DNA of 64,000 nucleotides from Flagellimonas spongiicola (GTDB lineage: Bacteria; Bacteroidota; Bacteroidia; Flavobacteriales; Flavobacteriaceae). Location of the stretch: contig NZ_JAMFMA010000002.1 in NCBI RefSeq assembly GCF_023502425.1, positions 124,001 to 188,000 on the forward strand, given 5' to 3'. A model generated the notes under the pieces. It made no database searches and was not told the origin of the DNA. It saw only the letters and a list, made by a program, of their open reading frames with translations. Below, piece after piece: positions 1 to 64,000 of the stretch; positions within the stretch are counted from its first letter, which is position 1, and every line of letters starts with the position of its first letter. The translations under genes were made by a program, and so were the position numbers.

Positions 1-1
1 A

Positions 2-706
2 GTGATTTACGCTTCTGATTCAACAAACCTTAAAGGTTACATTGCTTTTGATAGCAACGCCACAGAAAAACGCCCAGGTGTATTAATTGTACATGAATGG
101 TGGGGCCACAACAACTATGTGCGCCAACGTGCCGATATGTTGGCAGAATTGGGATATACGGCATTGGCGGTTGACATGTATGGAGATGGTAAATTAGCAG
201 AGCATCCTGAAGACGCCGGCAAATTTGCGATGAGCGTAATGTCCAACCTACCTGAAGCTACGGCCCGGTTTAATGCTGCAATGGCTTTATTAAAATCGCA
301 TGCATCCGTAGACGTAGAGAAAACAGCGGCGATCGGATACTGTTTTGGAGGCAGCGTAGTATTGACCATGGCCAATTCTGGCGCGGATTTGGATGCAGTA
401 GCAGCTTTTCACAGCGGTGTGCAGTTACCAATAATGCCTAGCACCGACCTAAAAGCAAAGATTTTGGTCTGCAATGGAGCCGACGACCCTTTTATAAGTG
501 CTGAATCCATAACGGCGTTTAAACATGCATTGGATTCTGTAAACGCAGACTACAAATACATTGCGTACCCAGGTGTATTGCACAGTTTCACCAGCAAGGA
601 AGCAGATGCCAACGGTAAAAAGTTCGATTTACCGTTAGCTTATGATGCAGATGCAGATGCTAAGTCTTGGGCTAGTCTACAAGAACTATTTGAAGAAGCA
701 TTTTAA
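2..706 (+). CDS. Dienelactone hydrolase family protein (5' end outside window)
   Basis: Alpha/beta hydrolase of the dienelactone hydrolase family, enzymes that open lactones and small esters; the substrate cannot be told here. The frame is open at the window edge and the first usable codon (GTG at base 2) falls inside the first strand of the fold, so the true start and any signal peptide lie upstream. Visible are VHEWWG (about residue 31, the Glu that partners the nucleophile), the nucleophile elbow GYCFGG (Cys about 114), GADDPF (Asp about 160) and LHSFT (His about 193), which together give the Cys-Asp-His triad of the family. The 234 residues present are close to the family's usual size, so little is missing. 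A stem-loop terminator follows at 737-779. The family assignment is firm, the role is unknown. Confidence 0.9.
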   Translation: MIYASDSTNLKGYIAFDSNATEKRPGVLIVHEWWGHNNYVRQRADMLAELGYTALAVDMYGDGKLAEHPEDAGKFAMSVMSNLPEATARFNAAMALLKSHASVDVEKTAAIGYCFGGSVVLTMANSGADLDAVAAFHSGVQLPIMPSTDLKAKILVCNGADDPFISAESITAFKHALDSVNADYKYIAYPGVLHSFTSKEADANGKKFDLPLAYDADADAKSWASLQELFEEAF

Positions 707-736
707 ACATGCCTTGAATACATGAAATATATCGAG

Positions 737-779
737 AACCTAAAGTTTGTAAAGGCAATTCATCGAACTTTAGGTTTTT
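737..779 (+). terminator. Rho-independent-like terminator after the DLH gene
   Basis: Perfect 11-base inverted repeat, AACCTAAAGTT at 737-747 and AACTTTAGGTT at 766-776, followed by more T. It lies 30 bases after the stop codon of the dienelactone hydrolase gene and before the AraC gene, so it should separate the two transcripts. Confidence 0.7.
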
Positions 780-822
780 AGTTATCCTTTTTTTCGTTCG
801 TAATAAAACCGACCTCAACTGA

Positions 823-1950
823 ATGATTTTTCCCATTGTCATAGGTTTGACGATATTGTCCATTTTCTTGATGTTCACCATCAACAAAAAGAACAAGGTC
901 CTAAGCGATAAATACCTAATTGCTATTATCTTGTTTTTTATGGGCATTCTTGCATCCCAGATTTTAATGGAGAACTGGCCTTCTGTTGGAATTTATTTGA
1001 TTGTCCTCTTTTTAAACACTTATTATTTTCCTGTTCTGGTCATTTATGGGCTCATTCTGTTAGACGGAAAAAACAAGCTTCAACGAAATTGGCTCTGGGT
1101 TTTCGCATATCCCGTGATTTACAATGTGTTCTTGGTTCTCGATCTTTTTGTCTTCAATGATTACAACACCATGATCAAGCCAGAAGCCTTATTTAAAAAA
1201 CCATCAGATTATCAATTATTCTTTTACATAACCCAGTATATCTATGTCATCGTGCTGTTGATTTGGCTAGCCCGAAAACTGAATCTCTATACCCTAGCGA
1301 TCAAGAATGTTCATTCCAGCATAGAACACATCAATTTAAACTGGTTCCGGAATTTTACGGTAGCACTGCTGGGATTGAGTTGCACCGGTTTTGTAGTTTT
1401 CCTTTGTTTTAGCCTTGGATTTATTGAGAATATAGAAATCCCATTTGGTATTGAATACGTAATCTTCGTTCTGTTATTGTTTTATCTCTGTTATAATGGA
1501 ATTAGACAATATTCAATTGCAGATTTGAACTTTGAAAATCCCAATGCAATTCACAAGCCCACCAATATTGAAAAATACCAATCCTCCAACCTTGATGACT
1601 TAAGCATAGACAAACATTTTCAACAAATAGTTCAGCTTTTTGATGAAGAAAACGTTTTTTTGGAGCCACAACTTAAAATAGATGATGTCGCCAAAACCTT
1701 GGATATTTCAGTCCATAAGGTCTCCCAAGTAATCAACTCCAAATCCAATAACAATTTTTACGATTTTGTAAACCGTTACCGTGTTGAATACTTCAAGAAA
1801 TTGCTCTCAGATCCGAAACACCGAAAATTCACCATCCTTTCCTTGGGCATCGAGAGTGGTTTCAATTCAAAAGCGTCCATGAATCGGGTATTTAAAAACT
1901 ACGAGGGCAAATCGCCCAAGGATTTCCAAAAAAGTATTCAGGATACTTGA
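823..1950 (+). CDS. Membrane-anchored AraC-family transcriptional regulator
   Basis: 375-residue regulator. The first 230 residues or so are a run of hydrophobic helices (about six to seven membrane segments), and the last 100 hold an AraC-type double helix-turn-helix: the LKIDDVAKTLDIS first helix-turn-helix near residue 287, then SLGIESGFNSKASMNRVFKNY and GKSPKDFQ at the end. This is a common flavobacterial layout in which the DNA-binding domain hangs from the inner membrane, presumably sensing something there. It sits directly upstream of a serine hydrolase and an esterase on the same strand, which are its likely targets. Two other regulators of the same layout occur at 52061 and 59398. 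The ATG at 823 follows the terminator at 737-779 and fits a complete first membrane helix. Confidence 0.87.
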   Translation: MIFPIVIGLTILSIFLMFTINKKNKVLSDKYLIAIILFFMGILASQILMENWPSVGIYLIVLFLNTYYFPVLVIYGLILLDGKNKLQRNWLWVFAYPVIYNVFLVLDLFVFNDYNTMIKPEALFKKPSDYQLFFYITQYIYVIVLLIWLARKLNLYTLAIKNVHSSIEHINLNWFRNFTVALLGLSCTGFVVFLCFSLGFIENIEIPFGIEYVIFVLLLFYLCYNGIRQYSIADLNFENPNAIHKPTNIEKYQSSNLDDLSIDKHFQQIVQLFDEENVFLEPQLKIDDVAKTLDISVHKVSQVINSKSNNNFYDFVNRYRVEYFKKLLSDPKHRKFTILSLGIESGFNSKASMNRVFKNYEGKSPKDFQKSIQDT

Positions 1951-2064
1951 TAGCTTAGTTCCAAAAACCATTTTAAATAGGACTCAAATTACCGAATGAG
2001 GCATTTGTCGTGCGGCATGAATAGATATTTGCGCCAAATAAAAAACGATACAATGTGCTTAAAA

Positions 2065-3228
2065 ATGAAAACTGAATTTCTAAGATTCAAAACCCACCTC
2101 TCTGTAATTCTAATGCTATCCGCTACGATTATCCTACAAAGTTGCAGTAGTGATGATACCGAAAATGAAGGAATAAATGAAACTCCCCAAAACCTTACGT
2201 CCATAATAGACGATATACTATCTGTGGGACAACCTGCCAATCAACCTGGTCTTGCCGTATTGATTAAAAAAGATGGGCAATTGGCGTATCAACAAACCAA
2301 GGGATTAGCCAGAATAAGTGATAACCTTCCAATAAATCCAAATACAGGATTTCGTATTGGATCTATTACCAAAACCTTCACTGCATTGGCCATAATGCAA
2401 CTGGTGGAACAAGATTTGATTTCCTTAGAGGATAAAATCGTGGATATCCTTCCAGAATTACCAAATGTTTACACTGCTATGACCGTAAAACAATTACTTG
2501 ATCACAGCACTGGTTTATTGGATTATATCGATGACAACACAGATATTACAGCCCTGGACAATTTAACCACATCGCAGGTGATTGACCTAATACCAATTTC
2601 TGGATTGGAAAACCTTTTGTTTGAACCCGGTTCTGCCGCCGAATATTCCAACACAGGCTATGTTTTTCTCGCCTTGATTATTGAGAAAATTAGTGGGGAA
2701 ACCTACCCCGAATACATGGCAAACCACATTTTTACACCTTTGGGCATGAGCAATACTTTTGTAATCAGTGAAAACGAACATTTAGGGGATAGAAACGATA
2801 ACTACGCACTTAATTTTGGCAATTTCATCAAGGTTAAAGGTTTTAACTCCCTAATTTATGGGGCTAGTGGCATTGTTAGTTCCATCAATGACCTTAACCT
2901 TTTTGTTGAAGCGGTTTTAAGACATGAAATTGTAATGGAGACCACGCTAAATTCTATGATTCTTCCTTCATCTTCAATTTCATGGTTGGGTGATTATGGT
3001 TTAGGATGGATTACTGGAACTGGGTCCAATTACTGGCATCAAGAAATCAATTTAACCGATTCCAACGATTACTGGCATATTGGAGGTTTTGATGGTTACC
3101 GAAGCATCCTATCCATTAACCCGGATTTAAATCTAGAAATCATAATTCTAACCAATAATGGTGATGCTAGTCAAGAATTGTCCTATTCAATTGTTAGAAA
3201 TACAAGAGAATATTACAAGGGTAATTAG
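2065..3228 (+). CDS. Serine hydrolase, class C beta-lactamase fold, lipoprotein
   Basis: Penicillin-binding-protein/beta-lactamase-like serine hydrolase of about 387 residues. I choose the ATG at 2065 and not the longer frame from 1996, because it opens directly with a lipoprotein signal (MKTEFLRF, a hydrophobic stretch, then the lipobox LQSC followed by an acidic tether). Catalytic motifs are visible: SxxK as SITK in the GSITKTF segment, and the YxN motif as YSNTGY about 90 residues later; a late HIGGFDG segment occupies the place of the third (KTG/HxG) motif. In Bacteroidota, family members act on peptides, esters or D-amino-acid peptides, and few are true beta-lactamases. The protein should face the periplasm or cell surface. 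It lies between the AraC gene and the esterase, possibly in one regulon. The specific substrate is unknown. Confidence 0.88.
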   Translation: MKTEFLRFKTHLSVILMLSATIILQSCSSDDTENEGINETPQNLTSIIDDILSVGQPANQPGLAVLIKKDGQLAYQQTKGLARISDNLPINPNTGFRIGSITKTFTALAIMQLVEQDLISLEDKIVDILPELPNVYTAMTVKQLLDHSTGLLDYIDDNTDITALDNLTTSQVIDLIPISGLENLLFEPGSAAEYSNTGYVFLALIIEKISGETYPEYMANHIFTPLGMSNTFVISENEHLGDRNDNYALNFGNFIKVKGFNSLIYGASGIVSSINDLNLFVEAVLRHEIVMETTLNSMILPSSSISWLGDYGLGWITGTGSNYWHQEINLTDSNDYWHIGGFDGYRSILSINPDLNLEIIILTNNGDASQELSYSIVRNTREYYKGN

Positions 3229-3239
3229 CAATCTATCAG

Positions 3240-3289
3240 GTCAGAAGATCACGGGGAATTTTATAGACAACCCCCGCGAATTTTCTGAC
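3240..3289 (+). terminator. Imperfect stem-loop after the serine hydrolase gene
   Basis: Two nested inverted repeats: GTCAGAA (3240-3246) with TTCTGAC (3283-3289) outside, and CGGGG (3252-3256) with CCCCG (3272-3276) inside. It starts 11 bases after the stop codon. There is no strong T run behind it, so it may be a processing or weak termination structure. Confidence 0.45.
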
Positions 3290-3309
3290 TGTTCCTTAAC
3301 TTCGAAAAC

Positions 3310-3648
3310 ATGATATTGGTAATTACAAGTATACACCTCCGCTCCCCTTTATTGTTCTTTCGTCTTTCAATGAATTCGTTTAGAGTACTAAATCAATTGA
3401 AAGGAACTCCTTGTATCAATTACAAATCCACTGGTTTTTGGACAAAGCACTACACCATGACCTTATGGAGAAATAAGGAAGACCTAAAAAGCTTTGCCCA
3501 TAGCGGGAATCATTTGCTCGCTATTTCCAAAAGCAAGTCATTAGCTAAGGAAATTAGGGTAGCAACGTTGAAGGCAGGTGAATTTCCTAATTGGAAAGTT
3601 GCTAAATCCGTACTGCAAACTGATGCCAAAGTTTACAAGTATGCATGA
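3310..3648 (+). CDS. Small protein, possibly monooxygenase-like alpha/beta-barrel (DUF3291-like)
   Basis: 112-residue protein whose middle (NYKSTGFWTKHYTMTLWR, then EDLKSFAHSGNH) resembles the small dimeric alpha/beta-barrel proteins related to antibiotic-biosynthesis monooxygenases and DUF3291, in which a short strand-helix module ends in a helix carrying a conserved His. I recognise the pattern only loosely. There is no convincing signal peptide. Its stop codon overlaps the proposed start of the esterase gene by 8 bases, a sign of translational coupling, so the two probably work together. The ATG at 3310 is the only good start. The family call is uncertain; that it is a coding gene is likely from the overlap and the coherent composition. 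Confidence 0.6.
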   Translation: MILVITSIHLRSPLLFFRLSMNSFRVLNQLKGTPCINYKSTGFWTKHYTMTLWRNKEDLKSFAHSGNHLLAISKSKSLAKEIRVATLKAGEFPNWKVAKSVLQTDAKVYKYA

Positions 3649-4654
3649 TTTGAAGTACTTCCTGAATCTTACATCCATAAGCTTAAAAGTTATCTTCCGT
3701 AGGTTTCGCAAGCTCAAAAAATATCCGAATTGGTCCTTAAAAACCGAAATCATCTGGGCCACTAGCCGATATACCCTGCTTTCTTCAAATGAACATGGGT
3801 TACCATGGCTCAAAAAGCTATCGCAAAAACTCACACCAAAGCTTAAAGGTGGTAAAAAAAGTACTATTGAATCCACAAATATCAACGGAGTACATTGCTT
3901 GAAAATCAGTCCAAAAGAAAACAAAAACTTAGATACGGCCATTGTGTATTTTCATGGTGGAGGATACGTATTGGGATCTCCAGAAGCTACTCTAGAATTT
4001 ACATCAACCTTAAGCCTTACAGCCAATACGACCATTTTTATCCCCGATTACCCAAAAGCTCCTGAGCAAACATATCCGGAGGCGCATATAAGTGCTGAAC
4101 AAATCACAAATCATCTCGTTAACACATACAAAAACCTCGTCCTAATGGGAGATTCGGCGGGAGCGGCCTTGGTTTTATCAACTTATGGAAACTTGGGTCC
4201 TTCCGCTAAAGGACGTATTAAAGCTATCGTTTTGGTATCACCGTGGATTGAACCTTTAGCGACAAGTGGCTCTATAAATTACAACGCTGGAAATGATGTT
4301 GGAGACCGAACATTTGTGACCAATTGCTACCGGCTCTATTTAGCGGGCAAGATTGAAAACCCGAGGTATCCCATGACAATTGAACACTCAACCCTTTCTG
4401 ATTTACCCCCTACGTTCATTAGTATTGGCAGCGCTGAAATCTTGTTCAGTCAAACAGAGGAATTGAAGCGGAGGCTATTGAATACCTCTACAAAATTGGA
4501 GTTTAAATTATACCAGAACATGTTTCATACGTTTTGGAACCACCCTAAGTCAATACCAGAGGCATCCACGTTAATCGCTGATATATCCTGTTGGTTGTCA
4601 AATAAGGTCTCTAGTCAAACAAAAGTGAGTATATCCAAATCACCAAAGCCATAA
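3641..4654 (+). CDS. Alpha/beta hydrolase, HSL-type esterase (hydrolase fold-3)
   Basis: Esterase of the hormone-sensitive-lipase type, about 337 residues. Visible are the oxyanion-hole motif HGGGYVLGSP (about residue 104), the nucleophile elbow GDSAGAAL (Ser about 171), GSAEIL near the place of the catalytic acid, and MFHTFW (His about 295). Such enzymes hydrolyse short acyl esters. The frame is open back to 3578, but the ATG at 3641, which overlaps the stop of the upstream gene, gives the usual N-terminal cap helix and looks like a coupled start. No signal peptide is seen, so it is probably cytoplasmic. Its 3' end overlaps the converging small gene on the minus strand by 44 bases. The exact ester is unknown. 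Confidence 0.85.
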   Translation: MHDLKYFLNLTSISLKVIFRRFRKLKKYPNWSLKTEIIWATSRYTLLSSNEHGLPWLKKLSQKLTPKLKGGKKSTIESTNINGVHCLKISPKENKNLDTAIVYFHGGGYVLGSPEATLEFTSTLSLTANTTIFIPDYPKAPEQTYPEAHISAEQITNHLVNTYKNLVLMGDSAGAALVLSTYGNLGPSAKGRIKAIVLVSPWIEPLATSGSINYNAGNDVGDRTFVTNCYRLYLAGKIENPRYPMTIEHSTLSDLPPTFISIGSAEILFSQTEELKRRLLNTSTKLEFKLYQNMFHTFWNHPKSIPEASTLIADISCWLSNKVSSQTKVSISKSPKP

Positions 4655-4793
4655 TCAGTCCTATCAACAATCGCTTTTCAATAGATGAGGCATCTTTGGC
4701 AATCAATTTTTTCCTTCGAAGCAATAGATAAATCAATCCAGTAATACCAAAAACTGTCCACAACCAGATATCAAAACTATCGATGGTATCCAT
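4611..4793 (-). CDS. Small two-helix membrane protein downstream of hupE
   Basis: A 60-residue reading frame that starts (ATG at 4793-4791) 20 bases after the stop of the HupE-like gene on the same strand. It encodes two hydrophobic helices: IWLWTVFGITGLIYLLL, then the basic loop RRKKLIAK and a second helix ending near the C terminus. A longer frame from 4883 would run inside the HupE gene and adds nothing that looks like protein. Position, spacing and the positive-inside charge pattern suggest a real last gene of the HupE/DUF4198 set, but no family is recognised. Its 3' end overlaps the converging esterase gene. Confidence 0.5.
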   Translation of the reverse strand: MDTIDSFDIWLWTVFGITGLIYLLLRRKKLIAKDASSIEKRLLIGLIMALVIWIYSLLFD

Positions 4794-4813
4794 CCTTGCT
4801 ACTTCAACTATGA

Positions 4814-5491
4814 TTAATGCCCCACAAAGTAACCGTAGATCTGATATGCGAATAACCCAATGCCTGCAAGTACCAGATACCAATTCACCGCCTTATAAAA
4901 AGCAGGGAACTGCGGGTACTTACGGCAAGTGGTTATCACAAAAACAATTGGAATCAAAGCCAATATCTGACCTATTTCCACACCAAGATTAAAGCCTAAT
5001 ATCTTGGCCATTAATTGCTCTTCCCCCATATCAAATGATTGCAAGCGTGTGGAAAGCCCGAAACCATGTATCAAACCAAATAAACCAACCATCATGAGCA
5101 AATTAGGAGATTGGATTTTAAGTTTTTCAAAGCCTCCCAAGTTCTCAAAGCCTTTGTATAAGACGCTTAAGGCAATTACAGCATCCACCAAATGCTCATT
5201 TGCCGTAATCCCTGCATACGTTGCCCCTATCAACGTTATACAATGACCTATGGTAAAAACAGTGATGAACTTTAAGATGTCCTTAAAACTATTTAAAAAG
5301 AACAGCACACCGGTGAGGAAAAGTAGGTGGTCATATCCGGTAAGCATATGTGTTGCCCCTACACGGACATAGGCCCACAATCCGCCATTATGGAGTATTT
5401 CCTGGTCTGCACTTGTAACATCGTGCGCCAAACCTAAAAATGGAAACAACAATACGAACAGTAACAATGCTTGCTTAAAATTGATCCGCAT
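4814..5491 (-). CDS. HupE/UreJ family membrane protein 1
   Basis: 225-residue polytopic protein of the HupE/UreJ family, whose members are linked to nickel or other transition-metal uptake. An N-terminal signal or first membrane helix is followed by the family's His signatures: THMLTGYDHLLFL (about residue 48), TIGHCITL (about 82) and GLIHGFGLS (about 139). About six membrane segments follow in order. It starts 2 bases after the His-rich DUF4198 gene stops, so the two are almost certainly co-translated; a metal-binding partner feeding a transporter is a reasonable reading. No hydrogenase or urease genes are in the window, so the classical role in maturation of those enzymes is not supported here. 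A second HupE homologue lies at 6631. Confidence 0.85.
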   Translation of the reverse strand: MRINFKQALLLFVLLFPFLGLAHDVTSADQEILHNGGLWAYVRVGATHMLTGYDHLLFLTGVLFFLNSFKDILKFITVFTIGHCITLIGATYAGITANEHLVDAVIALSVLYKGFENLGGFEKLKIQSPNLLMMVGLFGLIHGFGLSTRLQSFDMGEEQLMAKILGFNLGVEIGQILALIPIVFVITTCRKYPQFPAFYKAVNWYLVLAGIGLFAYQIYGYFVGH

Positions 5492-5493
5492 TG

Positions 5494-6477
5494 TTAGCTC
5501 TTTTTCTTAAAAACCAGGAACAACAACCCAATAAGCACAAAACTTCCAACAACAAATAGCCAAGTTGGAATACCTTCATCATTATGATCATGGGTATGGG
5601 TATGTTCCCCATGCTCATGACTTACTTCAAATGACAAGGTGGCCCATTTTGATCGGTGTGTTAACTCCTCGCTATCCGGAATAGTTGTCATATAAATGGT
5701 TCGCATATAATAAATGCCTTCAGCTGGGAGCTCAACAGTAAAAATGCCTTGATCATTGGTTCGCAATTTTTGACCACTTGTGTGGGTATGGGATTCAGTG
5801 TCCGAACCATGGGAATGCTCGTGCCCGCCATCACCATGTGTGTGATGGTCCTTACCTACATAATCGGCATATACAAGTTGATTGGACAGCGGTTTGCCTT
5901 CGAGCAACAACTGAACCTCAAGATTGCCTCCACTATATTTTTCATAAGGATTCGTAATCGGAACAAACTCGATGGGATAATTCAATGGCATACTCCAATC
6001 GTTGGTCTTAACATCCCCTACCTGATAAATAGCCTTTACATGTTTTTCATAACTCTCAACTGCATCTTGATCTAAAACACTGTCTTTAGTTCTTTGTTCC
6101 AGCATATCCAATACACCATCATGCTCCAAGTAAGAATTGAAATCCTCAGCGCTAAGCTCTATGTTTCGTGGCATTGTGGATACTCCAGCTACATACGTTC
6201 CGGGTTTACCGGCTTTTATCGGTAGTTGCGTAATGGTACTATCCTGATCATTCCATCGTTCAGGGCTAATTGTTGTCCTTTTCCCGTGTGCAACTAAGGA
6301 GGCATCCAACATGCGATCCCGGGTAATGATATTTTCACTCTTTTCAAAGGTCCCATTGTATAAACTCAAAGTCGCTTCTTGATTTGGCTTCAAGAAATAA
6401 GAGTCCATTTTCATATACAGGTCATGACTGCATAACACTAAGACGAAGCATAAATAAAAAAGTTTGCGCATGGGCAT
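5494..6477 (-). CDS. DUF4198 family protein with His-rich metal-binding segments
   Basis: 327-residue exported protein related to DUF4198, the family of periplasmic components linked to cobalt/nickel transport. A signal peptide precedes the SHDLYM element, whose His is commonly the first mature residue region in this family, then MDSYFLKPN. Two His clusters stand out: about residues 208-235 (DHHTHGDGGHEHSHG and more) and about 285-300 (HEHGEHTHTHDHND), the second just before a single C-terminal membrane helix (about 305-324) with a basic KKKS tail. This predicts a periplasmic metal-binding domain anchored in the inner membrane. It is followed after 2 bases by HupE-like gene 1. The ATG at 6477 or the one two codons later are both possible starts. 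Metal identity is not determinable from sequence. Confidence 0.82.
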   Translation of the reverse strand: MPMRKLFYLCFVLVLCSHDLYMKMDSYFLKPNQEATLSLYNGTFEKSENIITRDRMLDASLVAHGKRTTISPERWNDQDSTITQLPIKAGKPGTYVAGVSTMPRNIELSAEDFNSYLEHDGVLDMLEQRTKDSVLDQDAVESYEKHVKAIYQVGDVKTNDWSMPLNYPIEFVPITNPYEKYSGGNLEVQLLLEGKPLSNQLVYADYVGKDHHTHGDGGHEHSHGSDTESHTHTSGQKLRTNDQGIFTVELPAEGIYYMRTIYMTTIPDSEELTHRSKWATLSFEVSHEHGEHTHTHDHNDEGIPTWLFVVGSFVLIGLLFLVFKKKS

Positions 6478-6630
6478 GTAGTTATATGCTCAAATATAAA
6501 TTCTAATGGTTAGAGCAAAAATTATTAAATCATAAACTTAGCTTAATCCAGGAATTTTGAGTTCTGAATATAAAATGCTTTAAAAAAGTCCCTACTCCTA
6601 CTTTAATCAGAAGCGATTAGAATCCCGATA

Positions 6631-7215
6631 TTACCAAAACTTGTTTTCCAACATTGAAATCAAAGCCATACCTGCTGCCGCCCCAGAAATGAAAACATTC
6701 CAATCGCGGTGCTTGGCTTTGATAATATCCAGAAAAAGAAAGGAGATACCTACAATGACCGCCACTACGAGTAATTGCCCCAGTTCTATGCCTATGTTGA
6801 ATCCTAAAAGAGGAATCAATACATCCGAGGGGTCCATAAGCAAGGCCTTGAAATAGTTGGAAAAATCCATGCCATGAATGAAGCCAAAGAACAAAGCCAT
6901 TGCATAGTTGCGTTTCATACTGACTGATAAATTCCCCACATTGGAACCTATTACATTGTGCAAAGCTGTTATAAAAATTGTAGTGGGAATCAAAAACTTA
7001 ATGATGTTGGAAGGAATGGAAATAATCTCCAAAGAGACCAAAGCCAAAGTCACGCTATGTCCGATGGTAAACGCCGTAACCAATATCAAAATATTTCTCC
7101 ATTGTTGTGCCCGGTAAACCGCACATAAAACCACTAAAAATAGAATATGATCATATCCGGCAAGATTGGATATGTGCTCGAATCCTAATTTTAAATAAAA
7201 ATCGAATGGGTGCAT
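6631..7215 (-). CDS. HupE/UreJ family membrane protein 2
   Basis: 194-residue integral membrane protein of the HupE/UreJ family, shorter than the one at 4814 because it lacks a signal sequence. It carries the same His signatures: FEHISNLAGYDHILFL near residue 13, TIGHSVTL about 50, and GFIHGMDFS about 115. The gene starts 1 base after the DUF6702 gene ends, a pairing that I recall as common in Bacteroidota. It likely moves, or helps to move, a divalent metal ion, but this is family inference. The two HupE copies are clearly diverged, so they are not a recent duplication. Confidence 0.83.
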   Translation of the reverse strand: MHPFDFYLKLGFEHISNLAGYDHILFLVVLCAVYRAQQWRNILILVTAFTIGHSVTLALVSLEIISIPSNIIKFLIPTTIFITALHNVIGSNVGNLSVSMKRNYAMALFFGFIHGMDFSNYFKALLMDPSDVLIPLLGFNIGIELGQLLVVAVIVGISFLFLDIIKAKHRDWNVFISGAAAGMALISMLENKFW

Positions 7216-7216
7216 T

Positions 7217-7726
7217 TTAATATTTCAACTGGTGAACGGCTGTTTTCTTATTTAGCATTAAGCTCTTGGATTCGCCATTGACATGTACGTATACAATATT
7301 GTTTTGATCAAAGAAAAGATCAGTGAAAACCGCATTTTTTATCTCCATGGTAGACAAAGGTGCATCTTGGCGGTATTCAAAATACACCCACAATGCCGTA
7401 TTATCCCCCTCCCCGCTCAACTTCTTGCGTTTCACCTTCAAATCAACCAATTTACCATTGATCTTTACATGAAAAAACCGATTCAAGTATTCTAAAAGTA
7501 ATTGATCGGCATTGGCAGATTCATTTGGTTGACAAAAAGCCAGCTCTTTGCTATAAGGATCAAAAACAATAGCCTCGTTTACATCCGTCAAGAAAAGTTT
7601 TAAGTTTATCGAAAGCAGTTTTTTATTTGAATGGTACTCAATTTCGCAAAGGGACAACCTAAGCGGATGGGCAATTACCGGTTTGGCAATGCCCAGTGCA
7701 ATCAGGACAAAAAACAATCGTATCAC
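7217..7726 (-). CDS. DUF6702 family exported protein
   Basis: 169-residue protein with a cleavable signal peptide ending at VIAHP, followed by the family hallmark HPLRLSLCEIEY and a strand-rich body with NLKLFLTDVNEAI. DUF6702 has no established function. Its usual company is a HupE/UreJ membrane protein and a peptidase, exactly as here: it starts 18 bases after the M19 dipeptidase gene stops and is followed at once by HupE-like gene 2. The mature N-terminal His (AHP) recalls the HupE and DUF4198 proteins, which also carry exposed His residues, so a part in metal delivery is possible but unproven. Confidence 0.75.
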   Translation of the reverse strand: MIRLFFVLIALGIAKPVIAHPLRLSLCEIEYHSNKKLLSINLKLFLTDVNEAIVFDPYSKELAFCQPNESANADQLLLEYLNRFFHVKINGKLVDLKVKRKKLSGEGDNTALWVYFEYRQDAPLSTMEIKNAVFTDLFFDQNNIVYVHVNGESKSLMLNKKTAVHQLKY

Positions 7727-7744
7727 TCCCCTTCAGCTTTCCTT

Positions 7745-9019
7745 TTAAGATTGGTCGGATTGGAGATCCGAAGCCACTTTTTGTACTTCTTTGAATACAC
7801 GAATTAAATTGCCTCCCCAAATTTTGGCAACTTCTTCTTCCGTATAACCTCTTTTCACCAATTCAATAGTAATGTTCATGACTTCACTAGCGTCAAACAC
7901 GCCTTCTATTCCGCCACCACCATCAAAATCACATCCGATTCCCACATGGTCAATACCGGCAATTTTCACAATATGATCAATATGATCGGCAACATGGGTT
8001 ACTGTTGCAGGAGGAGCAGGGTACTTTTCGTTTAGCTCTTGAAATGTTTTTCTAAGCTCAGTACGTTCTTCCTTTGTCATTTCACTGATAGGCTTCATAC
8101 CAGCTCTCAATGCAGCCATAGCAGAATCGCGTTCAGCATTTGGCGGTGCTTCCCTTAGGTAATCGGCCAACATAGTCAGCTGGACTACGCCACCGTTATC
8201 AGCCATTAGTTTCAACATTTCATCGGTCATATTCCTATCATGCTTGGTAACACTTCTAGCATTAGAGTGACTTGCAATGATAGGTGCTTTGGACATTTTG
8301 ATGGCATCATAAAACACACTATCATTTCCATGTGAAACATCTACCATTATCCCTAAACGATTCATTTCGTCAACTACTTTATTGCCAAATTCGCTAATAC
8401 CTCCATGTTCGGGTCCATTGGGATCTGTGGCAGAATCTGCCAAATCATTATTGGATGAATGAACAAGCGTGATGTAACGTACACCTTTGTCATAGTAAAG
8501 GGACACATTGGACACATCCTTACCAATTGGATAACCATTTTCAATACCAATATATATAGCTCTTTTGCCTTCCTTTTCCAATTCATACGCATCATCAGGA
8601 TCCAATGCCAAGCCAACAATATCCGAATTACGCTCAGTAGAAGCTACAACGGAATCGATCATTTGAAGGCATAATGCCTTAGCTCTGGTGTTACCATCAT
8701 CATCCCGTATGTCTTGTGCAACAAAAGCAGCAAAAAAGATGGCATCAAGATCACCTTCTTTCATCCTAGGATAATCAACCTTAGAACCTGTTTCATTTGG
8801 ATCATGGCGCTCCGCCATATCAAATCCAGGTTCGATCATGCGCAAAGGTGTATCTGCGTGGGTATCCAAAGTAAGTATTCGTTTATGGATTTCCAATGCT
8901 TTTTCGACCAGCAGTTCCTCTTCGGTTTTTGCTTCAACAGGTGCAGTCTTTTCCTTGCAAGCTGCCAGCATAATGAAAAGGATCAAAACGATGGATTGGC
9001 CGTAACGTAACTTGTTCAT
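7745..9019 (-). CDS. Membrane dipeptidase (peptidase M19), lipoprotein
   Basis: 424-residue zinc dipeptidase of the renal dipeptidase (M19) family, which cleaves dipeptides including those with D residues. It has a lipoprotein signal with lipobox LAAC. Metal-site motifs are visible: DTHADTP (HxD, about residue 57), IGIENG (bridging Glu about 158), VDVSHG and SHSNARS (two His about 230 and 250), and GIGCDFDG (Asp about 366). The family length is normal. It is the first gene of the minus-strand set with DUF6702 and HupE 2, with an 18-base gap. The upstream symporter gene is 194 bases away and is probably a separate unit. A cell-envelope location and peptide scavenging are inferred. Confidence 0.93.
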   Translation of the reverse strand: MNKLRYGQSIVLILFIMLAACKEKTAPVEAKTEEELLVEKALEIHKRILTLDTHADTPLRMIEPGFDMAERHDPNETGSKVDYPRMKEGDLDAIFFAAFVAQDIRDDDGNTRAKALCLQMIDSVVASTERNSDIVGLALDPDDAYELEKEGKRAIYIGIENGYPIGKDVSNVSLYYDKGVRYITLVHSSNNDLADSATDPNGPEHGGISEFGNKVVDEMNRLGIMVDVSHGNDSVFYDAIKMSKAPIIASHSNARSVTKHDRNMTDEMLKLMADNGGVVQLTMLADYLREAPPNAERDSAMAALRAGMKPISEMTKEERTELRKTFQELNEKYPAPPATVTHVADHIDHIVKIAGIDHVGIGCDFDGGGGIEGVFDASEVMNITIELVKRGYTEEEVAKIWGGNLIRVFKEVQKVASDLQSDQS

Positions 9020-9213
9020 AAATTCCAGTTTTTATTGTTTTTTGGTTGTTCTTAAAAGTACAACAATATCTAATGATTAGAGAATTTGTTTTTGTAGTGA
9101 ATGGCTATAGTGAAAGGTTGTCTTCATCCCATTGAGAATTCAAGGAAACTTCGGTAATCTACACAAAAAATGGACTGATTAATTTGGAATCCAAGTTCCT
9201 TATGTAACTCCAC

Positions 9214-10830
9214 CTAACCTGTAAAATAGGTTAAAACAATAACCACAATTACGAGTAATAAGACAGATAGGATAATATCCAAAGTAGTAGCACTTTCCTT
9301 ATTCTGAGCGCTATCACTATCAGTCAAAGTACCAAAAGACAATCCTGTAATTGCTGTATAATTTGGGGGATTGGTCAGTAAACTAACACTAATGCATATC
9401 ATTACTGATGCGATGAACATGAAGATGGCCATATGAGCAAAATTAACGGTAGCAAACGACAACATAAAGCCCGTGAGCTCAGACTGATATATTTCCGCCA
9501 ATATTCGCAAGGCAGCAAATCCAAGGCCTGAAATCAAAGTCACGATGGCCGCAATTGAGTTGACTCTTTTCCAAAGTATTCCCAATAAGAAAACTGCCGT
9601 AATTGGAGGTGCTATGTAAGATTGTACGCTCTGTAGGTATTGATAAAGTACGCCACCCCCTATTTTGTCCATTATTGGAATCCAGATTATTCCAAGAACA
9701 ACTACTATGGATGTTGCAATCTTTCCAATTCTCAATAGTTTTTTCTCGTTGGTATTGGGTCTCAATTTTTTATAAATATCAATTGTAAATATGGTGGAAC
9801 AAGAATTGAAAACTGAAGCTAATGAACTCATTAATGCTGCCATAAGTCCACCAGCCACTAGACCTTTTAATCCCACTGGTAATAAGGTTTTTATTAAGAC
9901 AGGAAACACCTCATCACTCTTATCGTAACTTAACACACCCTGTTGGGCCAATGCAAATGCGATAATTCCTGGAATTAAAAAAATGAAGATTGGAAGCAAT
10001 TTCAGATAAGCACCAAAAATAGCTCCCCGGCGCCCAATTTTTATATTATTTGCAGCAAGGGTTCGTTGTACTATATATTGGTCTGTACACCAGTACCAAA
10101 CTCCAACTATTGTTCCTCCAATCAGCATCCCGGTCCAGGGAAAATCCGGGTCGGATATAGGGCGCCACATATTGAAATGCTGACTTCCGGCAATACTCCT
10201 TAACTCTTCCCATCCGCCAACTGCTTGAAGACCTAAATAGGTGATTATAACCGAACCAGCAATCAGAATTACAGTTTGCAAGGTTTCTGTGTATATTACA
10301 GCTTTCATGCCCCCAATGATGGTATATGCACCTGTAAAAATTACAATGCCAATAGCACCGTACCAAAATGGTATTCCTAAAAGTTCGGAAACCACAATAC
10401 CACCAGCATAAATCGTTACAGATACCTTAGTAATCACATAACCTACCAACGAAAAAACCGAAAGAAACCAGCGTGACCTAGCATCAAACCTTTTCTCTAA
10501 GAATTCTGGCATAGTAAAAGCGCCACTTCTAAAATAAAAGGGCAAAAACAACCAGCCTAAAAGCAGTACAATCCATGCATGTAGCTCGTAATGCGCCATA
10601 GGCATTCCAGACTCTGCACCTGTTCCGGCTAAACCTACAACATGCTCTGAACCAATATTTGATGCAAAAATTGAAGCTCCTATCAAGAACCAGCCAACGT
10701 TTCTTCCTGCAAGAAAATAGTCTTCTGTGTTTTTGTTTTTTTGCAAAACCACCCAAATGGCCACTGCTATCAACGCCAGCAAGTAAGCACCAAGTACCCA
10801 CCAGTCTACCGTCTCTAAAATTGATTCCAT
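9214..10830 (-). CDS. Sodium/sugar symporter, SGLT-like (SSS family)
   Basis: 538-residue transporter of the solute:sodium symporter family with about 14 membrane helices. It belongs to the sugar branch: GRNVGWFLIGASIFASNIGSE in the first helices and WYWCTDQYIVQRTLAA in the middle are typical of SGLT/vSGLT-type proteins. It should carry a sugar together with sodium across the inner membrane. The neighbouring genes do not name the sugar. However, the region 170-240 bases upstream carries the same composite element as the region in front of xylBA-lacI (see 10999-11069 and 38128-38208), so xylose is my best guess. It stands alone as a transcription unit. Confidence 0.9.
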   Translation of the reverse strand: MESILETVDWWVLGAYLLALIAVAIWVVLQKNKNTEDYFLAGRNVGWFLIGASIFASNIGSEHVVGLAGTGAESGMPMAHYELHAWIVLLLGWLFLPFYFRSGAFTMPEFLEKRFDARSRWFLSVFSLVGYVITKVSVTIYAGGIVVSELLGIPFWYGAIGIVIFTGAYTIIGGMKAVIYTETLQTVILIAGSVIITYLGLQAVGGWEELRSIAGSQHFNMWRPISDPDFPWTGMLIGGTIVGVWYWCTDQYIVQRTLAANNIKIGRRGAIFGAYLKLLPIFIFLIPGIIAFALAQQGVLSYDKSDEVFPVLIKTLLPVGLKGLVAGGLMAALMSSLASVFNSCSTIFTIDIYKKLRPNTNEKKLLRIGKIATSIVVVLGIIWIPIMDKIGGGVLYQYLQSVQSYIAPPITAVFLLGILWKRVNSIAAIVTLISGLGFAALRILAEIYQSELTGFMLSFATVNFAHMAIFMFIASVMICISVSLLTNPPNYTAITGLSFGTLTDSDSAQNKESATTLDIILSVLLLVIVVIVLTYFTG

Positions 10831-10998
10831 ACTACGCTTTTGAAGAATTGTTCGGACTAATAAAAAGAATGTTCTACCAGCTCCTAGCTGAACAATAGCT
10901 TACAAAATAAAAAATGAGCGGAAAAAAGACTATTCGCGGGATAATATTTGAATTGGTTTCGGCTAAACCATTTGGACACCAAGATCAACAATCAGTGT

Positions 10999-11069
10999 TA
11001 TACTTCTGATTATTAATGTTTTATGATTTATTTCAGTTCGCAAAAAAGTTTCGAAAAGGGTTTCGTAAT
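10999..11069 (-). promoter_or_regulatory. Composite element shared with the xylBA-lacI upstream region
   Basis: On the plus strand the block TATACTTCTGATT (10999-11011) is followed 38 bases later by the start of TTTCGAAA (11049-11056), a CG-centred palindrome, which continues as AGGG and then TTTCGTAATT (11061-11070). The same block, the same palindrome and the same right arm recur at 38128-38200 with the identical 38-base step. The left arm here (TTCGCAAAA, from about 11037) is degenerate compared with TTACGAAAA in the xyl copy. CG-centred palindromes of this kind are typical of LacI-family operators. The element lies 168-240 bases upstream of the symporter start codon, so the promoter position relative to it is uncertain. 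Confidence 0.65.
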
Positions 11070-11093
11070 TTCTTGGCCTTGCGTTGGCAAATC

Positions 11094-11240
11094 CTAAAAA
11101 ATCATTTGAATTAATGATCGATTCAGCTCTCGGAATTTAGACGGGGTCACCCCTGTCTTGGATTTGAAGAGCTTGTTGAAACTTTGCGGATAGTCAAAAC
11201 CAGCCTAATTGTCAGGGACTCGACAATCAAATTATAAAAT
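11094..11240 (-). pseudogene. 3' remnant of an AraC-family regulator gene
   Basis: On the minus strand, 11204 to 11094 reads AGFDYPQSFNKLFKSK, then TGVTPSKFRELNRS, and ends at a TAG (11096-11094). This is the unmistakable last 35 residues of an AraC-type DNA-binding domain. Going upstream the frame hits a stop (TAG, 11207-11205), but the adjacent frame reads VESLTI (about 11224-11207), the LTI that normally precedes the second helix-turn-helix. About five codons (the SEIAY part) are missing, with a shift of frame. Farther upstream no AraC sequence remains. The gene was therefore truncated and frameshifted. It points the same way as the symporter, which it may once have controlled. Confidence 0.75.
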
Positions 11241-11304
11241 GCTGAACTCTTATTCCTTCTGCTGTATTTTTTATAATTCAATATCTAGTTAATTCTAAGC
11301 ACAA

Positions 11305-11333
11305 AAAAACCTCCCTGATTACGGGAGGTTTTT
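11305..11333 (-). terminator. Rho-independent terminator of the T9SS repeat-protein gene
   Basis: Perfect 11-base stem, AAAAACCTCCC (11305-11315) with GGGAGGTTTTT (11323-11333), 7-base loop. Read on the minus strand it ends in a T run and lies 20 bases after the stop codon at 11353. Confidence 0.85.
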
Positions 11334-11352
11334 CAATACAATTACTTACATC

Positions 11353-13629
11353 CTATTTTTTAATTATAGGTATCGTTTTCTTACCATTCAAAGTTTGCAG
11401 CACGACATAATAAATACCTGGAGCTGTGCCTGATGGTAAATCAATGTCTAGATTTCCTTTGGCATTGTTGATTTCACTTTGCAGAATTGTGCCCTTGGAG
11501 ATTTCAACTCCTGACGAATTATTAACAGTATATGCCACAGGACTTGATACACTTTCTGCTACTTTGACCGTAACGGTAGAGTTTACCACCGGATTTGGAA
11601 ATGCAATAGCCTTTTGAATTGAGGAAGCAGCATTAGAAACTGAAAATTGCACTGTAGTTTCCGACGAAGCCCCATCATTATCCCTAACAAATGCCCTAAC
11701 GGTATAATTACCTGCACTTACATTATTAATATAATGCGGCGTGAAATTGGCACCATCCGTATCCACCAATGTTCCATTAACAAAAATCTGGTGAAATACC
11801 ACAGTTCCATCCGCATCGTTAGCATTTAGGGCAACTGTAACAGTACTACCAGGACTAAAACTCTGACCATTTGACGGACTGGTTATGCTAACCGTTGGTG
11901 GTTCATTATCCCCATTACTTGGCGGAGGTGGTGGTGGATTACTTCCCCCAACAGAAAACTGAGTTGTAGTTTCGGCGGAGTTCCCATCATTATCTCTTAC
12001 AAATGCCCTTATCGTATAATTTCCAGCTGCGACATTATTTATATAATGTGGGGTGAAATTGGCACCATCGGTATCAACTAAAATACCATTAACAAAAATT
12101 TGATGGAAAACAACGCTTCCGTCTGAATCACTTGTATTCAAAGCAACAGGTACAATACTGCCGGGATTGAAATTTTGGCCATTGGTTGGGCTTGTAATGG
12201 TTACTGTTGGTATTCCGTTTCCGCCATTGTCAGGAGGAGTAGGATTATCTGGTGGGGTAGGATCATCCGGGGGTGGCGGGTTATTACTTCCTACAGAGAA
12301 TTGAATAGTTGTTTCGGAACTTGCACCATCATTATCTCTTACCAGCGCTCTAACCGTATAATTTCCGGCCGTTGCATTTACGATTCGGTGTGGTGTAAAA
12401 TTAGAACCGTCAGTATCGACCAAGTTACCATTCACAAAAATTTGATGAAACACAACACTACCATCAGAGTCGCCCGTACTCAAGTTTACAGTTACAGTAC
12501 TACCTGGATTGAAATTTTGACCATTATTAGGACTGGTAATACTTACGGTAGGAGGATTGTTTCCGCCATTGTCAGGTGGGGTGGGATCATCTGGAGGGGT
12601 AGGGTCATCCGGCGGCGGCGGGTTATTACTGCCTACGGAGAATTGCACTGTGTTTTCTGAAGTAGCCCCATCATTATCCCTTACCACTGCCCTAACGGTA
12701 TAATTCCCAGCACTTGCACTTGATATTATATGTGGCGTATAACCTCCGCCATCAGTATCGGCAAGAGTGCCGTTTACATAAATTTGATGACTTACAATAG
12801 AACCATCAGAATCATTTGCATTTAAACCTATAGATATGTTGCTCCCTACGTTGAAGTTTTGACCGTTTGTTGGGTTTGTGATATTCACGGTAGGAGCGGT
12901 ATTTTCGCCGTCATCATCAGATGGTGGCGGGGGTGGCGGTGGCGGTGGCGTACCACCATTGCAATTTGTTTGCGCTCTCGATATGTCAGCTGCTTGTTGA
13001 AGTGAATACTGACTCTCATTATAAATAACCATTCTGTCTATGAAGTGCGCGTCTGATCTCGCCGATATTTGAATGGTGTAAACTCCTGCAGAATTAAATT
13101 GAGCATAAATTGGATGACCGTCATTGTCACTTGTGGTTGCTTGCCAACTCCAATTGGAAGAACTCACATAAACTTTGAACCATCCTCCAGAACTTGATCC
13201 GTTTGGATTTGGGGTTTTCCCAGAACCTACCGGATAGATGGTACTACTGCCCCGTCTACCAAAGAAATCATTGGCATCAGGAAACTTCAACCATGTGTCA
13301 TTATGCTCTGTAAAATTGGTTCCTTTACCCGATCTACTCCGCCATATAAATCGATAAGTACCGGGATTATTGATTCGAATTCGATAGGATATTGTTCCGT
13401 TACCTGGTGAATTGAAATAACTAGGTCCGCGCCAAGTAATAAAACCGCTACCGGTATAACCAGAAGTACTGGTCTCAACATTCCAACTGCTTGGAGTTGC
13501 GCCTGATTCCATTTCGTAGACGGCAATCCCGTTTACTTCTTCGAAATCAGCACCGTTACATTGTGCAAAACCCTGTTGAGTTAGGGCAATAGCAAAAAAT
13601 GCAACAAAAAGAGTAATTTTTGTTTTCAT
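11353..13629 (-). CDS. Secreted multidomain protein with four Ig-like repeats and T9SS tail
   Basis: 758 residues. A signal peptide (cleavage after GFAQ) leads to an N-terminal beta domain of about 200 residues that starts EEVNGIAVYEMESG and resembles a carbohydrate-binding (CBM6-like) module. A nine-proline linker follows, then four Ig-like domains of about 90 residues (each from TVxITxPxNGQxF to TxQFSV), joined by linkers rich in PPPP, DDPTPP and DNGG. The last 80 residues (AIAFPNPVVNS to IYYVVLQTLNGKKTIPIIKK) are a Por/type IX sorting domain, so it is exported across the outer membrane and probably attached to the surface. No catalytic domain is recognised; sugar or surface binding is the likely job. 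A TATATTTG box at 13695-13702 (minus) is a candidate -7 promoter element. Confidence 0.82.
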   Translation of the reverse strand: MKTKITLFVAFFAIALTQQGFAQCNGADFEEVNGIAVYEMESGATPSSWNVETSTSGYTGSGFITWRGPSYFNSPGNGTISYRIRINNPGTYRFIWRSRSGKGTNFTEHNDTWLKFPDANDFFGRRGSSTIYPVGSGKTPNPNGSSSGGWFKVYVSSSNWSWQATTSDNDGHPIYAQFNSAGVYTIQISARSDAHFIDRMVIYNESQYSLQQAADISRAQTNCNGGTPPPPPPPPPSDDDGENTAPTVNITNPTNGQNFNVGSNISIGLNANDSDGSIVSHQIYVNGTLADTDGGGYTPHIISSASAGNYTVRAVVRDNDGATSENTVQFSVGSNNPPPPDDPTPPDDPTPPDNGGNNPPTVSITSPNNGQNFNPGSTVTVNLSTGDSDGSVVFHQIFVNGNLVDTDGSNFTPHRIVNATAGNYTVRALVRDNDGASSETTIQFSVGSNNPPPPDDPTPPDNPTPPDNGGNGIPTVTITSPTNGQNFNPGSIVPVALNTSDSDGSVVFHQIFVNGILVDTDGANFTPHYINNVAAGNYTIRAFVRDNDGNSAETTTQFSVGGSNPPPPPPSNGDNEPPTVSITSPSNGQSFSPGSTVTVALNANDADGTVVFHQIFVNGTLVDTDGANFTPHYINNVSAGNYTVRAFVRDNDGASSETTVQFSVSNAASSIQKAIAFPNPVVNSTVTVKVAESVSSPVAYTVNNSSGVEISKGTILQSEINNAKGNLDIDLPSGTAPGIYYVVLQTLNGKKTIPIIKK
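11637..12905 (-). repeat. Four tandem Ig-like coding repeats
   Basis: Four in-frame repeats of about 265 bases, near 11637-11900, 11953-12213, 12293-12555 and 12650-12905, each encoding VFHQIFVNG (or a close variant), DTDG, TPH and AGNYTVRA segments. The third and fourth (first two on the plus strand) are almost identical over FVNG through FTPHYINNV. The linkers between copies 1/2 and 2/3 are also near-identical proline/aspartate stretches. Repeats of this similarity are prone to recombination, so repeat number may vary between strains. Confidence 0.85.
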
Positions 13630-13929
13630 TCGTGGGGTGTTACGTTAATAAATAATGTTCTTCGGGGGAAAGAATCTCCTAATTTTCGGATTTTCAAATA
13701 TATAGAATTCCAAAAATAAAGAAACATAATCTTAATATTTAATTCGTCTATTTATAAAAAGGTAACCCTTTCTTAATCCCACTTAAAAAAAGCTTTCGAC
13801 TTTTATAGGCATTTTCCTAACCAAAAACTTCGATGACTACATCCTGATGGATTATAAAGCCCAGTGGTTTTTAAGTTCTCATTTAATCATATATTTGTAT
13901 GATGTATTACATCACATAAATAATATACG
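13630..13929. other. Divergent intergenic region, 300 bases
   Basis: AT-rich divergent region between the T9SS repeat protein (minus) and the gntR operon (plus). It contains the candidate -7 box TATATTTG for the minus-strand gene at 13695-13702 and the palindromic GntR-type operator at 13898-13916. No further gene or RNA is seen. Confidence 0.6.
13898..13916 (+). promoter_or_regulatory. Palindromic operator in front of gntR operon
   Basis: TGATGTA, one T, TACATCA (13900-13914) is a perfect 7-base inverted repeat, with a further matching pair at 13898/13916. It ends 15 bases before the ATG of the GntR gene and is preceded by TTTG (13894-13897), which resembles a Bacteroidota -33 element, so binding here would block transcription. 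FadR-subfamily GntR proteins commonly bind such short palindromes, so autorepression relieved by a hexonate or its keto-deoxy product is the likely scheme. Confidence 0.7.
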
Positions 13930-14655
13930 ATGTTTGAACCTATCGCAAAACGAAAATCATTAAGTGGTTTAGTTGAAGCCGAATTAACTAAAGCCATTCA
14001 AAAAGGAAAATATAGACCTCTAGAGAAAATCCCCACAGAAAATGAATTGTGCTCTATTTTCAATGTAAGCAGAACTGTGGTAAGAGAAGCTGTAAAAGGG
14101 TTAAACGCAAAGGGCATTGTTGATGTAAGAAAGGGCAGCGGAGTATATGTTTCGGAAATGAGTATTCAAAACGCTGCAGAAACACTGAATCTGTTTTTTG
14201 GACTTTCATCCAATCAAGATATCATTATACATACAATAGATTCTAGGGCAATGATCGAGCCGATTATCGCAGCTCAATCTGCCAATATCAGAAACGACAA
14301 GCATATTGCAGAGTTAAAGAAAAATATGGAGCAAATGCATTTATGCGCACTTGATAACAAAGTAAAGGAAGCGGAACTTGACAATCAATTTCATAGAATT
14401 CTTCTTAATTGTGTGGACAATCTTGTAATAAGTTTGTTGATTGATCCTATATTCAATCTTACCCCAAAGTACAAACACAACGTTTTTGCCAAAACCATAT
14501 CAGGTGATCTTAAAGAGGCCAAGGAAAAAATGCTCTACTACCATCAAAAGATTACGGATGCTGTTATCGCTAAACAGCCACATAATGCGGAGACCTATAT
14601 GCGTGAACATATAATGGTAACCCGGGAAAACTATTTAAACACTACCAAGTCATGA
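13930..14655 (+). CDS. GntR-family regulator (FadR subfamily, FCD domain)
   Basis: 241 residues. The N-terminal winged helix (LVEAELTKAIQKGKYRPLEKIPTENEL, then FNVSRTVVREAVKGL) is a typical GntR DNA-binding domain; the rest is an all-helical FCD ligand domain with metal-ligand His residues in QFHRILL (about 156) and in the last helices (YYHQKI, MREHI). It leads the hexonate operon and overlaps the kinase gene by 4 bases (ATGA), so both are co-translated. A perfect palindrome 15 bases upstream of its start is its probable operator. The effector is likely galactonate, or a related hexonate or keto-deoxy acid, judged from the operon. Confidence 0.9.
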   Translation: MFEPIAKRKSLSGLVEAELTKAIQKGKYRPLEKIPTENELCSIFNVSRTVVREAVKGLNAKGIVDVRKGSGVYVSEMSIQNAAETLNLFFGLSSNQDIIIHTIDSRAMIEPIIAAQSANIRNDKHIAELKKNMEQMHLCALDNKVKEAELDNQFHRILLNCVDNLVISLLIDPIFNLTPKYKHNVFAKTISGDLKEAKEKMLYYHQKITDAVIAKQPHNAETYMREHIMVTRENYLNTTKS

Positions 14656-15662
14656 AGGGCTTCATCACTTTTGGAGAAATCATGTTGCGGCTAACACCTT
14701 CGTATAAAAACGAAAGAATATTGTCTTCCAATCAATTTTCTGTGGGCTATGCTGGTGCAGAATCCAATATCGCCGTTTCCTTAGCTTGCCTGGGCAATGA
14801 AGTTGAATTTGTCACCAAACTCCCCAACAATCCATTGGGTGAAGCTGCATTGGCCAGTTTAAGACAATATGGTGTAACAACAAAAAACTCATTACGCGGC
14901 GGAAATCGAATAGGCACTTATTTCATAGAAATAGGTTCGTCAATTAGACCCTCAAGAGTGGTATACGACAGAGCAGGTTCTGCCTTAAGTGCCATCGCTT
15001 CAGGCGAATTTGATTGGACAAAAATCCTATCAAACAAAAAATGGCTTCATTTATCAGGCATCACACCGGCACTGTCAAAACAATGTGCCGAAGAAACAAT
15101 CTTGGCGGCAAAAACAGCTCAAGACATGGGGGTAAAAGTCAGTTTTGACCTAAACTTCAGGAGAAGTCTTTGGCCCAATAGAAAATCAGCCAGGGCCATA
15201 TTTGACAACATAATTTCTTCTACAGATATCCTGTTCGCCAATACAGGTGCGCTTAAGGATGTTTACGACTATTCTTTTCCTGGAAAAAACAAAGAAGATC
15301 AAACCATGTTGGCGATGGAAAAAGCGAGTACTGTTTTCGGAATTGCCGAAATGGCGTTCACCATTAGGGAGCACCAATCCGCTTCTCAAAATAAACTTTG
15401 TGGTATCGGGTATCGAAATGGCAATATTATTCGGTCCAACACATACCAAGTGGAAGTTGTTGATCGCTTCGGTACTGGTGATGCATTTGCAGCCGGATAC
15501 CTTCATGCCCTGGGCAGGGAGTGGCCACTGAAGAAATCAATAGATTTTGCAACCGCTGCGTTTGCATACAAACACACGCTTATTGGTGATGTCAACACCA
15601 GTTCTGAGCAAGAAATAGAGGTTATTATGGAAGGTGATTTATCGGGACACGTAATTCGATAA
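14652..15662 (+). CDS. kdgK: 2-keto-3-deoxygluconate/galactonate kinase, PfkB family
   Basis: 336-residue ribokinase/PfkB-type sugar kinase. Visible are the N-terminal FGEIMLRLTP and VGYAGAESNIAV segments (substrate side), and the C-terminal PfkB signature VDRFGTGDAFAAGYL with the catalytic Asp of GTGD near residue 278. Among PfkB kinases the start FGEIMLRL and the operon company fit 2-keto-3-deoxy-hexonate kinase, which phosphorylates the product of the dehydratase encoded next. The start overlaps the gntR stop (ATGA). The matching aldolase that would split the phosphorylated product is not in the window. Because the dehydratase is DgoD-like, the substrate could be the galacto-form (a DgoK role in an unrelated fold). 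Confidence 0.85.
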   Translation: MKGFITFGEIMLRLTPSYKNERILSSNQFSVGYAGAESNIAVSLACLGNEVEFVTKLPNNPLGEAALASLRQYGVTTKNSLRGGNRIGTYFIEIGSSIRPSRVVYDRAGSALSAIASGEFDWTKILSNKKWLHLSGITPALSKQCAEETILAAKTAQDMGVKVSFDLNFRRSLWPNRKSARAIFDNIISSTDILFANTGALKDVYDYSFPGKNKEDQTMLAMEKASTVFGIAEMAFTIREHQSASQNKLCGIGYRNGNIIRSNTYQVEVVDRFGTGDAFAAGYLHALGREWPLKKSIDFATAAFAYKHTLIGDVNTSSEQEIEVIMEGDLSGHVIR

Positions 15663-15699
15663 AAGCACTTAATAAAACAAACCCCGATATCAAAGACAT

Positions 15700-16857
15700 A
15701 TGGATGCATTGATAATTGAAAATATAGAACTGTTTAAAGTACCCCCTCGATGGTTGTTCCTGAAGATTGTAACTAAAGGCGGTATCATAGGATGGGGCGA
15801 ACCTGTTGTGGAAGGTAGGGCTGACACTGTAGCCGCTTGCGTACAAGAACTATCGCAACATCTTATTGGTCGCAAAGCGGATTCCATAGAAGACATTTGG
15901 CAAACATTGTATCGCGGCGGATTCTATCGTGGCGGATCTATATTAATGAGTGCTTTAGCCGGAATTGACCAAGCCCTTTGGGATATTAAAGGAAAATCTT
16001 TAGGCGTTCCCGTTCATGAGTTATTGGGTGGGGCAGTTAGGGAAAAAATGAAAATGTATTGCTGGATAGGCGGGGATAGCCCAGATGTAGTCATTGAGCA
16101 GGCACAGGCCAAAGTCAATGAAGGGTACAAAGCAGTAAAAATGAATGCTACTGGAGCACTAGAATGGATTGATTCCATTAAGAAAATCAAAAGCGTTGCA
16201 AAAAACATCCAATTATTGAGAGAAGAATTTGGCGATAACATTGATATAGGTCTGGATTTCCATGGTAGGGTTCATAAGGGAATGGTAAAACCTCTTATTG
16301 ATGAACTTGCCCCTTATCGACCCATGTTTATTGAAGAACCTATTCTCTCAGAAAATGATGAGGCCTTGGACCATATTTACTCCTATAGCCCAATACCAAT
16401 TGCTATGGGAGAACGGATGTTTTCTAGATGGGATTTTAAAAACATCTTACACAAAGGTGTGGTTGATATCATACAGCCCGATTTGAGTCATGCTGGAGGT
16501 ATTTCGGAAGTACGAAGAATTGCCTCTATGGCTGAAGCCTATGATATAGCACTGGCTCCACACTGTCCATTAGGCCCTATTTCATTGGCATCCGCCTTGC
16601 ATGTAGACTTTACATGCATCAATGCCTTTATTCAAGAAAGTAGTTTGGGCATCCACTACAACCAGGGTTATGATTTATTGGATTATTTGGAAAATCCTGA
16701 AATTTTTGATTTGAAAGATGGGTATGTTTCCTTACTGAATGCTCCTGGTTTAGGGGTTGAAATTAATGAAGATGAACTTAAAATCGCCCAAAAAATCGGA
16801 CATCAATGGCGCAACCCAATTTGGCGAAATGCAGATGGAAGTTTTGCTGAATGGTAA
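15700..16857 (+). CDS. dgoD: D-galactonate dehydratase (enolase superfamily)
   Basis: 385 residues, closely matching from memory the Escherichia coli DgoD sequence along its whole length: PPRWLFLKI at the start, WGEPVVEGRA, FYRGGSILMSALAGIDQALWD, GLDFHGRVH, FIEEPILSEN, MGERMFSRWDFK, IIQPDLSHAGGISE, LAPHCPLGPISLAS, LGIHYN and WRNPIWRN near the end. The metal ligands are the Asp of LDFHGR and the Glu residues of IEEP and GERMF; the catalytic His is in APHCPLGP. It dehydrates D-galactonate to 2-keto-3-deoxygalactonate in the cytoplasm. It lies 37 bases after kdgK and 52 before the permease gene. Specificity for galactonate rather than another acid sugar is well supported but rests on similarity. 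Confidence 0.93.
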   Translation: MDALIIENIELFKVPPRWLFLKIVTKGGIIGWGEPVVEGRADTVAACVQELSQHLIGRKADSIEDIWQTLYRGGFYRGGSILMSALAGIDQALWDIKGKSLGVPVHELLGGAVREKMKMYCWIGGDSPDVVIEQAQAKVNEGYKAVKMNATGALEWIDSIKKIKSVAKNIQLLREEFGDNIDIGLDFHGRVHKGMVKPLIDELAPYRPMFIEEPILSENDEALDHIYSYSPIPIAMGERMFSRWDFKNILHKGVVDIIQPDLSHAGGISEVRRIASMAEAYDIALAPHCPLGPISLASALHVDFTCINAFIQESSLGIHYNQGYDLLDYLENPEIFDLKDGYVSLLNAPGLGVEINEDELKIAQKIGHQWRNPIWRNADGSFAEW

Positions 16858-16909
16858 TTATTCCAATTGAAATCTTATCCATTTAAAATAGTAATCCCGA
16901 CTTTGTTTT

Positions 16910-18232
16910 ATGCTCTATATTGTATCTCTTATTCTCGCCTTGATCTTTCTTGTTATAGGCATCGTACGAATCAACATTCATCCATTTTTTGTTCTATTAT
17001 TGGCCGCCATTGGTTATGGATTTATGACCGGTATGGATGTCAATCTCATCATTTCATCCATCAATGACGGTTTTGGAGGCATAATGGGAAAAATAGGGTT
17101 AATCATATTTTTTGGGGTTGTAATAGGGACTATTCTGGAAAAATCGGGAGGAGCTTTAGTAATCGCCAATTCCATTTTAAAAAAGATAGGCGACAAACCA
17201 ATACATCTGGCAATGATGCTTACCGGTTACATACTTTCCGTTCCTGTATTTGCAGACAGTGCTTTTTTAATGATGAATTCATTGAATAAAGCATTGTCCC
17301 ATAAAGCCAAAGTACCTTATGCCGGAACAACGGCAGCATTAGCATTGGGGTTGACCGCAACCCATGTGATGGTACCGCCAACTCCAGGACCAATTGCAGC
17401 CGCCGGCATATTGGACGCACAATTAGGCAATGTTGTTCTATGGGGCGTAATAATAAGCTTGTTATCCTTAACCACCTGTTACGTTTTTGCCACAAAAATC
17501 GCCGCTAAAATCAATGTCCCCTATCGACTGGAAACCATTGAAAATCCAGCTCATTTGCCAAAACTCTGGAATTCTTTATTATCAATTATCGTCCCAATTG
17601 TTCTGATTATTCTGAAATCAATTTTTGATTACCCAGAATTTAATCTTCAGCAAAATGTGTTGTATCCGTTCATAGCCTTTTTAGGAACTCCAATGATAGC
17701 ATTATTCATCGGAGTACTATTAACCTTGTTCCTTCCGGAAAAATTAGATGAAAAAATATACTCAGCATCAGGATGGCTTGGTGACGCCCTAAGAATTGCA
17801 GCACCAATTCTGTTGATTACTGGTGCAGGCGGAATATTTGGAAAAATGCTCCAAAATTCCGGCATGGCCACAGTAATTACGGAAAATATTAACGGAATCA
17901 ATATTGGACTTTTCTTTCCGTTTTTACTTGCTGCCTGCCTTAAGACCACACAAGGTTCATCTACAGTTGCGCTGATTACAACAGCCTCCATAGTTGCTCC
18001 CATATTACCTGCCTTAGGTCTGGATGATTCATTTATGAAAACACTTACCGTATTGGCAATTGGTGCAGGATCCGCGGTTGTATCTCACGCCAATGACAGT
18101 TTCTTTTGGGTGTTCACGCAATTAACCGGCATGAACATTCGTCAAGGAAATCAAATTCAAACCGTGGGAACATTAATTTTTGGTTTAACTGCAATGGGGC
18201 TGATTTATTTGACATCCTTAATTTTAAATTGA
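16910..18232 (+). CDS. GntP-family gluconate/hexonate permease
   Basis: 440-residue inner-membrane permease of the GntP family with about 12 helices. Family features include the GDKPIHLAMMLTGYILSVPVFADSAF segment, the conserved THVMVPPTPGPIAAAGIL loop and the late GAGSAVVSHANDSFFWV element. It imports sugar acids with protons. In this operon the cargo is probably galactonate or a related hexonate, delivered to DgoD. The start at 16910 (ATGCTCTATATTG) begins directly with the first membrane helix. The lactonase gene follows after 15 bases. Confidence 0.92.
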   Translation: MLYIVSLILALIFLVIGIVRINIHPFFVLLLAAIGYGFMTGMDVNLIISSINDGFGGIMGKIGLIIFFGVVIGTILEKSGGALVIANSILKKIGDKPIHLAMMLTGYILSVPVFADSAFLMMNSLNKALSHKAKVPYAGTTAALALGLTATHVMVPPTPGPIAAAGILDAQLGNVVLWGVIISLLSLTTCYVFATKIAAKINVPYRLETIENPAHLPKLWNSLLSIIVPIVLIILKSIFDYPEFNLQQNVLYPFIAFLGTPMIALFIGVLLTLFLPEKLDEKIYSASGWLGDALRIAAPILLITGAGGIFGKMLQNSGMATVITENINGINIGLFFPFLLAACLKTTQGSSTVALITTASIVAPILPALGLDDSFMKTLTVLAIGAGSAVVSHANDSFFWVFTQLTGMNIRQGNQIQTVGTLIFGLTAMGLIYLTSLILN

Positions 18233-18247
18233 TACTTTTCCAAAATC

Positions 18248-19258
18248 ATGAGATCTTTAATATCCATTTGCATCGTATTGTCATTAATATCATCCTGTAT
18301 GAAAAATGAAAGTAGTAGCTCTAAACCGGGCGCATCAATTGATATTTATGATGACAACATCAAGGAGGTCATCAATCCAAATGCTAAAATTGAAATTCTA
18401 AGTAAAGGACATAACTGGACTGAAGGTCCATTATGGATTAATAAAGGCCAGTACTTGTTGTTTTCAGATATCCCAAATAATATCATAAATAAATTGAGAC
18501 TAGATGGCTCCATTGAAGAGTACCTAAATCCTTCCGGGTATACCGGCAGCAAGCCAAGAGGTGGAGAACTTGGCTCAAATGCCTTGCTTTTGGATAAGGA
18601 GGAAAAATTGGTCCTTATGCAACATGGTGACCGGCGAGTTGCCAGAATGAACTCAAACATAGATCAGCCTTCCTCAAATTTCACAACAATTGTGGGCGAT
18701 TACCAAGGCAAAAAACTAAACAGTCCCAATGATGGCACTTTCGACTCGCTTGGAAATCTGTATTTCACTGACCCACCATATGGCCTGGAAAGAATGGAAA
18801 AAGACACTTCAAAGGAGTTAAGTTTCCAAGGTGTCTATTTTGTGGAGCATGGAATAAACATAAAGCTTCTTGACAGTACAATTTCGAAACCTAACGGGAT
18901 TGGCCTTTCAAAAGATGAAAAAACGCTTTATGTCGCAGTATCTGACCCGAAACACGCCGTATGGTACCAATTTGATATTGAAAAGCCTGGCAGCATAGCC
19001 AATAAGCGTATTTTCTATGATGCTAGCAGCCTAGTAGGCATGAAAGGTGAACAAGGGCTTCCTGATGGATTTAAAATACATAGCTCCGGTAACTTATTTG
19101 CGACAGGCCCTGGTGGAGTATGGATATTTAACCCTAAAGGTAAACCAATGGCAAAAATCAGGACAGGAGAAGCCACTTCAAATTGCGCATTTTCAACCGA
19201 TGAAAGTATGCTTTTCATCACAGCAGATAGCTACATTTTAAAAGTTAAATTGAAGTAA
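18248..19258 (+). CDS. SMP-30/gluconolactonase-like lactonase, lipoprotein
   Basis: 336 residues with a lipoprotein signal (lipobox ISSC, then a Ser-rich tether). The body is a six-bladed SMP-30/gluconolactonase propeller. Its metal-site residues are visible as TEGPLW (Glu, about residue 58), NSPNDGTF (Asn, about 158), KPNGIGLS (Asn, about 216) and LPDGFKI (Asp, about 275). It should open sugar lactones to the free aldonic acid outside the inner membrane. This fits as the last gene of the hexonate operon: lactone is opened in the periplasm, the acid is imported by the GntP permease, then dehydrated and phosphorylated. No lactone-forming dehydrogenase is in this operon, so the lactone must come from elsewhere. 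Confidence 0.88.
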   Translation: MRSLISICIVLSLISSCMKNESSSSKPGASIDIYDDNIKEVINPNAKIEILSKGHNWTEGPLWINKGQYLLFSDIPNNIINKLRLDGSIEEYLNPSGYTGSKPRGGELGSNALLLDKEEKLVLMQHGDRRVARMNSNIDQPSSNFTTIVGDYQGKKLNSPNDGTFDSLGNLYFTDPPYGLERMEKDTSKELSFQGVYFVEHGINIKLLDSTISKPNGIGLSKDEKTLYVAVSDPKHAVWYQFDIEKPGSIANKRIFYDASSLVGMKGEQGLPDGFKIHSSGNLFATGPGGVWIFNPKGKPMAKIRTGEATSNCAFSTDESMLFITADSYILKVKLK

Positions 19259-19296
19259 GTGCGCTTGTAAGCAAAGTACATTCCATGTTTTACGGT

Positions 19297-20118
19297 CTAT
19301 TCATCTTTGCCGAATCTATCCAAAATTTCACGTACATTTTTATATTTTGCTAGCAATTCTTCGGCCTTTTGCTCATCTACTCCCAACTCATCCATAAGCA
19401 TTTTAACACCTCTTTTGGTCAATTTTTCGTTGGAAAGTTGCATGTCCACCATTTTATTTCCTTTAACCCTTCCCAACTTGATCATAATCGAAGTTGATAT
19501 CATATTTAAGGCCAACTTTTGAGCTGTACCCGCCTTCATACGCGTACTTCCTGTCACAAATTCTGGCCCAACCACGAGTTCTATTGGGAAATCGGATACT
19601 TTGGACATTGGCGAATCTTCGTTACAAACTACACAGCCCGTAACAATTTCATTCTCTCGAGCCTTTTTTAAGCCCCCTACAACATAGGGTGTTGTTCCTG
19701 AAGCTGCAATCCCAAGAAGGGTATCTTGCTTGTTTATTTTATAGGTCCGTAAATCCATCCATGCTTGATCCAAATCATCTTCAGCATTTTCCACAGCTTT
19801 CCGTAACGCGACGTCCCCTCCTGCAATCAAACCAATCACCCAATTTTCCGATACTCCATAGGTTGGAGGACATTCTGAGGCATCCAAGACTCCCAGGCGC
19901 CCACTAGTGCCTGCACCGATATAAAACAGTCGTCCACCATTTTTCATTCTGTCAACTGCACTTTCCACAAATTGTTGAATTGCAGGAATAGCCTTATTCA
20001 GAACATGTGGTACGGTTTTATCTTCTTGATTAATCGCTGAAAGAAGCTCCTCAGTGCTCATTTTTTCCAAATCGTCATAATTTGACGATCGTTCTGTCGT
20101 GGGATTATCCATGTTCAT
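19297..20118 (-). CDS. murQ: N-acetylmuramic acid 6-phosphate etherase
   Basis: 273-residue SIS-domain etherase that removes D-lactate from MurNAc-6-phosphate to give GlcNAc-6-phosphate in the cytoplasm. Visible are TERSSNYDDLEKMS at the start (MurQ proteins begin TE.RN), FYIGAGTSGRLGVLDASECPPTYG (phosphosugar site and catalytic Glu, about residues 61-84), GLIAGG, and AEDDLDQA with the second acidic residue. The C terminus has the MLMDELGVDEQKAEELL helix. The start overlaps the symporter stop by 14 bases. It is the last gene of the peptidoglycan-fragment locus. The MurNAc kinase needed just before this step is not encoded next to it. Confidence 0.95.
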   Translation of the reverse strand: MNMDNPTTERSSNYDDLEKMSTEELLSAINQEDKTVPHVLNKAIPAIQQFVESAVDRMKNGGRLFYIGAGTSGRLGVLDASECPPTYGVSENWVIGLIAGGDVALRKAVENAEDDLDQAWMDLRTYKINKQDTLLGIAASGTTPYVVGGLKKARENEIVTGCVVCNEDSPMSKVSDFPIELVVGPEFVTGSTRMKAGTAQKLALNMISTSIMIKLGRVKGNKMVDMQLSNEKLTKRGVKMLMDELGVDEQKAEELLAKYKNVREILDRFGKDE

Positions 20119-21565
20119 TTTTTTTAAGAATTAGCAAACCAATTACAGTCAACAAGGCGTTTACCGCGATACTGAAAAACCCAAAATCAAAATCTAGTGT
20201 CCTATTCAAAAAAGTGCCAACACCGAAAGTACACAAAGGGGCAAGTACACAAACCAATGGAACCCATTTATCCTTAATCGAAATCTTACTGAACATTCCA
20301 AATAAATAAAGTCCCAACAAGGGTCCGTAAGTGTATCCGGCAACATTGAAAATCAAGGAAATAACATCCCCGCGACTTCCTGAAAATATCATAATGATCA
20401 CAAACAGCACTAAGGAAAAACCAAACAACACTCGATTTTTCAATTTGCGTTTCTCCTCGCTGCTTTTTTCGGAAATGTCTAGAAAATCATAAGTGAAAGA
20501 TGTAGTTAATGCTGTTAATGCCGAATCAACACTAGAAAAGGAAGCTGCAATAATTCCCAAAAGAAAACTTATCCCTGCCCAAATACCCAAATGGTTCAAT
20601 GCCAGGTTTGGAAAAAGTGTATCCGTATCCAAGAATTGACCCTCCGCGCCGATAGAGAGTTTTACTCCTTTTTCTTCAGCATAGAGATAGAGTAAAATCC
20701 CCAATCCCAAAAACAAAAACTGCGTCAAAGCCAGTATCAGGCTATAGGTCAGCGTATTCTTTTGTGCATCCCACTGATTTTTACAGGTCAAGGTCTTTTG
20801 CATCATGTTTTGATCCAAACCCATCATGGCAATCGCTATCAAAATTCCCGCGATAAATTGTTTATAGAAATTATTACTTGATTTTCCATCCCAATTGAAC
20901 ACTTCAAAATACTTGTGATGTGTTACTTCATGATAAGCCTCCGTAATAGTGAAATCAAATGATTGCATTATGGCCACAATAGTCAATACAGCCCCAAGAA
21001 TCAAAAATGTGGTTTGCATGGTATCCGTCCACACTATGGTCTTAATTCCAGATTTATAGGTATACAACCAAACCAATATCAAAATAATGATGACCGTCGC
21101 AAAAAATGGAATGCCCATGGTATCGAAAAAGGCAAATTGCAAAATCTTAGCTGCTAAAAGCAACCGAAGCGCTGCGCCAAATGACTGTGAAACTAAAAAA
21201 AACAGAGAACCTGTGCGATACGAACTCGTACCAAATCTGGATTTTAGATATCCATAAATGGAGACAAGCTGTAATCGATAATAGAGGGGTATCAATACAA
21301 AAGTGATGAAAAGATAACCCACCACATTTCCCAAGATAAACTGATAAAAATACAGATAGTTGTTACCCACCATTCCTGGCACGGAAACGAATGTAACTCC
21401 AGAAAGTCCTGCTCCAATCATCCCAAAGGCCACCAAATACCAAGGAGATTGGCGATCACCCGTAAAAAAGGAATCGTCACTCCTATTTCGGGAAGTGAAA
21501 TAGGAAATAACCATCAATAGCACAAAATAGAATGCTATTACCGAAAACACCAAAATTGGACTCAC
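20105..21565 (-). CDS. SSS-family sodium:solute symporter, putative MurNAc importer
   Basis: 486-residue symporter with 13 or so membrane helices; the start has the family's usual DDSFFTGDRQSPWYLVAFGMIGAGLSGVTFVSVPG segment and the centre MGLDQNMMQKTLTCKN. It belongs to the sialic acid/amino-sugar-like branch rather than the SGLT branch seen at 9214. Its position between namZ (18-base gap) and murQ (14-base overlap) makes MurNAc, or a MurNAc-containing fragment, the probable cargo. In Tannerella a transporter is likewise clustered with murQ and a MurNAc kinase. The specificity is inference from context. Confidence 0.85.
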   Translation of the reverse strand: MSPILVFSVIAFYFVLLMVISYFTSRNRSDDSFFTGDRQSPWYLVAFGMIGAGLSGVTFVSVPGMVGNNYLYFYQFILGNVVGYLFITFVLIPLYYRLQLVSIYGYLKSRFGTSSYRTGSLFFLVSQSFGAALRLLLAAKILQFAFFDTMGIPFFATVIIILILVWLYTYKSGIKTIVWTDTMQTTFLILGAVLTIVAIMQSFDFTITEAYHEVTHHKYFEVFNWDGKSSNNFYKQFIAGILIAIAMMGLDQNMMQKTLTCKNQWDAQKNTLTYSLILALTQFLFLGLGILLYLYAEEKGVKLSIGAEGQFLDTDTLFPNLALNHLGIWAGISFLLGIIAASFSSVDSALTALTTSFTYDFLDISEKSSEEKRKLKNRVLFGFSLVLFVIIMIFSGSRGDVISLIFNVAGYTYGPLLGLYLFGMFSKISIKDKWVPLVCVLAPLCTFGVGTFLNRTLDFDFGFFSIAVNALLTVIGLLILKKNEHG

Positions 21566-21583
21566 TTTACCAGCTTAGATATA

Positions 21584-22774
21584 TCAATATAGTTTTATGG
21601 AATGCAGCATTTCTTGATATGACCCTAATTGCTCCATCTCAATAAGTGCATCGAGTTCACCATTATTCTCTACCCATTTCCGTAGTGAATCCGAGCCGTT
21701 GATGATATCAATTGGCATGTTGTCATAATCATATTCATAGGGTGGCTCCTTCCACAGAAACTCTTCACCCAAATGATGGTATAGTTCTCGCATCAGCAAT
21801 TGACCAACTTTCCAAGGTGTAAATGTGCTTTTGTCAGTTACATGGATTTGAAATCCGCCACAAGGTTTATCGGCTTGTTTTTGGAAGGTAGGAAGAAATG
21901 TAATTGGTCGTATAGCAAAACCTTTAAGTCCAGAATTATGCATCACCTGCGAAAGATGTTCGTCAAAATATCCATAGGGTTCAATACTTGGATGACCCAC
22001 TATTTCCAAGGATTGCGTTGTACCTCTGCCTTCACTTAACTGAGTTCCTTCAAACATTACAGTTGCGGGAAAGGTAAACGCACTTTCCGCCCGAGGTAAA
22101 TTGGGTGATGGTAACAACCATGGTAAACCTGTATCTTCATAATACATATCCCGCTCCCAACCCTTCATCTGTACAACCCTGAAATTGGCCGAAGCTTTAG
22201 CCCAATATTTTTGATGCATGACCGCCACTTCGCCTATGGTCAATGCATGCCTCACAGGTATGGGATGCAGTCCAATGAATGAAGCGAATTCCATATCCAA
22301 AATATTCCCCTCCAAATCAACGCCATTTAACGGATTTGGACGGTCTAGAATTATAACTTCAATGTTTTGCGTGGCACATTTTTCCAATAGAAGTGTCAAT
22401 GTATAGATATAGGTATACATACGACAACCAACATCCTGCATATCTACAAATAAATGATCGATACCTTCAAGCATTTCATCCGTTGGTATGCGTGTTTCCG
22501 AATAGAGTGAGTATACGGGAACCTTAAAATAAGGGTGTATCGAGTGGTCCGTTTCAATCATGTTGTCCTGAACATCAGTGGAAAATCCATGTTGTGGACC
22601 GAACAGTTTTATAAATCTAGCCCCAAACATTTCCTTGAAACGATAGGTTGCATGCACTAAATCTCCATCTACGGAAGCATTATGACACAATAAGGCTACA
22701 TTTCCTTTAAAATCCTCTTGCAATTTGCTGTCTTTAACCAAGACATCCAAACCTAACTTAACTTTTTTTGACAT
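21584..22774 (-). CDS. namZ: Exo-beta-N-acetylmuramidase NamZ family (DUF1343, GH171)
   Basis: 396-residue protein of the DUF1343 family, to which Bacillus NamZ, an exo-acting beta-N-acetylmuramidase, belongs. Landmarks: LGLDVLVKD, LLCHNASVDGD, LFGPQHGFSTDVQDNM (about residues 60-75), YSLYSETRIPTDEML, LFVDMQDVGCRMYTYIYT, ILDRPNPLNG, FEGTQLSEGRGTTQSLE and GFQIHVTD. I choose the ATG at 22774: the longer frame from 22825 runs through a stem-loop and adds no signal peptide. An in-frame stop (22835-22837) rules out any further extension. The enzyme therefore appears to lack a signal peptide, unlike the secreted Bacillus protein, which would place it in the cytoplasm. Confidence 0.9.
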   Translation of the reverse strand: MSKKVKLGLDVLVKDSKLQEDFKGNVALLCHNASVDGDLVHATYRFKEMFGARFIKLFGPQHGFSTDVQDNMIETDHSIHPYFKVPVYSLYSETRIPTDEMLEGIDHLFVDMQDVGCRMYTYIYTLTLLLEKCATQNIEVIILDRPNPLNGVDLEGNILDMEFASFIGLHPIPVRHALTIGEVAVMHQKYWAKASANFRVVQMKGWERDMYYEDTGLPWLLPSPNLPRAESAFTFPATVMFEGTQLSEGRGTTQSLEIVGHPSIEPYGYFDEHLSQVMHNSGLKGFAIRPITFLPTFQKQADKPCGGFQIHVTDKSTFTPWKVGQLLMRELYHHLGEEFLWKEPPYEYDYDNMPIDIINGSDSLRKWVENNGELDALIEMEQLGSYQEMLHSIKLY

Positions 22775-22792
22775 ACGACGAGTTGAAGAAAA

Positions 22793-22826
22793 TATGCCCA
22801 AGCCCGGTAAACAGGTCTTGGGCATA
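22793..22826 (-). terminator. Stem-loop between susD and namZ
   Basis: Perfect 10-base inverted repeat TATGCCCAAG (22793-22802) and CTTGGGCATA (22817-22826) with a 14-base loop, followed on the minus strand by TTTTCTTC. It sits in the 101-base gap after susD. It probably terminates most transcripts after the SusCD pair, or protects the susCD mRNA end, so downstream enzyme genes are expressed at lower level. Confidence 0.75.
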
Positions 22827-22875
22827 GAAACAAACTAACTTAAAACTAACTTATCATGAAGCATAAATGCTTTGT

Positions 22876-24183
22876 TTATGATGAAGGATTGGCCGGTGTA
22901 TTGCTATTATTGTCCCGTTCTGCATTTGGATAAGGGTAATAATTACGATTTCGCTCAGGATTGGCATCTGAAGGACCTGGTCTATTGAACCTTCTGCTAT
23001 CTTCCAAACCAAGACCTGTCAAATACAATTCAATTCTTCGGTTGCGATAGATTTCATCCAAAATGGATTGCTGATCAACAGCTCCGGCGTAGGCTGGTAG
23101 ATTTGCACCAACTCCATAGGTATCACCCGCTGCCGTTTTCGTTAATACATCATTCAATTCATTAACCGCATTGGTCAAATCATTGGAACGTGCATAAGCC
23201 TCTGCTTTAATCAACATTAGCTCTCCTGGTAAATAAACCGGAATCTCCTTTAAATTATCATCAAAGAATCCTAGTATTTGATAATCCGGACTAGGCGCGT
23301 TAAAATCATCCGCAGTGACATAAAATGGAACTCTTTCATCTGCTGCGTCAGGAGCTAAGCTTGCAGGCAAGGTGAAACTTACGTCTCTTGCCTGGGTTAC
23401 ATTTTGAGATCCAAACCAAAATGACAAAGGATTTGGTATGGCTGCATCGTATTCCCAAGTTGATTGTACAGCGGTATCCACATTGTTTGCCGCTGATATT
23501 GCTTCACCATAGTTTCCTGTCATTAAATTGAAGCGTGCCAACAATGCATTAACGGAATTACCCAGGTCAACCGAACTAAAAACCCCAGAGGTAATCTGAG
23601 CAGCCAATCCTGATTGGATGTACCCTTGTGCTTCCGTGAGGTCAGCAATCGCATTTTGCAATACGGCATCGCGACTTACAAAAGGTGCATCTTCAATTAT
23701 CTCCAATGGTATACTCTCAAAATATTGGATTAAAGTTCCGTGTACCAAAGCTCTATAAAACAAACCATATGCTTTAAGTGAGTTGGCAACAGAACTATCT
23801 TCACTAGCATTATCAGCTGCCGTTATTACCGTTGTCGCCTCCTTTCGGCATAGCATTGCGTTGGTCCAAATGTTATTAAGGATTTCATTTCCTCCATTAA
23901 TATCATCGCCACCCAACAATACTTCGTTTTCCCCTAGGTTTCCGGGGTTTAAAAGCCTTAACTCGCCAGTATTCAAACCGGTAAGGTGTACACTGGTGTA
24001 GATAATTCCTGCTCTATCAGTACTCCAGCGTTGCTGGACACCATTGATCAAGGCCACCAAATTATCAGTACTATTTACAACGTCTGGTTCCAGTGTGGAA
24101 TTCGGATCCAAGTAAACTTTGTCACAAGAATTTGCGAAGACCACTAATATGCCCAATAGAATTAGATTCTTAATATTTTTCAT
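22876..24183 (-). CDS. SusD/RagB-family outer-membrane lipoprotein (muramic-acid locus)
   Basis: 435-residue SusD-like surface lipoprotein. The signal ends in the lipobox ANSC. The body has the helical TPR-like repeats of the family, and the C terminus carries the usual YRNRRIELYLTGLGLEDSRRFNRPG and NRNYYPYP elements. SusD lids capture a glycan or related ligand for the SusC channel encoded 10 bases upstream. Genes downstream (namZ, symporter, murQ) suggest peptidoglycan-derived muropeptides or muramic-acid sugars as the ligand. The stop is followed by the stem-loop at 22793-22826. Confidence 0.92.
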   Translation of the reverse strand: MKNIKNLILLGILVVFANSCDKVYLDPNSTLEPDVVNSTDNLVALINGVQQRWSTDRAGIIYTSVHLTGLNTGELRLLNPGNLGENEVLLGGDDINGGNEILNNIWTNAMLCRKEATTVITAADNASEDSSVANSLKAYGLFYRALVHGTLIQYFESIPLEIIEDAPFVSRDAVLQNAIADLTEAQGYIQSGLAAQITSGVFSSVDLGNSVNALLARFNLMTGNYGEAISAANNVDTAVQSTWEYDAAIPNPLSFWFGSQNVTQARDVSFTLPASLAPDAADERVPFYVTADDFNAPSPDYQILGFFDDNLKEIPVYLPGELMLIKAEAYARSNDLTNAVNELNDVLTKTAAGDTYGVGANLPAYAGAVDQQSILDEIYRNRRIELYLTGLGLEDSRRFNRPGPSDANPERNRNYYPYPNAERDNNSNTPANPSS

Positions 24184-24193
24184 GGCTTTTCTT

Positions 24194-27100
24194 TTAAAAA
24201 TTAGTGCTTACAGATAAGGCAACTGTCGCTGGAATAGGGACGTTACCAAAGTTCACTGCCCGTAACAGGTTGGATTGTCCACCTGCATTGGTCTCTGGAT
24301 CATAGCTGAAGAAATCATCAAAAGAAATGAGATTTCTACCTATTAAGGAAACTCGCGTGTTCTTCAACTTGTCGTTGAACAAGGAAGGAAATTCGTAAGA
24401 AAGCGCCACCTCTCTTAGTTTTACAAATGAACCATCTTCCATCCTGAATTCTTCTATTGGGTAGATTCCTGCAATGTAACCTCTAGGCAATTGGCCAGTG
24501 AGCTCTTGCTCAGCCAATCTTCCCAGACCTACACCTTGTCTTGTACGTTTGTCCGCATCAAAAATGTCAAACCCTTGCACGGATTCCCACAACATTGAGA
24601 ACGAGAAATTCTTGTAGGTCAAATCGGTACCTAGACCCAAAATGTAATCTGGGTTGGGATCTCCGATCACTCTTCTAAGAACATCTCCTGTTGGTTGCCC
24701 ATTGGCATCCCTTTGAGATTGTCCGGTAGCCAAATCACCACGTTCAACTTGTGGTACTCCAACTGGCACACCATTGGTAGATGGCCCAGTCAGGATAAGT
24801 TCCCCGTTATTGTCTGTAGCAAAGTAGGTCCCATAGAATACCCCTAAAGGCTGCCCTTCCTGAACCACTGGTGGAGCCCCTGCAACATTAGCAATGGTAA
24901 TATCACCTCCAATGGTTTCCAAAACTTTGTTTCGGTTTCTACTGTAATTTGCCGTAATGTTCCAGGTTAAATCCTGCGTCTTTACAGGCGTTACCCTGGC
25001 ATAAATTTCAACACCCTTATTTTCCATAGTACCGACATTTTCGGTCCTTGAAGCACCACCGATGGAAGGTGCCAATACCCTACTAACAATCAAATCTTCA
25101 ATTTGTTGGCTATAATAGGAAAACAATAATCCCGCCCGATTATCAAAGAAACTTAGATCAGCACCTATTTCGAATTCCTTGGTACGTTCTGGCACCAAAT
25201 CTTCATTTCCTAATCGATTGTTTTGTTGTAAGGTCGTATCGTTTAAGAAATCATTGGAAGTATAACTCCCAAATCTTTCAAATGGTGAAATTGCAGTAAG
25301 GTTACCCGCCTCTCCATAAGAAGCTCTAAGCCTAGCAGAATTAATAAAACTGTCTTCTGACCAAAAAGGTTCGTTGGAAATTAAATAAGAACCAGAAATC
25401 TTTGGATAGAAATTGGAACGTTGGTCTTCATCGAAATTAGTTGCGCCGTCAACTCTTCCTGCTAAGGTCAAGAATAACTTATCATCAAAAGACAATGTTT
25501 CTTGCAAGAAAAACCCGAAAATATCCAATTGGGAATCGATTGGCTGAGTCTGCAATGGTACTGTTGGATTTCCTGAAGCGTCCAAGTCCCTTCCTTGGGT
25601 ACCATCAAACTCCAACTCACTAGCTTGGAAGCTGTATCCTGCAGTTGTTCTCGAATTCAGTTTTTCGGAAATATCAATATCATAGGTAAGGTTGATATCG
25701 TAATTCCAATTGAACACCTTGGCTTCTGCTTCCCCGCGATACCCCAAGTTGAAGTAAGCTGGGTTAACATTTTCGTACGGATAGATCGGCACAAAGATGT
25801 TTCCTTTTTGATTGTACGTATCAACACCTATAATCTGGTCGACAGTCAAATTCTCAATTGGATTAAGCTTTACGTGCAAACTTGGAATGAAGTGATTTAC
25901 TTTTTGTGTAATATCGAAGGTTTCGATAATAGACAGTGGGTTTACCCGCGTATTCTCAACAGCAAGTAAGTTGCCATTCGCATCACGTTGTGAAAGATCA
26001 AATACGTTATTGGTAATGTTTACGGAGTTTATTGGACTCCAGAACACATTTCCATCTGGTTTTTCATCTGAGTTGCTATTGGCAAAATACAATCCAAGAT
26101 CATAGGACAACCAATCCGTGACGTTATGGCTAAAATTCAATCGAGCTGAAAGGCGGTTATACTTAGTATTCTTGATAATACCTTCATTGCTCAAATAGCC
26201 AATGGAGGCGTTATAATTCATGGTCTCGTTACCGTCCCGCATAGAAATGTAATTATCCGTACCCAATCCTGTCTGGAATATGGCATCCTGGTAATCATAT
26301 CTGGTGGTATTGAATTTATTGGCAGATAGAAAACGGAAAGGTGTAAGATTTCCCGTGTCTGGGTCGAAGCCAAAAATTGGCCATAACCTTCCGGATAGCG
26401 GACTGTTCGCAATTGTTTCGAATTCCTCGCCGCGCAGATTTAAATCCAGTTTTTTACGAACAGCATTTACATTTAGCGTACTCTTAAAAAACAGCTCAGG
26501 ACCATCCTCAGTATAGGTTCCCTTTTTTGTGGTGATGACCACAACACCATTTGAAGCTCGGGAGCCATAAATTGCAGCAGCGGCTGCACCGTTAAGAATG
26601 TTAATATTATCAATGTCGTTTGGATTGATATCCACCATTCTATTTTGTCCTGGACTTGCGTCACCAGCCGAAACATTTAAGTTGGTTACATTGGTGGTTA
26701 AATTACTTACAACAACCCCGTCCACTACATAAAGTGGTTCAGAAGATCCCTGTATGGTACTAGGTCCCCTTAACCGAATGGAGAAACCACCTGCAGGATC
26801 ACCTGAATTCTGTGTAATCTGTGCTCCTGGTACTTTTCCTTGTAAAGACGTTGTTACATTAAGCGGTGCGGCTTTTACAAGTTCTACAGATTTTACTGTG
26901 GTAATTGCATTGCCTAATTTTTTACGTTCTTGAGTGATTGAGGAACCAACTACGATTACTTCATCCAAATTATTGGAATCCTCAAGAAGTACTACTTTAA
27001 TTTGCTGGTCGGAACCGGTAAGTGAAATTTCCTGTTGCTTGAATCCAACATAGCTGACAACCAACAATTTTCCAGCGGTATCACTTGCTGTAAAACTGAA

Positions 27101-27280
27101 GTTTCCATCAAAATCAGTGACTCCTCCCGAAGAAGTCCCCTGAATGAAGACACTAGCCCCTGGTAATGGCTGACCTCCATTGTCGTTGACCGTTCCTGAA
27201 ATTGTAATGTTCTGTGCAAAAGTAGTTTGAACAAAAAAAATCAACATCAAGAACAATAAATGATCAAATTTTTTTTTCAT
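24194..27280 (-). CDS. SusC/RagA-family TonB-dependent receptor (muramic-acid locus)
   Basis: 1028-residue outer-membrane channel. A signal peptide ends at TTFAQ. A carboxypeptidase-like regulatory domain follows (about 25-110: ISGTVNDNGGQPLPGASV), then the plug with LDEVIVVGSS, the SusC-specific GPSTIQGSSEPLYVVDGVVV and IYGSRASNGVVVITTKKG near residues 160-255, and a long beta-barrel ending in an aromatic residue (STNF). No STN domain is present, so it is not of the sigma/anti-sigma signalling type; the divergent DeoR regulator and the TTGCA repeats upstream explain its control better. A strong Bacteroidota -7 box lies 30 bases before the start. Confidence 0.94.
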   Translation of the reverse strand: MKKKFDHLLFLMLIFFVQTTFAQNITISGTVNDNGGQPLPGASVFIQGTSSGGVTDFDGNFSFTASDTAGKLLVVSYVGFKQQEISLTGSDQQIKVVLLEDSNNLDEVIVVGSSITQERKKLGNAITTVKSVELVKAAPLNVTTSLQGKVPGAQITQNSGDPAGGFSIRLRGPSTIQGSSEPLYVVDGVVVSNLTTNVTNLNVSAGDASPGQNRMVDINPNDIDNINILNGAAAAAIYGSRASNGVVVITTKKGTYTEDGPELFFKSTLNVNAVRKKLDLNLRGEEFETIANSPLSGRLWPIFGFDPDTGNLTPFRFLSANKFNTTRYDYQDAIFQTGLGTDNYISMRDGNETMNYNASIGYLSNEGIIKNTKYNRLSARLNFSHNVTDWLSYDLGLYFANSNSDEKPDGNVFWSPINSVNITNNVFDLSQRDANGNLLAVENTRVNPLSIIETFDITQKVNHFIPSLHVKLNPIENLTVDQIIGVDTYNQKGNIFVPIYPYENVNPAYFNLGYRGEAEAKVFNWNYDINLTYDIDISEKLNSRTTAGYSFQASELEFDGTQGRDLDASGNPTVPLQTQPIDSQLDIFGFFLQETLSFDDKLFLTLAGRVDGATNFDEDQRSNFYPKISGSYLISNEPFWSEDSFINSARLRASYGEAGNLTAISPFERFGSYTSNDFLNDTTLQQNNRLGNEDLVPERTKEFEIGADLSFFDNRAGLLFSYYSQQIEDLIVSRVLAPSIGGASRTENVGTMENKGVEIYARVTPVKTQDLTWNITANYSRNRNKVLETIGGDITIANVAGAPPVVQEGQPLGVFYGTYFATDNNGELILTGPSTNGVPVGVPQVERGDLATGQSQRDANGQPTGDVLRRVIGDPNPDYILGLGTDLTYKNFSFSMLWESVQGFDIFDADKRTRQGVGLGRLAEQELTGQLPRGYIAGIYPIEEFRMEDGSFVKLREVALSYEFPSLFNDKLKNTRVSLIGRNLISFDDFFSYDPETNAGGQSNLLRAVNFGNVPIPATVALSVSTNF

Positions 27281-27309
27281 AATTGTGTTCTTTTAGTGAG
27301 AGTTGTAAA

Positions 27310-27426
27310 CAAACCTATGACAATAAATTTGTATTTGCAATGTTTTCTTGCAAGTAATCATTGCATAAATGCAAATATTATGTTAATTTGACGTTTTATC
27401 TTGCAATATTGCCGTTTTATATTGCA
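27310..27426. promoter_or_regulatory. Divergent susC/deoR control region with TTGCA repeats
   Basis: On the minus strand TAGGTTTG (27317-27310) is an exact TAnnTTTG -7 box for susC, and TTGC lies 19 bases before it at the -33 position. Around and beyond it are repeated TTGCA words: plus-strand starts at 27335, 27348 and 27361 (13-base steps), an inverted partner TGCAA at 27370 making TTGCAT, AA, ATGCAA a perfect inverted repeat, and at 27401 and 27422. The last two belong to direct repeats CGTTTTATCTTGCA (27392-27405) and CGTTTTATATTGCA (27413-27426), 21 bases apart. They are probable operators for the DeoR protein whose gene starts at 27440. Confidence 0.7.
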
Positions 27427-27439
27427 GTAATTAGAAAGT

Positions 27440-28195
27440 ATGAATAAAGAAAAGAGACATCACATCATTTTACACGAGATTCAAATTCGAAACCGAGTTC
27501 TTCTTACCGATTTAGCAAGCATGCTAAATGTTTCCATGGATACGGTCAGAAGAGACGTTAAAGAGTTGGACGAGTTGAAAAAACTAAAGAAGGTTCATGG
27601 TGGAGCAGTTTCCAATGGTTTCAATGTATATTCCAATCGCCTTGGAGAAGTCTATGAGTTGGGCAGTAAATCCATTATCGCACAAAAAGGAATTTCGTTA
27701 TTAAATGATGGAGATATTGTGCTGATCAGTGGTGGTTCCACAAATTTGGAATTGGTAAAGTTGTTCCCAAAACATATGGATTTAACGCTTTTTACCCCGA
27801 GTTTACCCATGGCGGTGGAACTTATGGCAAATGCACCCGAGCATTATGAGGTCTATCTTGTGGGCGGTAAGCTGTCGCGGAAATCCCAACTAGCAATTGG
27901 AGGTAGTTCCATCAACATTTTATCAGAAATAACAGCCGATATTTGTTTTTTAGGTACAGGTTATATCGATGTTAGTAAAGGTATTAGTGAGCTGGATTGG
28001 GAAATCACACAAATGAAGAAAGCAATGATTAGGGCATCTAAAAAAACCGTTTCACTTACGATTTCAGAAAAATTGAACACCTCAAATCGCTATAAAGTAT
28101 GTGAGATTTCTACGCTGGACACGATTATCACAGAGTTAGATCCAAACTCACCAATCCTGGATAGTTATAGAAATGCAGGTGTAAATATTCTTTAA
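27440..28195 (+). CDS. DeoR-family transcriptional regulator
   Basis: 251 residues. N-terminal DeoR helix-turn-helix (about 1-57: RHHIILHEIQIRNRVLLTDLASMLNVSMDTVRRDVKEL and the KKVHGGAV wing), then the DeoR C-terminal phosphosugar-sensing domain with DGDIVLISGGST, YLVGGKLS, DICFLGTGYIDVSKGISE and the late KKTVSLTISEKL segment. Such proteins are usually repressors released by a phosphorylated sugar. Divergent from the SusCD-NamZ-symporter-MurQ genes, it probably senses an amino-sugar phosphate (MurNAc-6-P or GlcNAc-6-P). The upstream TTGCA repeats are the expected binding sites for both promoters. Confidence 0.92.
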   Translation: MNKEKRHHIILHEIQIRNRVLLTDLASMLNVSMDTVRRDVKELDELKKLKKVHGGAVSNGFNVYSNRLGEVYELGSKSIIAQKGISLLNDGDIVLISGGSTNLELVKLFPKHMDLTLFTPSLPMAVELMANAPEHYEVYLVGGKLSRKSQLAIGGSSINILSEITADICFLGTGYIDVSKGISELDWEITQMKKAMIRASKKTVSLTISEKLNTSNRYKVCEISTLDTIITELDPNSPILDSYRNAGVNIL

Positions 28196-28209
28196 GTAGT
28201 TTAAATCAA

Positions 28210-29403
28210 CTATTCCCCTACTCGATACGGCTTTGAAAGTTGATCCTTGCCATCGGTCAACCATTCAAGAGAGAATTGGGTAAATACATTTTGGGTGTAT
28301 TCATCTTTTTCAAAAAGCAAACCAATGTTTCCATTTTCCAATACGGTAAGTGAAGGATATGCAGAAGCTCCTGTAAAAATCGTCTTCCCCTCAGACCATG
28401 TCCGACCTTCGTCATAACTTATCCTAACTACCATATTAATACGTTCATCTTTTGACTTGGCGTTTGCAAACAACAAGCGATTTTTCGCGAATCCTTTTCG
28501 TTTTGATGTAAAGCGAATTAGGCTTGCATTACAACTTGGGTCAATCAATGTGGAATCAGGTTTTGAAGACCAGCTCCGTCCTTCATCATCCGATAAATGG
28601 ACATAACGCAAGCCGCTATTGTTAACTCTTGAATTCACCATCCAATCGCCATTTTCCAAACTTATGATTTTAGATTCATCAGCAGGTGAGATTGGTGTAT
28701 TGATGAGATGCCAACTATCACCATGATCATCACTACCAAAAACATGCATTCCTTTTTCAAGATTCACTAAACAGTGTAATAATGTGCCATTAGTGTTTTG
28801 AAATCCTCTTCCTGAGGTAATAAACATAAAATCCTTTTTCCAGTCTGGTGTAGTTATCTGGGATGTTATATCGATTGGACTACTCCAGGTTCGTCCATTA
28901 TCAGTGCTTTTCACCATGTTCATATAGTAAACATTAGGCTCTAGTTGGAGATCCATGAAATTGTAGAACATGAATATCTCATTTGTCATTTCGTCCACGA
29001 TCATGGAAGGGTCAGAGGCCGATTGCCCTTCTGGGTAGTCGATTATTCGTTGAATATCACCCCAAGTCTTGCCATTATCAGAACTACGTCTAAGGACTAT
29101 ATTAATGTTCTCACTCCATTTTAAATCACCACATGAAGGTACTCGCTCATCTATAGCAGCAATTAAATCGCCATTGGGCGCAGTAATCAATGAGGGAATA
29201 CGATAACAAGCAACAGATGAGTCCTTGGTGGCGTTAAATAAATCTACAAACGCTAAAGCCCCATATTCAATATTTTCGTTCGGATTGATGTCTTTTTCCT
29301 CCTTTTTACCGCCACAAGACGCTAATAGAAGGACAAGAATCAACAAACTGCCAAAAACACCAAAATTGGATTTACACATAACTATCAATACTAGATTTCT
29401 CAA
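28210..29403 (-). CDS. BNR-repeat sialidase-like lipoprotein
   Basis: 397-residue exo-sialidase/neuraminidase-fold protein with a lipoprotein signal (lipobox LASC, then GGKKEEKD). At least five Asp-box (BNR) motifs are visible: SSDNGKTWGD, STDNGRTWSS, GSDDHGDSWH, SDDEGRSWSS and SYDEGRTWSE. The FRIP-like element appears as YRIPSLIT near residue 68, with Arg as in the sialidase arginine triad; LAAIDERV follows with the usual acidic residue, and a Tyr near the SYPSLTVL segment could be the nucleophile region. This is GH33-like, but no sialic-acid catabolic genes are in the window, and the neighbours handle muramic acid. It is preceded after 33 bases by an AraC gene on the same strand. Confidence 0.85.
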   Translation of the reverse strand: MRNLVLIVMCKSNFGVFGSLLILVLLLASCGGKKEEKDINPNENIEYGALAFVDLFNATKDSSVACYRIPSLITAPNGDLIAAIDERVPSCGDLKWSENINIVLRRSSDNGKTWGDIQRIIDYPEGQSASDPSMIVDEMTNEIFMFYNFMDLQLEPNVYYMNMVKSTDNGRTWSSPIDITSQITTPDWKKDFMFITSGRGFQNTNGTLLHCLVNLEKGMHVFGSDDHGDSWHLINTPISPADESKIISLENGDWMVNSRVNNSGLRYVHLSDDEGRSWSSKPDSTLIDPSCNASLIRFTSKRKGFAKNRLLFANAKSKDERINMVVRISYDEGRTWSEGKTIFTGASAYPSLTVLENGNIGLLFEKDEYTQNVFTQFSLEWLTDGKDQLSKPYRVGE

Positions 29404-29436
29404 TGAATAAGGTCACCATTTTAGCATTTTAACCTC

Positions 29437-30462
29437 CTAATCTGGCTGCAGTTCCATTTGTTTTTGTTTGAATTGATTTGGCGTGCATTTCTCATGCTTC
29501 TTAAACACCGAGGAAAAATACTGACTCGTGGTGAATCCGCACTGATATGCTATCTCGGAAATCGTTAGCTCCCTATAATCCAATAACAGTTTCTTGGACA
29601 ATTCCACACGTCGCAATGTAAGGTAGCGCATAGGGGTCAAATTCGTGATTTGTTTACAATGATGAGTAAATCTGGTTATCCCTACTCCAGCTGATTGCGA
29701 CATGGTTTCAATAGTCCAATCTTCCGCCAAACTATTTTCCAGTTCCTTTAAAAAGAAGATCACGCTTCTTGAACTTTCCGTTAAGGCTTCGTTCAACACT
29801 ATATCATCGGTATCCAACAAATCTAACAACAGGACCAATAGATAATTGATATACAATCGAATCTTGGATGCATTGCTACCCTGCTTGTCATTTTCTATTA
29901 CCTTTCCGAGTTCGATAAAACAGGTCCTTACCTCCTTATTTACCTTTAGAATAGATTGTTCATTTTGTCTTAGTATCAAGGTGAGCTTTTGAAGATCTTT
30001 TGGAGTCATGGTGATCCAATCCGGCCACCTCCATTGCTGATGGGGTCTCCGTACACCCAAATCCAGGATAAGCCAATAAAACTTACCCATACCCACGAAG
30101 GGGTTTCCCACTTTATGCACCTCCCATGGCCGCGTGATGGTCAGATAATCGGGTTTCAATAGTACTTCTCTGTGCTCTTGAGCATAAGGCATGGTACCCG
30201 ATTCTAAAAAATGAAATTCCAATCCCTCATTTCTATGCCAATCCAGTCCCCAATCCTGTGGTTCATGGGCATCCCAATACCCGATACTATTCAAGCCTAA
30301 TGTATTTTCGTCTAATCTGTCTCCGGGATAGGTATGACGAGACAACATCACAGACTTGATTTTGTTCCGATGGGTCGCGTCAACCAAGGGCAGACATTTA
30401 TCCGCTTGGTATACGATGCCTTCAGCTCTATATGGCTGGATTTCCTGTACACTTCCTTTCAT
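29437..30462 (-). CDS. AraC-family regulator with cupin sensor domain
   Basis: 341 residues. The N-terminal part (about 40-150) is an AraC-type cupin: WHRNEGLEFHFLESG, LLKPDYLTITRPWEVHKVG and FYWLILDLG. The C-terminal part is the double helix-turn-helix (WTIETMSQSAGVGITRFTHHCKQIT, then LTISEIAYQCGFTTSQYFSSVFKKHEKCTPNQFK). It is soluble, unlike the three membrane-anchored AraC proteins in the window. It lies 33 bases before the sialidase-like gene on the same strand, so it probably controls that gene in response to a sugar. Autoregulation is possible; no operator was identified in the 314-base region upstream. Confidence 0.9.
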   Translation of the reverse strand: MKGSVQEIQPYRAEGIVYQADKCLPLVDATHRNKIKSVMLSRHTYPGDRLDENTLGLNSIGYWDAHEPQDWGLDWHRNEGLEFHFLESGTMPYAQEHREVLLKPDYLTITRPWEVHKVGNPFVGMGKFYWLILDLGVRRPHQQWRWPDWITMTPKDLQKLTLILRQNEQSILKVNKEVRTCFIELGKVIENDKQGSNASKIRLYINYLLVLLLDLLDTDDIVLNEALTESSRSVIFFLKELENSLAEDWTIETMSQSAGVGITRFTHHCKQITNLTPMRYLTLRRVELSKKLLLDYRELTISEIAYQCGFTTSQYFSSVFKKHEKCTPNQFKQKQMELQPD

Positions 30463-30776
30463 TCACCTTCCTTATAAATCAATTTGAAAAGTAACCAAAA
30501 AATCACACTCCACAATTGAATTTAGACAGATGGCGTGCACAAGCCTCCAAGCAACAAATAGTTGACATCATTAACACCTACAAACAAAGGATTTACCATT
30601 TTGAAGTTGATTTCCCATCTAAAAAAATAAAAACCAATACTCCTCTTTGGAGCACACCTAAAGCTGTGATACCCTTCATCGTGTTTGTATAATTTTTTTC
30701 ACTGATCTAAATCGCACAGTAAGTAGCATATAATTGCTTAATTTTCTTCTCTTAATGAAATTTTGATTATTCAGCA
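30463..30776. other. Divergent intergenic region, 314 bases
   Basis: Between the AraC gene (minus) and the ThuA/dehydrogenase gene (plus). It must hold both promoters, but I cannot place them. One plus-strand frame is free of stops from about 30500 to 30690, with no ATG start and no recognisable similarity; I treat it as chance. No repeats, RNA gene or clear palindrome are seen. Confidence 0.4.
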
Positions 30777-33700
30777 ATGAATCTTTATAAATCGGTATTA
30801 GCACTTCTAACGGTGACCTTTCTATTTTCATGCAGTTCTAATGAAAGGGAAATATTAGTTTTCAGTAAAACTTCAGGTTTTCGCCATACATCCATAGAAG
30901 CGGGACTAACCGCATTACATCAAATGGCAAAGGATCATAATTTCAAGATTACCACCACCGAAGATGCGTCATATTTTGAGGAGGATTCTTTAAAAACCTT
31001 CAATGCTGTTGTTTTTTTAAATACCACTGGAGATGTTCTAGACGCTGTTCAACAAGCTGACTTTGAACGCTATATTCAAGCTGGTGGTGGATTTTTAGGT
31101 ATACATGCAGCTACAGACACAGAATACGACTGGCCTTGGTTCACAGAACTGGTTGGAGCGCAATTTAAAGGACATCCCGAAGTTCAGACCGCACATATAA
31201 ATGTGATAGACAATAAACACAGTAGTACCCAATTTCTGGATAGCGTTTGGATTCATACTGACGAATGGTACAATTTCAAAAATTTCAATTCCGATGTGAA
31301 TGTATTATTGGAAGTGGATGAAACCTCTTATGAAGGTGGTGATCACGGCCCACATCATCCGACAGCTTGGTATCACGAATTTGATGGAGGCAGGGCATTT
31401 TATACGGCCATGGGTCACACTGATGCGTCTTTTTCGGACCCTACTTTCTTGAAACATCTGTTTGGCGGCATCGATTATGTAGCAAGTAACGGCCCACTGG
31501 ATTACTCAAAAGCCAAAACAGAGCGAATTCCTCCAGAAAACCGATTTGTGAAAGAAGTGTTGGATTTTAATTTGGACGAACCTATGGAATTGGCAGAACT
31601 TCCTGGCGAAGGTATCTTATTTATTGAGCGAAGGGGGCATCTCAAATTTTTCAATTTTGACACTTCCAGTACCACCGAAATCGCAACCATGGATCTATTC
31701 TATGGAAACGAAGATGGACTACTTGGGTTAGCAGTAGATCCAAAGTATAAAGAAAACAACTGGATCTATTTGTTTTACAGCGCTGCAGATGGAAGCAAAC
31801 AACAGCGGGTTTCGAGGTTTGATTTAAACAATGGTCAGCTAGATTTTAAATCTGAAAAAATACTACTGAACATCCCTGTTTTACGCGAATGCTGTCATAG
31901 CGGCGGTGGTTTGGAATTTGGACCAAACGGCAATCTTTTTATTGGAATTGGAGACAATACAAACCCGTTCGAGTCCCAAGGGTTTGCACCCATTGACGAA
32001 CGAGCCAATAGAGCTTTGTGGGATGCGCAAAGGTCCGCTGCCAACACCAACGACCTTAGAGGTAAAATCCTGCGCATAAAACCGGAAGCTGATGGCACCT
32101 ATTCAATTCCCGAAGGCAATCTTTTTCCCGTTGGAACGCCTAATACACGTCCTGAAATTTACGTCATGGGATGTCGTAATCCATTTCGATTTTCTATTGA
32201 TTCCAAGACCGGATTTGTGTATTGGGGTGATGTAGGTCCGGATTCCGGGCAAGATGACCCCGTAAGAGGCCCTAAAGGAATGGGAGAGTTTGACCAGGCT
32301 CGAAAAGCTGGATTTTGGGGTTGGCCATATGTAAGAGGAAACAACCAACAATACAACGATTACGATTTCACCAAATTGGAATCAGGACCAAAATTTGATC
32401 CCCAAAACTTGGTAAATGATTCACCAAACAATACAGGTATTCAAAACCTTCCTCCAGCCCAAGAATCTTTGATTTGGTACTCCTATGATCATTCTGAAGA
32501 ATTTCCTTGGTTGGGCGAAGGTGGCGTAAATCCCATGGCTGGTGTCGTCTATCATTCGGCAGATTACCCTGATGCAAATGAGAATTCCTTTCCTTCTTAT
32601 TTTGAGAACAAATTGTTTGTTTACGAATGGATGCGCGATTGGATCTATGTGGTTACGCTGGATGAGTCCCAGAATTATGTGAAAGCGGATCCCTTTATGC
32701 CAAATACCGAGTTTTCACATCCAATGGACATGCTTTTTGGAACCGATGGCAATATGTACCTTCTTGAATACGGGCAGAAATGGAATGCAAAAAACCTGGA
32801 TGCGCGTCTAAGTAGAATTTCCTATATCCCCGGAAACAGAAAACCGGTTGCCCATTTACAAATGGACAAAGAAATTGGAGCTGCCCCACTGACTATCCAG
32901 TTTTCGGCAGATGCCTCCAAAGATTACGATGGGGATAAACTCGAATATGAATGGTCCTTCGAAAACAGATCCATTGTTGATTCGAAAGCGTCAAATCCAA
33001 CATATACTTTTGAAAAAGCAGGTGTGTATCAGGTAAATCTAAAAGTTTCCGACCCGGCAGGTAACTCATCGGAAACAAGCGCAAAGATATTAGTGGGGAA
33101 TACTTCTCCAGAACTAAACATTAAAATTGAACCATCTGATTCTCTTTACTACAATAATAAAAAAGTCACCTATCAAGTGAATGTCATCGACAAGGAAGAT
33201 GGAAATTCCAATGACAAAAACTTTCCTCAGGAACGAATCAAAGTGACCTTCAGCTATATTCCAGAAGGGGAAGATTTGATTAAGGCAACCCTAGGACATC
33301 AACAAAACGTAGTGCCCGAAGGAAAGCTACTTATGGAAGAAACAGATTGCAGAGCATGCCATGACATCAATGAAAAAGTAAATGGCCCTAGCTATATGGA
33401 GATTGCTGATAAATATGGTAAGACAGACCGTAATTACTTGATAGATCGAATCAAAAAAGGTGGTTCAGGAGTTTGGGGAGAATCCTTGATGTCGGCCCAC
33501 CCACAATTATCGGTTGAAGAAATTGGCAAAATGGTTGATTATATCCTATCCCTTGACCCCAACCAACAATTGGATGGAGAGCCTCTTCCTTTATCCGGCA
33601 CCTTGGAATTCAATGAACATATAGGCGACAATAACAGCGGGAAATATGTCTTGATGGCTTCCTATCTAGATACTGGAAATGAAAATGTTCCCAACTCTTC

Positions 33701-34130
33701 TCTATCCACAAGTGCACAAATGATTTTCAAAGCGCCTAAGCTTGAAGCTGAAAAGGCCTCTATTCTTAGTGATGACCTGTCCACGTGGGCCGCAGGAGGG
33801 GCGGAGCTCGTAGGTTCCATACGAAACAATAGTCACATCGGCTTTGAAAATCTTGATCTAAAACAATTAAAAAGCGTTAGTTTTTCTGCGTTTTATGTTG
33901 CCAATTACGATTATAAAGGCCGCTTGGAAATACGCGAAGGTTCACCAACGGGGAAAATAATAGGGTCAACAAAATTGGCCTATTTCGATGAGAACAATGA
34001 AGCTTTGAAAAGCTATTCCATTCCAATAAATGCTACATTGAATAATGGAACACTTTATTTGGTCTTCAACAATACGGAGGACCCGGAACGCTTTGTAGCA
34101 AACGCCAATTGGATTGTATTGAATTATTGA
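30777..34130 (+). CDS. ThuA / sugar dehydrogenase / PKD / cytochrome c lipoprotein
   Basis: 1117-residue mosaic lipoprotein (lipobox FSCS). Order: ThuA-like glutamine-amidotransferase fold (about 25-245; FSKTSGFRHTSIEAG, GGGFLGIHAATD, HHPTAWYHEFDGGRAFYTAMGHT); a PQQ-type glucose/sorbosone dehydrogenase propeller (about 255-680; HSGGGLEFGPNGNLFIGIGDN, DLRGKILRI, GCRNPFRFSID, WGDVGPDSG); a PKD domain (about 682-775); a class I cytochrome c (heme motif CRACH, Cys858-Cys861-His862, probable distal Met about 905); and a C-terminal CBM6-like module (about 985-1117). It probably oxidises a sugar at the cell surface and passes electrons to its own heme. The stop is 1 base from the converging lacI stop. 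A lactone product could feed the SMP-30 operon, but this is speculation. Confidence 0.88.
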   Translation: MNLYKSVLALLTVTFLFSCSSNEREILVFSKTSGFRHTSIEAGLTALHQMAKDHNFKITTTEDASYFEEDSLKTFNAVVFLNTTGDVLDAVQQADFERYIQAGGGFLGIHAATDTEYDWPWFTELVGAQFKGHPEVQTAHINVIDNKHSSTQFLDSVWIHTDEWYNFKNFNSDVNVLLEVDETSYEGGDHGPHHPTAWYHEFDGGRAFYTAMGHTDASFSDPTFLKHLFGGIDYVASNGPLDYSKAKTERIPPENRFVKEVLDFNLDEPMELAELPGEGILFIERRGHLKFFNFDTSSTTEIATMDLFYGNEDGLLGLAVDPKYKENNWIYLFYSAADGSKQQRVSRFDLNNGQLDFKSEKILLNIPVLRECCHSGGGLEFGPNGNLFIGIGDNTNPFESQGFAPIDERANRALWDAQRSAANTNDLRGKILRIKPEADGTYSIPEGNLFPVGTPNTRPEIYVMGCRNPFRFSIDSKTGFVYWGDVGPDSGQDDPVRGPKGMGEFDQARKAGFWGWPYVRGNNQQYNDYDFTKLESGPKFDPQNLVNDSPNNTGIQNLPPAQESLIWYSYDHSEEFPWLGEGGVNPMAGVVYHSADYPDANENSFPSYFENKLFVYEWMRDWIYVVTLDESQNYVKADPFMPNTEFSHPMDMLFGTDGNMYLLEYGQKWNAKNLDARLSRISYIPGNRKPVAHLQMDKEIGAAPLTIQFSADASKDYDGDKLEYEWSFENRSIVDSKASNPTYTFEKAGVYQVNLKVSDPAGNSSETSAKILVGNTSPELNIKIEPSDSLYYNNKKVTYQVNVIDKEDGNSNDKNFPQERIKVTFSYIPEGEDLIKATLGHQQNVVPEGKLLMEETDCRACHDINEKVNGPSYMEIADKYGKTDRNYLIDRIKKGGSGVWGESLMSAHPQLSVEEIGKMVDYILSLDPNQQLDGEPLPLSGTLEFNEHIGDNNSGKYVLMASYLDTGNENVPNSSLSTSAQMIFKAPKLEAEKASILSDDLSTWAAGGAELVGSIRNNSHIGFENLDLKQLKSVSFSAFYVANYDYKGRLEIREGSPTGKIIGSTKLAYFDENNEALKSYSIPINATLNNGTLYLVFNNTEDPERFVANANWIVLNY

Positions 34131-34131
34131 A

Positions 34132-35151
34132 TTAGGGGATGTTTTTTGTAGATTCCCTAGTGATTAGCGTGGTTTTAACGGTTTTGGTCGTAAATGGCAT
34201 TAAGCCATCATGCTCAATTCTATCAATAAGTATGTCCGCTGCCAATTCCCCAATATATTTACCGTGTTGACTGACCATGGTGAGCGATGGCGAAACGTAC
34301 TTGGATAATCTGCCATTGGTGAAGCCCACAACAGCTATCTCATCAGGAACTTGAACGCCTTTAAGTTTAAGGATGTTCAATGTATCAACAGCTGTAATTT
34401 CATCAAGTGCAATAATACCGTCCACGTCATTATTTGCGATTAAAAGGGCTATCAACACCTGCAAATCGTCCTTTTTACCAACTTTGACCAGTAATCGATC
34501 TTCAAAAGTTATATTAGCTTCTTTAAGCGCTTTCTGGTACCCAGCAACACGAAGTTTTCCAACACTTGAATTGGATATGCTAGAAATGACAGCTATTTTC
34601 TTACAGCCTGTTTCTACCAAATATTTGGTGGTTTTATAGCCTGCCTCAAAATCATCTACTACAATTTTGTCACAATCCAACTGATCAGTTACTCGATCGA
34701 ACATCACCATGGGAATTTGGTTTTCAATCAAATCCTGTAAGTGGGTCAAGTCTTTTTTGGCTTGGGTTTCTTCAGACAAAGACATGATTATGCCATCTAC
34801 CGTTCCTGAACTTAGCAAATCCACAGTCTGGCGCTCTTTCTGCAACGATTCATCAGAAATACAACTAATGATTCCGTAGCCTCGGGAATTGGCTTTCTGC
34901 TCTATCCCATAAAACACCTGGGTAAAGAAGTAATTTAAAATATTGGGTACGATCACACCAATGGTTTTGGTGCTTTTTTTGAGTAAGCTTAAGGCAATAT
35001 GATTTGGTCGGTAATGAACTTCTTGGGCAAAGTCCTGAATCTTCAATTTTAGTTCGCTACTTATTTCATGGCTGTCATTAATAGCTTTGGACACCGTTGA
35101 AATTGAAACGCCAAAATGTGTTGCGATATCTTTCAGGGTTGTCTTTTTCAT
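34132..35151 (-). CDS. LacI-family transcriptional regulator of the xylose genes
   Basis: 339 residues. N-terminal LacI helix-turn-helix (TTLKDIATHFGVSISTVSKAINDSHEIS, about 3-30) with the hinge helix region (YRPNHIALSLLKK), then a periplasmic-binding-like sensor domain (TIGVIVPNILNYFFTQVFYGIEQKA through DEIAVVGFTNGRLSKYVSPSLTMVSQ). The gene follows xylA by 41 bases in the order xylB-xylA-lacI. It is the natural candidate for binding the CG-centred palindromes at 38167-38197 and 11049-11069. The effector may be xylose or xylulose, but this cannot be read from sequence. Confidence 0.9.
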   Translation of the reverse strand: MKKTTLKDIATHFGVSISTVSKAINDSHEISSELKLKIQDFAQEVHYRPNHIALSLLKKSTKTIGVIVPNILNYFFTQVFYGIEQKANSRGYGIISCISDESLQKERQTVDLLSSGTVDGIIMSLSEETQAKKDLTHLQDLIENQIPMVMFDRVTDQLDCDKIVVDDFEAGYKTTKYLVETGCKKIAVISSISNSSVGKLRVAGYQKALKEANITFEDRLLVKVGKKDDLQVLIALLIANNDVDGIIALDEITAVDTLNILKLKGVQVPDEIAVVGFTNGRLSKYVSPSLTMVSQHGKYIGELAADILIDRIEHDGLMPFTTKTVKTTLITRESTKNIP

Positions 35152-35192
35152 GCTACCAATTCACTACCAGACCAATCATAGCCCGTAATTAT

Positions 35193-36518
35193 TTAACTAT
35201 ACTGATTCAATATATTCTCATAAAGTTCTTGTTTACCACTGATTTGCTCAGGTTCGCCTTGTTCTTGAGCATAGTCGTACAAATCCGTCAAGGAAAGTTT
35301 CCCTGCTGTATACGAAGCTCCTTTTCCAGAATCAAAGGAAGAATAGCGTTTGGACAACAATGATTCGTAGGGTGAAGATCTTAATACCTCATCCGCAATC
35401 AACAACCCTCTTGCAAAGGTATCAGCGCCTCCAATATGTGCCAGGAATATGTCCTCTAAATCCGTTGAGTTTCTTCGCGTTTTGGCATCAAAATTTATTC
35501 CGCCACCTTGAAGTCCACCAGCTTTCAAAAATACCAGCATAGCTTCCGTGGTTTCCAATACATTATTCGGGAATTGATCGGTATCCCATCCGTTTTGATA
35601 ATCTCCTCTATTGGCATCAATGCTTCCTAACATGCCAGCATTAGCGGCAACTTGAAGTTCGTGTTGAAATGTATGCTGTGCTAGCGTCGCATGATTTACT
35701 TCTATATTAAGTTTAAAATCATTCTCCAAACCGTATTCCTTTATGGTGTTTATGGAAGTGGCGCAGTCAAAATCGTATTGATGTTTGGTAGGCTCCATAG
35801 GTTTTGGCTCAATAAAGAATGTGCCCTTAAAACCTTGACTACGGGCATAGTCTTTCGCCATATTTAGAAACCTACCGATATTGTCTTGCTCCAATTTCAT
35901 ATTGGTGTTCAAAAGCGACATATATCCTTCTCTACCTCCCCAAAACACATAGTTCTCCCCATTTAGGGCAATGGTGGCGTCCAAGGCAATTTTTACCTGA
36001 GCGCCGGCTCGAGCCACAACATCAAAATTAGGGTTGGTCGCGGCCCCGTTCATGTATCTAGGATGCGAAAAACAGTTGGAAGTTCCCCACAACAATCGGA
36101 CACCAGACGCTTCTTGTTTTTGCTGTAAATAGGCCACGATTTCCTGAATTCGTTTTTCAGACTCACTTAATGTCTTGGCCTCATCTACCAAATCATAATC
36201 GTGGAAACAGTAATAATCAAAGCCCATTTTTGTTACAAACTCAAAAGCCGCGTCGGCCTTTTGTTTTGCAGCCTCTACTGGATCAGTAGCGGTTGCCCAT
36301 GGAAACTCTTTGGTGCCAGGCCCAAAAGGATCTCCACCAGTTCCGCATAGTGTATGCCAATAGGCCATAGCAAACTTAAAATGTTCACGCATGGTTTTCC
36401 CTGCCACTACTTGCTCTGGGTTATAAAATTTAAAGGACATGGGGTTGTCCGATTCCTTTCCTTCATACATGATTTCACCAATCCCTTTAAAATATTCCGT
36501 ATCTCCAATTAGTGCCAT
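35193..36518 (-). CDS. xylA: Xylose isomerase
   Basis: 441 residues, the usual length of class II xylose isomerase, which converts D-xylose to D-xylulose in the cytoplasm with two divalent metal ions. Landmarks: [11 protein letters not shown] at the start, [11 protein letters not shown] (catalytic His-Asp pair about 103), [52 protein letters not shown] (metal Glu), NVELNHATLA-like [19 protein letters not shown], and [17 protein letters not shown]. It starts 1 base after xylB ends, clearly co-translated. The upstream operator region at 38128-38208 serves the whole xylB-xylA-lacI unit. Confidence 0.97.
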
Positions 36519-36519
36519 T

Positions 36520-38004
36520 TTACGATTTGTTTATGATTAAGTCTAATTCTTTTTTCCAATTATTATATGCCAACTCATATGCCTTTTTATCCTTAAAGGG
36601 CATATAGGTCATCACATGGTCGTTTTCCATATATTTTGAAAAACTTTGGTATCCATTTGTTGTAATTTCACAAGCCCTAGCAGCTCCTATTGCCCCAGTG
36701 GTATTGTAAATTTCTATCTCCTGTTGTATCAATGTTGCGATGGTATTTGAAAAAATTTCCGAACGAAAAAGATTGTCATTACCCGCCCGTATTACGTTAG
36801 CAGCGATTTCATCCGATTTCAGAATTTCCATGCCATAAACGAATGAAAACGCAATTCCTTCAAGTGTTGCCCTACATAAATGCGCTTTGGTATGCCGATT
36901 TAAATCCAAATTCAAGATTCTTGTACCTACATCTTGATTTAACAGCATGCGTTCTGCGCCGTTACCAAAAGGAATAACACAAACACCGTCGGACCCAATA
37001 GCTATAGCCCCGGCCAAGCTGTTCATTTCTTCATAGGATGATACCGATAAATTATTCAGCAACCATCTGTACTGAATACCAGCTCCATTAATACATAGCA
37101 ATTTGCCAATATTGCGTTGGGTGTTTTTGAGATAATTCACATGGGCAAAATTGTTCACCCTTGCGCTTTCCTTCACTGAAAGATTATCGGTAACTGCATA
37201 AACAACACCGGAAGTTCCACCTGTGGCCGCAACTTCACCAGGATTGAACACATTTAAAGAAAGGGCATTATTAGGCTGATCACCAGCCCTATATAAAATG
37301 GGTGTCCCCTTCAACAGGCCGCTCTCCTTGGCACCTTTCTCGGACACACTGCTTTGTACAGCGAATGTATCCACTACTTCTGGTACCAACGTTTTTGAAA
37401 TCCCAAATGCATCTAAAATATCTTCTGAGACATCTTCATCTTGAAAATTCCAAAAAATTCCTTCAGACAGCCCAGAAATTGTAGTTTGATAATCATCAGT
37501 GAATTTGAATGCCAAGTAATCCCCCGGAAGCATGAACTTATGCACCTTTTTATAGGTTTCCGATTCATTTTCCTTGACCCAACCCAATTTGGCCGCAGTG
37601 AAGTTTGCTGGAGAATTCAATAACTCGCTATCACATTTAGCAGCGCCAATTTTATGGTATGCCCGATTTCCAATTTCCACAGCTCTACTATCACACCAAA
37701 TAATGGAATTTCTCAGCGGTTTCCCTTCCGTATCCACTACTACTAAACCATGCATTTGATAAGCTATTCCGATTCCGAGAATATCTTTTGGTTTGATTGA
37801 AGCCGATTGGAGGATTTTTGAAATACCTTGACACACCAAATTCCACCAAGTTTCGGGATCTTGCTCTGCCCAGCCCTTTTCAGGGGCATGCATGGACATT
37901 TCCTGCTCGGGTTCTTGAACGACCATAACACTCTTACCAGTACTTTGTGCTACCAAGGCAATTTTTATCGAAGAGCTTCCGAGATCGATTCCTAAATAAT
38001 ACAT
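36520..38004 (-). CDS. xylB: Xylulokinase (FGGY family)
   Basis: 494-residue FGGY carbohydrate kinase that phosphorylates D-xylulose. Visible: [13 protein letters not shown] (ATP phosphate loop, residues 5-17), [34 protein letters not shown], and [11 protein letters not shown] with the catalytic Asp near residue 236; the C-terminal ATP-binding parts include GGTSGVVYA and the late [16 protein letters not shown] segment, in place of the more common GGGAKS. Next to xylA the function is secure. A TACATTTG box (38037-38030 on the minus strand, an exact TAnnTTTG) lies 26 bases upstream of the start and is a candidate -7 element; the shared composite operator lies farther upstream. Confidence 0.95.
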
Positions 38005-38127
38005 TGATTACGAATTTGTTGAGTCCTATCAAATGTAAAGAATGCGATATCGAAAAACACTTTTGACAGCAAACAAAACCTGAATTTGGCTTTCCTTGGT
38101 ATAGCTGTAAGGTGGTTATGACAATTG

Positions 38128-38208
38128 TATACTTCTGATTTACAGCTTCTTAAAAATCAATCCATTTTACGAAAAGTTTTCGAAAAGGTTTTCGTAATTA
38201 TTTCGTAA
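38128..38208 (-). promoter_or_regulatory. Composite operator upstream of xylB-xylA-lacI
   Basis: The plus strand carries TATACTTCTGATT (38128-38140), then a nested palindrome: outer arms TTACGAAAA (38167-38175) and TTTTCGTAA (38189-38197), centre TTTTCGAAAA (38177-38186). A further TTTCGTAA follows at 38201-38208. The step from block to palindrome centre is the same 38 bases as at 10999-11056. CG-centred palindromes are characteristic of LacI-family operators, and lacI is the last gene of this unit. It lies 124-205 bases upstream of the xylB start, farther than a simple promoter-blocking site, so looping, activation or an upstream promoter are possible. Confidence 0.72.
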
Positions 38209-38233
38209 CGCCGATATATTAGAAAGGTATCTA

Positions 38234-41200
38234 CTAATTATTTATGGCATATTTGATGATTTCGAGCCGTCTTTGATCCAGTTTCTTTGCATCCACCAGG
38301 CTTTGCGCTGTCTGAAAATCTTTTTGATACATTGCCAATACGTTTTGAGCATTGGTGTTAGTTGAAGTAGCCGCTTCAATTTTATCCAAAAGTGCTTCCT
38401 TTTTCGCCGTAGCGCCCAACTTATCCAAAGACAATAAGGTAAATATGGTATTCAAATTGATCGTGCCGGCAGCATCATAATCCACAACCTTCTTGAAATA
38501 GTTTTGCGCCTCCTGGTTGTTTCCCAGTTTTTGGTTATTGATTCCAAGCAAATAATCAGGCATCCTGGTATCAGGGTTGTATGGTGCCCCTACTCCTAAA
38601 TTCTCCGTCCATGCTTTTGAAGTTTCTAAAAGTGTATTTGCCTTGCTAAATTGGTTTTTACCCATTAACTCTTTGGCTAAAAACACATGAGCTTGATCAT
38701 AAATTCTCTTGCTTTCAGATGCATGTTCAAAAGGAAGAATGTTCAATTCGGCCAATACATTTATCGCTTTTGAATAGGATCTATTCCCAACTAAAGCTTT
38801 TGCATAACTCAATCCCAAATTGTAGTTGTCCGGAAATTTTCGGGTCGCTTTTTTACCTAAAACCACAGCTTCCGCCATTTTATAATGGGATAAGTAAAAG
38901 CGCATTAAATCGTCCCAGTTTTTCCAATATCCGGTATTTAGGGACACTGCTTTTTGATAATCCTCCAACTTAGCATCATAACTGGCCATGGTAGTCGATT
39001 CTGCCCTAAACTTGTAAAAAGCATCATTGTCTGACTCCATTCCGCATGCTACAAGCAATTTTAGGGCCTTGTCTTTCAGTCCCACCGCCATATAGTTTTG
39101 CGCTAGAAAGTACTTGAACCTCCAATTAGTATTGCTATTGACTGCCCACTCCATTGCAGGAACCATTTCACGACGATACGGAAAGACAAAATCAGGTGAA
39201 GCCGCTGCCACTTCCTGTAACAATACTTCACTTTTTGAAGAATTGGTGTTAGCCATTATATAAGCTAACAGTAGTTTAGATTTACTATCGTCAGTGTTTA
39301 AAGCTAAAAGCTCTTCTGCCATTTGCTCTTGTCCCAAATTCAGGTATGTTATGGCCAACTCCAAAATGGTCTCATTTCCAAATTCATTCTGAACATTTTG
39401 AAGGATTTGGGAGGTTGACTTACCTTCTAATTTTAGGGCTTCCAAGTTAGCAAAATGGTTTATCGGACTTATTTCAGCAATACGTCTAAGCTGATTTCGG
39501 ATTTCATCTACGTTTTGCGAAATTCTACTTGCTACCAGCAACACTTGTCTTGCGTTAAGATTGTAGGTGTTGAATGCCAATGATTTCTCAGCGTATTCCA
39601 CGGCCTTTTCCAGATTTTTCCCATGCATGTAAATTTCCGCCATGACGGCGTATGCTGCTGATCTAAATTGAATGGATCTTGCTGCCCAACCAAGTGCTTC
39701 CAGCGCATTTACAGCGTCATTTTGAGCCCAATAGGCAAGTCCTGATAGATAATTGGCCTTGGGATCATAAATATCCAATTGCAGTGCCTTAGCTGTATGC
39801 CCCAATGCATTTGAATATCTGGTTTTTCTATATTCAGCTTCCGCCATAAGTGTATGGGCTCTAGCATGAAAAGCATCTAATTTGAATAACTCTTGAAGTT
39901 TTTCTTCTGCCAAGGCATATTCTCGGTATTTCATTGCTTCAGACGCCTCGTGATACAATTTCTCAATCTTTGAAGCAGCTACCTTTGGATTGTATTTGAA
40001 ATCTTTTTTAAGAATGGTCTTCTTTTCTGAAGTATAGACTAATTTGTCCGCCCCTAAATAAATAGCCAATGTGTCATCATCCTTGCAATCAACGGATTGC
40101 TCAAACACTTGCATTGGATTCATTTGTAAATTTTCTTGGAAAAATACTTGTTCTCCATTGACAAAAATTTGTAATGGCTGGTCAAAAGCCTGAAGCGCAT
40201 TGATACCCAGTGTGGCGCTAGCTCCATTTCGTTCAACGTTAAGCACCCCATATTCAGATACGGCTTCCATACCTCCAATTTCCTTTATTGGAAACCATAT
40301 TTCGTTCCAAGAATCCATCATGTATGGGTCAAAATTTGCTTGGGAAACTGGGTTTTCCGCCCCTGGAAAATACTGATTGAGCAAACGGCCTGCTTGAAAT
40401 TCTATGTACTGCCCGTCTGTGTCTGTCAATAGGTCTTCCCATATACCCCCTGCTCTTGACAACGCCCATAACCACAATTTTTGTCCAGGCATTTCTTCAT
40501 ATGAAGAAAGGTGTCCAAATCCAACTTTTCGATCATGGTAGTATCCTCCAAAATAATTTTGATAATCCCCAACAATATGATAGGATTTAGCAGGCCCAAA
40601 ATTGTTATTGCGGTACATCGCCAAATTCCTGCCTTTGTCATCAATAGGCCATTTACGCCATGTTCCATCATGTTCCAAAAAGCCATTCCCAGGAATAAAG
40701 AACTCCAAATCATCAGCAGTTGGTGCCGCACCAGTCATCCAATTGTAGTACGACTGATTTAAAGGTGTTCCGTTATACCAAGAGGCATTGGTTTCAAAAT
40801 AGGCCTTGTCCCCTTCCAACTTGATTTCTACCTGCCAATATGTTCTTGAAGGCAAATCAAGGTTTCCTACTACACAGCTTACACTTCCATCATCATTCTT
40901 CCTAGTACTGTAATCAACGGGTGTAGCGGTTGATGGGTGATGTCCAATAATCCCAAAATTGAATTCGATTCCTCCAGAGGTCCAAGGGCCTCGCATGGCA
41001 ATATTTCTAAATTTCACTACCTCATTGCGATACAAAAACTCATTTCCTGTACTTTTCTCTATTGCTCCCCAGACCTTTCCTCCAACTTCTGGCAAGACAT
41101 ATACTTCTATGAATTCATTTTCAAGTTTTACAACCTTCCATCCTTTTTTTTGTGCAGTATGGGAATAGCCCTCATATTTGAAGTATGGAAATATCTTAGG

Positions 41201-41383
41201 GTTCTCATTTAGTATTGGAACAGGGTTCGGCGAATCAAATCCATAGGTATCCAATTGACGTATTTCCTCAGTAATTGTTGCTGATTGGGAAAGTAACCAA
41301 CACGGTATCAAAAACAATAGCATCAGCGTTCCATACAATCTAGTGCTAGACTTATCAGTTGGTTTTCTGAATAGTGTTCTCAT
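38234..41383 (-). CDS. DUF5107 and TPR-repeat exported protein
   Basis: 1049 residues with a long signal peptide (ending LLSQS). Residues about 60-400 form a DUF5107 domain, a galactose-mutarotase-like beta fold: EGYSHTAQKKGWKVVKLEN, YVLPEVGGKVWGAIEKSTGNEFLY, GPWTSGGIEFNFGIIGHHPST, SYYNWMTGAAPT and FGHLSSYEEMPGQKLWLW. From about 480 on there are repeated TPR helices (for example YREYALAEEKLQELFKLD, ALGHTAKALQLDIYDPKANY). Proteins of this type are found with sugar-utilisation genes and may act on glycans, but no activity is established to my knowledge. It follows the FG-GAP/UnbV gene by 33 bases and precedes the xylB operator, so it belongs to the sigma/SusCD locus. Confidence 0.83.
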   Translation of the reverse strand: MRTLFRKPTDKSSTRLYGTLMLLFLIPCWLLSQSATITEEIRQLDTYGFDSPNPVPILNENPKIFPYFKYEGYSHTAQKKGWKVVKLENEFIEVYVLPEVGGKVWGAIEKSTGNEFLYRNEVVKFRNIAMRGPWTSGGIEFNFGIIGHHPSTATPVDYSTRKNDDGSVSCVVGNLDLPSRTYWQVEIKLEGDKAYFETNASWYNGTPLNQSYYNWMTGAAPTADDLEFFIPGNGFLEHDGTWRKWPIDDKGRNLAMYRNNNFGPAKSYHIVGDYQNYFGGYYHDRKVGFGHLSSYEEMPGQKLWLWALSRAGGIWEDLLTDTDGQYIEFQAGRLLNQYFPGAENPVSQANFDPYMMDSWNEIWFPIKEIGGMEAVSEYGVLNVERNGASATLGINALQAFDQPLQIFVNGEQVFFQENLQMNPMQVFEQSVDCKDDDTLAIYLGADKLVYTSEKKTILKKDFKYNPKVAASKIEKLYHEASEAMKYREYALAEEKLQELFKLDAFHARAHTLMAEAEYRKTRYSNALGHTAKALQLDIYDPKANYLSGLAYWAQNDAVNALEALGWAARSIQFRSAAYAVMAEIYMHGKNLEKAVEYAEKSLAFNTYNLNARQVLLVASRISQNVDEIRNQLRRIAEISPINHFANLEALKLEGKSTSQILQNVQNEFGNETILELAITYLNLGQEQMAEELLALNTDDSKSKLLLAYIMANTNSSKSEVLLQEVAAASPDFVFPYRREMVPAMEWAVNSNTNWRFKYFLAQNYMAVGLKDKALKLLVACGMESDNDAFYKFRAESTTMASYDAKLEDYQKAVSLNTGYWKNWDDLMRFYLSHYKMAEAVVLGKKATRKFPDNYNLGLSYAKALVGNRSYSKAINVLAELNILPFEHASESKRIYDQAHVFLAKELMGKNQFSKANTLLETSKAWTENLGVGAPYNPDTRMPDYLLGINNQKLGNNQEAQNYFKKVVDYDAAGTINLNTIFTLLSLDKLGATAKKEALLDKIEAATSTNTNAQNVLAMYQKDFQTAQSLVDAKKLDQRRLEIIKYAINN

Positions 41384-41416
41384 ATCCTATTGGTTTTAGT
41401 TGGTTGTGTCTATAGA

Positions 41417-44400
41417 TTAGTTTGCCCAAAGCAGGGTTTCAAGCGGTGCGTTGTTTTTTACAAACACTAACAGCTTGGAATCATTGGCCAATTCCAATAG
41501 TGCTATATCCCGAACCTCGCCTTCAACATTCAGTCCGTATTCAACTGGATTCGCATTTTCGAAATTACCTTTGCCATCCCCCAATAATAAGGTTCCTTTG
41601 TTCGCATCGTATCTTCCATACTTCACACGAGTACCAAAGAAATTGCCCCCTAACAATAGGTCCAGGTTTCCGTCATTATTAAAGTCTTCGATTAAAATTC
41701 CATATACCGGAGCCAATTGAGCTTCTTTTGGCAATGCTGTAAATTGAAATTGGTCACTGCCCAAATTTTCCAAATAACTACTCTGAAAATTTTTGACCTG
41801 CATCACCGAACTGGACTCCAAATCCTGAGGTGAGAATATATCTGTGATCTTTTCATTGGCATAATCCTCATAGTTGACGTATTTGGATTTCAAACCATTT
41901 AATTGTTCTACCAAGTCATCCTTTGAAAAAACAGGAAACTCTTCGCCCATGATGTAGGAGCACAGAATGGGATCTATAGATCCATTGTCATCAAAATCCT
42001 TAACATAAAGCGTGGCAGGTTCTTCAGGTGATGCTTTAAGTTGGGAGTTCAACCCAAAATTTCCGAGTACATAATCCATATCGCCATCACCATCTAAGTC
42101 ATCTTCTGCAATTGTATTCCAAAACCCTTCACTATTGGTTACACCAGTACTATTGGTCACTTCTTCTAATTTGTTTCCATTCCCTGAAAAGAACCGTATT
42201 GGCATCCATTCACCAACGAGAATCAAATCCAGTTGTTCATCTGCGTTGTAGTCTGTCCACAAGGCATCAGTCACCATTCCTGGGTATTCCAAATCTGGGT
42301 GGATTTCTTTAGTACGGTCTTCAAATTTTCCATTACCGTCGTTGAGCAATACATAACTACGTGGTGCAGTAGGATAAGCGCCAGGAGATAATCGCCCACC
42401 TACAAATAAATCCATATCGCCGTCATTATCAATATCGCCAGATTTGACACATGACCCACTAGTAAGCATTTGGGGTAAGCTACTTGTACTTTTCCTAAAT
42501 TGACCACGTCCATTATTAAGATAAAGTCTGTCTTGCAGTGCTGGGTCGTCTGGTTCAAAAGCATTACCCCCACTCACCACATACAAGTCCAAGTCCCTAT
42601 CACCATCGGCATCAAAAAAGCGGGCCCCTATGTCTTCTGAATCTATATCTTGGTTAAGAAACCCGTTGTTCTGCGCTACAAAATTTCCAGTCTTGTCTTG
42701 CACCAACAACTCACCGGAACTTCCCTTCGCCCCTCCAATAAATGCATCGTCAAGACCATCTCCGTTAACGTCCCCGTATGCAATTCTAGGACCTTGGGTT
42801 GATAATTGATGCGGCAACAAACGCTCTCGTTTAAAATCGTTGTATTCATTTTCCTTATGCTCAAAAGCCATTTTACCTGGTTCCGTGGCGGAAAACAAAC
42901 CTTTTGCTTCTTCGCTGATGGTACTTTCAAGGATGGTAACCGCTTCGACTTGATAGAACTCTAGTGTTGTATTGGCCTTACTATTTTTCAGCTCCTGAAT
43001 CTTACCATCTGGCCAATTCACGATAACACGCTCAACAATAGAATCTGTGCCTAAACCAAAAATCAAATTGTAAGGCATGGAAGATTGGTATCCACGACTA
43101 GGTATCATTTCCTGTACCATGGATTTTCCATTTTGTTCCAAAACCACCTTGGCACCTACACCAAACTTATTCCATTTATTGCCAATCAATTTGACTTTGA
43201 GATGATTGTTATTGAGGTGAAGCTCGCTATTGTTTCTGTAGATAAAGGCTTTTTCATCGATATTGTTTACCACAAGATCCAAATCGCCATCATTATCCAA
43301 ATCGCCATAGGCGGCACCATTTGACAATGACTTTTGATTCAACCCCCAATCCAAGTTTTTCTTAGTGAAAGTTAGATCGCCATTATTGTGGAACATGTAA
43401 TTCTCCACAACTGCCGAAGGCATATTGGTAAGTAACTCAGTGATAGCTGTTTTTTGTCCTGTTCTATTTTCATTCAATTTTTCCTGTACAGCATAATTGA
43501 TGAAATCCATATTGGTATAATCACGTTTGTAACCGTTGGTGACATACACATCTTTATGGCCGTCATTGTCATAATCAGCAATAAGAGACGCCCAACTCCA
43601 ATCCGTATTTGATATTCCTGAATATTGCCCTATTTCCGAAAAGGAATTTCCGTGGTTATTTAAGTGCATCATATTGCGCATGGTCTGATTATAAAATCCC
43701 GACTTTTCCAGCAGACTATGCTTTTCAAAATTATCTGGGCCTGAAACCATTTTTTGGCGGTAATTATCCTCTGGGAGCATGTCCAAGGTCATAATGTCCG
43801 TAAACCCATCATTATTGATATCGGCAATATCGCTGCCCATTGAGAACAAGGATGTATGACCTACATAATCCTCCAAACTTTCGGAGAATGTTCCATCTTG
43901 ATTGTTGAGATAGAGGTAATCTTGTTCATTATAGTCATTGGAAACATAAATATCCAACCAACCATCGTTGTTTACATCAGAAACTGATACACCTAAGCCA
44001 AAGCCGAGAACGTTGGATACCAAACCTGCTTCGCCACTGGCATCATAAAACCAACCATTCTCATTTTTGTAAAGTTTATCCGAATATGCCTCGTTTTTTC
44101 GATTTTTGAGCTTGTATGTTATTCGATCAAAGCCTGCATATTCCTGGGTTGAATGATTAAGAAGATATAAATCCAAATCTCCATCGTTATCATAATCAAA
44201 AAAGGACGCTTGCGTCGTATACCCTGTATCATCCAAACCGAATGCTTCGGCACTCTCTGTAAATGTAAGGTCGCCATTATTTATAAATAGCAGATTGTGA
44301 CGTTTATGGGGACTTTTCGCTGCTGATCGACATACGTAAATATCCAATAAGCCATCTGCATTGACATCAGCCATTGTGGTTCCTGTATTCCAAAATCCAT

Positions 44401-44731
44401 CTGCGAACACACCTGCTTCTTTTGCAATTTCCTCAAATACGAAATCCCCCTTATTAAGGTATAGATGGCTACCAACCATATTTCCAGTAAAATAGATGTC
44501 CAAAAGACCATCATTATTTAAATCTCCAATTGCGACGCCTCCTCCATTGTACATGTAGCTATATTCGAGGACATTAAATTCTTCTGTTTCCAACAGCTTG
44601 TTCACAAATTTGACTCCTGTCTTATTTGCTGGCATTAGTGTAAACATGGTATCGTTTCCAGGGTTAGAACAAGAAAGCACGGAAAGCAAGAATAGGCCCG
44701 ACAAAAAAAACTTTAAGCGAAAAAAATGCAT
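41417..44731 (-). CDS. FG-GAP/VCBS repeat lipoprotein with UnbV/ASPIC domain
   Basis: 1104-residue surface lipoprotein (lipobox VLSC). Many FG-GAP/VCBS calcium-binding propeller repeats are visible by the pattern DxNNDGxxDI (for example IGDLNNDGLLDIYF, MADVNADGLLDIYV, FFDYDNDGDLDLYL, IADYDNDGHKDVYV) in two groups. Between them is a UnbV/ASPIC domain (about 510-590: GVGAKVVLEQNGKSMVQEM, SRGYQSSMPYNLIFGLG, VIVNWPDGKIQEL). Such proteins commonly follow SusCD pairs and probably bind a glycan or hold the complex together, though their function is not known. The gene lies after a strong stem-loop behind susD. Confidence 0.85.
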   Translation of the reverse strand: MHFFRLKFFLSGLFLLSVLSCSNPGNDTMFTLMPANKTGVKFVNKLLETEEFNVLEYSYMYNGGGVAIGDLNNDGLLDIYFTGNMVGSHLYLNKGDFVFEEIAKEAGVFADGFWNTGTTMADVNADGLLDIYVCRSAAKSPHKRHNLLFINNGDLTFTESAEAFGLDDTGYTTQASFFDYDNDGDLDLYLLNHSTQEYAGFDRITYKLKNRKNEAYSDKLYKNENGWFYDASGEAGLVSNVLGFGLGVSVSDVNNDGWLDIYVSNDYNEQDYLYLNNQDGTFSESLEDYVGHTSLFSMGSDIADINNDGFTDIMTLDMLPEDNYRQKMVSGPDNFEKHSLLEKSGFYNQTMRNMMHLNNHGNSFSEIGQYSGISNTDWSWASLIADYDNDGHKDVYVTNGYKRDYTNMDFINYAVQEKLNENRTGQKTAITELLTNMPSAVVENYMFHNNGDLTFTKKNLDWGLNQKSLSNGAAYGDLDNDGDLDLVVNNIDEKAFIYRNNSELHLNNNHLKVKLIGNKWNKFGVGAKVVLEQNGKSMVQEMIPSRGYQSSMPYNLIFGLGTDSIVERVIVNWPDGKIQELKNSKANTTLEFYQVEAVTILESTISEEAKGLFSATEPGKMAFEHKENEYNDFKRERLLPHQLSTQGPRIAYGDVNGDGLDDAFIGGAKGSSGELLVQDKTGNFVAQNNGFLNQDIDSEDIGARFFDADGDRDLDLYVVSGGNAFEPDDPALQDRLYLNNGRGQFRKSTSSLPQMLTSGSCVKSGDIDNDGDMDLFVGGRLSPGAYPTAPRSYVLLNDGNGKFEDRTKEIHPDLEYPGMVTDALWTDYNADEQLDLILVGEWMPIRFFSGNGNKLEEVTNSTGVTNSEGFWNTIAEDDLDGDGDMDYVLGNFGLNSQLKASPEEPATLYVKDFDDNGSIDPILCSYIMGEEFPVFSKDDLVEQLNGLKSKYVNYEDYANEKITDIFSPQDLESSSVMQVKNFQSSYLENLGSDQFQFTALPKEAQLAPVYGILIEDFNNDGNLDLLLGGNFFGTRVKYGRYDANKGTLLLGDGKGNFENANPVEYGLNVEGEVRDIALLELANDSKLLVFVKNNAPLETLLWAN

Positions 44732-44799
44732 ATCTAAAGATTAGGTTATATTAAGACACCCCAGGTGAATGTGACCCTAGGAACAAACAATGATAGAAA

Positions 44800-44833
44800 A
44801 AAATACCAATGCTATAAACAGCATTGGTATTTT
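44800..44833 (-). terminator. Terminator-like stem-loop behind the second susD
   Basis: Perfect 14-base stem, AAAATACCAATGCT (44800-44813) with AGCATTGGTATTTT (44820-44833), loop of 6. Read on the minus strand it ends in a run of T. It lies 23 bases after the susD stop and before the FG-GAP gene, the same position as the stem-loop behind the first susD (22793-22826). Confidence 0.85.
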
Positions 44834-44856
44834 CGGAACTTAAACCTAACTCAAAA

Positions 44857-46452
44857 CTAATTTTTAGCGTCCCACCATAGTCTAGTGGTACCAAGATCGG
44901 GGCCGCCTAACAAAGAAGATACCGCTTCATTAACAGCATCTGTATTGTCGGCATATTCCGTGGCAGTATAGGTCATCCTTCTTGGAATCTCATCTACTGC
45001 AATATCCGGGTTAAGCGAATTTAATCTATTAAAGAGTGTTGGATAGCCAGTTCTTCTACGCTCAGCATAGGCTTCAGCACTATCTGGCCATAAGGCAATC
45101 CATTTTTGTGTGATAATTTGTTCCAATTGTTCCTCAGAGGTGCCGGCAGCATTATAGGCTACAGGAACGGACGAAACAGCAGGATTAGCTCCATCAACAG
45201 CTGCAGGAATCAATGCACTCGTTACATAATCATTTCCGGAAAGATTGGTACCATCATAACCATGTTGCAAATGTGATTGAGTGATTCCTTGATTGTAAAG
45301 ATCTTCAGATGTACCTCCTGCAGCCCATCCTTCAAGTGCGGCTTCAGCCCTAAGGAAGTATGCCTCTGATGCAGCCATAACAATTACAGTTGGTCCTGGA
45401 TCCCCCCCAGCAGTGTATGGACCTGCCATGTTTGACGCTAAATCATTGAAAGGCGTTGTTGCCTTTGCTGATGCAGTCTGGCCATTTCGCATTCCCTCGT
45501 ATGGAAATTCTACCCCTACAGGGTCATCTGCTGCATCTGGAGAAGCAGCGGGAGCATAATAAGTTGCAACCCTAGGATCTTCGTATCCTTTAAGGATGCT
45601 TTCCATATCAGCACTCATACGGAATTCGCCCCATTGCGTAATTGTGGTATAACTATTTGTGAAATTTAAATCTGTTTGGATTAATGCATTGTCATCATTG
45701 GACATCATCACACCACCAGCAATTGCGGCTTCCGCATTGGATTGCGCCAAGCCTGGAGCTACATACTTAACTCGCATGGCCAAACGAAGACGTAACGTAT
45801 TTGCAAATGTTAGCCACTTGCTCGCATCACCACCAAAAAGGACATCATTTGCTCCTAAAAAGGAAGTTGTTCCTGCATTGGCCTGCAAAACAGTTGTCGC
45901 TTCGGCCAGTGTGGTAAAAAAGTCATTATAAATGGCTTCTTGAGAGTCATATGAAACCGTATTTTCCAAATTTCCAAAATTGGAATAAGGAATCGGCCCC
46001 CAATAATCTGTAACTCTATGGTATGCATATACTCTCCATACCTTCATCATCGCATTCTCCAACTCAAAGCCCAACTCTTCAGCAGTATCCTCAACGTATT
46101 TTATCTGAGGTGCAGATCTACTGTAAAAATAGCGATATGCGCCATTGAGCCAACCACCAACTAATATGAATTGATCACTATCAAAGTTAGGTGCTGTTGT
46201 TGCAAAATAATTGGCATATACATCTGAAAACAAGGATTGCCATAATTGGAAAGGTCCCCTTGCCGCATCAAAAGGCATAAAATTTGGTGTATATAAGGCC
46301 CTTTTTACAAATAGCGGATAATCTGCAGGGGTCACACCATCAGTTGTCAGAACTTTTGGATCAGTATTTGTTTCTGTAAAGTCATCTGTGCATCCCAGCA
46401 GAAATCCTGCCAGCATCATGCCCATAAATAATTTTTTGATAATTCTTCTCAT
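44857..46452 (-). CDS. SusD/RagB-family nutrient-binding lipoprotein (sigma/FecR locus)
   Basis: 531 residues, of the longer SusD-like type (SusD-like 2). Lipobox LLGC is followed by TDDFTETNTDPK, the family's usual mature start (NxNPN/DP region). The body has helical repeats, and the C terminus has QIITQKWIALWPDSAEAYAERRRTGYP, the analogue of the WxEFRRTGYP signature. It forms the lid of the SusC channel encoded 26 bases upstream. It differs strongly from the SusD at 22876 and so takes a different ligand. Its proximity to xylBA suggests a pentose-containing glycan, but this is only contextual. Confidence 0.92.
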   Translation of the reverse strand: MRRIIKKLFMGMMLAGFLLGCTDDFTETNTDPKVLTTDGVTPADYPLFVKRALYTPNFMPFDAARGPFQLWQSLFSDVYANYFATTAPNFDSDQFILVGGWLNGAYRYFYSRSAPQIKYVEDTAEELGFELENAMMKVWRVYAYHRVTDYWGPIPYSNFGNLENTVSYDSQEAIYNDFFTTLAEATTVLQANAGTTSFLGANDVLFGGDASKWLTFANTLRLRLAMRVKYVAPGLAQSNAEAAIAGGVMMSNDDNALIQTDLNFTNSYTTITQWGEFRMSADMESILKGYEDPRVATYYAPAASPDAADDPVGVEFPYEGMRNGQTASAKATTPFNDLASNMAGPYTAGGDPGPTVIVMAASEAYFLRAEAALEGWAAGGTSEDLYNQGITQSHLQHGYDGTNLSGNDYVTSALIPAAVDGANPAVSSVPVAYNAAGTSEEQLEQIITQKWIALWPDSAEAYAERRRTGYPTLFNRLNSLNPDIAVDEIPRRMTYTATEYADNTDAVNEAVSSLLGGPDLGTTRLWWDAKN

Positions 46453-46478
46453 GTTTTTTCTTTTAAATTACAGTTTTT

Positions 46479-49400
46479 TTAGAATCCAAAGTTAATTGAT
46501 AAACCAAGTTGTCTTGTCGTTGGTAAAGGAAAAGCAGACGTACCTTCTGCATTGTTTGCTGTACTAGCAAGCAAATCTGGGTCAAAACTTTCCGCTTTAT
46601 TTGAGATAAAGAAAAGATTTCTTCCCACGAACGAAACATTTGCTGTCTTTATAAAAGTCTTGGACAACACACTCTGGGGTACAGAGTAGCCAATCACCAA
46701 TTCTCTTAGTCTAACGTTGGACAGGTCAGTAACAAAAGCCTCACCTACAGGTGTATTTCTACCTCCAACACGGTTCCAGTAGTCTTCAGCGGTAACTGAG
46801 ATATTGTTTGCTGCTCCACTTGATTGAACAATCGCTGTCTCACCTGCCAAAAAGTTCTCACCAATTATCAACCCACCTTCTCTTCCTTGAAGGGTTGATT
46901 CCAATACCCCATCACGAGCTAAAATAGCATCAGTGAAATTGGTCGCAGTACCTCCTTGACGAATATCTATCAATGCGCTGAAGTTGAAATTTTTGTAACG
47001 GAAAGAATTTCGAACACCACCCAACCAATCAGGGTTGAAATTTGCGACTAACACGTCGCTTCTTCCTGGTGTGATCAAGGGCAAGCCCAAGTCGTCAATA
47101 AGTACCCTGCCTTGATCATCTCTTTGAAAACCACGGGAGTAGATATCTCCAAATTCTCCGCCAACTTGTAAAACATAGTCTCTAATAAAGTCGCTATTGG
47201 TCGTCAAGCGGTCAAAACCTTCGGCAATCGCCAAAACCTCGCTTTCGTTGGTTCCAAAATTCACATCCAAGTCCCATGTAAAATCTGGATTGTCGATAAT
47301 CGTTGCACCCAATATAATCTCAACACCTTTATTCTGAATATCTGCTCCGTTCTGGAAACGACTGGCGATTCCAGATGCGACAGGTGTTGGTGTTGCAAAT
47401 ATCTGATCAAAAGTATTGGTCTTGAACCAAGTAAAGTCAAATCGTAAACGATTTTCCATCCAACGAGAATCAAATCCAAGTTCTAAAGACCGCGTTGTTT
47501 CAGGACGTAGATTTGGATTCGGCAATACTTCATCTAATTCACCCGTTCCAGCAATAATATTTGCTTGTCGGAATAATGAAAAGGCATCAGTATCGTTACC
47601 CACTTCTGCCCAGTTACTTCTCAATTTCAAGAAGCTCATTGGACCAAAATCAGCATCAAACAAATCAGTTACCACTGCAGTTAAACCAACAGATGGATAG
47701 AAATATGAACGATTATCTTCTGGAAGTGTGGAGCTCCAATCATTCCTTGCCGTTATATTCAGATACACTGCATTTTTATAGGAGAATTCCCCAAATGCAT
47801 AAACTGATTGTGTCTCAAATGTTTCAAATTCTTCACGTGCCGTGGGGTCTTGTGTATTCCCAAGTGCAAAGAGGTTTTCAATAGAAAAATTAGATCCCTC
47901 TCCCCATAGTCTATCTCTTCGGAAGTTTCTAAGGTTGGCACCTGCATTCAAATCTATACTAAAATCCTCGGAAAGATTCTTGTTGAAGTTTATAAGCACG
48001 TCGGTATTCCAATCTGATATCACCTGTTGTTCGTTGCGATAACTACCAAATTGTGCCACCGTATAGGTATCATTTGACCGTAGAATCTCTGATCTATAGC
48101 TATCTCTATCCAATGCGGAACGCCCTAATATATATAGGTCGTCCGTTATTTGATATTTTAGGGATAACAAACCAAGTACACGTTCCTGTATTCTTGGACG
48201 CAAGACATTGTTAATTGTCCAATACGGGTTACCACCACCATTAAACTGGGGCAAAAAATAGTGTTGACGAACTTTTCCCTCCGCATTTACAAAACTGAAG
48301 TTTTCAAAATCCTCGGTACGGATGTTACGTGGCGTTTTATACAAATAACGTACCGGGTTATCAAAACCTTCACCTGTGGCCAATTGGTTGGAAAAATCAT
48401 CACGGATATAATTCAATTTTACATCTGTCGTTAATTTATCCGTTACTCTAGAATTGATACGTGTGGAAATACTGTGTCGTTGCAAATCATTTCCTGGTAC
48501 AATTCCTCCTGCATCAGTATAGGTATACCCTAAAAACACATTGGATTTTTCACTATTGATATTAACACCAATATTGGTAGCTAAATTATGTCCAACTTGG
48601 AAAAAATCATCAACATTGTCAGGCTGAGCTTCATACGTATAGGTCTGCCCAAATAGAGGATATTCAGGATTATTGGACCAATGTGCTACCTGGCTGCCAT
48701 CGAATCTTGGTCCCCAAGAAGTGGTAGCTTGTTCGCCATATACACCTCCAGCTCCTTGACCATATTCATTTTGCAATTCCAAAAGGTTAATGGCACTAGC
48801 AAAGTTTGCGGTAAAACTTACAGAAGTAGAAACACCTTCCGGAGCACCTTTTCCTGATTTAGTTGTAATCACAATTGCGCCGTTGGCCGCTCTACTTCCA
48901 TAAAGTGCTGCTGCATTTGCACCTCTTAGGACCGATATTTCTTGAATGTCATCAGGACTAATATTATTGATGTCACCATTTAACAAAATCCCATCTACCA
49001 CATAAAGAGGTTGACTACTTCCATTAATGGAACGGTTACCACGAAGCAATACTTTGGTCGGGGCACCTACACCAGCGGCCGATTGTGTAACGGACAAACC
49101 TGCGACTTTCCCGCTCAAACCTTCCAAAACATTAACTGGTCGAGCTTGAGTCAATTCTTCTGTGCTAACCTGCTGGTTGGCGTAAGAAAGTGATTTTTCT
49201 GAACGCTCTAAACCTAAGGCCGTAACAACCACCTCATCCAGTTGGCTAGCGTCTTCCTGCATTACTACATCGATTGCGTTGGAAGAGCCAACAGAAATGT
49301 TCTGCGATAACATACCCAGGTATGAGAATACCAAAACCGCCCCATCGGACACTTCGATGGAGTAATTCCCATCAAAATCAGTTTGGGTACCATTGGTTGT

Positions 49401-49862
49401 CCCTTGTTCCAAAATGCTAACTCCAGGTAGCGGACCACCATTAGCATCTGAGACATTTCCCGTTACTGTTCGCTGTACTATGTCCTTTTCAATGACAACA
49501 GGTGCTTCTTTTTTAGGTCTCGGAGTAACGGCGATAGTTGTGTTTATCCTTCTAAAATTCAAAGAGGCTTCTGTACTTATTTGCTCCAATAGATCATAAA
49601 CAGAATGTGGTCCTTGAGCAATCAGGAATCTTGTTTTTCCTTTCACGTCTTTCTCATCGTAATTGAATTTGAAAGCCGATTGGTTCTCGATTTCATCGAA
49701 GACATCCAATACCTTGACTTCACTCGTTGAGTTCCATTCAAGATAAATGTCCTTCATACTTTGCGTATAACCCTCGTTTGCCATCGCGAAATAGCAGAAT
49801 ATTAGTTGTAAAATAAATATCCTAGAGAGCATAGCGATTGTTTTAGATAATTTAAATTTCAT
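46479..49862 (-). CDS. SusC/RagA-family receptor with STN signalling domain
   Basis: 1127-residue TonB-dependent outer-membrane transporter. After the signal peptide (ending GYTQS) there is an STN domain (about 45-100: VLDVFDEIENQSAFKFNYDEKDV, SVYDLLEQISTEASLNFRR), then a carboxypeptidase-like domain (about 132-215: VTGNVSDANGGPLPGVSILEQG), LDEVVVTALGLERSEKSLSYA, the plug with GNRSINGSSQPLYVVDGILL and LYGSRAANGAIVITTKSGKG, and a beta-barrel ending LSINFGF. The STN domain passes the ligand signal to the FecR anti-sigma factor encoded just upstream, which controls the ECF sigma factor. Together they form a classic trans-envelope PUL control system. Confidence 0.95.
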   Translation of the reverse strand: MKFKLSKTIAMLSRIFILQLIFCYFAMANEGYTQSMKDIYLEWNSTSEVKVLDVFDEIENQSAFKFNYDEKDVKGKTRFLIAQGPHSVYDLLEQISTEASLNFRRINTTIAVTPRPKKEAPVVIEKDIVQRTVTGNVSDANGGPLPGVSILEQGTTNGTQTDFDGNYSIEVSDGAVLVFSYLGMLSQNISVGSSNAIDVVMQEDASQLDEVVVTALGLERSEKSLSYANQQVSTEELTQARPVNVLEGLSGKVAGLSVTQSAAGVGAPTKVLLRGNRSINGSSQPLYVVDGILLNGDINNISPDDIQEISVLRGANAAALYGSRAANGAIVITTKSGKGAPEGVSTSVSFTANFASAINLLELQNEYGQGAGGVYGEQATTSWGPRFDGSQVAHWSNNPEYPLFGQTYTYEAQPDNVDDFFQVGHNLATNIGVNINSEKSNVFLGYTYTDAGGIVPGNDLQRHSISTRINSRVTDKLTTDVKLNYIRDDFSNQLATGEGFDNPVRYLYKTPRNIRTEDFENFSFVNAEGKVRQHYFLPQFNGGGNPYWTINNVLRPRIQERVLGLLSLKYQITDDLYILGRSALDRDSYRSEILRSNDTYTVAQFGSYRNEQQVISDWNTDVLINFNKNLSEDFSIDLNAGANLRNFRRDRLWGEGSNFSIENLFALGNTQDPTAREEFETFETQSVYAFGEFSYKNAVYLNITARNDWSSTLPEDNRSYFYPSVGLTAVVTDLFDADFGPMSFLKLRSNWAEVGNDTDAFSLFRQANIIAGTGELDEVLPNPNLRPETTRSLELGFDSRWMENRLRFDFTWFKTNTFDQIFATPTPVASGIASRFQNGADIQNKGVEIILGATIIDNPDFTWDLDVNFGTNESEVLAIAEGFDRLTTNSDFIRDYVLQVGGEFGDIYSRGFQRDDQGRVLIDDLGLPLITPGRSDVLVANFNPDWLGGVRNSFRYKNFNFSALIDIRQGGTATNFTDAILARDGVLESTLQGREGGLIIGENFLAGETAIVQSSGAANNISVTAEDYWNRVGGRNTPVGEAFVTDLSNVRLRELVIGYSVPQSVLSKTFIKTANVSFVGRNLFFISNKAESFDPDLLASTANNAEGTSAFPLPTTRQLGLSINFGF

Positions 49863-50003
49863 GTTGTTAACATCGGTTTAGTTGACTTACTTTAATTGAG
49901 TTATTGAAGATAAATTCACCTCCACTGAAAGCACTACTTTCTTTGGGGCCCAATTATCTTATGGATAGTTTTTTATTCTCATAGGTTCTGGTGTTAGTAG
50001 TTC

Positions 50004-51035
50004 TCATTTAAATCTTACAGTAATTGCACGTTCATTGTCCTCATCGATTTCAAAGGAAAATTGTTCCACAAATGCAATTCGTTCCAACACGCTTTCCAAG
50101 CTCTCACTCGGAAACTCTCCCGTGTAGGTAATGCGTCTATTTAGATTGTGGACTTTTATTTCCACATCATACCAGTTTTCAAGTGTTTCCACAATTTCAT
50201 CAAAACTTGCGGCCTTAAACACCAAAACACGTTTAGTCCATTTATAGAAATCCATGTCATCGTAAGCTGAAATCTCAATTTCTCCCTTGGTGGCATCGTA
50301 AGTTGCCTTACCACCAGTATCATCTATTATCTCAGCTTGTTTTTCACCAAAACTTGGCCCTACGGATATTTTACCCTCTACAAGGCCAACTTCTACCTTT
50401 TTCCCTTTTTCGGCTTTTACATTGAATGCAGTCCCCAAGGCACGTGTGACTAAACCAGACGAGTTAACCAAAAAAGGCCTTGTAGAATCTTTGGCTACCT
50501 CAAAGAATGCCTCACCTTCCAAATATATTTCGCGTTTATTCTTAAATTTCGAAGCATATGAAATTCGACTATTATAGTTAAGATATACCGTAGAACCATC
50601 AGGTAATTTAATCCTTGACTTTTGCCCCTTAAGGTTTTCCTTTACCAATTGTTTTACTGGTACGGAAGTATACTTTAAGTTCGTTGAGGTACCATAGTGA
50701 TTCCCAACAGCAAAACTCAACAACAGCAAAATGCTCGCCGCAGCATTTAACCAAGCTGATCGTCTATTAGCTTTTCTTCTCTTTAAATTGATGGATTGAT
50801 CTCCTAAAACGGATTGCAATAGCTCTTCACGATATATTAGCTCAATATCATCCTGAGCGTGAAACTCAAGAGAAAGGATAATTTCCTTTGCAGTTAAGAC
50901 CATATTCTTTTTTGAAGGATTGGCTGCCAACCATTTTTTCCAAAAGAAATGTGAAGTGGTGTCTGGTTTTAACACCCAATCCCGAAACTCGGGATCAGCT
51001 AAAAAATCTTCTAATTCATATTCTTGATATTCCAT
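50004..51035 (-). CDS. FecR-family anti-sigma factor
   Basis: 343 residues. The N-terminal cytoplasmic part (about 1-90) binds the sigma factor; one membrane helix lies near 92-110 (LNAAASILLLLSFAVG). The periplasmic part holds the FecR domain (GQKSRIKLPDGSTVYLNYNSRISY, EIYLEGEAFFEVAKDSTRPFLV, ALGTAFNVKAEKGKKVEVGLVEGKI) and a C-terminal DUF4974-like domain (FDEIVETLENWYDVEIKV, ITYTGEFPSESLESVLERI), which contacts the STN domain of SusC. The gene lies between sigma and susC. Two copies of TATGACATCA at a 20-base step sit 21-51 bases upstream of the start. Confidence 0.94.
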   Translation of the reverse strand: MEYQEYELEDFLADPEFRDWVLKPDTTSHFFWKKWLAANPSKKNMVLTAKEIILSLEFHAQDDIELIYREELLQSVLGDQSINLKRRKANRRSAWLNAAASILLLLSFAVGNHYGTSTNLKYTSVPVKQLVKENLKGQKSRIKLPDGSTVYLNYNSRISYASKFKNKREIYLEGEAFFEVAKDSTRPFLVNSSGLVTRALGTAFNVKAEKGKKVEVGLVEGKISVGPSFGEKQAEIIDDTGGKATYDATKGEIEISAYDDMDFYKWTKRVLVFKAASFDEIVETLENWYDVEIKVHNLNRRITYTGEFPSESLESVLERIAFVEQFSFEIDEDNERAITVRFK

Positions 51036-51056
51036 AGATATAGCCTGTGCTATATT

Positions 51057-51086
51057 TATGACATCAGAACTTTACATATGACATCA
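51057..51086 (-). promoter_or_regulatory. Direct repeats TATGACATCA upstream of fecR
   Basis: TATGACATCA occurs at 51057-51066 and again at 51077-51086, a 20-base step. The second copy is followed by a run of A, as is the related ATGACGTCA at 51945-51953 upstream of the sigma gene. Possible shared binding site, or a box for the sigma factor itself; unproven. Confidence 0.35.
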
Positions 51087-51210
51087 AAAAAATTTAGTTT
51101 TTTTTAAGAAAAGTAAATGAATCTATATTTTTTAAAACCTATTCATGTAGATAAATTGCAATAGGAGCATTTTACATAGGAAATTATCAAACCTAGAAAA
51201 AGCGTTTATT

Positions 51211-51849
51211 TTAAGAATTGGTATTTAGATCTTGAAAGTTTTTCTTTAGTTGCGACAATGACCTGTAAATCAAATTACGTGCGGCCCTAACACTTGAAAA
51301 GCCCATAACTTCCTTGATTTGGGCATAAGACAGACCATTGTAATAGAAATAATACAATGCTTCCCTCTGTCTTCTTGTAAGCTTATTCAACGATTTCTTT
51401 ATCTGTTGAATTTGCCCTTGCCGGAATTGTGTATTTATCAGTACACTTTCATGAGAGGGTGCAAAATAAAAATCAAACGCACCAGAATTTGATTTATATC
51501 TGGACTTTCGTTTTTGCTTTTTCTGTTCAGTGATTATTTTATTCCGATAGCACTTGATCAAATACGCTTTTACGAATTTCACCTTGTGCAGTTTACTTCG
51601 CTTTTTTCGAATATTGACAAAAACATCCTGAAGCGCATCTTTTAATAATTCTGCATCACCAGAATATTGTCTGCCCAGGTTATACAGCAAATCAAAATAA
51701 TGATTGTATAATTTGATGAATGCAGATTCACTTCCATCACAAAACAACCTCCATTCCACATTGGAATCGAATTGCTCTTGAGCAACTGTTGTTCTAGCAA
51801 CGATAAGCTCTTTTGCGAAATCTTTAGAAAGATTGGCGGATTGTTCCAA
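51211..51849 (-). CDS. RNA polymerase sigma-70 factor, ECF type
   Basis: 212 residues. Region 2 is visible (FIKLYNHYFDLLYNLGRQYSGDAELLKDALQDVFVNI, about 47-85), followed by a basic linker (KKRSKLHKVKFVKAYLIKCYRNKI), and region 4 (LTRRQREALYYFYYNGLSYAQIKEVMGFSSVRAARNLIYRSLSQL, about 150-200). Bacteroidota PUL-type ECF factor; its partner is the FecR protein encoded next, with the SusC STN domain as outer sensor. It should transcribe susCD at 44857-49862 and perhaps the genes behind them. It is divergent from the AraC gene at 52061. Confidence 0.94.
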   Translation of the reverse strand: MEQSANLSKDFAKELIVARTTVAQEQFDSNVEWRLFCDGSESAFIKLYNHYFDLLYNLGRQYSGDAELLKDALQDVFVNIRKKRSKLHKVKFVKAYLIKCYRNKIITEQKKQKRKSRYKSNSGAFDFYFAPSHESVLINTQFRQGQIQQIKKSLNKLTRRQREALYYFYYNGLSYAQIKEVMGFSSVRAARNLIYRSLSQLKKNFQDLNTNS

Positions 51850-52060
51850 AATCGCAATACTAAGGTTGAATTAGCCGAAAGATACATAAAATATACTACT
51901 ATTCTTTAAACTTTATTCATTTGGGATTTATTATCAAATAGCTGATGACGTCAAAAATCTTCAGTTATATTAACGGCTTAAAGAGATTCTAACTATCTGA
52001 TATCGGTTAAAAATTTATGTAACTTAGATTAATGCAAAATCCCTTCGTTAGCATACAGCA

Positions 52061-53146
52061 ATGCTATTAAACGCAAATTACAGCACAATCGAAAGCTTAT
52101 TAATCTTAGGCATTATACAAGGATTCATTTTAGGATTTGGGTTACTACTTCAAGGATTAATAAAAAAGGATGGTTTTCCTTGGTTTTCAATACTTATTCT
52201 GTCTTCAACCCTTTGGATAATAGGTCAGTATTTATCTGAATCAGAATACTATAAATCCATTCCGTCATTTTTTATTTTCACTACTAGTTCCCCTTTAATT
52301 GTAGGTCCCATCTTACTATTGCACATTAAATCTACTGGACACAATAAGAAAAAAACATTCAGCAATAAAACCCTATTACATTTTGTACCTGCGCTACTTT
52401 ATATTTTAGTGATTTTGATCTACTTCCATAGTTATTTGGAAAGTGTACCTAACCGACTTGTAGCTGATTATGAAAATACAGGTCCTAGAGATTATTGGAA
52501 ATCACCCATTGGATTGTTCAAAGGAATTCACTTATTATGTTACACCTTAGTTTCATTTCTAATGATAAGGAAACAGCCTATTAGCTTAAAAAACCCTTTA
52601 CCTATTATCATAAGCGCATTGGTTTTAATCCAAATCATCTTTTGGGCTTCTTTATTGACCGGCTATTTCATGACGGAATCAGTTTATGCGCTATTATTGA
52701 CGGTAACTGTTTTGATACTTGGGTACCTAGGTTTCTTTTTCCCAAAACATCTGTCAAAACCAACAGTAATAAAGTATAGTTCCAATAATCTCTCTAAGTC
52801 TAAAGCAATCGCAGTTTTCGAAATGCTGGAACGAGAAATGGAGCGTAAAATGATTTATTTAGATCCTGATCTATCCTTAAAAAGTTTAGCAATTTATCTT
52901 GATGTGAATAAAAAAGAACTTTCCCAAGTCATTAATCAGTTAGGGAGAAAAAACTATTCCGAATACATAAATGGATATCGTATTGCATATGCCAAGACAA
53001 TTTTAAAGTCTGAGAAGCTCAGAAATATGAAAATCATTGGTGTAGCTTTCGAATCTGGGTTTAACAACAAAGATTCCTTTTACTTCTGGTTTAAGAAAAT
53101 TACGGGAAAAACACCAATGCAATACAAGAAAGATTTTAAGGGTTGA
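52061..53146 (+). CDS. Membrane-anchored AraC-family transcriptional regulator
   Basis: 361 residues with about seven N-terminal membrane helices (1-225) and a C-terminal AraC DNA-binding domain (LSLKSLAIYLDVNKKELSQVINQL, then IIGVAFESGFNNKDSFYFWFKKITGKTPMQYKK). Same layout as the proteins at 823 and 59398. It lies 78 bases upstream of the amidohydrolase start on the same strand. The start at 52061 opens with a short polar stretch before helix 1, typical of the group. The signal it senses is unknown; the amidohydrolase or the operon at 54642-59267 are possible targets. Confidence 0.88.
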   Translation: MLLNANYSTIESLLILGIIQGFILGFGLLLQGLIKKDGFPWFSILILSSTLWIIGQYLSESEYYKSIPSFFIFTTSSPLIVGPILLLHIKSTGHNKKKTFSNKTLLHFVPALLYILVILIYFHSYLESVPNRLVADYENTGPRDYWKSPIGLFKGIHLLCYTLVSFLMIRKQPISLKNPLPIIISALVLIQIIFWASLLTGYFMTESVYALLLTVTVLILGYLGFFFPKHLSKPTVIKYSSNNLSKSKAIAVFEMLEREMERKMIYLDPDLSLKSLAIYLDVNKKELSQVINQLGRKNYSEYINGYRIAYAKTILKSEKLRNMKIIGVAFESGFNNKDSFYFWFKKITGKTPMQYKKDFKG

Positions 53147-53224
53147 TTCCAAAAAAATATATCTGGAATCATGATTTCAGATAACTACCACGGGATTTCT
53201 TATAAGATTTGCCCAAAACAATCG

Positions 53225-54592
53225 ATGAGATTATCATTTCTTATAATTCTAGTAGGCATTAACACATATTCCCAAACCGTCTCCTTAGAAGGTGTAAACA
53301 TAATTGATGTACTATCTGGTACTATCAATGAAAACCAAAACATCCTTTTAAATGGTGAGTACATAGAGAGTATTGGTTCTAAACCTTTTGTTAATGCCCG
53401 AAAAAGAATAAATCTAAGAGGTAAATATATGATTCCAGGGCTTTGGGATATGCATGTACATCTCACTAATCTTGGAAGCTCTTCATTTCCTTTGTTCGTA
53501 ATCAATGGAGTCACGGGTGTTCGCGATATGGGTGGTGATTGGAATAAACTCAAAACATGGCAGACGCAAAACAGCTCCAATTGGCCAGTAATATATTCGC
53601 CAGGCCCTATTTTGGAATCCAAAGCTTTTTATCAACTTGTCCAGACCTTAATGGGGCCTGAATTTGTGAAATCTAGAATTCCCATTGATTCTGAAGTAGA
53701 TATAAACAAGGCCATTGATTCTCTATACATAGAGGGGATTCGCTTTATAAAAGTCAGAACTGTTAAAGATAAAGCAACCTTATCTGCCATAACAAAGGCG
53801 TGTAAAGTAAAGGGAATGAGGCTGGTAGGCCATATTGAACCAAACTTAGATATTGTACACGCTTTAGAATCAGGCTTGTTTTCAGTTGAGCATGCATTAT
53901 TCTTTCAGGTTCTCAAGGCAAGTCCATCCAAAAGAGATTCAATAATTCAGGCATTCAAAAGAAACTCACCATTTTTTACACCTACTCTTATTGCAACTAA
54001 AGCTACTCGCCTAGTAGACTTTAGAATCAAAGATTCATTACCGGCAGCAGCATCGGAATTTGTGAGTCCTGAATTGGATGAAAACTGGAGAGTATTTGAT
54101 GCTATCAAGGCTTTGGAATCCCCTATGCAATGGGATAGTTTGTATACTGTATTCAACAACTTCTCAAAAAAAATATTGAACCCCTCTACTCTCTTAGCTG
54201 GAACTGATTTAGGAGTTCCAGGTCTGCTCCCCGGAAGTAGTCTACATATGGAATTGGAATTAATGGTAAATGAATTAGGAATATCCAACCTCAATGCTAT
54301 ACGGGCAGCAACTATAAATCCTTGTAAAGCCTTGGGCATCACATCCAAATATGGGAGTATTTCCGAAGGAAAAATAGCTAGTATTCTGATACTTAACAAA
54401 AACCCATTGCTGGACATCTCCCATCTAAAAAATATTCATATTGTTATCAATAGGGGAGAAACCATCGATAAAAAAATGACTTTACAACTTGAAAAAGGAA
54501 TTAAGAAAGAAATTAAAGTACATAAAAAAGAATATCAAAATAATATCTTAATCCATTTAAAGGATGCACTAAAAAGAATGGGGGTAAACTAA
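53225..54592 (+). CDS. Exported amidohydrolase (metal-dependent)
   Basis: Amidohydrolase-superfamily enzyme of about 455 residues. I choose the ATG at 53225, because it opens with a clean signal peptide (MRLSFLIILVGINTYSQ); the longer frame from 53171 puts polar residues in front. Metal-site motifs: GLWDMHVHLTNLG (HxH about 78), a Lys in IRFIKVRT (possible carboxylated Lys), LVGHIEP and EHALFF (two His about 203 and 220), and AGTDLGVPG (Asp about 326). The C-terminal AATINPCKALGITSKYGSISEGKIASILILNKNP is typical of imidazolonepropionase/prolidase-like members. It probably cleaves peptides or cyclic amides in the periplasm. Substrate not determinable. Confidence 0.88.
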   Translation: MRLSFLIILVGINTYSQTVSLEGVNIIDVLSGTINENQNILLNGEYIESIGSKPFVNARKRINLRGKYMIPGLWDMHVHLTNLGSSSFPLFVINGVTGVRDMGGDWNKLKTWQTQNSSNWPVIYSPGPILESKAFYQLVQTLMGPEFVKSRIPIDSEVDINKAIDSLYIEGIRFIKVRTVKDKATLSAITKACKVKGMRLVGHIEPNLDIVHALESGLFSVEHALFFQVLKASPSKRDSIIQAFKRNSPFFTPTLIATKATRLVDFRIKDSLPAAASEFVSPELDENWRVFDAIKALESPMQWDSLYTVFNNFSKKILNPSTLLAGTDLGVPGLLPGSSLHMELELMVNELGISNLNAIRAATINPCKALGITSKYGSISEGKIASILILNKNPLLDISHLKNIHIVINRGETIDKKMTLQLEKGIKKEIKVHKKEYQNNILIHLKDALKRMGVN

Positions 54593-54641
54593 TCTATCTG
54601 TAGACTAAAAAATCGAAAGCGTTAAACTGATTTAATTTAGT

Positions 54642-55568
54642 TCAATCTATATAATTTGTTTTATCAAACCGAACAATGTAGGTATTAAAAAAGCTGCTAT
54701 TTCCGGGACTGTTCCTACTGCTGGTAAACAGCAAAAATCGACCATCATCCGTCACATATGGGCTACCATCATATCCTGCTGAATTGATATTGCTTCCCAA
54801 GGATTTAGGGTCTGTCCATTGATTTTCACCTATTCTAAAAGTGATGTACAAATCTGAGTATCCTTGACTATCTGACCTATCAAAACCCACAAATATCAAA
54901 AAGTTCTTATCTGGCGAAATATAAGCATCGCCTTCAAATCTATTTTTGGAATTGATATTATCAGGTAGTGCACGAGGAGCGCCATATTTTTTATTGCTGT
55001 AAGACGCATAATAAATATTGGATTTGCCACTACCATCCAACGGCATCATGGAAAAAAACAAAGTGCCGTCATTAGCCCTCCAAGGGTAACCTACACTTCC
55101 CGCAGTTGGGAAAACAATTTCCGGCTTACTCCACTTTTTATTCACCTGATGCGATTGCCAAAGTTGAAAATTGGATGTGACACTATCTTGACTTATCCGA
55201 TATGGGATATTGGCCATAAATATCATATGATCGCCTTTTGAATTAAGGTAGGGATCAGAATAATTATAAATGGTATCGAACGGAATAGTCTCAGGCGGAT
55301 CAAAACTTCTACCATTGAATTCTTGATACACCAATCGTGCACGGGTGGGTAGTTGTTGACAATAGAATATGATTTCATTTTTCTGACTCAAAGCATTGTT
55401 CCATTGTATTCCGTTTATCGAAATAGCCCCAGGGTAAAACAGCACAGGTGTTTCCGCGTTTTCATAGCTATCCAACACATTTACCTTGGTCTGGGCAGTT
55501 ACTTCTTGGTAACTGTATAAAACAACGAAAGCAAAAAGCAGCTGCACAATATTCTTCTTATTAATCAT
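54642..55568 (-). CDS. PD40 (WD40-like) beta-propeller exported protein
   Basis: 308 residues with a signal peptide (ending EVTAQ). The body has PD40-type propeller strands: NSKGDHMIFMANIP, ANDGTLFFSMMPLDGSGKSNIYYASYS, ISPDKNFLIFVGFDRSDSQGYSDLYITFR and VTDDGRFLLFTSSRN. PD40 proteins are usually binding modules or parts of TolB-like or peptidase systems; no catalytic residues are seen. It is the last gene of a six-gene minus-strand operon and follows the C45 hydrolase gene after 42 bases. Confidence 0.78.
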   Translation of the reverse strand: MINKKNIVQLLFAFVVLYSYQEVTAQTKVNVLDSYENAETPVLFYPGAISINGIQWNNALSQKNEIIFYCQQLPTRARLVYQEFNGRSFDPPETIPFDTIYNYSDPYLNSKGDHMIFMANIPYRISQDSVTSNFQLWQSHQVNKKWSKPEIVFPTAGSVGYPWRANDGTLFFSMMPLDGSGKSNIYYASYSNKKYGAPRALPDNINSKNRFEGDAYISPDKNFLIFVGFDRSDSQGYSDLYITFRIGENQWTDPKSLGSNINSAGYDGSPYVTDDGRFLLFTSSRNSPGNSSFFNTYIVRFDKTNYID

Positions 55569-55610
55569 GAATTCTTTTATTAGTTTTAATGATTCTGACC
55601 CTACAATTTT

Positions 55611-56831
55611 CTAGTTTTCATTTTCAGTAAATTGAATCGTCATAAATTCCGACTCATCCGGTGGTCCCGATACAATTTGAAGTGTTGGCGGTTCTGACAA
55701 AGTCATTACCACGGATGCAAACGTAAAGCCTTGACCATTTTTAACATTGGTTTTACAAACAGGGTTGTTTTTGTGATCCCTAGATCGCAACGCAGCAATT
55801 AGCGAATGATCGGTAATTTCCTTCTTAACCTTCATCCTTTTTTCAAGAGCTCTAAATCGGTAATGACTGTCGGTATTTAGAGACTTTACACCCTGTGGAA
55901 GTTCTGGACTATACGCTTCAAACCAAGCTTTTAAATCGTTGTTTACCAAAGGATGATTGGTGTGGTATACAGCTCCATTGCTATTTTCAGGAATAAAGCG
56001 TTCGACTTTGTTTGCAGATGCCTCAAAATCAAAAACTTCATCTTTTATCCCTACAATATAGTTTTGTCCCGAAGCATGGTTCACCTTTTTAATAAAATCC
56101 AACGCTTCTATCTTGGTTTTGGAGTTGATGATTCTACGTATGACAAAGGCAACAGGTAGTCCGGTAGCATTGGACTTTAGTTGAATCAAAGTATTCACGC
56201 ACACCCCAATTCCTTTTTCATTTAACCCATTAAGTGCAATAAGCCCTGGTTGTGTTAGAATAAGTTGTTCTGGTCTCTTTTTGGAACGTTCCAAACGCAT
56301 CAACAATTGAAAACCATCCGTATAATTCTCCAAGTCCATGTTTTGGGAAAGGTATCCCGGATTTCCATCAATAGCTGGCACCCCCATTCCACTGCAGTGA
56401 TGGTTGTGAATATTATTCACATATACCCAGAATTCATCCAACAAATTGAGAACGAATACATCTCGAAAATTTTGGTCGGCACCATCAGCTATCCCAATGA
56501 TTTCCTCGTATAGTTCTGGCGTCCATTGTTTAATGCTGTTCGTGAAATTTGCATAATCAAAGAATTCTGCCACTACTTGATCTGCGTCTTTGCCCAATTG
56601 ATCGCTGGTATTTTTTTTCCAGGCTATGACCAGCGCCCCAATTTCTTCTTTTAATTGCGTACCATGCTGCAAACCCAATTTATAACCAGTACCCGATAAA
56701 TTGATTTGCTTAAGTACCCTGTTTGATTCTTGTGCAAAACAACCCGCTGAAAAGAACATACCCATTAAAATTAATTTCCTGCATTTTCTAAAACCTAATT
56801 GTGCTAATTTTCGGAGATAGACCAAACTCAT
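55611..56831 (-). CDS. C45-type autoproteolytic acyltransferase/amide hydrolase
   Basis: 406 residues. Resembles peptidase family C45 (penicillin acyltransferase type, Ntn-hydrolase fold): the early GTGYKLGLQHGTQLKEEI segment, NHHCSGMGVP with the probable nucleophile Cys near residue 143, LSQNMDLENY, GLNEKGIGVCVNTL and AVYHTNHPL late in the protein. A signal peptide (KLILMGMFFSAGCFAQ) follows a basic N terminus. In Ntn hydrolases the Cys becomes the free N terminus by self-cleavage; here about 140 residues precede it, in the range for C45 proenzymes. The start overlaps the DUF4199 stop (ATGA). It could deacylate N-acyl amino acids or lactams; this is inference. Confidence 0.82.
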   Translation of the reverse strand: MSLVYLRKLAQLGFRKCRKLILMGMFFSAGCFAQESNRVLKQINLSGTGYKLGLQHGTQLKEEIGALVIAWKKNTSDQLGKDADQVVAEFFDYANFTNSIKQWTPELYEEIIGIADGADQNFRDVFVLNLLDEFWVYVNNIHNHHCSGMGVPAIDGNPGYLSQNMDLENYTDGFQLLMRLERSKKRPEQLILTQPGLIALNGLNEKGIGVCVNTLIQLKSNATGLPVAFVIRRIINSKTKIEALDFIKKVNHASGQNYIVGIKDEVFDFEASANKVERFIPENSNGAVYHTNHPLVNNDLKAWFEAYSPELPQGVKSLNTDSHYRFRALEKRMKVKKEITDHSLIAALRSRDHKNNPVCKTNVKNGQGFTFASVVMTLSEPPTLQIVSGPPDESEFMTIQFTENEN

Positions 56832-57304
56832 TCTTTTTTCCCTTTTTTTATTGTCAGTGGGATCAGAAGTGATAAAAGACTGCCAATAACTGTTCCTGAA
56901 ATCATTCCGAAAAGCAGATAAAAGGCTGGAGTAATTGCAGTTTTAAGTGCTTCAACAGTTTGCTCATAAGTTGCGCTATTGCTATCTAAATTTCCGATTT
57001 CATTAGCTATGGCAGTGCGTATCATTAAATCGTCTACAAATTTTAGATAGATGAACATAAAAATGGAACTAAGTATTGCGCCAATGGCACTAACCAGCAC
57101 ACCGAACAAAAACTTTTCCCGATAGCTCTCCAAGGTTTCTCTAGATTGCGAAAGCCCATAAAAAATCACGAAAGCGTAAAAAATATACGTTAACCAACCA
57201 ATGGCACTATTGCCAGAAACACCTATCAGATTGGTGGTCAAGAAGTAACCTATAAGAACAATTGTTAGTATTCCTCCGTATTTGGTAATTTCTTTTAAAT
57301 CCAT
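56828..57304 (-). CDS. DUF4199 family four-helix membrane protein
   Basis: 158-residue inner-membrane protein with four hydrophobic helices (two before and two after the central RETLESYREKFLFG), and the TPAFYLLFGMISGTVIGSLLSLLIPL end typical of DUF4199. Function unknown. It is translationally coupled to the C45 hydrolase gene (4-base overlap) and starts 21 bases after the NTF2-like gene stops. Within this operon it is the second membrane component besides the CPBP protein. Confidence 0.8.
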   Translation of the reverse strand: MDLKEITKYGGILTIVLIGYFLTTNLIGVSGNSAIGWLTYIFYAFVIFYGLSQSRETLESYREKFLFGVLVSAIGAILSSIFMFIYLKFVDDLMIRTAIANEIGNLDSNSATYEQTVEALKTAITPAFYLLFGMISGTVIGSLLSLLIPLTIKKGKKE

Positions 57305-57325
57305 AATTCGAATAGTAATTATAAA

Positions 57326-57790
57326 TCAGTCCCACATATATTTCCATGATCCATCATCTTGTTTTTTCCAAATGGTCAGATAGATTCCTCGGTAACTTTG
57401 TAATTCACCATTTTGATCAGGTATTTGCCAATGATATTTTCCGTGACTATACGCTAAGTCATTAGAATCGCTTACCACGATCTGTTCCGGCTCCCAATCT
57501 ACTTTTGCTTGCTTATAGACCTGGTTATCATAGAATGAAAAAATATTTGATTTTCCTTTTACCAGGTTGTTATTGCGATTAATCGTAGCATCTTCAGCCG
57601 CATAATGCGAAAAAGCTTGCGCGATTCCGTCAACTGCAGTCATTTTTTGAAATGATTTTTCAGTATTGTAAATCACCTGTTGAACCGCATTCAGCTCACC
57701 TGTAATTTTAACAGATTCAGCCTCATTCTGTCCCATCAACAGACCAGTGAAAAACAAAAAATAATAAAGAGATATTGGGTTAAGCTTCAT
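57326..57790 (-). CDS. NTF2-like (DUF4440-type) exported protein 1
   Basis: 154 residues with a signal peptide (SLYYFLFFTGLLMGQ). The rest is an NTF2-like cone fold: IYNTEKSFQKMTAVDGIAQAFSHYAAEDATINRNNNLVKGKSNI, VDWEPEQIVVSDSNDLAYSHGKYHW and YLTIWKKQDDGSWKYMWD are the standard DUF4440 pattern. Members bind small ligands or act as simple enzymes; nothing more specific is visible. The start overlaps the CPBP gene's stop by 11 bases. Confidence 0.82.
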   Translation of the reverse strand: MKLNPISLYYFLFFTGLLMGQNEAESVKITGELNAVQQVIYNTEKSFQKMTAVDGIAQAFSHYAAEDATINRNNNLVKGKSNIFSFYDNQVYKQAKVDWEPEQIVVSDSNDLAYSHGKYHWQIPDQNGELQSYRGIYLTIWKKQDDGSWKYMWD

Positions 57791-58685
57791 TTTGTAGCTT
57801 TTGAATTTTGAATTTGAATTTGTTCAGTTCATAAATCAATAGTGATAGAAAAAGAAATGTGCATAGCAGACTTCCTTCTAATCCGAAAGCTCCTCCTGAA
57901 ATCAAATCGCTTGAGTTCAATATTGTCTTAAAAATCCAAACTTCGGGCGGTTTTCCACTATTGGGCAGTCCAATCAATATATTCTGGGAAATATTCCATA
58001 AGGCGTGAAAACCTATGGCGAATGCCAAATTTCTTGTTCTTGCAAAATTGACGGTGGTAATGGCTCCGAATAGCACCAAATTGATAATCCCCAAATAAGT
58101 CGCATTTGCATTGGATGAATGTATTAGTCCAAAAACAATTGCAGAAATCACTATGGCAATCCAATCCTTATTCTTATGGAACTTCATTTTTTTTGGTATA
58201 CCATAAATCACAAGAACAAACAAAAAAGCAGTGGCTAACACTTCTTCAAATATTGCCCCGGACAGGTAACGCAAAACTTGACCTAAAAATGCAGATAGCA
58301 GCCCATAACTCTCATAGATGCTACCGGGATTATATACAATAACCGCTTGTGAAAACTGCATCATTATCAGTAACACTGCAACCCCAGAAGCTAGCATGGC
58401 TCCACGAACGATCAAAAGCAATGTCTGCGTTCCAGGGTATAAGCCATATCGAGCCATGGAACTCCTATCCAAATATTTCGAGAAAATGTAAAGAGCGACC
58501 AAAACAGCTATGCATGACAGTACGTTTACCATAAATGAGAGGTAAAATGCATTGTCCTTAAACAATGGGACGATCAATCTTATCAATAAGATTCCAATAA
58601 GTTGGAAGAGCAATAGAAAAGATAAAAGCTTGAATATCGTCCTTAAACGACCTGAATGATTGTATAAAAGTTTTGAAAATTCCAA
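57780..58685 (-). CDS. CPBP-family intramembrane protease-like protein, atypical motif 1
   Basis: 301 residues, about eight membrane helices, of the CPBP/Abi (Rce1-type) family. Motif 1 appears as FEEVLATAF near residue 145: the Glu pair is kept, but the Arg of the usual EExxxR is Thr. Motif 2 is FGLIHSSN (FxxxH, about 178) and motif 3 FHALWNIS (HxxxN, about 222), both intact. Active-site Glu and His residues are present, so it may still be a protease, but the Arg change is odd. It is the second gene of the operon, 6 bases after the first NTF2-like gene, and overlaps the next by 11 bases. It may process a partner encoded here. Confidence 0.83.
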   Translation of the reverse strand: MEFSKLLYNHSGRLRTIFKLLSFLLLFQLIGILLIRLIVPLFKDNAFYLSFMVNVLSCIAVLVALYIFSKYLDRSSMARYGLYPGTQTLLLIVRGAMLASGVAVLLIMMQFSQAVIVYNPGSIYESYGLLSAFLGQVLRYLSGAIFEEVLATAFLFVLVIYGIPKKMKFHKNKDWIAIVISAIVFGLIHSSNANATYLGIINLVLFGAITTVNFARTRNLAFAIGFHALWNISQNILIGLPNSGKPPEVWIFKTILNSSDLISGGAFGLEGSLLCTFLFLSLLIYELNKFKFKIQKLQNEA

Positions 58686-58691
58686 TTGACC

Positions 58692-59267
58692 CTAAGATTT
58701 TGGTAGGTATTTTTCAGGTATTGTAAATTCTTCTGATTCCTGCATCCAAAAAATATTGATAATACGCCAACGATCTCCGGTATTCAACAATTGGATTCCA
58801 TTTATCCCACGCATAAATGGTTCTGTATCTGATTTACTTTTAAAACTTTGATAGGTACTGAATACCTGGGCAATGTTCCCAAAAACCTCGGTCACACGAT
58901 GCAGTTCATCTTCAATAAACCCATTTTCCACAAGCCATTTACCGGACCTTTCCACATAAGTCTGCGGGGTAACGTACCGTGCTCCAACTTGTCCCTGGCT
59001 GTTTTTGCCAGTAGCTACCAACATGGCGTTTGGGTGATAAATGTAGCGCATGAGATCCCAATCCCTAGCTTCCCCCTTTTCACCAGAGATGACAGCATAA
59101 AGGGCATCAATGGTGCTGTCTATTGTTTTGGTATACTGCCCATATTTTTCATGGTCTTCTTGAGCTTGAAGATTTTGGAATACCATTAGAACAATTGCAC
59201 ACAAACAGACAATATTTAGATTTTTACGGATAATTGCTTTCAAGGATTCAATCATTTTTGAGTTCAC
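58692..59267 (-). CDS. NTF2-like exported protein 2
   Basis: 191 residues with a signal peptide (NIVCLCAIVLMVFQNLQAQ). NTF2-like fold: TIDALYAVISGEKGEARDWDLMRYIYHPNAMLV, then ARYVTPQTYVERSGKWLVENGFIEDELHRVTEVFGNIAQVFSTYQSF and INGIQLLNTGDRWRIINIFWMQE. It is larger than the one at 57326 and not a close copy of it. It is the first gene of the minus-strand operon, divergent from the membrane-anchored AraC gene at 59398, with a 130-base region between the two starts that must hold both promoters. Confidence 0.85.
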   Translation of the reverse strand: MNSKMIESLKAIIRKNLNIVCLCAIVLMVFQNLQAQEDHEKYGQYTKTIDSTIDALYAVISGEKGEARDWDLMRYIYHPNAMLVATGKNSQGQVGARYVTPQTYVERSGKWLVENGFIEDELHRVTEVFGNIAQVFSTYQSFKSKSDTEPFMRGINGIQLLNTGDRWRIINIFWMQESEEFTIPEKYLPKS

Positions 59268-59397
59268 TATTAGTAGTTTTTTAAAGTTTTAACATTTTAT
59301 TATATAACTAGTTGATTTTACATCAACTAATTTTCCGAAAGTAGGTAGACAACGTAATTGTTATCTCCTGTTTTCCTAATTCAAGAGATGTTTTGAT

Positions 59398-60396
59398 ATG
59401 AACTCATTAATTATGTTGTCGTTTTTCTCAGGCGCATCCATCCCTGGGAGTATATTGGTGGCCGCCTATTTCTATTACATCCGTAAGGAACATCGACTAA
59501 AATTGAATTTACTTACGGCCTTGTTCATTGCGTTATCATTGCGTTGTTCTAAATCATTTCTTTGCTATACATTAGGAATGCCAGAGGTAGGCATGTCCTT
59601 AGGCTATTTAGGTCTTGCCACTATAGGTCCTTTACTATGGCTTTACTTGAAATATTTTGATAAAACAGGCATCCAAAACCTGTTATACAATGACTACCTA
59701 CATTTTCTGCCAGCAATTTTGGGTTCATCTGCTATACTTGTATTCGGTAGGGATTTTGCCATAGACCTGTATTTCTACACGAACTACATACTTTTAGCTT
59801 ATGTGGTGATAGTATGGTCAAAAATCTACTTGTTGAATAACGAAAACAAAAACGCCTTGGGGAAATGGAACATGCTACTGCTGGGTTCCATAACTGCCTT
59901 ATGCGGTATTTTCCTGTTTCAATACCACACAGACCATCTATATTATTATACCATAGGCGCGGCATTGGCATCCATCACCTTCTACCTCCTTCTGTTTTTT
60001 GCCATAAAAACCCCCATATTATTCCCAGTTATTCGAAAAAAAGTAAACATTAATCCCAAAGTCGTTGAAAAAGTATGCCATGCCATAGACGCCGATAAAA
60101 TATATAGAAGGCCTTCGTTGACCTTAGATCAATTTTCTAGGGAATTGGACTGCCCATCCTACCAAGTCTCAAATGCTATAAAAGAAAAGTATCAAAAGTC
60201 ATTTTCGGAACTTATCAATTATATGCGCATTAAGGATGTTGTACAGGAGTTATCCAATGAAAACAAGGGGTACAATAAGATAGAAGGACTTGCCTATTCC
60301 GCTGGTTTCAATACCCCTTCAACATTTTATGCAGCCTTTAAAAAGGTAACCGGTATGAATCCAACAGAATACCAGAAAAAGCATTTCGTAAAATAA
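59398..60396 (+). CDS. Membrane-anchored AraC-family transcriptional regulator
   Basis: 332 residues. About seven membrane helices (1-205), then an AraC DNA-binding domain: RPSLTLDQFSRELDCPSYQVSNAIKEKYQKSFSELINYMRIKDV and IEGLAYSAGFNTPSTFYAAFKKVTGMNPTEYQKKH. Divergent from the six-gene operon 59267-54642, which is its likely target. The start at 59398 (ATGAACTCATTAATT) puts the first helix at residue 3. Its 3' end converges on the DUF5916 gene with a 20-base gap. Confidence 0.88.
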   Translation: MNSLIMLSFFSGASIPGSILVAAYFYYIRKEHRLKLNLLTALFIALSLRCSKSFLCYTLGMPEVGMSLGYLGLATIGPLLWLYLKYFDKTGIQNLLYNDYLHFLPAILGSSAILVFGRDFAIDLYFYTNYILLAYVVIVWSKIYLLNNENKNALGKWNMLLLGSITALCGIFLFQYHTDHLYYYTIGAALASITFYLLLFFAIKTPILFPVIRKKVNINPKVVEKVCHAIDADKIYRRPSLTLDQFSRELDCPSYQVSNAIKEKYQKSFSELINYMRIKDVVQELSNENKGYNKIEGLAYSAGFNTPSTFYAAFKKVTGMNPTEYQKKHFVK

Positions 60397-60416
60397 AACA
60401 CCGTAACCTTTACAAT

Positions 60417-62627
60417 CTAGACACCAAAGCGGTAGGTTGCCTTTAGAATTATCAATCTATTGGTAAGATCAAATGCATTGGTGTCATTGTTTTGATTGTA
60501 AATCAGAAATACATCTGATAGTGGTGCATAACGGTATTGCAATCGAGTAAAAACACTGAAATTATCACTCAAGGTATTGTACTGTACGGTATTACTTAAG
60601 AATAGCTTGTTCGTAAAGCTTAAAAGGTTATTGAATTTGATAAGATGGATGTCTATGTTGCCATAATTATCGGGTAATTCGATAGAGTTGAAATCATAGG
60701 AAAGACTAAAATTCCCCCAATGTCCAAACCTAAAATTCGAGGATGCGAACAGGGTGGTAATGTTTCCATTGTAAAATGATCCAACGGTACCACCAGCACT
60801 ATACGTCCATTGGTTTCTTATGTCTGAATTGTATTCTAGCGTACCACTCCAAAAATTATAGTTTTGGACAGGTAAATTGTCAAACTCGCCGCCTAAAAAA
60901 TTGGTTGGGAATTGCAAATCTATTTCCCGATTGGTTCCTGAAACTACTAAAGAGGCCGTATTCCTAAAAAAGATATCATACGCCAAATTATTCTGTCGCT
61001 CAAAGAAGCCGCCTTTATTAAAATAAAAGTAATGCCAAGTACGTGCTCCATGACGCATTATGGCGGAATCCTCTTTTTGTGGAAAGAACGTGTAGCGTAC
61101 CCAAGGATTTGCCAAAGTATATCCCTGCCGGATTACTTCACCAGTGTCCGCATTGAAATTGAACAGTCTTGGGGTAAATCCCAAATCAGCACGATAATGA
61201 TCATTCAAGGTGTTAAAAACCCATCCTGTACCGAATTTTCTTGTAGCATAACTCCCTTCGACCCCAAAAAAATGTCCATCTGAAAAGTCTTTGGCCTTAC
61301 TCCCATGATAGCTCACCCAATTATTGAAATTTCCTTTTTCTGAAAGGTAATTGAATTCCAATCCATAATTCTGACTATGATCATCTACAGGATTATCTCC
61401 GGTTGTACTTCTATTGATAAACATCCCCTTGATTACTGAGCGCTTTAGCACCCTATAGTTCATTGCCATGATTGTATTGTTCTCGGCAAGTTTTTGGTCG
61501 GTCTTCTTTGTTTGCACATTCATGACCCCCATTCTCAAGTTTGGTCCTAAATTCCCCGTTACTTTTGCACCAAAGGTTATTGGAACGCTCTCACCATTTT
61601 CCAAGCCAATGCGCCTTGAGAAAAAGGGTCTGAAATTTTCAAACCCGAAATTGGTGAAGATGTCATTGTTTTCTAGAAAAAACTCACGGCGTTCAGGTAA
61701 CGAAATATCAAATCGACTAATATTGACTACTTCTTGATCCACATCCGCATTGGAAAAATCCGGATTAAGGGTTAAATCAGCATAGAGCGATTTTGTAATG
61801 GGAATTTTCACATCCAAACCAGCATCAAATTCTTCATTAGTAGCAAAACCATCATCAAGTTTGGTTTTTTGGCTACTTGCTGTTATGTATGGTTTCACAA
61901 ATAGCGAGTTGGTTTTAGAAGTCGGCAGTTTTTCCCAGATCAAGGTCCCCATATAGTTTACATCTATGCCATTAAAATTGACCGGAAACTGGGTCCAGGT
62001 ATAATAGAAATTTTCAATCTTATCACCTCGGATAAAATTGATACCCCATTCCAAGTTACTTTCCGAGAACCTAAGACTGCTAAAAGGAATTGCAAATTCA
62101 GCCACCCAGTAGGAATCATAATTCCGTACTGCCGAAAACCAGCGTTCATCCCAAGTTTCCGAATAAAAGGTAAATGAGGACTCAATACTTAGATTACCAT
62201 CCAGTTCTGCCCCACCTGCATTCACCCCAAAAAGCACCCCACTCTGTTTGCTGTTAATTGGGTCCATAACAATGGTAAAAGAATCGCTGTTCCAATGCGC
62301 ATTGTCTGAATCCCTATCCAGTGATTGTACTATTCGTTTGCCTTCATCATACATTTTAGCATAAACGAAAAGCATTTGTTCATTATAGGTAATTCGAACT
62401 TCTGTTTTGTTCTTGGCAAAACCTTGGTCGCTGGGATTATGGTTGTAAAACTGTTCTATGATTTCATGTCCCTCCCATTCTCCTTCGTCAATAATCCCAT
62501 CAACTTTTATGGTGTTTTCAGTGGACTTGATTCTATATTGGAAGTTCTCACGTGTAGACTCCGAATCTTGGCCAAAAAATAAATTTGAGGCACAAAAAAA
62601 TAAACAACAAACAAACGATCTTTTCAA
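60417..62627 (-). CDS. DUF5916 outer-membrane protein with CBM9-like domain
   Basis: 736 residues with a signal peptide (LFFCASNLFFGQ). The N-terminal part (about 30-215) is a CBM9-like domain: IDGIIDEGEWEGHEII, TEVRITYNEQMLFVYAKMYDE, FTIVMDPINSKQSGVLFGVNAGGAELDG and AEFAIPFSSLRF. The rest is the DUF5916 beta-barrel-like region: SKSLYADLTLNPDFSNADVDQEVVN, LPERREFFLENNDIF, FFSRRIGLENGE and alternating short aromatic strands, ending RFGV. Probably an outer-membrane protein, possibly for uptake or display; substrate unknown. The next gene on the strand is a homologue. Confidence 0.85.
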   Translation of the reverse strand: MKRSFVCCLFFCASNLFFGQDSESTRENFQYRIKSTENTIKVDGIIDEGEWEGHEIIEQFYNHNPSDQGFAKNKTEVRITYNEQMLFVYAKMYDEGKRIVQSLDRDSDNAHWNSDSFTIVMDPINSKQSGVLFGVNAGGAELDGNLSIESSFTFYSETWDERWFSAVRNYDSYWVAEFAIPFSSLRFSESNLEWGINFIRGDKIENFYYTWTQFPVNFNGIDVNYMGTLIWEKLPTSKTNSLFVKPYITASSQKTKLDDGFATNEEFDAGLDVKIPITKSLYADLTLNPDFSNADVDQEVVNISRFDISLPERREFFLENNDIFTNFGFENFRPFFSRRIGLENGESVPITFGAKVTGNLGPNLRMGVMNVQTKKTDQKLAENNTIMAMNYRVLKRSVIKGMFINRSTTGDNPVDDHSQNYGLEFNYLSEKGNFNNWVSYHGSKAKDFSDGHFFGVEGSYATRKFGTGWVFNTLNDHYRADLGFTPRLFNFNADTGEVIRQGYTLANPWVRYTFFPQKEDSAIMRHGARTWHYFYFNKGGFFERQNNLAYDIFFRNTASLVVSGTNREIDLQFPTNFLGGEFDNLPVQNYNFWSGTLEYNSDIRNQWTYSAGGTVGSFYNGNITTLFASSNFRFGHWGNFSLSYDFNSIELPDNYGNIDIHLIKFNNLLSFTNKLFLSNTVQYNTLSDNFSVFTRLQYRYAPLSDVFLIYNQNNDTNAFDLTNRLIILKATYRFGV

Positions 62628-62787
62628 AACAAAGACATTTTTGGTTACACAGATTGATGCCCAAGTTGCCCAATTGAAAAGGTATTTTTATTTGGATTTT
62701 CTAATTCTGGATACGATTAAGACCTCCTCTAATTATGGTTGAATTGATAGAATTAATATCCCAGTCCTTTAACAACAAGGTTAAACA

Positions 62788-64000
62788 TTAAAACCAATAC
62801 GTGAGTTTCAATACAAAACCTCTATTATTTGGTTGAAGGCCATTTATCGTATTATAATTATCTGTGTAAATCAAAAACAAATCAGACATAGGAAGGTACC
62901 TCCATTGAAAGCGTGAGAAAACTGAGAAGTTATCTGATTGTGTATTATACTGTGCAACGCCAGTTAAAAACATGTTCGTGGAAAAACTAATATTACTATT
63001 GAAACGCAATAAATGTATTTCTCGTTCCCCAAAATCGGCCGGTAATTTAACATTGTTATAATTATAACTAAGACCAAAATTTCCCCAAGGTTGTATTCTT
63101 ATATTACCATTTAGCAACAAGTTAAATCTATGCCCATTAAAAAATTCTCCGTAACTAGTTCGAATATCGCCTCTTATTTGTTTTCTATTGTCTGTGCTAT
63201 ATTCTAATCCAAATTGCGTGAAAGTATAATTGGATACAGGTAAAGGCGTGAAATCTCCCAAAAAGCTAGTGGGCAACGGCAGGTTTATTTGTCTGTAACG
63301 GACATCTGCAGTTAACGATGCTGTGTTCTTAAAACTGAAATCATACGCCAAATTGTTTTCTGTTTCATTTAAACTCCCATCATGATTGAAATGTACAACA
63401 TGCCAGGTTCTAGAGCCATGCCAGTTTAATACGGATTCCTCTTTTTTAGGGTAAAAAAGATACCTAAAATAGGGGTTGAATTTTATAAACCCTATTCGAA
63501 CTAATTCATCCGTTTCTGCATTGTAGTTTTCTAATCTCGGGTTAATTCCCACCTCGGTGATGTAATTTTCACCAACAACATCAAACGTCCAACCCGATCT
63601 AATTCTTCGCGTGTTATAATTTCCATTGAACCCATAATAAAAATTGTCATCCAATTGTTCATCTGTATGTGAACTATGCAATCTAAAAGTATTGTTGAAC
63701 TTTCCATTCTTGCCTACATAGGCAAACTCCAACCCCAAATTTCGCGAATATGAGTTAGCCCCGTTACCAGCTTCTTGTTTATCAATAACTAAAGCCTTTA
63801 CTACGGATTTATCCAAAACCTGTTGTTGCACTGCGCCAACAGTAAAGTTTTGCGCTTCCAGACTTTCATAGCCCTCTGTTCTAATATGAAGTGCCCCAAT
63901 TCTGGTTTTTTTAGCAAGGTTACCCGTTATTCGCATTCCATAGTCAATCGGTACTATCTGACCGTTGTTCAAACCTATTCTTCTGGAAAAGAAAGGTTCT
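62788..64000 (-). CDS. DUF5916 outer-membrane protein, second copy (5' end outside window)
   Basis: The visible part is the C-terminal 400 or so residues of a homologue of the protein at 60417. The frame is open to the window end: before the first possible start (TTG at 63972) it reads EPFFSRRIG, matching FRPFFSRRIGLENGE in the neighbour, so the gene continues upstream outside the window. The barrel strands correspond one by one (for example YFLYPKKEESVLNWHGSRTWH here and YTFFPQKEDSAIMRHGARTWHY in the neighbour), ending KLTYWF. The two genes are 160 bases apart in the same direction, a tandem duplication that has diverged. Confidence 0.88.
   Translation of the reverse strand, partial: EPFFSRRIGLNNGQIVPIDYGMRITGNLAKKTRIGALHIRTEGYESLEAQNFTVGAVQQQVLDKSVVKALVIDKQEAGNGANSYSRNLGLEFAYVGKNGKFNNTFRLHSSHTDEQLDDNFYYGFNGNYNTRRIRSGWTFDVVGENYITEVGINPRLENYNAETDELVRIGFIKFNPYFRYLFYPKKEESVLNWHGSRTWHVVHFNHDGSLNETENNLAYDFSFKNTASLTADVRYRQINLPLPTSFLGDFTPLPVSNYTFTQFGLEYSTDNRKQIRGDIRTSYGEFFNGHRFNLLLNGNIRIQPWGNFGLSYNYNNVKLPADFGEREIHLLRFNSNISFSTNMFLTGVAQYNTQSDNFSVFSRFQWRYLPMSDLFLIYTDNYNTINGLQPNNRGFVLKLTYWF

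Follow-up and report, generated by a model that had tools for sequence, protein, structure and literature searches.

A three-part promoter shared by the xylose operon and a detached sugar symporter gene of Flagellimonas spongiicola, probably under joint control by a LacI-family protein

Introduction

Most of the studied members of the LacI family are repressors. In the local sugar regulons of this family, as set out in the cited excerpts, the regulator gene adjoins its catabolic operon, the site is an even palindrome with a central CG that lies on the promoter, more than 75% of the sites are located 140-30 bp ahead of the start codon, and a 13-bp class of overlapping sites is reported (PMC4052901). 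Activation by members of the family is already known from at least two systems, according to the parts of the sources cited: GalR bound at OE activates gal P2 in E. coli (PMC4693257), and FixV of Mesorhizobium loti is a LacI/GalR-family activator (PMC3538637). For FixV-nifA2, the authors of the latter suggest that the gene gained FixV control by translocation of a FixV-regulated promoter. In Bacteroides thetaiotaomicron, the local xylose operon regulon of XylR, an NrtR-family protein, includes an extra conserved second motif, TATGTTnTAnAACATA, which was assigned to a Crp-family protein (PMC3878776).

The xyl operon analysed here resembles each of these systems, as they are given in those excerpts, and differs from each. 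As in the local LacI-family regulons (PMC4052901), the regulator adjoins its catabolic operon and the palindrome is even, and the half-sites overlap about 12 bp apart, near the 13-bp class; however, the central CG is shared by just 4 of 21 sites, 17 having CC/GG, and the site lies about 160 bp before the predicted start, with a second element at a fixed distance, rather than on the promoter. The LacI-family protein, the HU-binding site and the promoters on different DNA faces of E. coli gal (PMC4693257) also form a likeness, whereas gal has two operators, one of them downstream of both promoters, and here there is one, far upstream, with no conserved second. The suggested translocation of a regulated promoter is shared with FixV-nifA2 (PMC3538637), but in that case promoter and activator gene moved together, whereas here the regulator stayed in the operon, and the genes and the phylum are different. 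The B. thetaiotaomicron regulon (PMC3878776) is likewise a local xylose operon regulon with a second motif; here, in contrast, the operon's regulator belongs to the LacI family, so that this is not an NrtR-type XylR regulon, and the second motif is TTGATWATCAR. Among the matches listed in a search of the open-access literature, no description of a LacI xylose regulon of this kind in flavobacteria was found.

Results

Shared upstream regions of the xyl operon and the symporter gene

The sites, spacings, synteny and co-occurrence reported in this section were computed directly. In the 64,000-nucleotide stretch of F. spongiicola DNA that was analysed (the window; positions 124001-188000 of contig C6), the 72 bp upstream of a symporter gene (10999-11070) and the region upstream of the xyl operon (38128-38199) are identical at 52 of 72 positions without gaps, whereas the next-best match of the symporter 72-mer on either strand of the window has 39 of 72. 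Comparison of the two upstream regions by blastn gave 72 gapless bases with 72% identity (E = 4e-4). The block TATACTTCTGATT is exact at 10999-11011 and 38128-38140 and occurs with two mismatches at seven places, TTTCGAAA lies at 11049-11056 and 38178-38185, with five copies in the window against 2.5 expected, and TTTCGTAATT is found in the window only at 11061-11070 and 38190-38199. The offsets are equal at both loci, with 38 from the end of the block to the start of TTTCGAAA and 12 from TTTCGAAA to TTTCGTAATT. The original prediction, that these strings recur at the two loci with an identical 38-base step while the sequence between them differs, is therefore borne out by exact matches and equal offsets, and by the filler from element 2 (see below) to the -33 region, which is only 28% identical between the two promoters. 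The filler between operator and element 2 is 60% identical between them, versus a median of 48% with the relatives.

Across the 3.7 Mb genome, the block followed by TTTCGAAA at a gap of 30-45 occurs at just these two places, and a reversed control pattern occurs at none, so that the genome-wide search for the spaced composite leaves the prediction standing. When 1000 random AT-rich 72-mers were drawn from the window, nine had at least 48 matches; eight of these come from Big_7, a gene that carries repeats (11353-13629), and the remaining one is the symporter/xyl pair itself. By these comparisons, the upstream pair is a real, conserved regulatory module, and the conservation of its parts and their spacing in relatives supports the predicted functional composite site.

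The operator

In an alignment of 20 relatives and both F. spongiicola promoters, the conserved dyad is CGAAAACCTTTTCG. TTTCGAAA and TTTCGTAATT are the two halves of this operator in window orientation, and the centre of the dyad falls between them. TTTCGAAA alone, which had been taken for the operator palindrome, was ruled out on this ground; the two strings jointly form one dyad. The LacI-type operator of the xyl operon, CGAAAACCTTTTCG, located by alignment and by the operator model, lies at 38181..38194 on the minus strand and is followed by an overlapping further half-site. That of the symporter promoter, CGAAACCCTTTTCG, lies at 11052..11065 on the minus strand, and the two core operators are identical at 13 of 14 positions. 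The operator model was trained on 21 xylB operators (20 distinct sites of relatives and the F. spongiicola xylB site), leaving out the symporter site, which nevertheless scored 30.9, inside the training range of 22.8-36.9. No unrelated place in the window scored higher than 10.3. Loci with no operator by pattern, namely L131 and L132 and, in other genera, L137, L138, L140-L144, L147, L150, L151, L158, L161 and L181, were left out of the alignment. The central CG of an even palindrome is present in L118, L122, L136 and L139. Through the overlapping half-site, a pattern search finds a second dyad about 12 bp off in both F. spongiicola promoters and in 10 of the 20 relatives.

With at most one mismatch, the core dyad occurs at six places in the F. 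spongiicola genome: the two promoters described here, the locus of a LacI paralog, and sites at or before three further genes, read from sequence as alpha/beta hydrolase-like, aldehyde-dehydrogenase-like and phosphoenolpyruvate carboxykinase-like. With at most two mismatches, the bare dyad turns up 48 and 48 times in this genome, less often than its reversed control (130 and 137), so that the dyad alone is not diagnostic, whereas the arrangement is. A perfect 22-base palindrome, TTTACGAAAACGTTTTCGTAAA (C7:371601, L094:1501), with an operator-model score of 31.1, lies about 134 bp before the alpha/beta hydrolase-like ORF. One-mismatch LacI-type dyads are seen at the start of the phosphoenolpyruvate carboxykinase-like gene (C6:404747, L098) and before the aldehyde-dehydrogenase-like gene (C1:915020, L095), hinting at LacI control of central metabolism.

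Element 2

An unguided motif search was run on the spacers of 21 promoters. It yielded a single element, TAA-n5-TTGATWATCAR, present in 21/21 at +42 to +45 relative to the start of the operator. Its information content was 13.3 bits, compared with 9.1-9.9 in eight shuffled controls (12 restarts, versus 40 for the real set). The block TATACTTCTGATT, previously assigned to the LacI site, turned out to be the right edge of this second conserved element. Element 2, including the block, lies on the minus strand at 38128..38155 in the xyl promoter (by the motif search and the element-2 model) and at 10999..11026 in the symporter promoter, where it is the best position for the element-2 model in the scanned stretch, with a low score of 3.9, below all 20 model sites (6.9-22.3). 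For seven promoters outside the model (five new relatives, the F. spongiicola symporter promoter and its xylB promoter, the last of which was in the discovery set), the best scanned position was the matching place, at +39 or +40, in 7/7, and only 0-4 of 500 shuffles did as well there (three for the symporter promoter and four for L229).

Element 2 as a promoter in its own right was ruled out, as inspection by eye revealed no consistent TAnnTTTG there in the relatives. The E. coli IHF consensus is WATCARNNNNTTR. Within element 2, 15 of 22 promoters match it at +53 to +56 with no more than one mismatch; in the remaining seven, its best match lies elsewhere or has two mismatches. Two HU/IHF-family genes are present in the F. 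spongiicola genome. Alternatively, element 2 might be the site of a Crp-like co-activator; one has been proposed for the xyl regulon of B. thetaiotaomicron (PMC3878776), although its motif differs.

The -7 box and the spacing rule

A third promoter part, absent from the original prediction, is a flavobacterial -7 box about 155 bp past the operator. In Flavobacterium psychrophilum, the box TAnnTTTG is placed at -12 to -5 in the cited part of PMC9723704. The box of the xyl operon, TACATTTG, lies at 38030..38037 on the minus strand, with a predicted start near 38025 and a 5' leader of about 21 nt. For the symporter, the candidate box TTATTTTG (10903..10910, minus strand), which has one mismatch to TAnnTTTG, lies 155 bp after the operator start, with a predicted start near 10898. 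The operator centre is at about -162 from the predicted start in the xyl promoter and at about -160 in the symporter promoter. A second possible symporter promoter, CATTCTTTTTATTAG (10857-10864, minus strand), is found 34 bp before the ATG, a position relative to the ATG like that of the xylB promoter.

The distance from the operator start to the -7 box is 154-160 bp in 19/21 promoters, and that from element 2 to the box is 112-115 bp in 19/21. In L118 and L119, these distances are 145 and 147 bp, and 103 and 104 bp, respectively, about one helical turn less. From element 2 to the box, all five test loci have 115 and the F. spongiicola symporter promoter has 112; the latter, which was outside all training, carries its parts at the same positions as the relatives. 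The first base of the operator lies 175-228 bp before the ATG. Spacing is held to the promoter and not to the gene, because L136, from another lineage, keeps 158 from operator to box despite 70 from box to ATG (48 in L139 and 27-33 in most). Since the filler of the F. spongiicola xylB promoter is just 32% identical to that of the relatives (median), indels would be expected if the distance were unconstrained; shared descent also contributes to the kept spacing.

A strict three-part pattern was found at eight places in 71 genus genomes, 8/8 of them at the xyl operon by position, and its reversed control at none; the pattern was drawn from these same promoters, only G026 being new. It misses both F. 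spongiicola sites, because their element 2 is without the pattern's last T. A relaxed operator-plus-box pattern gave 31 matches in the 71 genomes, assigned by position to the xyl operon (20), a LacI paralog locus (7) and elsewhere (4). As its reversed control gave 20, the relaxed pattern is not specific by count alone, and it misses the F. spongiicola symporter promoter because the box there is TTATTTTG.

The symporter gene and its relocation

The xyl operon consists of xylB, for xylulokinase (36520..38004; TIGR01312, E 1.7e-89, 300.6 bits, under its cut-off of 380.25), xylA, for xylose isomerase (35193..36518; TIGR02630, 671.3 bits, above cut-off), and, after a gap of 41 bp, a LacI-family gene (34132..35151; PF00356 and Peripla_BP_3 above cut-off), the proposed regulator of both promoters on account of its co-occurrence with the operator. 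The detached gene (9214..10830; on the minus strand, like the three others) encodes an SGLT-like sodium:sugar symporter (SSF), a probable xylose importer (PF00474, E 2e-84, 284.3 bits). The closest solved structures are those of sodium/glucose cotransporters 1 and 2, together with 2xq2 and 3dh4 of the bacterial cotransporter vSGLT, and the E values against SGLT1 (1.2e-106) and 2xq2 (3e-83) place the protein in the SSF family and in the SGLT type.

Twenty same-genus loci were fetched for synteny. An SSF ortholog, 86-90% identical, comes after xylA within the xyl operon in 15/20, followed by a linked lacI in 14 of these 15, with about 1.1 kb between them in L113, L114, L116 and L120; L131 has SSF without a linked lacI. 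Five loci (L121, L125, L127, L130 and L132) have xylB-xylA-lacI without SSF. lacI is thus encoded with the regulated operon in 19/20 loci, L131 being the exception. In the F. spongiicola genome, the detached symporter gene, about 27 kb from the xyl operon, is the sole SSF match at E <= 1e-100. As SSF sits in the xyl operon in 15/20 loci, the detached symporter is very probably the xylose importer; this role, assigned to the orphan gene by the original prediction, is supported by the xylB-xylA-SSF-lacI synteny of the relatives.

The neighbours of the detached gene are M19 peptidase, DUF6702 and HupE-like genes. Around the M19-peptidase gene group of seven relatives, no SSF match lies within 1.5 kb, suggesting that SSF moved into its present site in this lineage. 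Just upstream of the symporter operator lies a remnant of an AraC-family C-terminus (11100..11204, minus strand; PF12833 profile positions 54-79, E 1.9e-5, below cut-off), which, to judge from this match, points to rearrangement where the symporter gene now sits; no source gene of the remnant was found. A search of 30 SSF loci (L033-L062), whose flanks of 1.5 kb are too short to reach the operator of an intact operon, found no detached symporter under the operator elsewhere: the sole site above 17 besides that of F. spongiicola is in L038 (17.5), and this is the place found inside lacI in L122.

Co-occurrence of the operator with the linked lacI

The upstream regions of 53 xylB genes were scored, 25 with a LacI of at least 48% identity in the locus and 28 without. 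The operator score was at least 22.8 in 22/25 lacI-bearing regions (20/23 distinct genomes; L133 and L174, which repeat L129 and L126, are kept in the former count), and the loci without a good site were L181 (17.9), L132 (9.0) and L138 (1.6). Among the 28 regions without a linked lacI, no score exceeded 11.1; L172 enters this set twice, and L135 is truncated, which leaves 27 usable. The 22/25 count holds partly by construction, because 20 distinct sites and that of F. spongiicola trained the model; the 0/28 count and five later loci are free of this circularity. Among ten later lacI loci, xylA is present in five (L224-L227 and L229), each of which carries an operator scoring 23.8-28.0 in the matching position; the other five (L228 and L230-L233) have lacI but no xylA, xylB or operator in the stretch. 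L224 (G051) and L229 (G026) retain all three promoter parts before xylA-lacI, with no xylB match in the stretch (tblastn, E 1e-10). In L230-L233, the LacI encoded beside oxidoreductase-like genes belongs to a second subfamily, at 56-58% to that of the xyl operon, and no xyl operator lies in the stretch.

Among 30 xylB loci (L003-L032), 14 have no site above 14. Twelve of the genomes concerned are without a LacI of at least 50%, and G044 is L132 again. The remaining one, G006, has an operator-less xylB (L018) and a 57% LacI on another contig beside other sugar genes (L230), which counts against a simple rule that the operator tracks LacI. The operator tracks the operon-linked lacI. On this co-occurrence, the predicted control of both loci by one LacI protein is plausible.

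Discussion

The arrangement that we favour, and hold to be fairly probable, is a LacI operator, element 2 and a sigma-A type -7 box, with the xyl LacI as activator of both loci and a copied promoter on a relocated symporter gene. We infer binding by the xyl LacI, xylose as the effector, activation, bending and copying. The LacI-family protein encoded after xylA would bind the operator at both promoters and respond to xylose or a derivative, jointly controlling xylB-xylA-lacI and the relocated symporter gene. From about 160 bp upstream of the predicted start, it would probably act as an activator, contacting RNA polymerase through DNA that is bent or looped at element 2 by an HU/IHF-type protein or a co-activator bound there. 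The symporter gene would have left the operon in this lineage and be expressed from a copy of the operon promoter, so that the two loci are probably still under joint control. The imperfect -7 box of the symporter promoter and the nearer second candidate promoter count against this explanation, as do the low element-2 score at the symporter, the three lacI-bearing loci that have no good site, the operator-less xylB of G006, and the failure of the strict pattern to recover either F. spongiicola site.

Activation is suggested because the operator lies off the promoter, no conserved second operator turned up in 20 promoters scanned as far as 500 bp into the gene, and the spacing is kept, with shortenings by about one turn in two species. 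Weak operator matches recur at nt 276 of xylB, with scores of 12.4 (L125, the best), 9.6 (L128) and down to -23.9, and these were rejected as a second operator, because they track the protein motif GxPLRK and vary over that range. With the operator clear of the promoter and no conserved partner in the region scanned, the arrangement favours action at a distance over simple blocking or two-operator looping. The same operator and the same LacI might instead serve ordinary repression from far upstream, through a loop or by keeping an activator off element 2, with release by xylose. As most family members studied are repressors and the nt 276 matches do recur, this deserves weight, but those matches fail in many loci, including that of F. 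spongiicola (-10.8). The overlapping half-sites resemble the sites overlapping by about 13 bp of some LacI regulators in the cited excerpt (PMC4052901), whereas the operator, at its distance from the predicted start and from the ATG, falls outside the 140-30 bp range given there for most LacI sites. We therefore regard repression as rather unlikely. More specifically, and only tentatively, the favoured arrangement may be one in which a long-range, helix-phased LacI-family activator of a sigma-A promoter acts from about 160 bp upstream, with an IHF/HU-like or co-activating protein bending the DNA at element 2, the three-part unit having been carried over as a modular copy to a gene that had moved out of its operon.

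The 13-base block is identical at 13/13 positions between the two F. spongiicola promoters, the only one of 231 pairs for which this holds at a fixed offset (next best 10/13); the offset was unadjusted for shifts of 1-2 bases in some relatives, so that their identity is understated. The filler beyond the block retains a slight similarity between the two (alignment score reached by 7/300 shuffles). Because the 13-mer is identical in this pair alone, one promoter was perhaps copied and its filler then decayed, and common descent of the two appears likelier than convergence. The original prediction had excluded a recent duplication; the diverged filler on which it relied stands, but the origin that it implied is probably wrong, the uniquely identical block suggesting a copied promoter. 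That same identity, together with outer half-sites (by eye), element 2 and -7 box that are all weaker in the symporter copy, would also suit a mere leftover of a promoter duplication, the symporter copy being out of use. This is improbable, as the core operator and the spacings have been kept while much of the filler has diverged, the symporter frame is intact with 86-90% identity, and the genome has no other SSF match at the threshold above.

Three LacI-family genes are present in the F. spongiicola genome, and one of the paralogs (C6:344213-345220) shares the recognition-helix start VSISTVSKA with the xyl LacI; between it and a susC-like gene lies a dyad, CGAAACCGTTTTCG, similar to the xyl operator. 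Exclusive binding by the xyl LacI is for these reasons an assumption on our part. The operator might be bound mainly by this susC-linked paralog, or several LacI proteins might read it as a wider sugar signal, and 7 of the 31 relaxed-pattern matches in the genus adjoin such a paralog. However, 69/71 genus genomes have a LacI match (E <= 1e-60), mostly of 43-49% among the matches listed, yet the xylB operator goes with the xyl-linked LacI, and L131 (G103) has LacI genes of 45-46%, no linked one and no operator. We give this possibility little credence. Chance likeness of AT-rich intergenic DNA can be dismissed: although the individual pieces are short and TTTCGAAA alone recurs in the window, the genome-unique composite, the margin of the 72-base match over the next best, the random 72-mer control and the conservation in relatives rule it out.

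Control of transcription in Bacteroidota outside the gut genera is, to our knowledge, little known. The locus described here would provide a xylose regulon that is clean and testable and whose spacing rule has been measured, and an example of a gene that left its operon yet probably kept its control.
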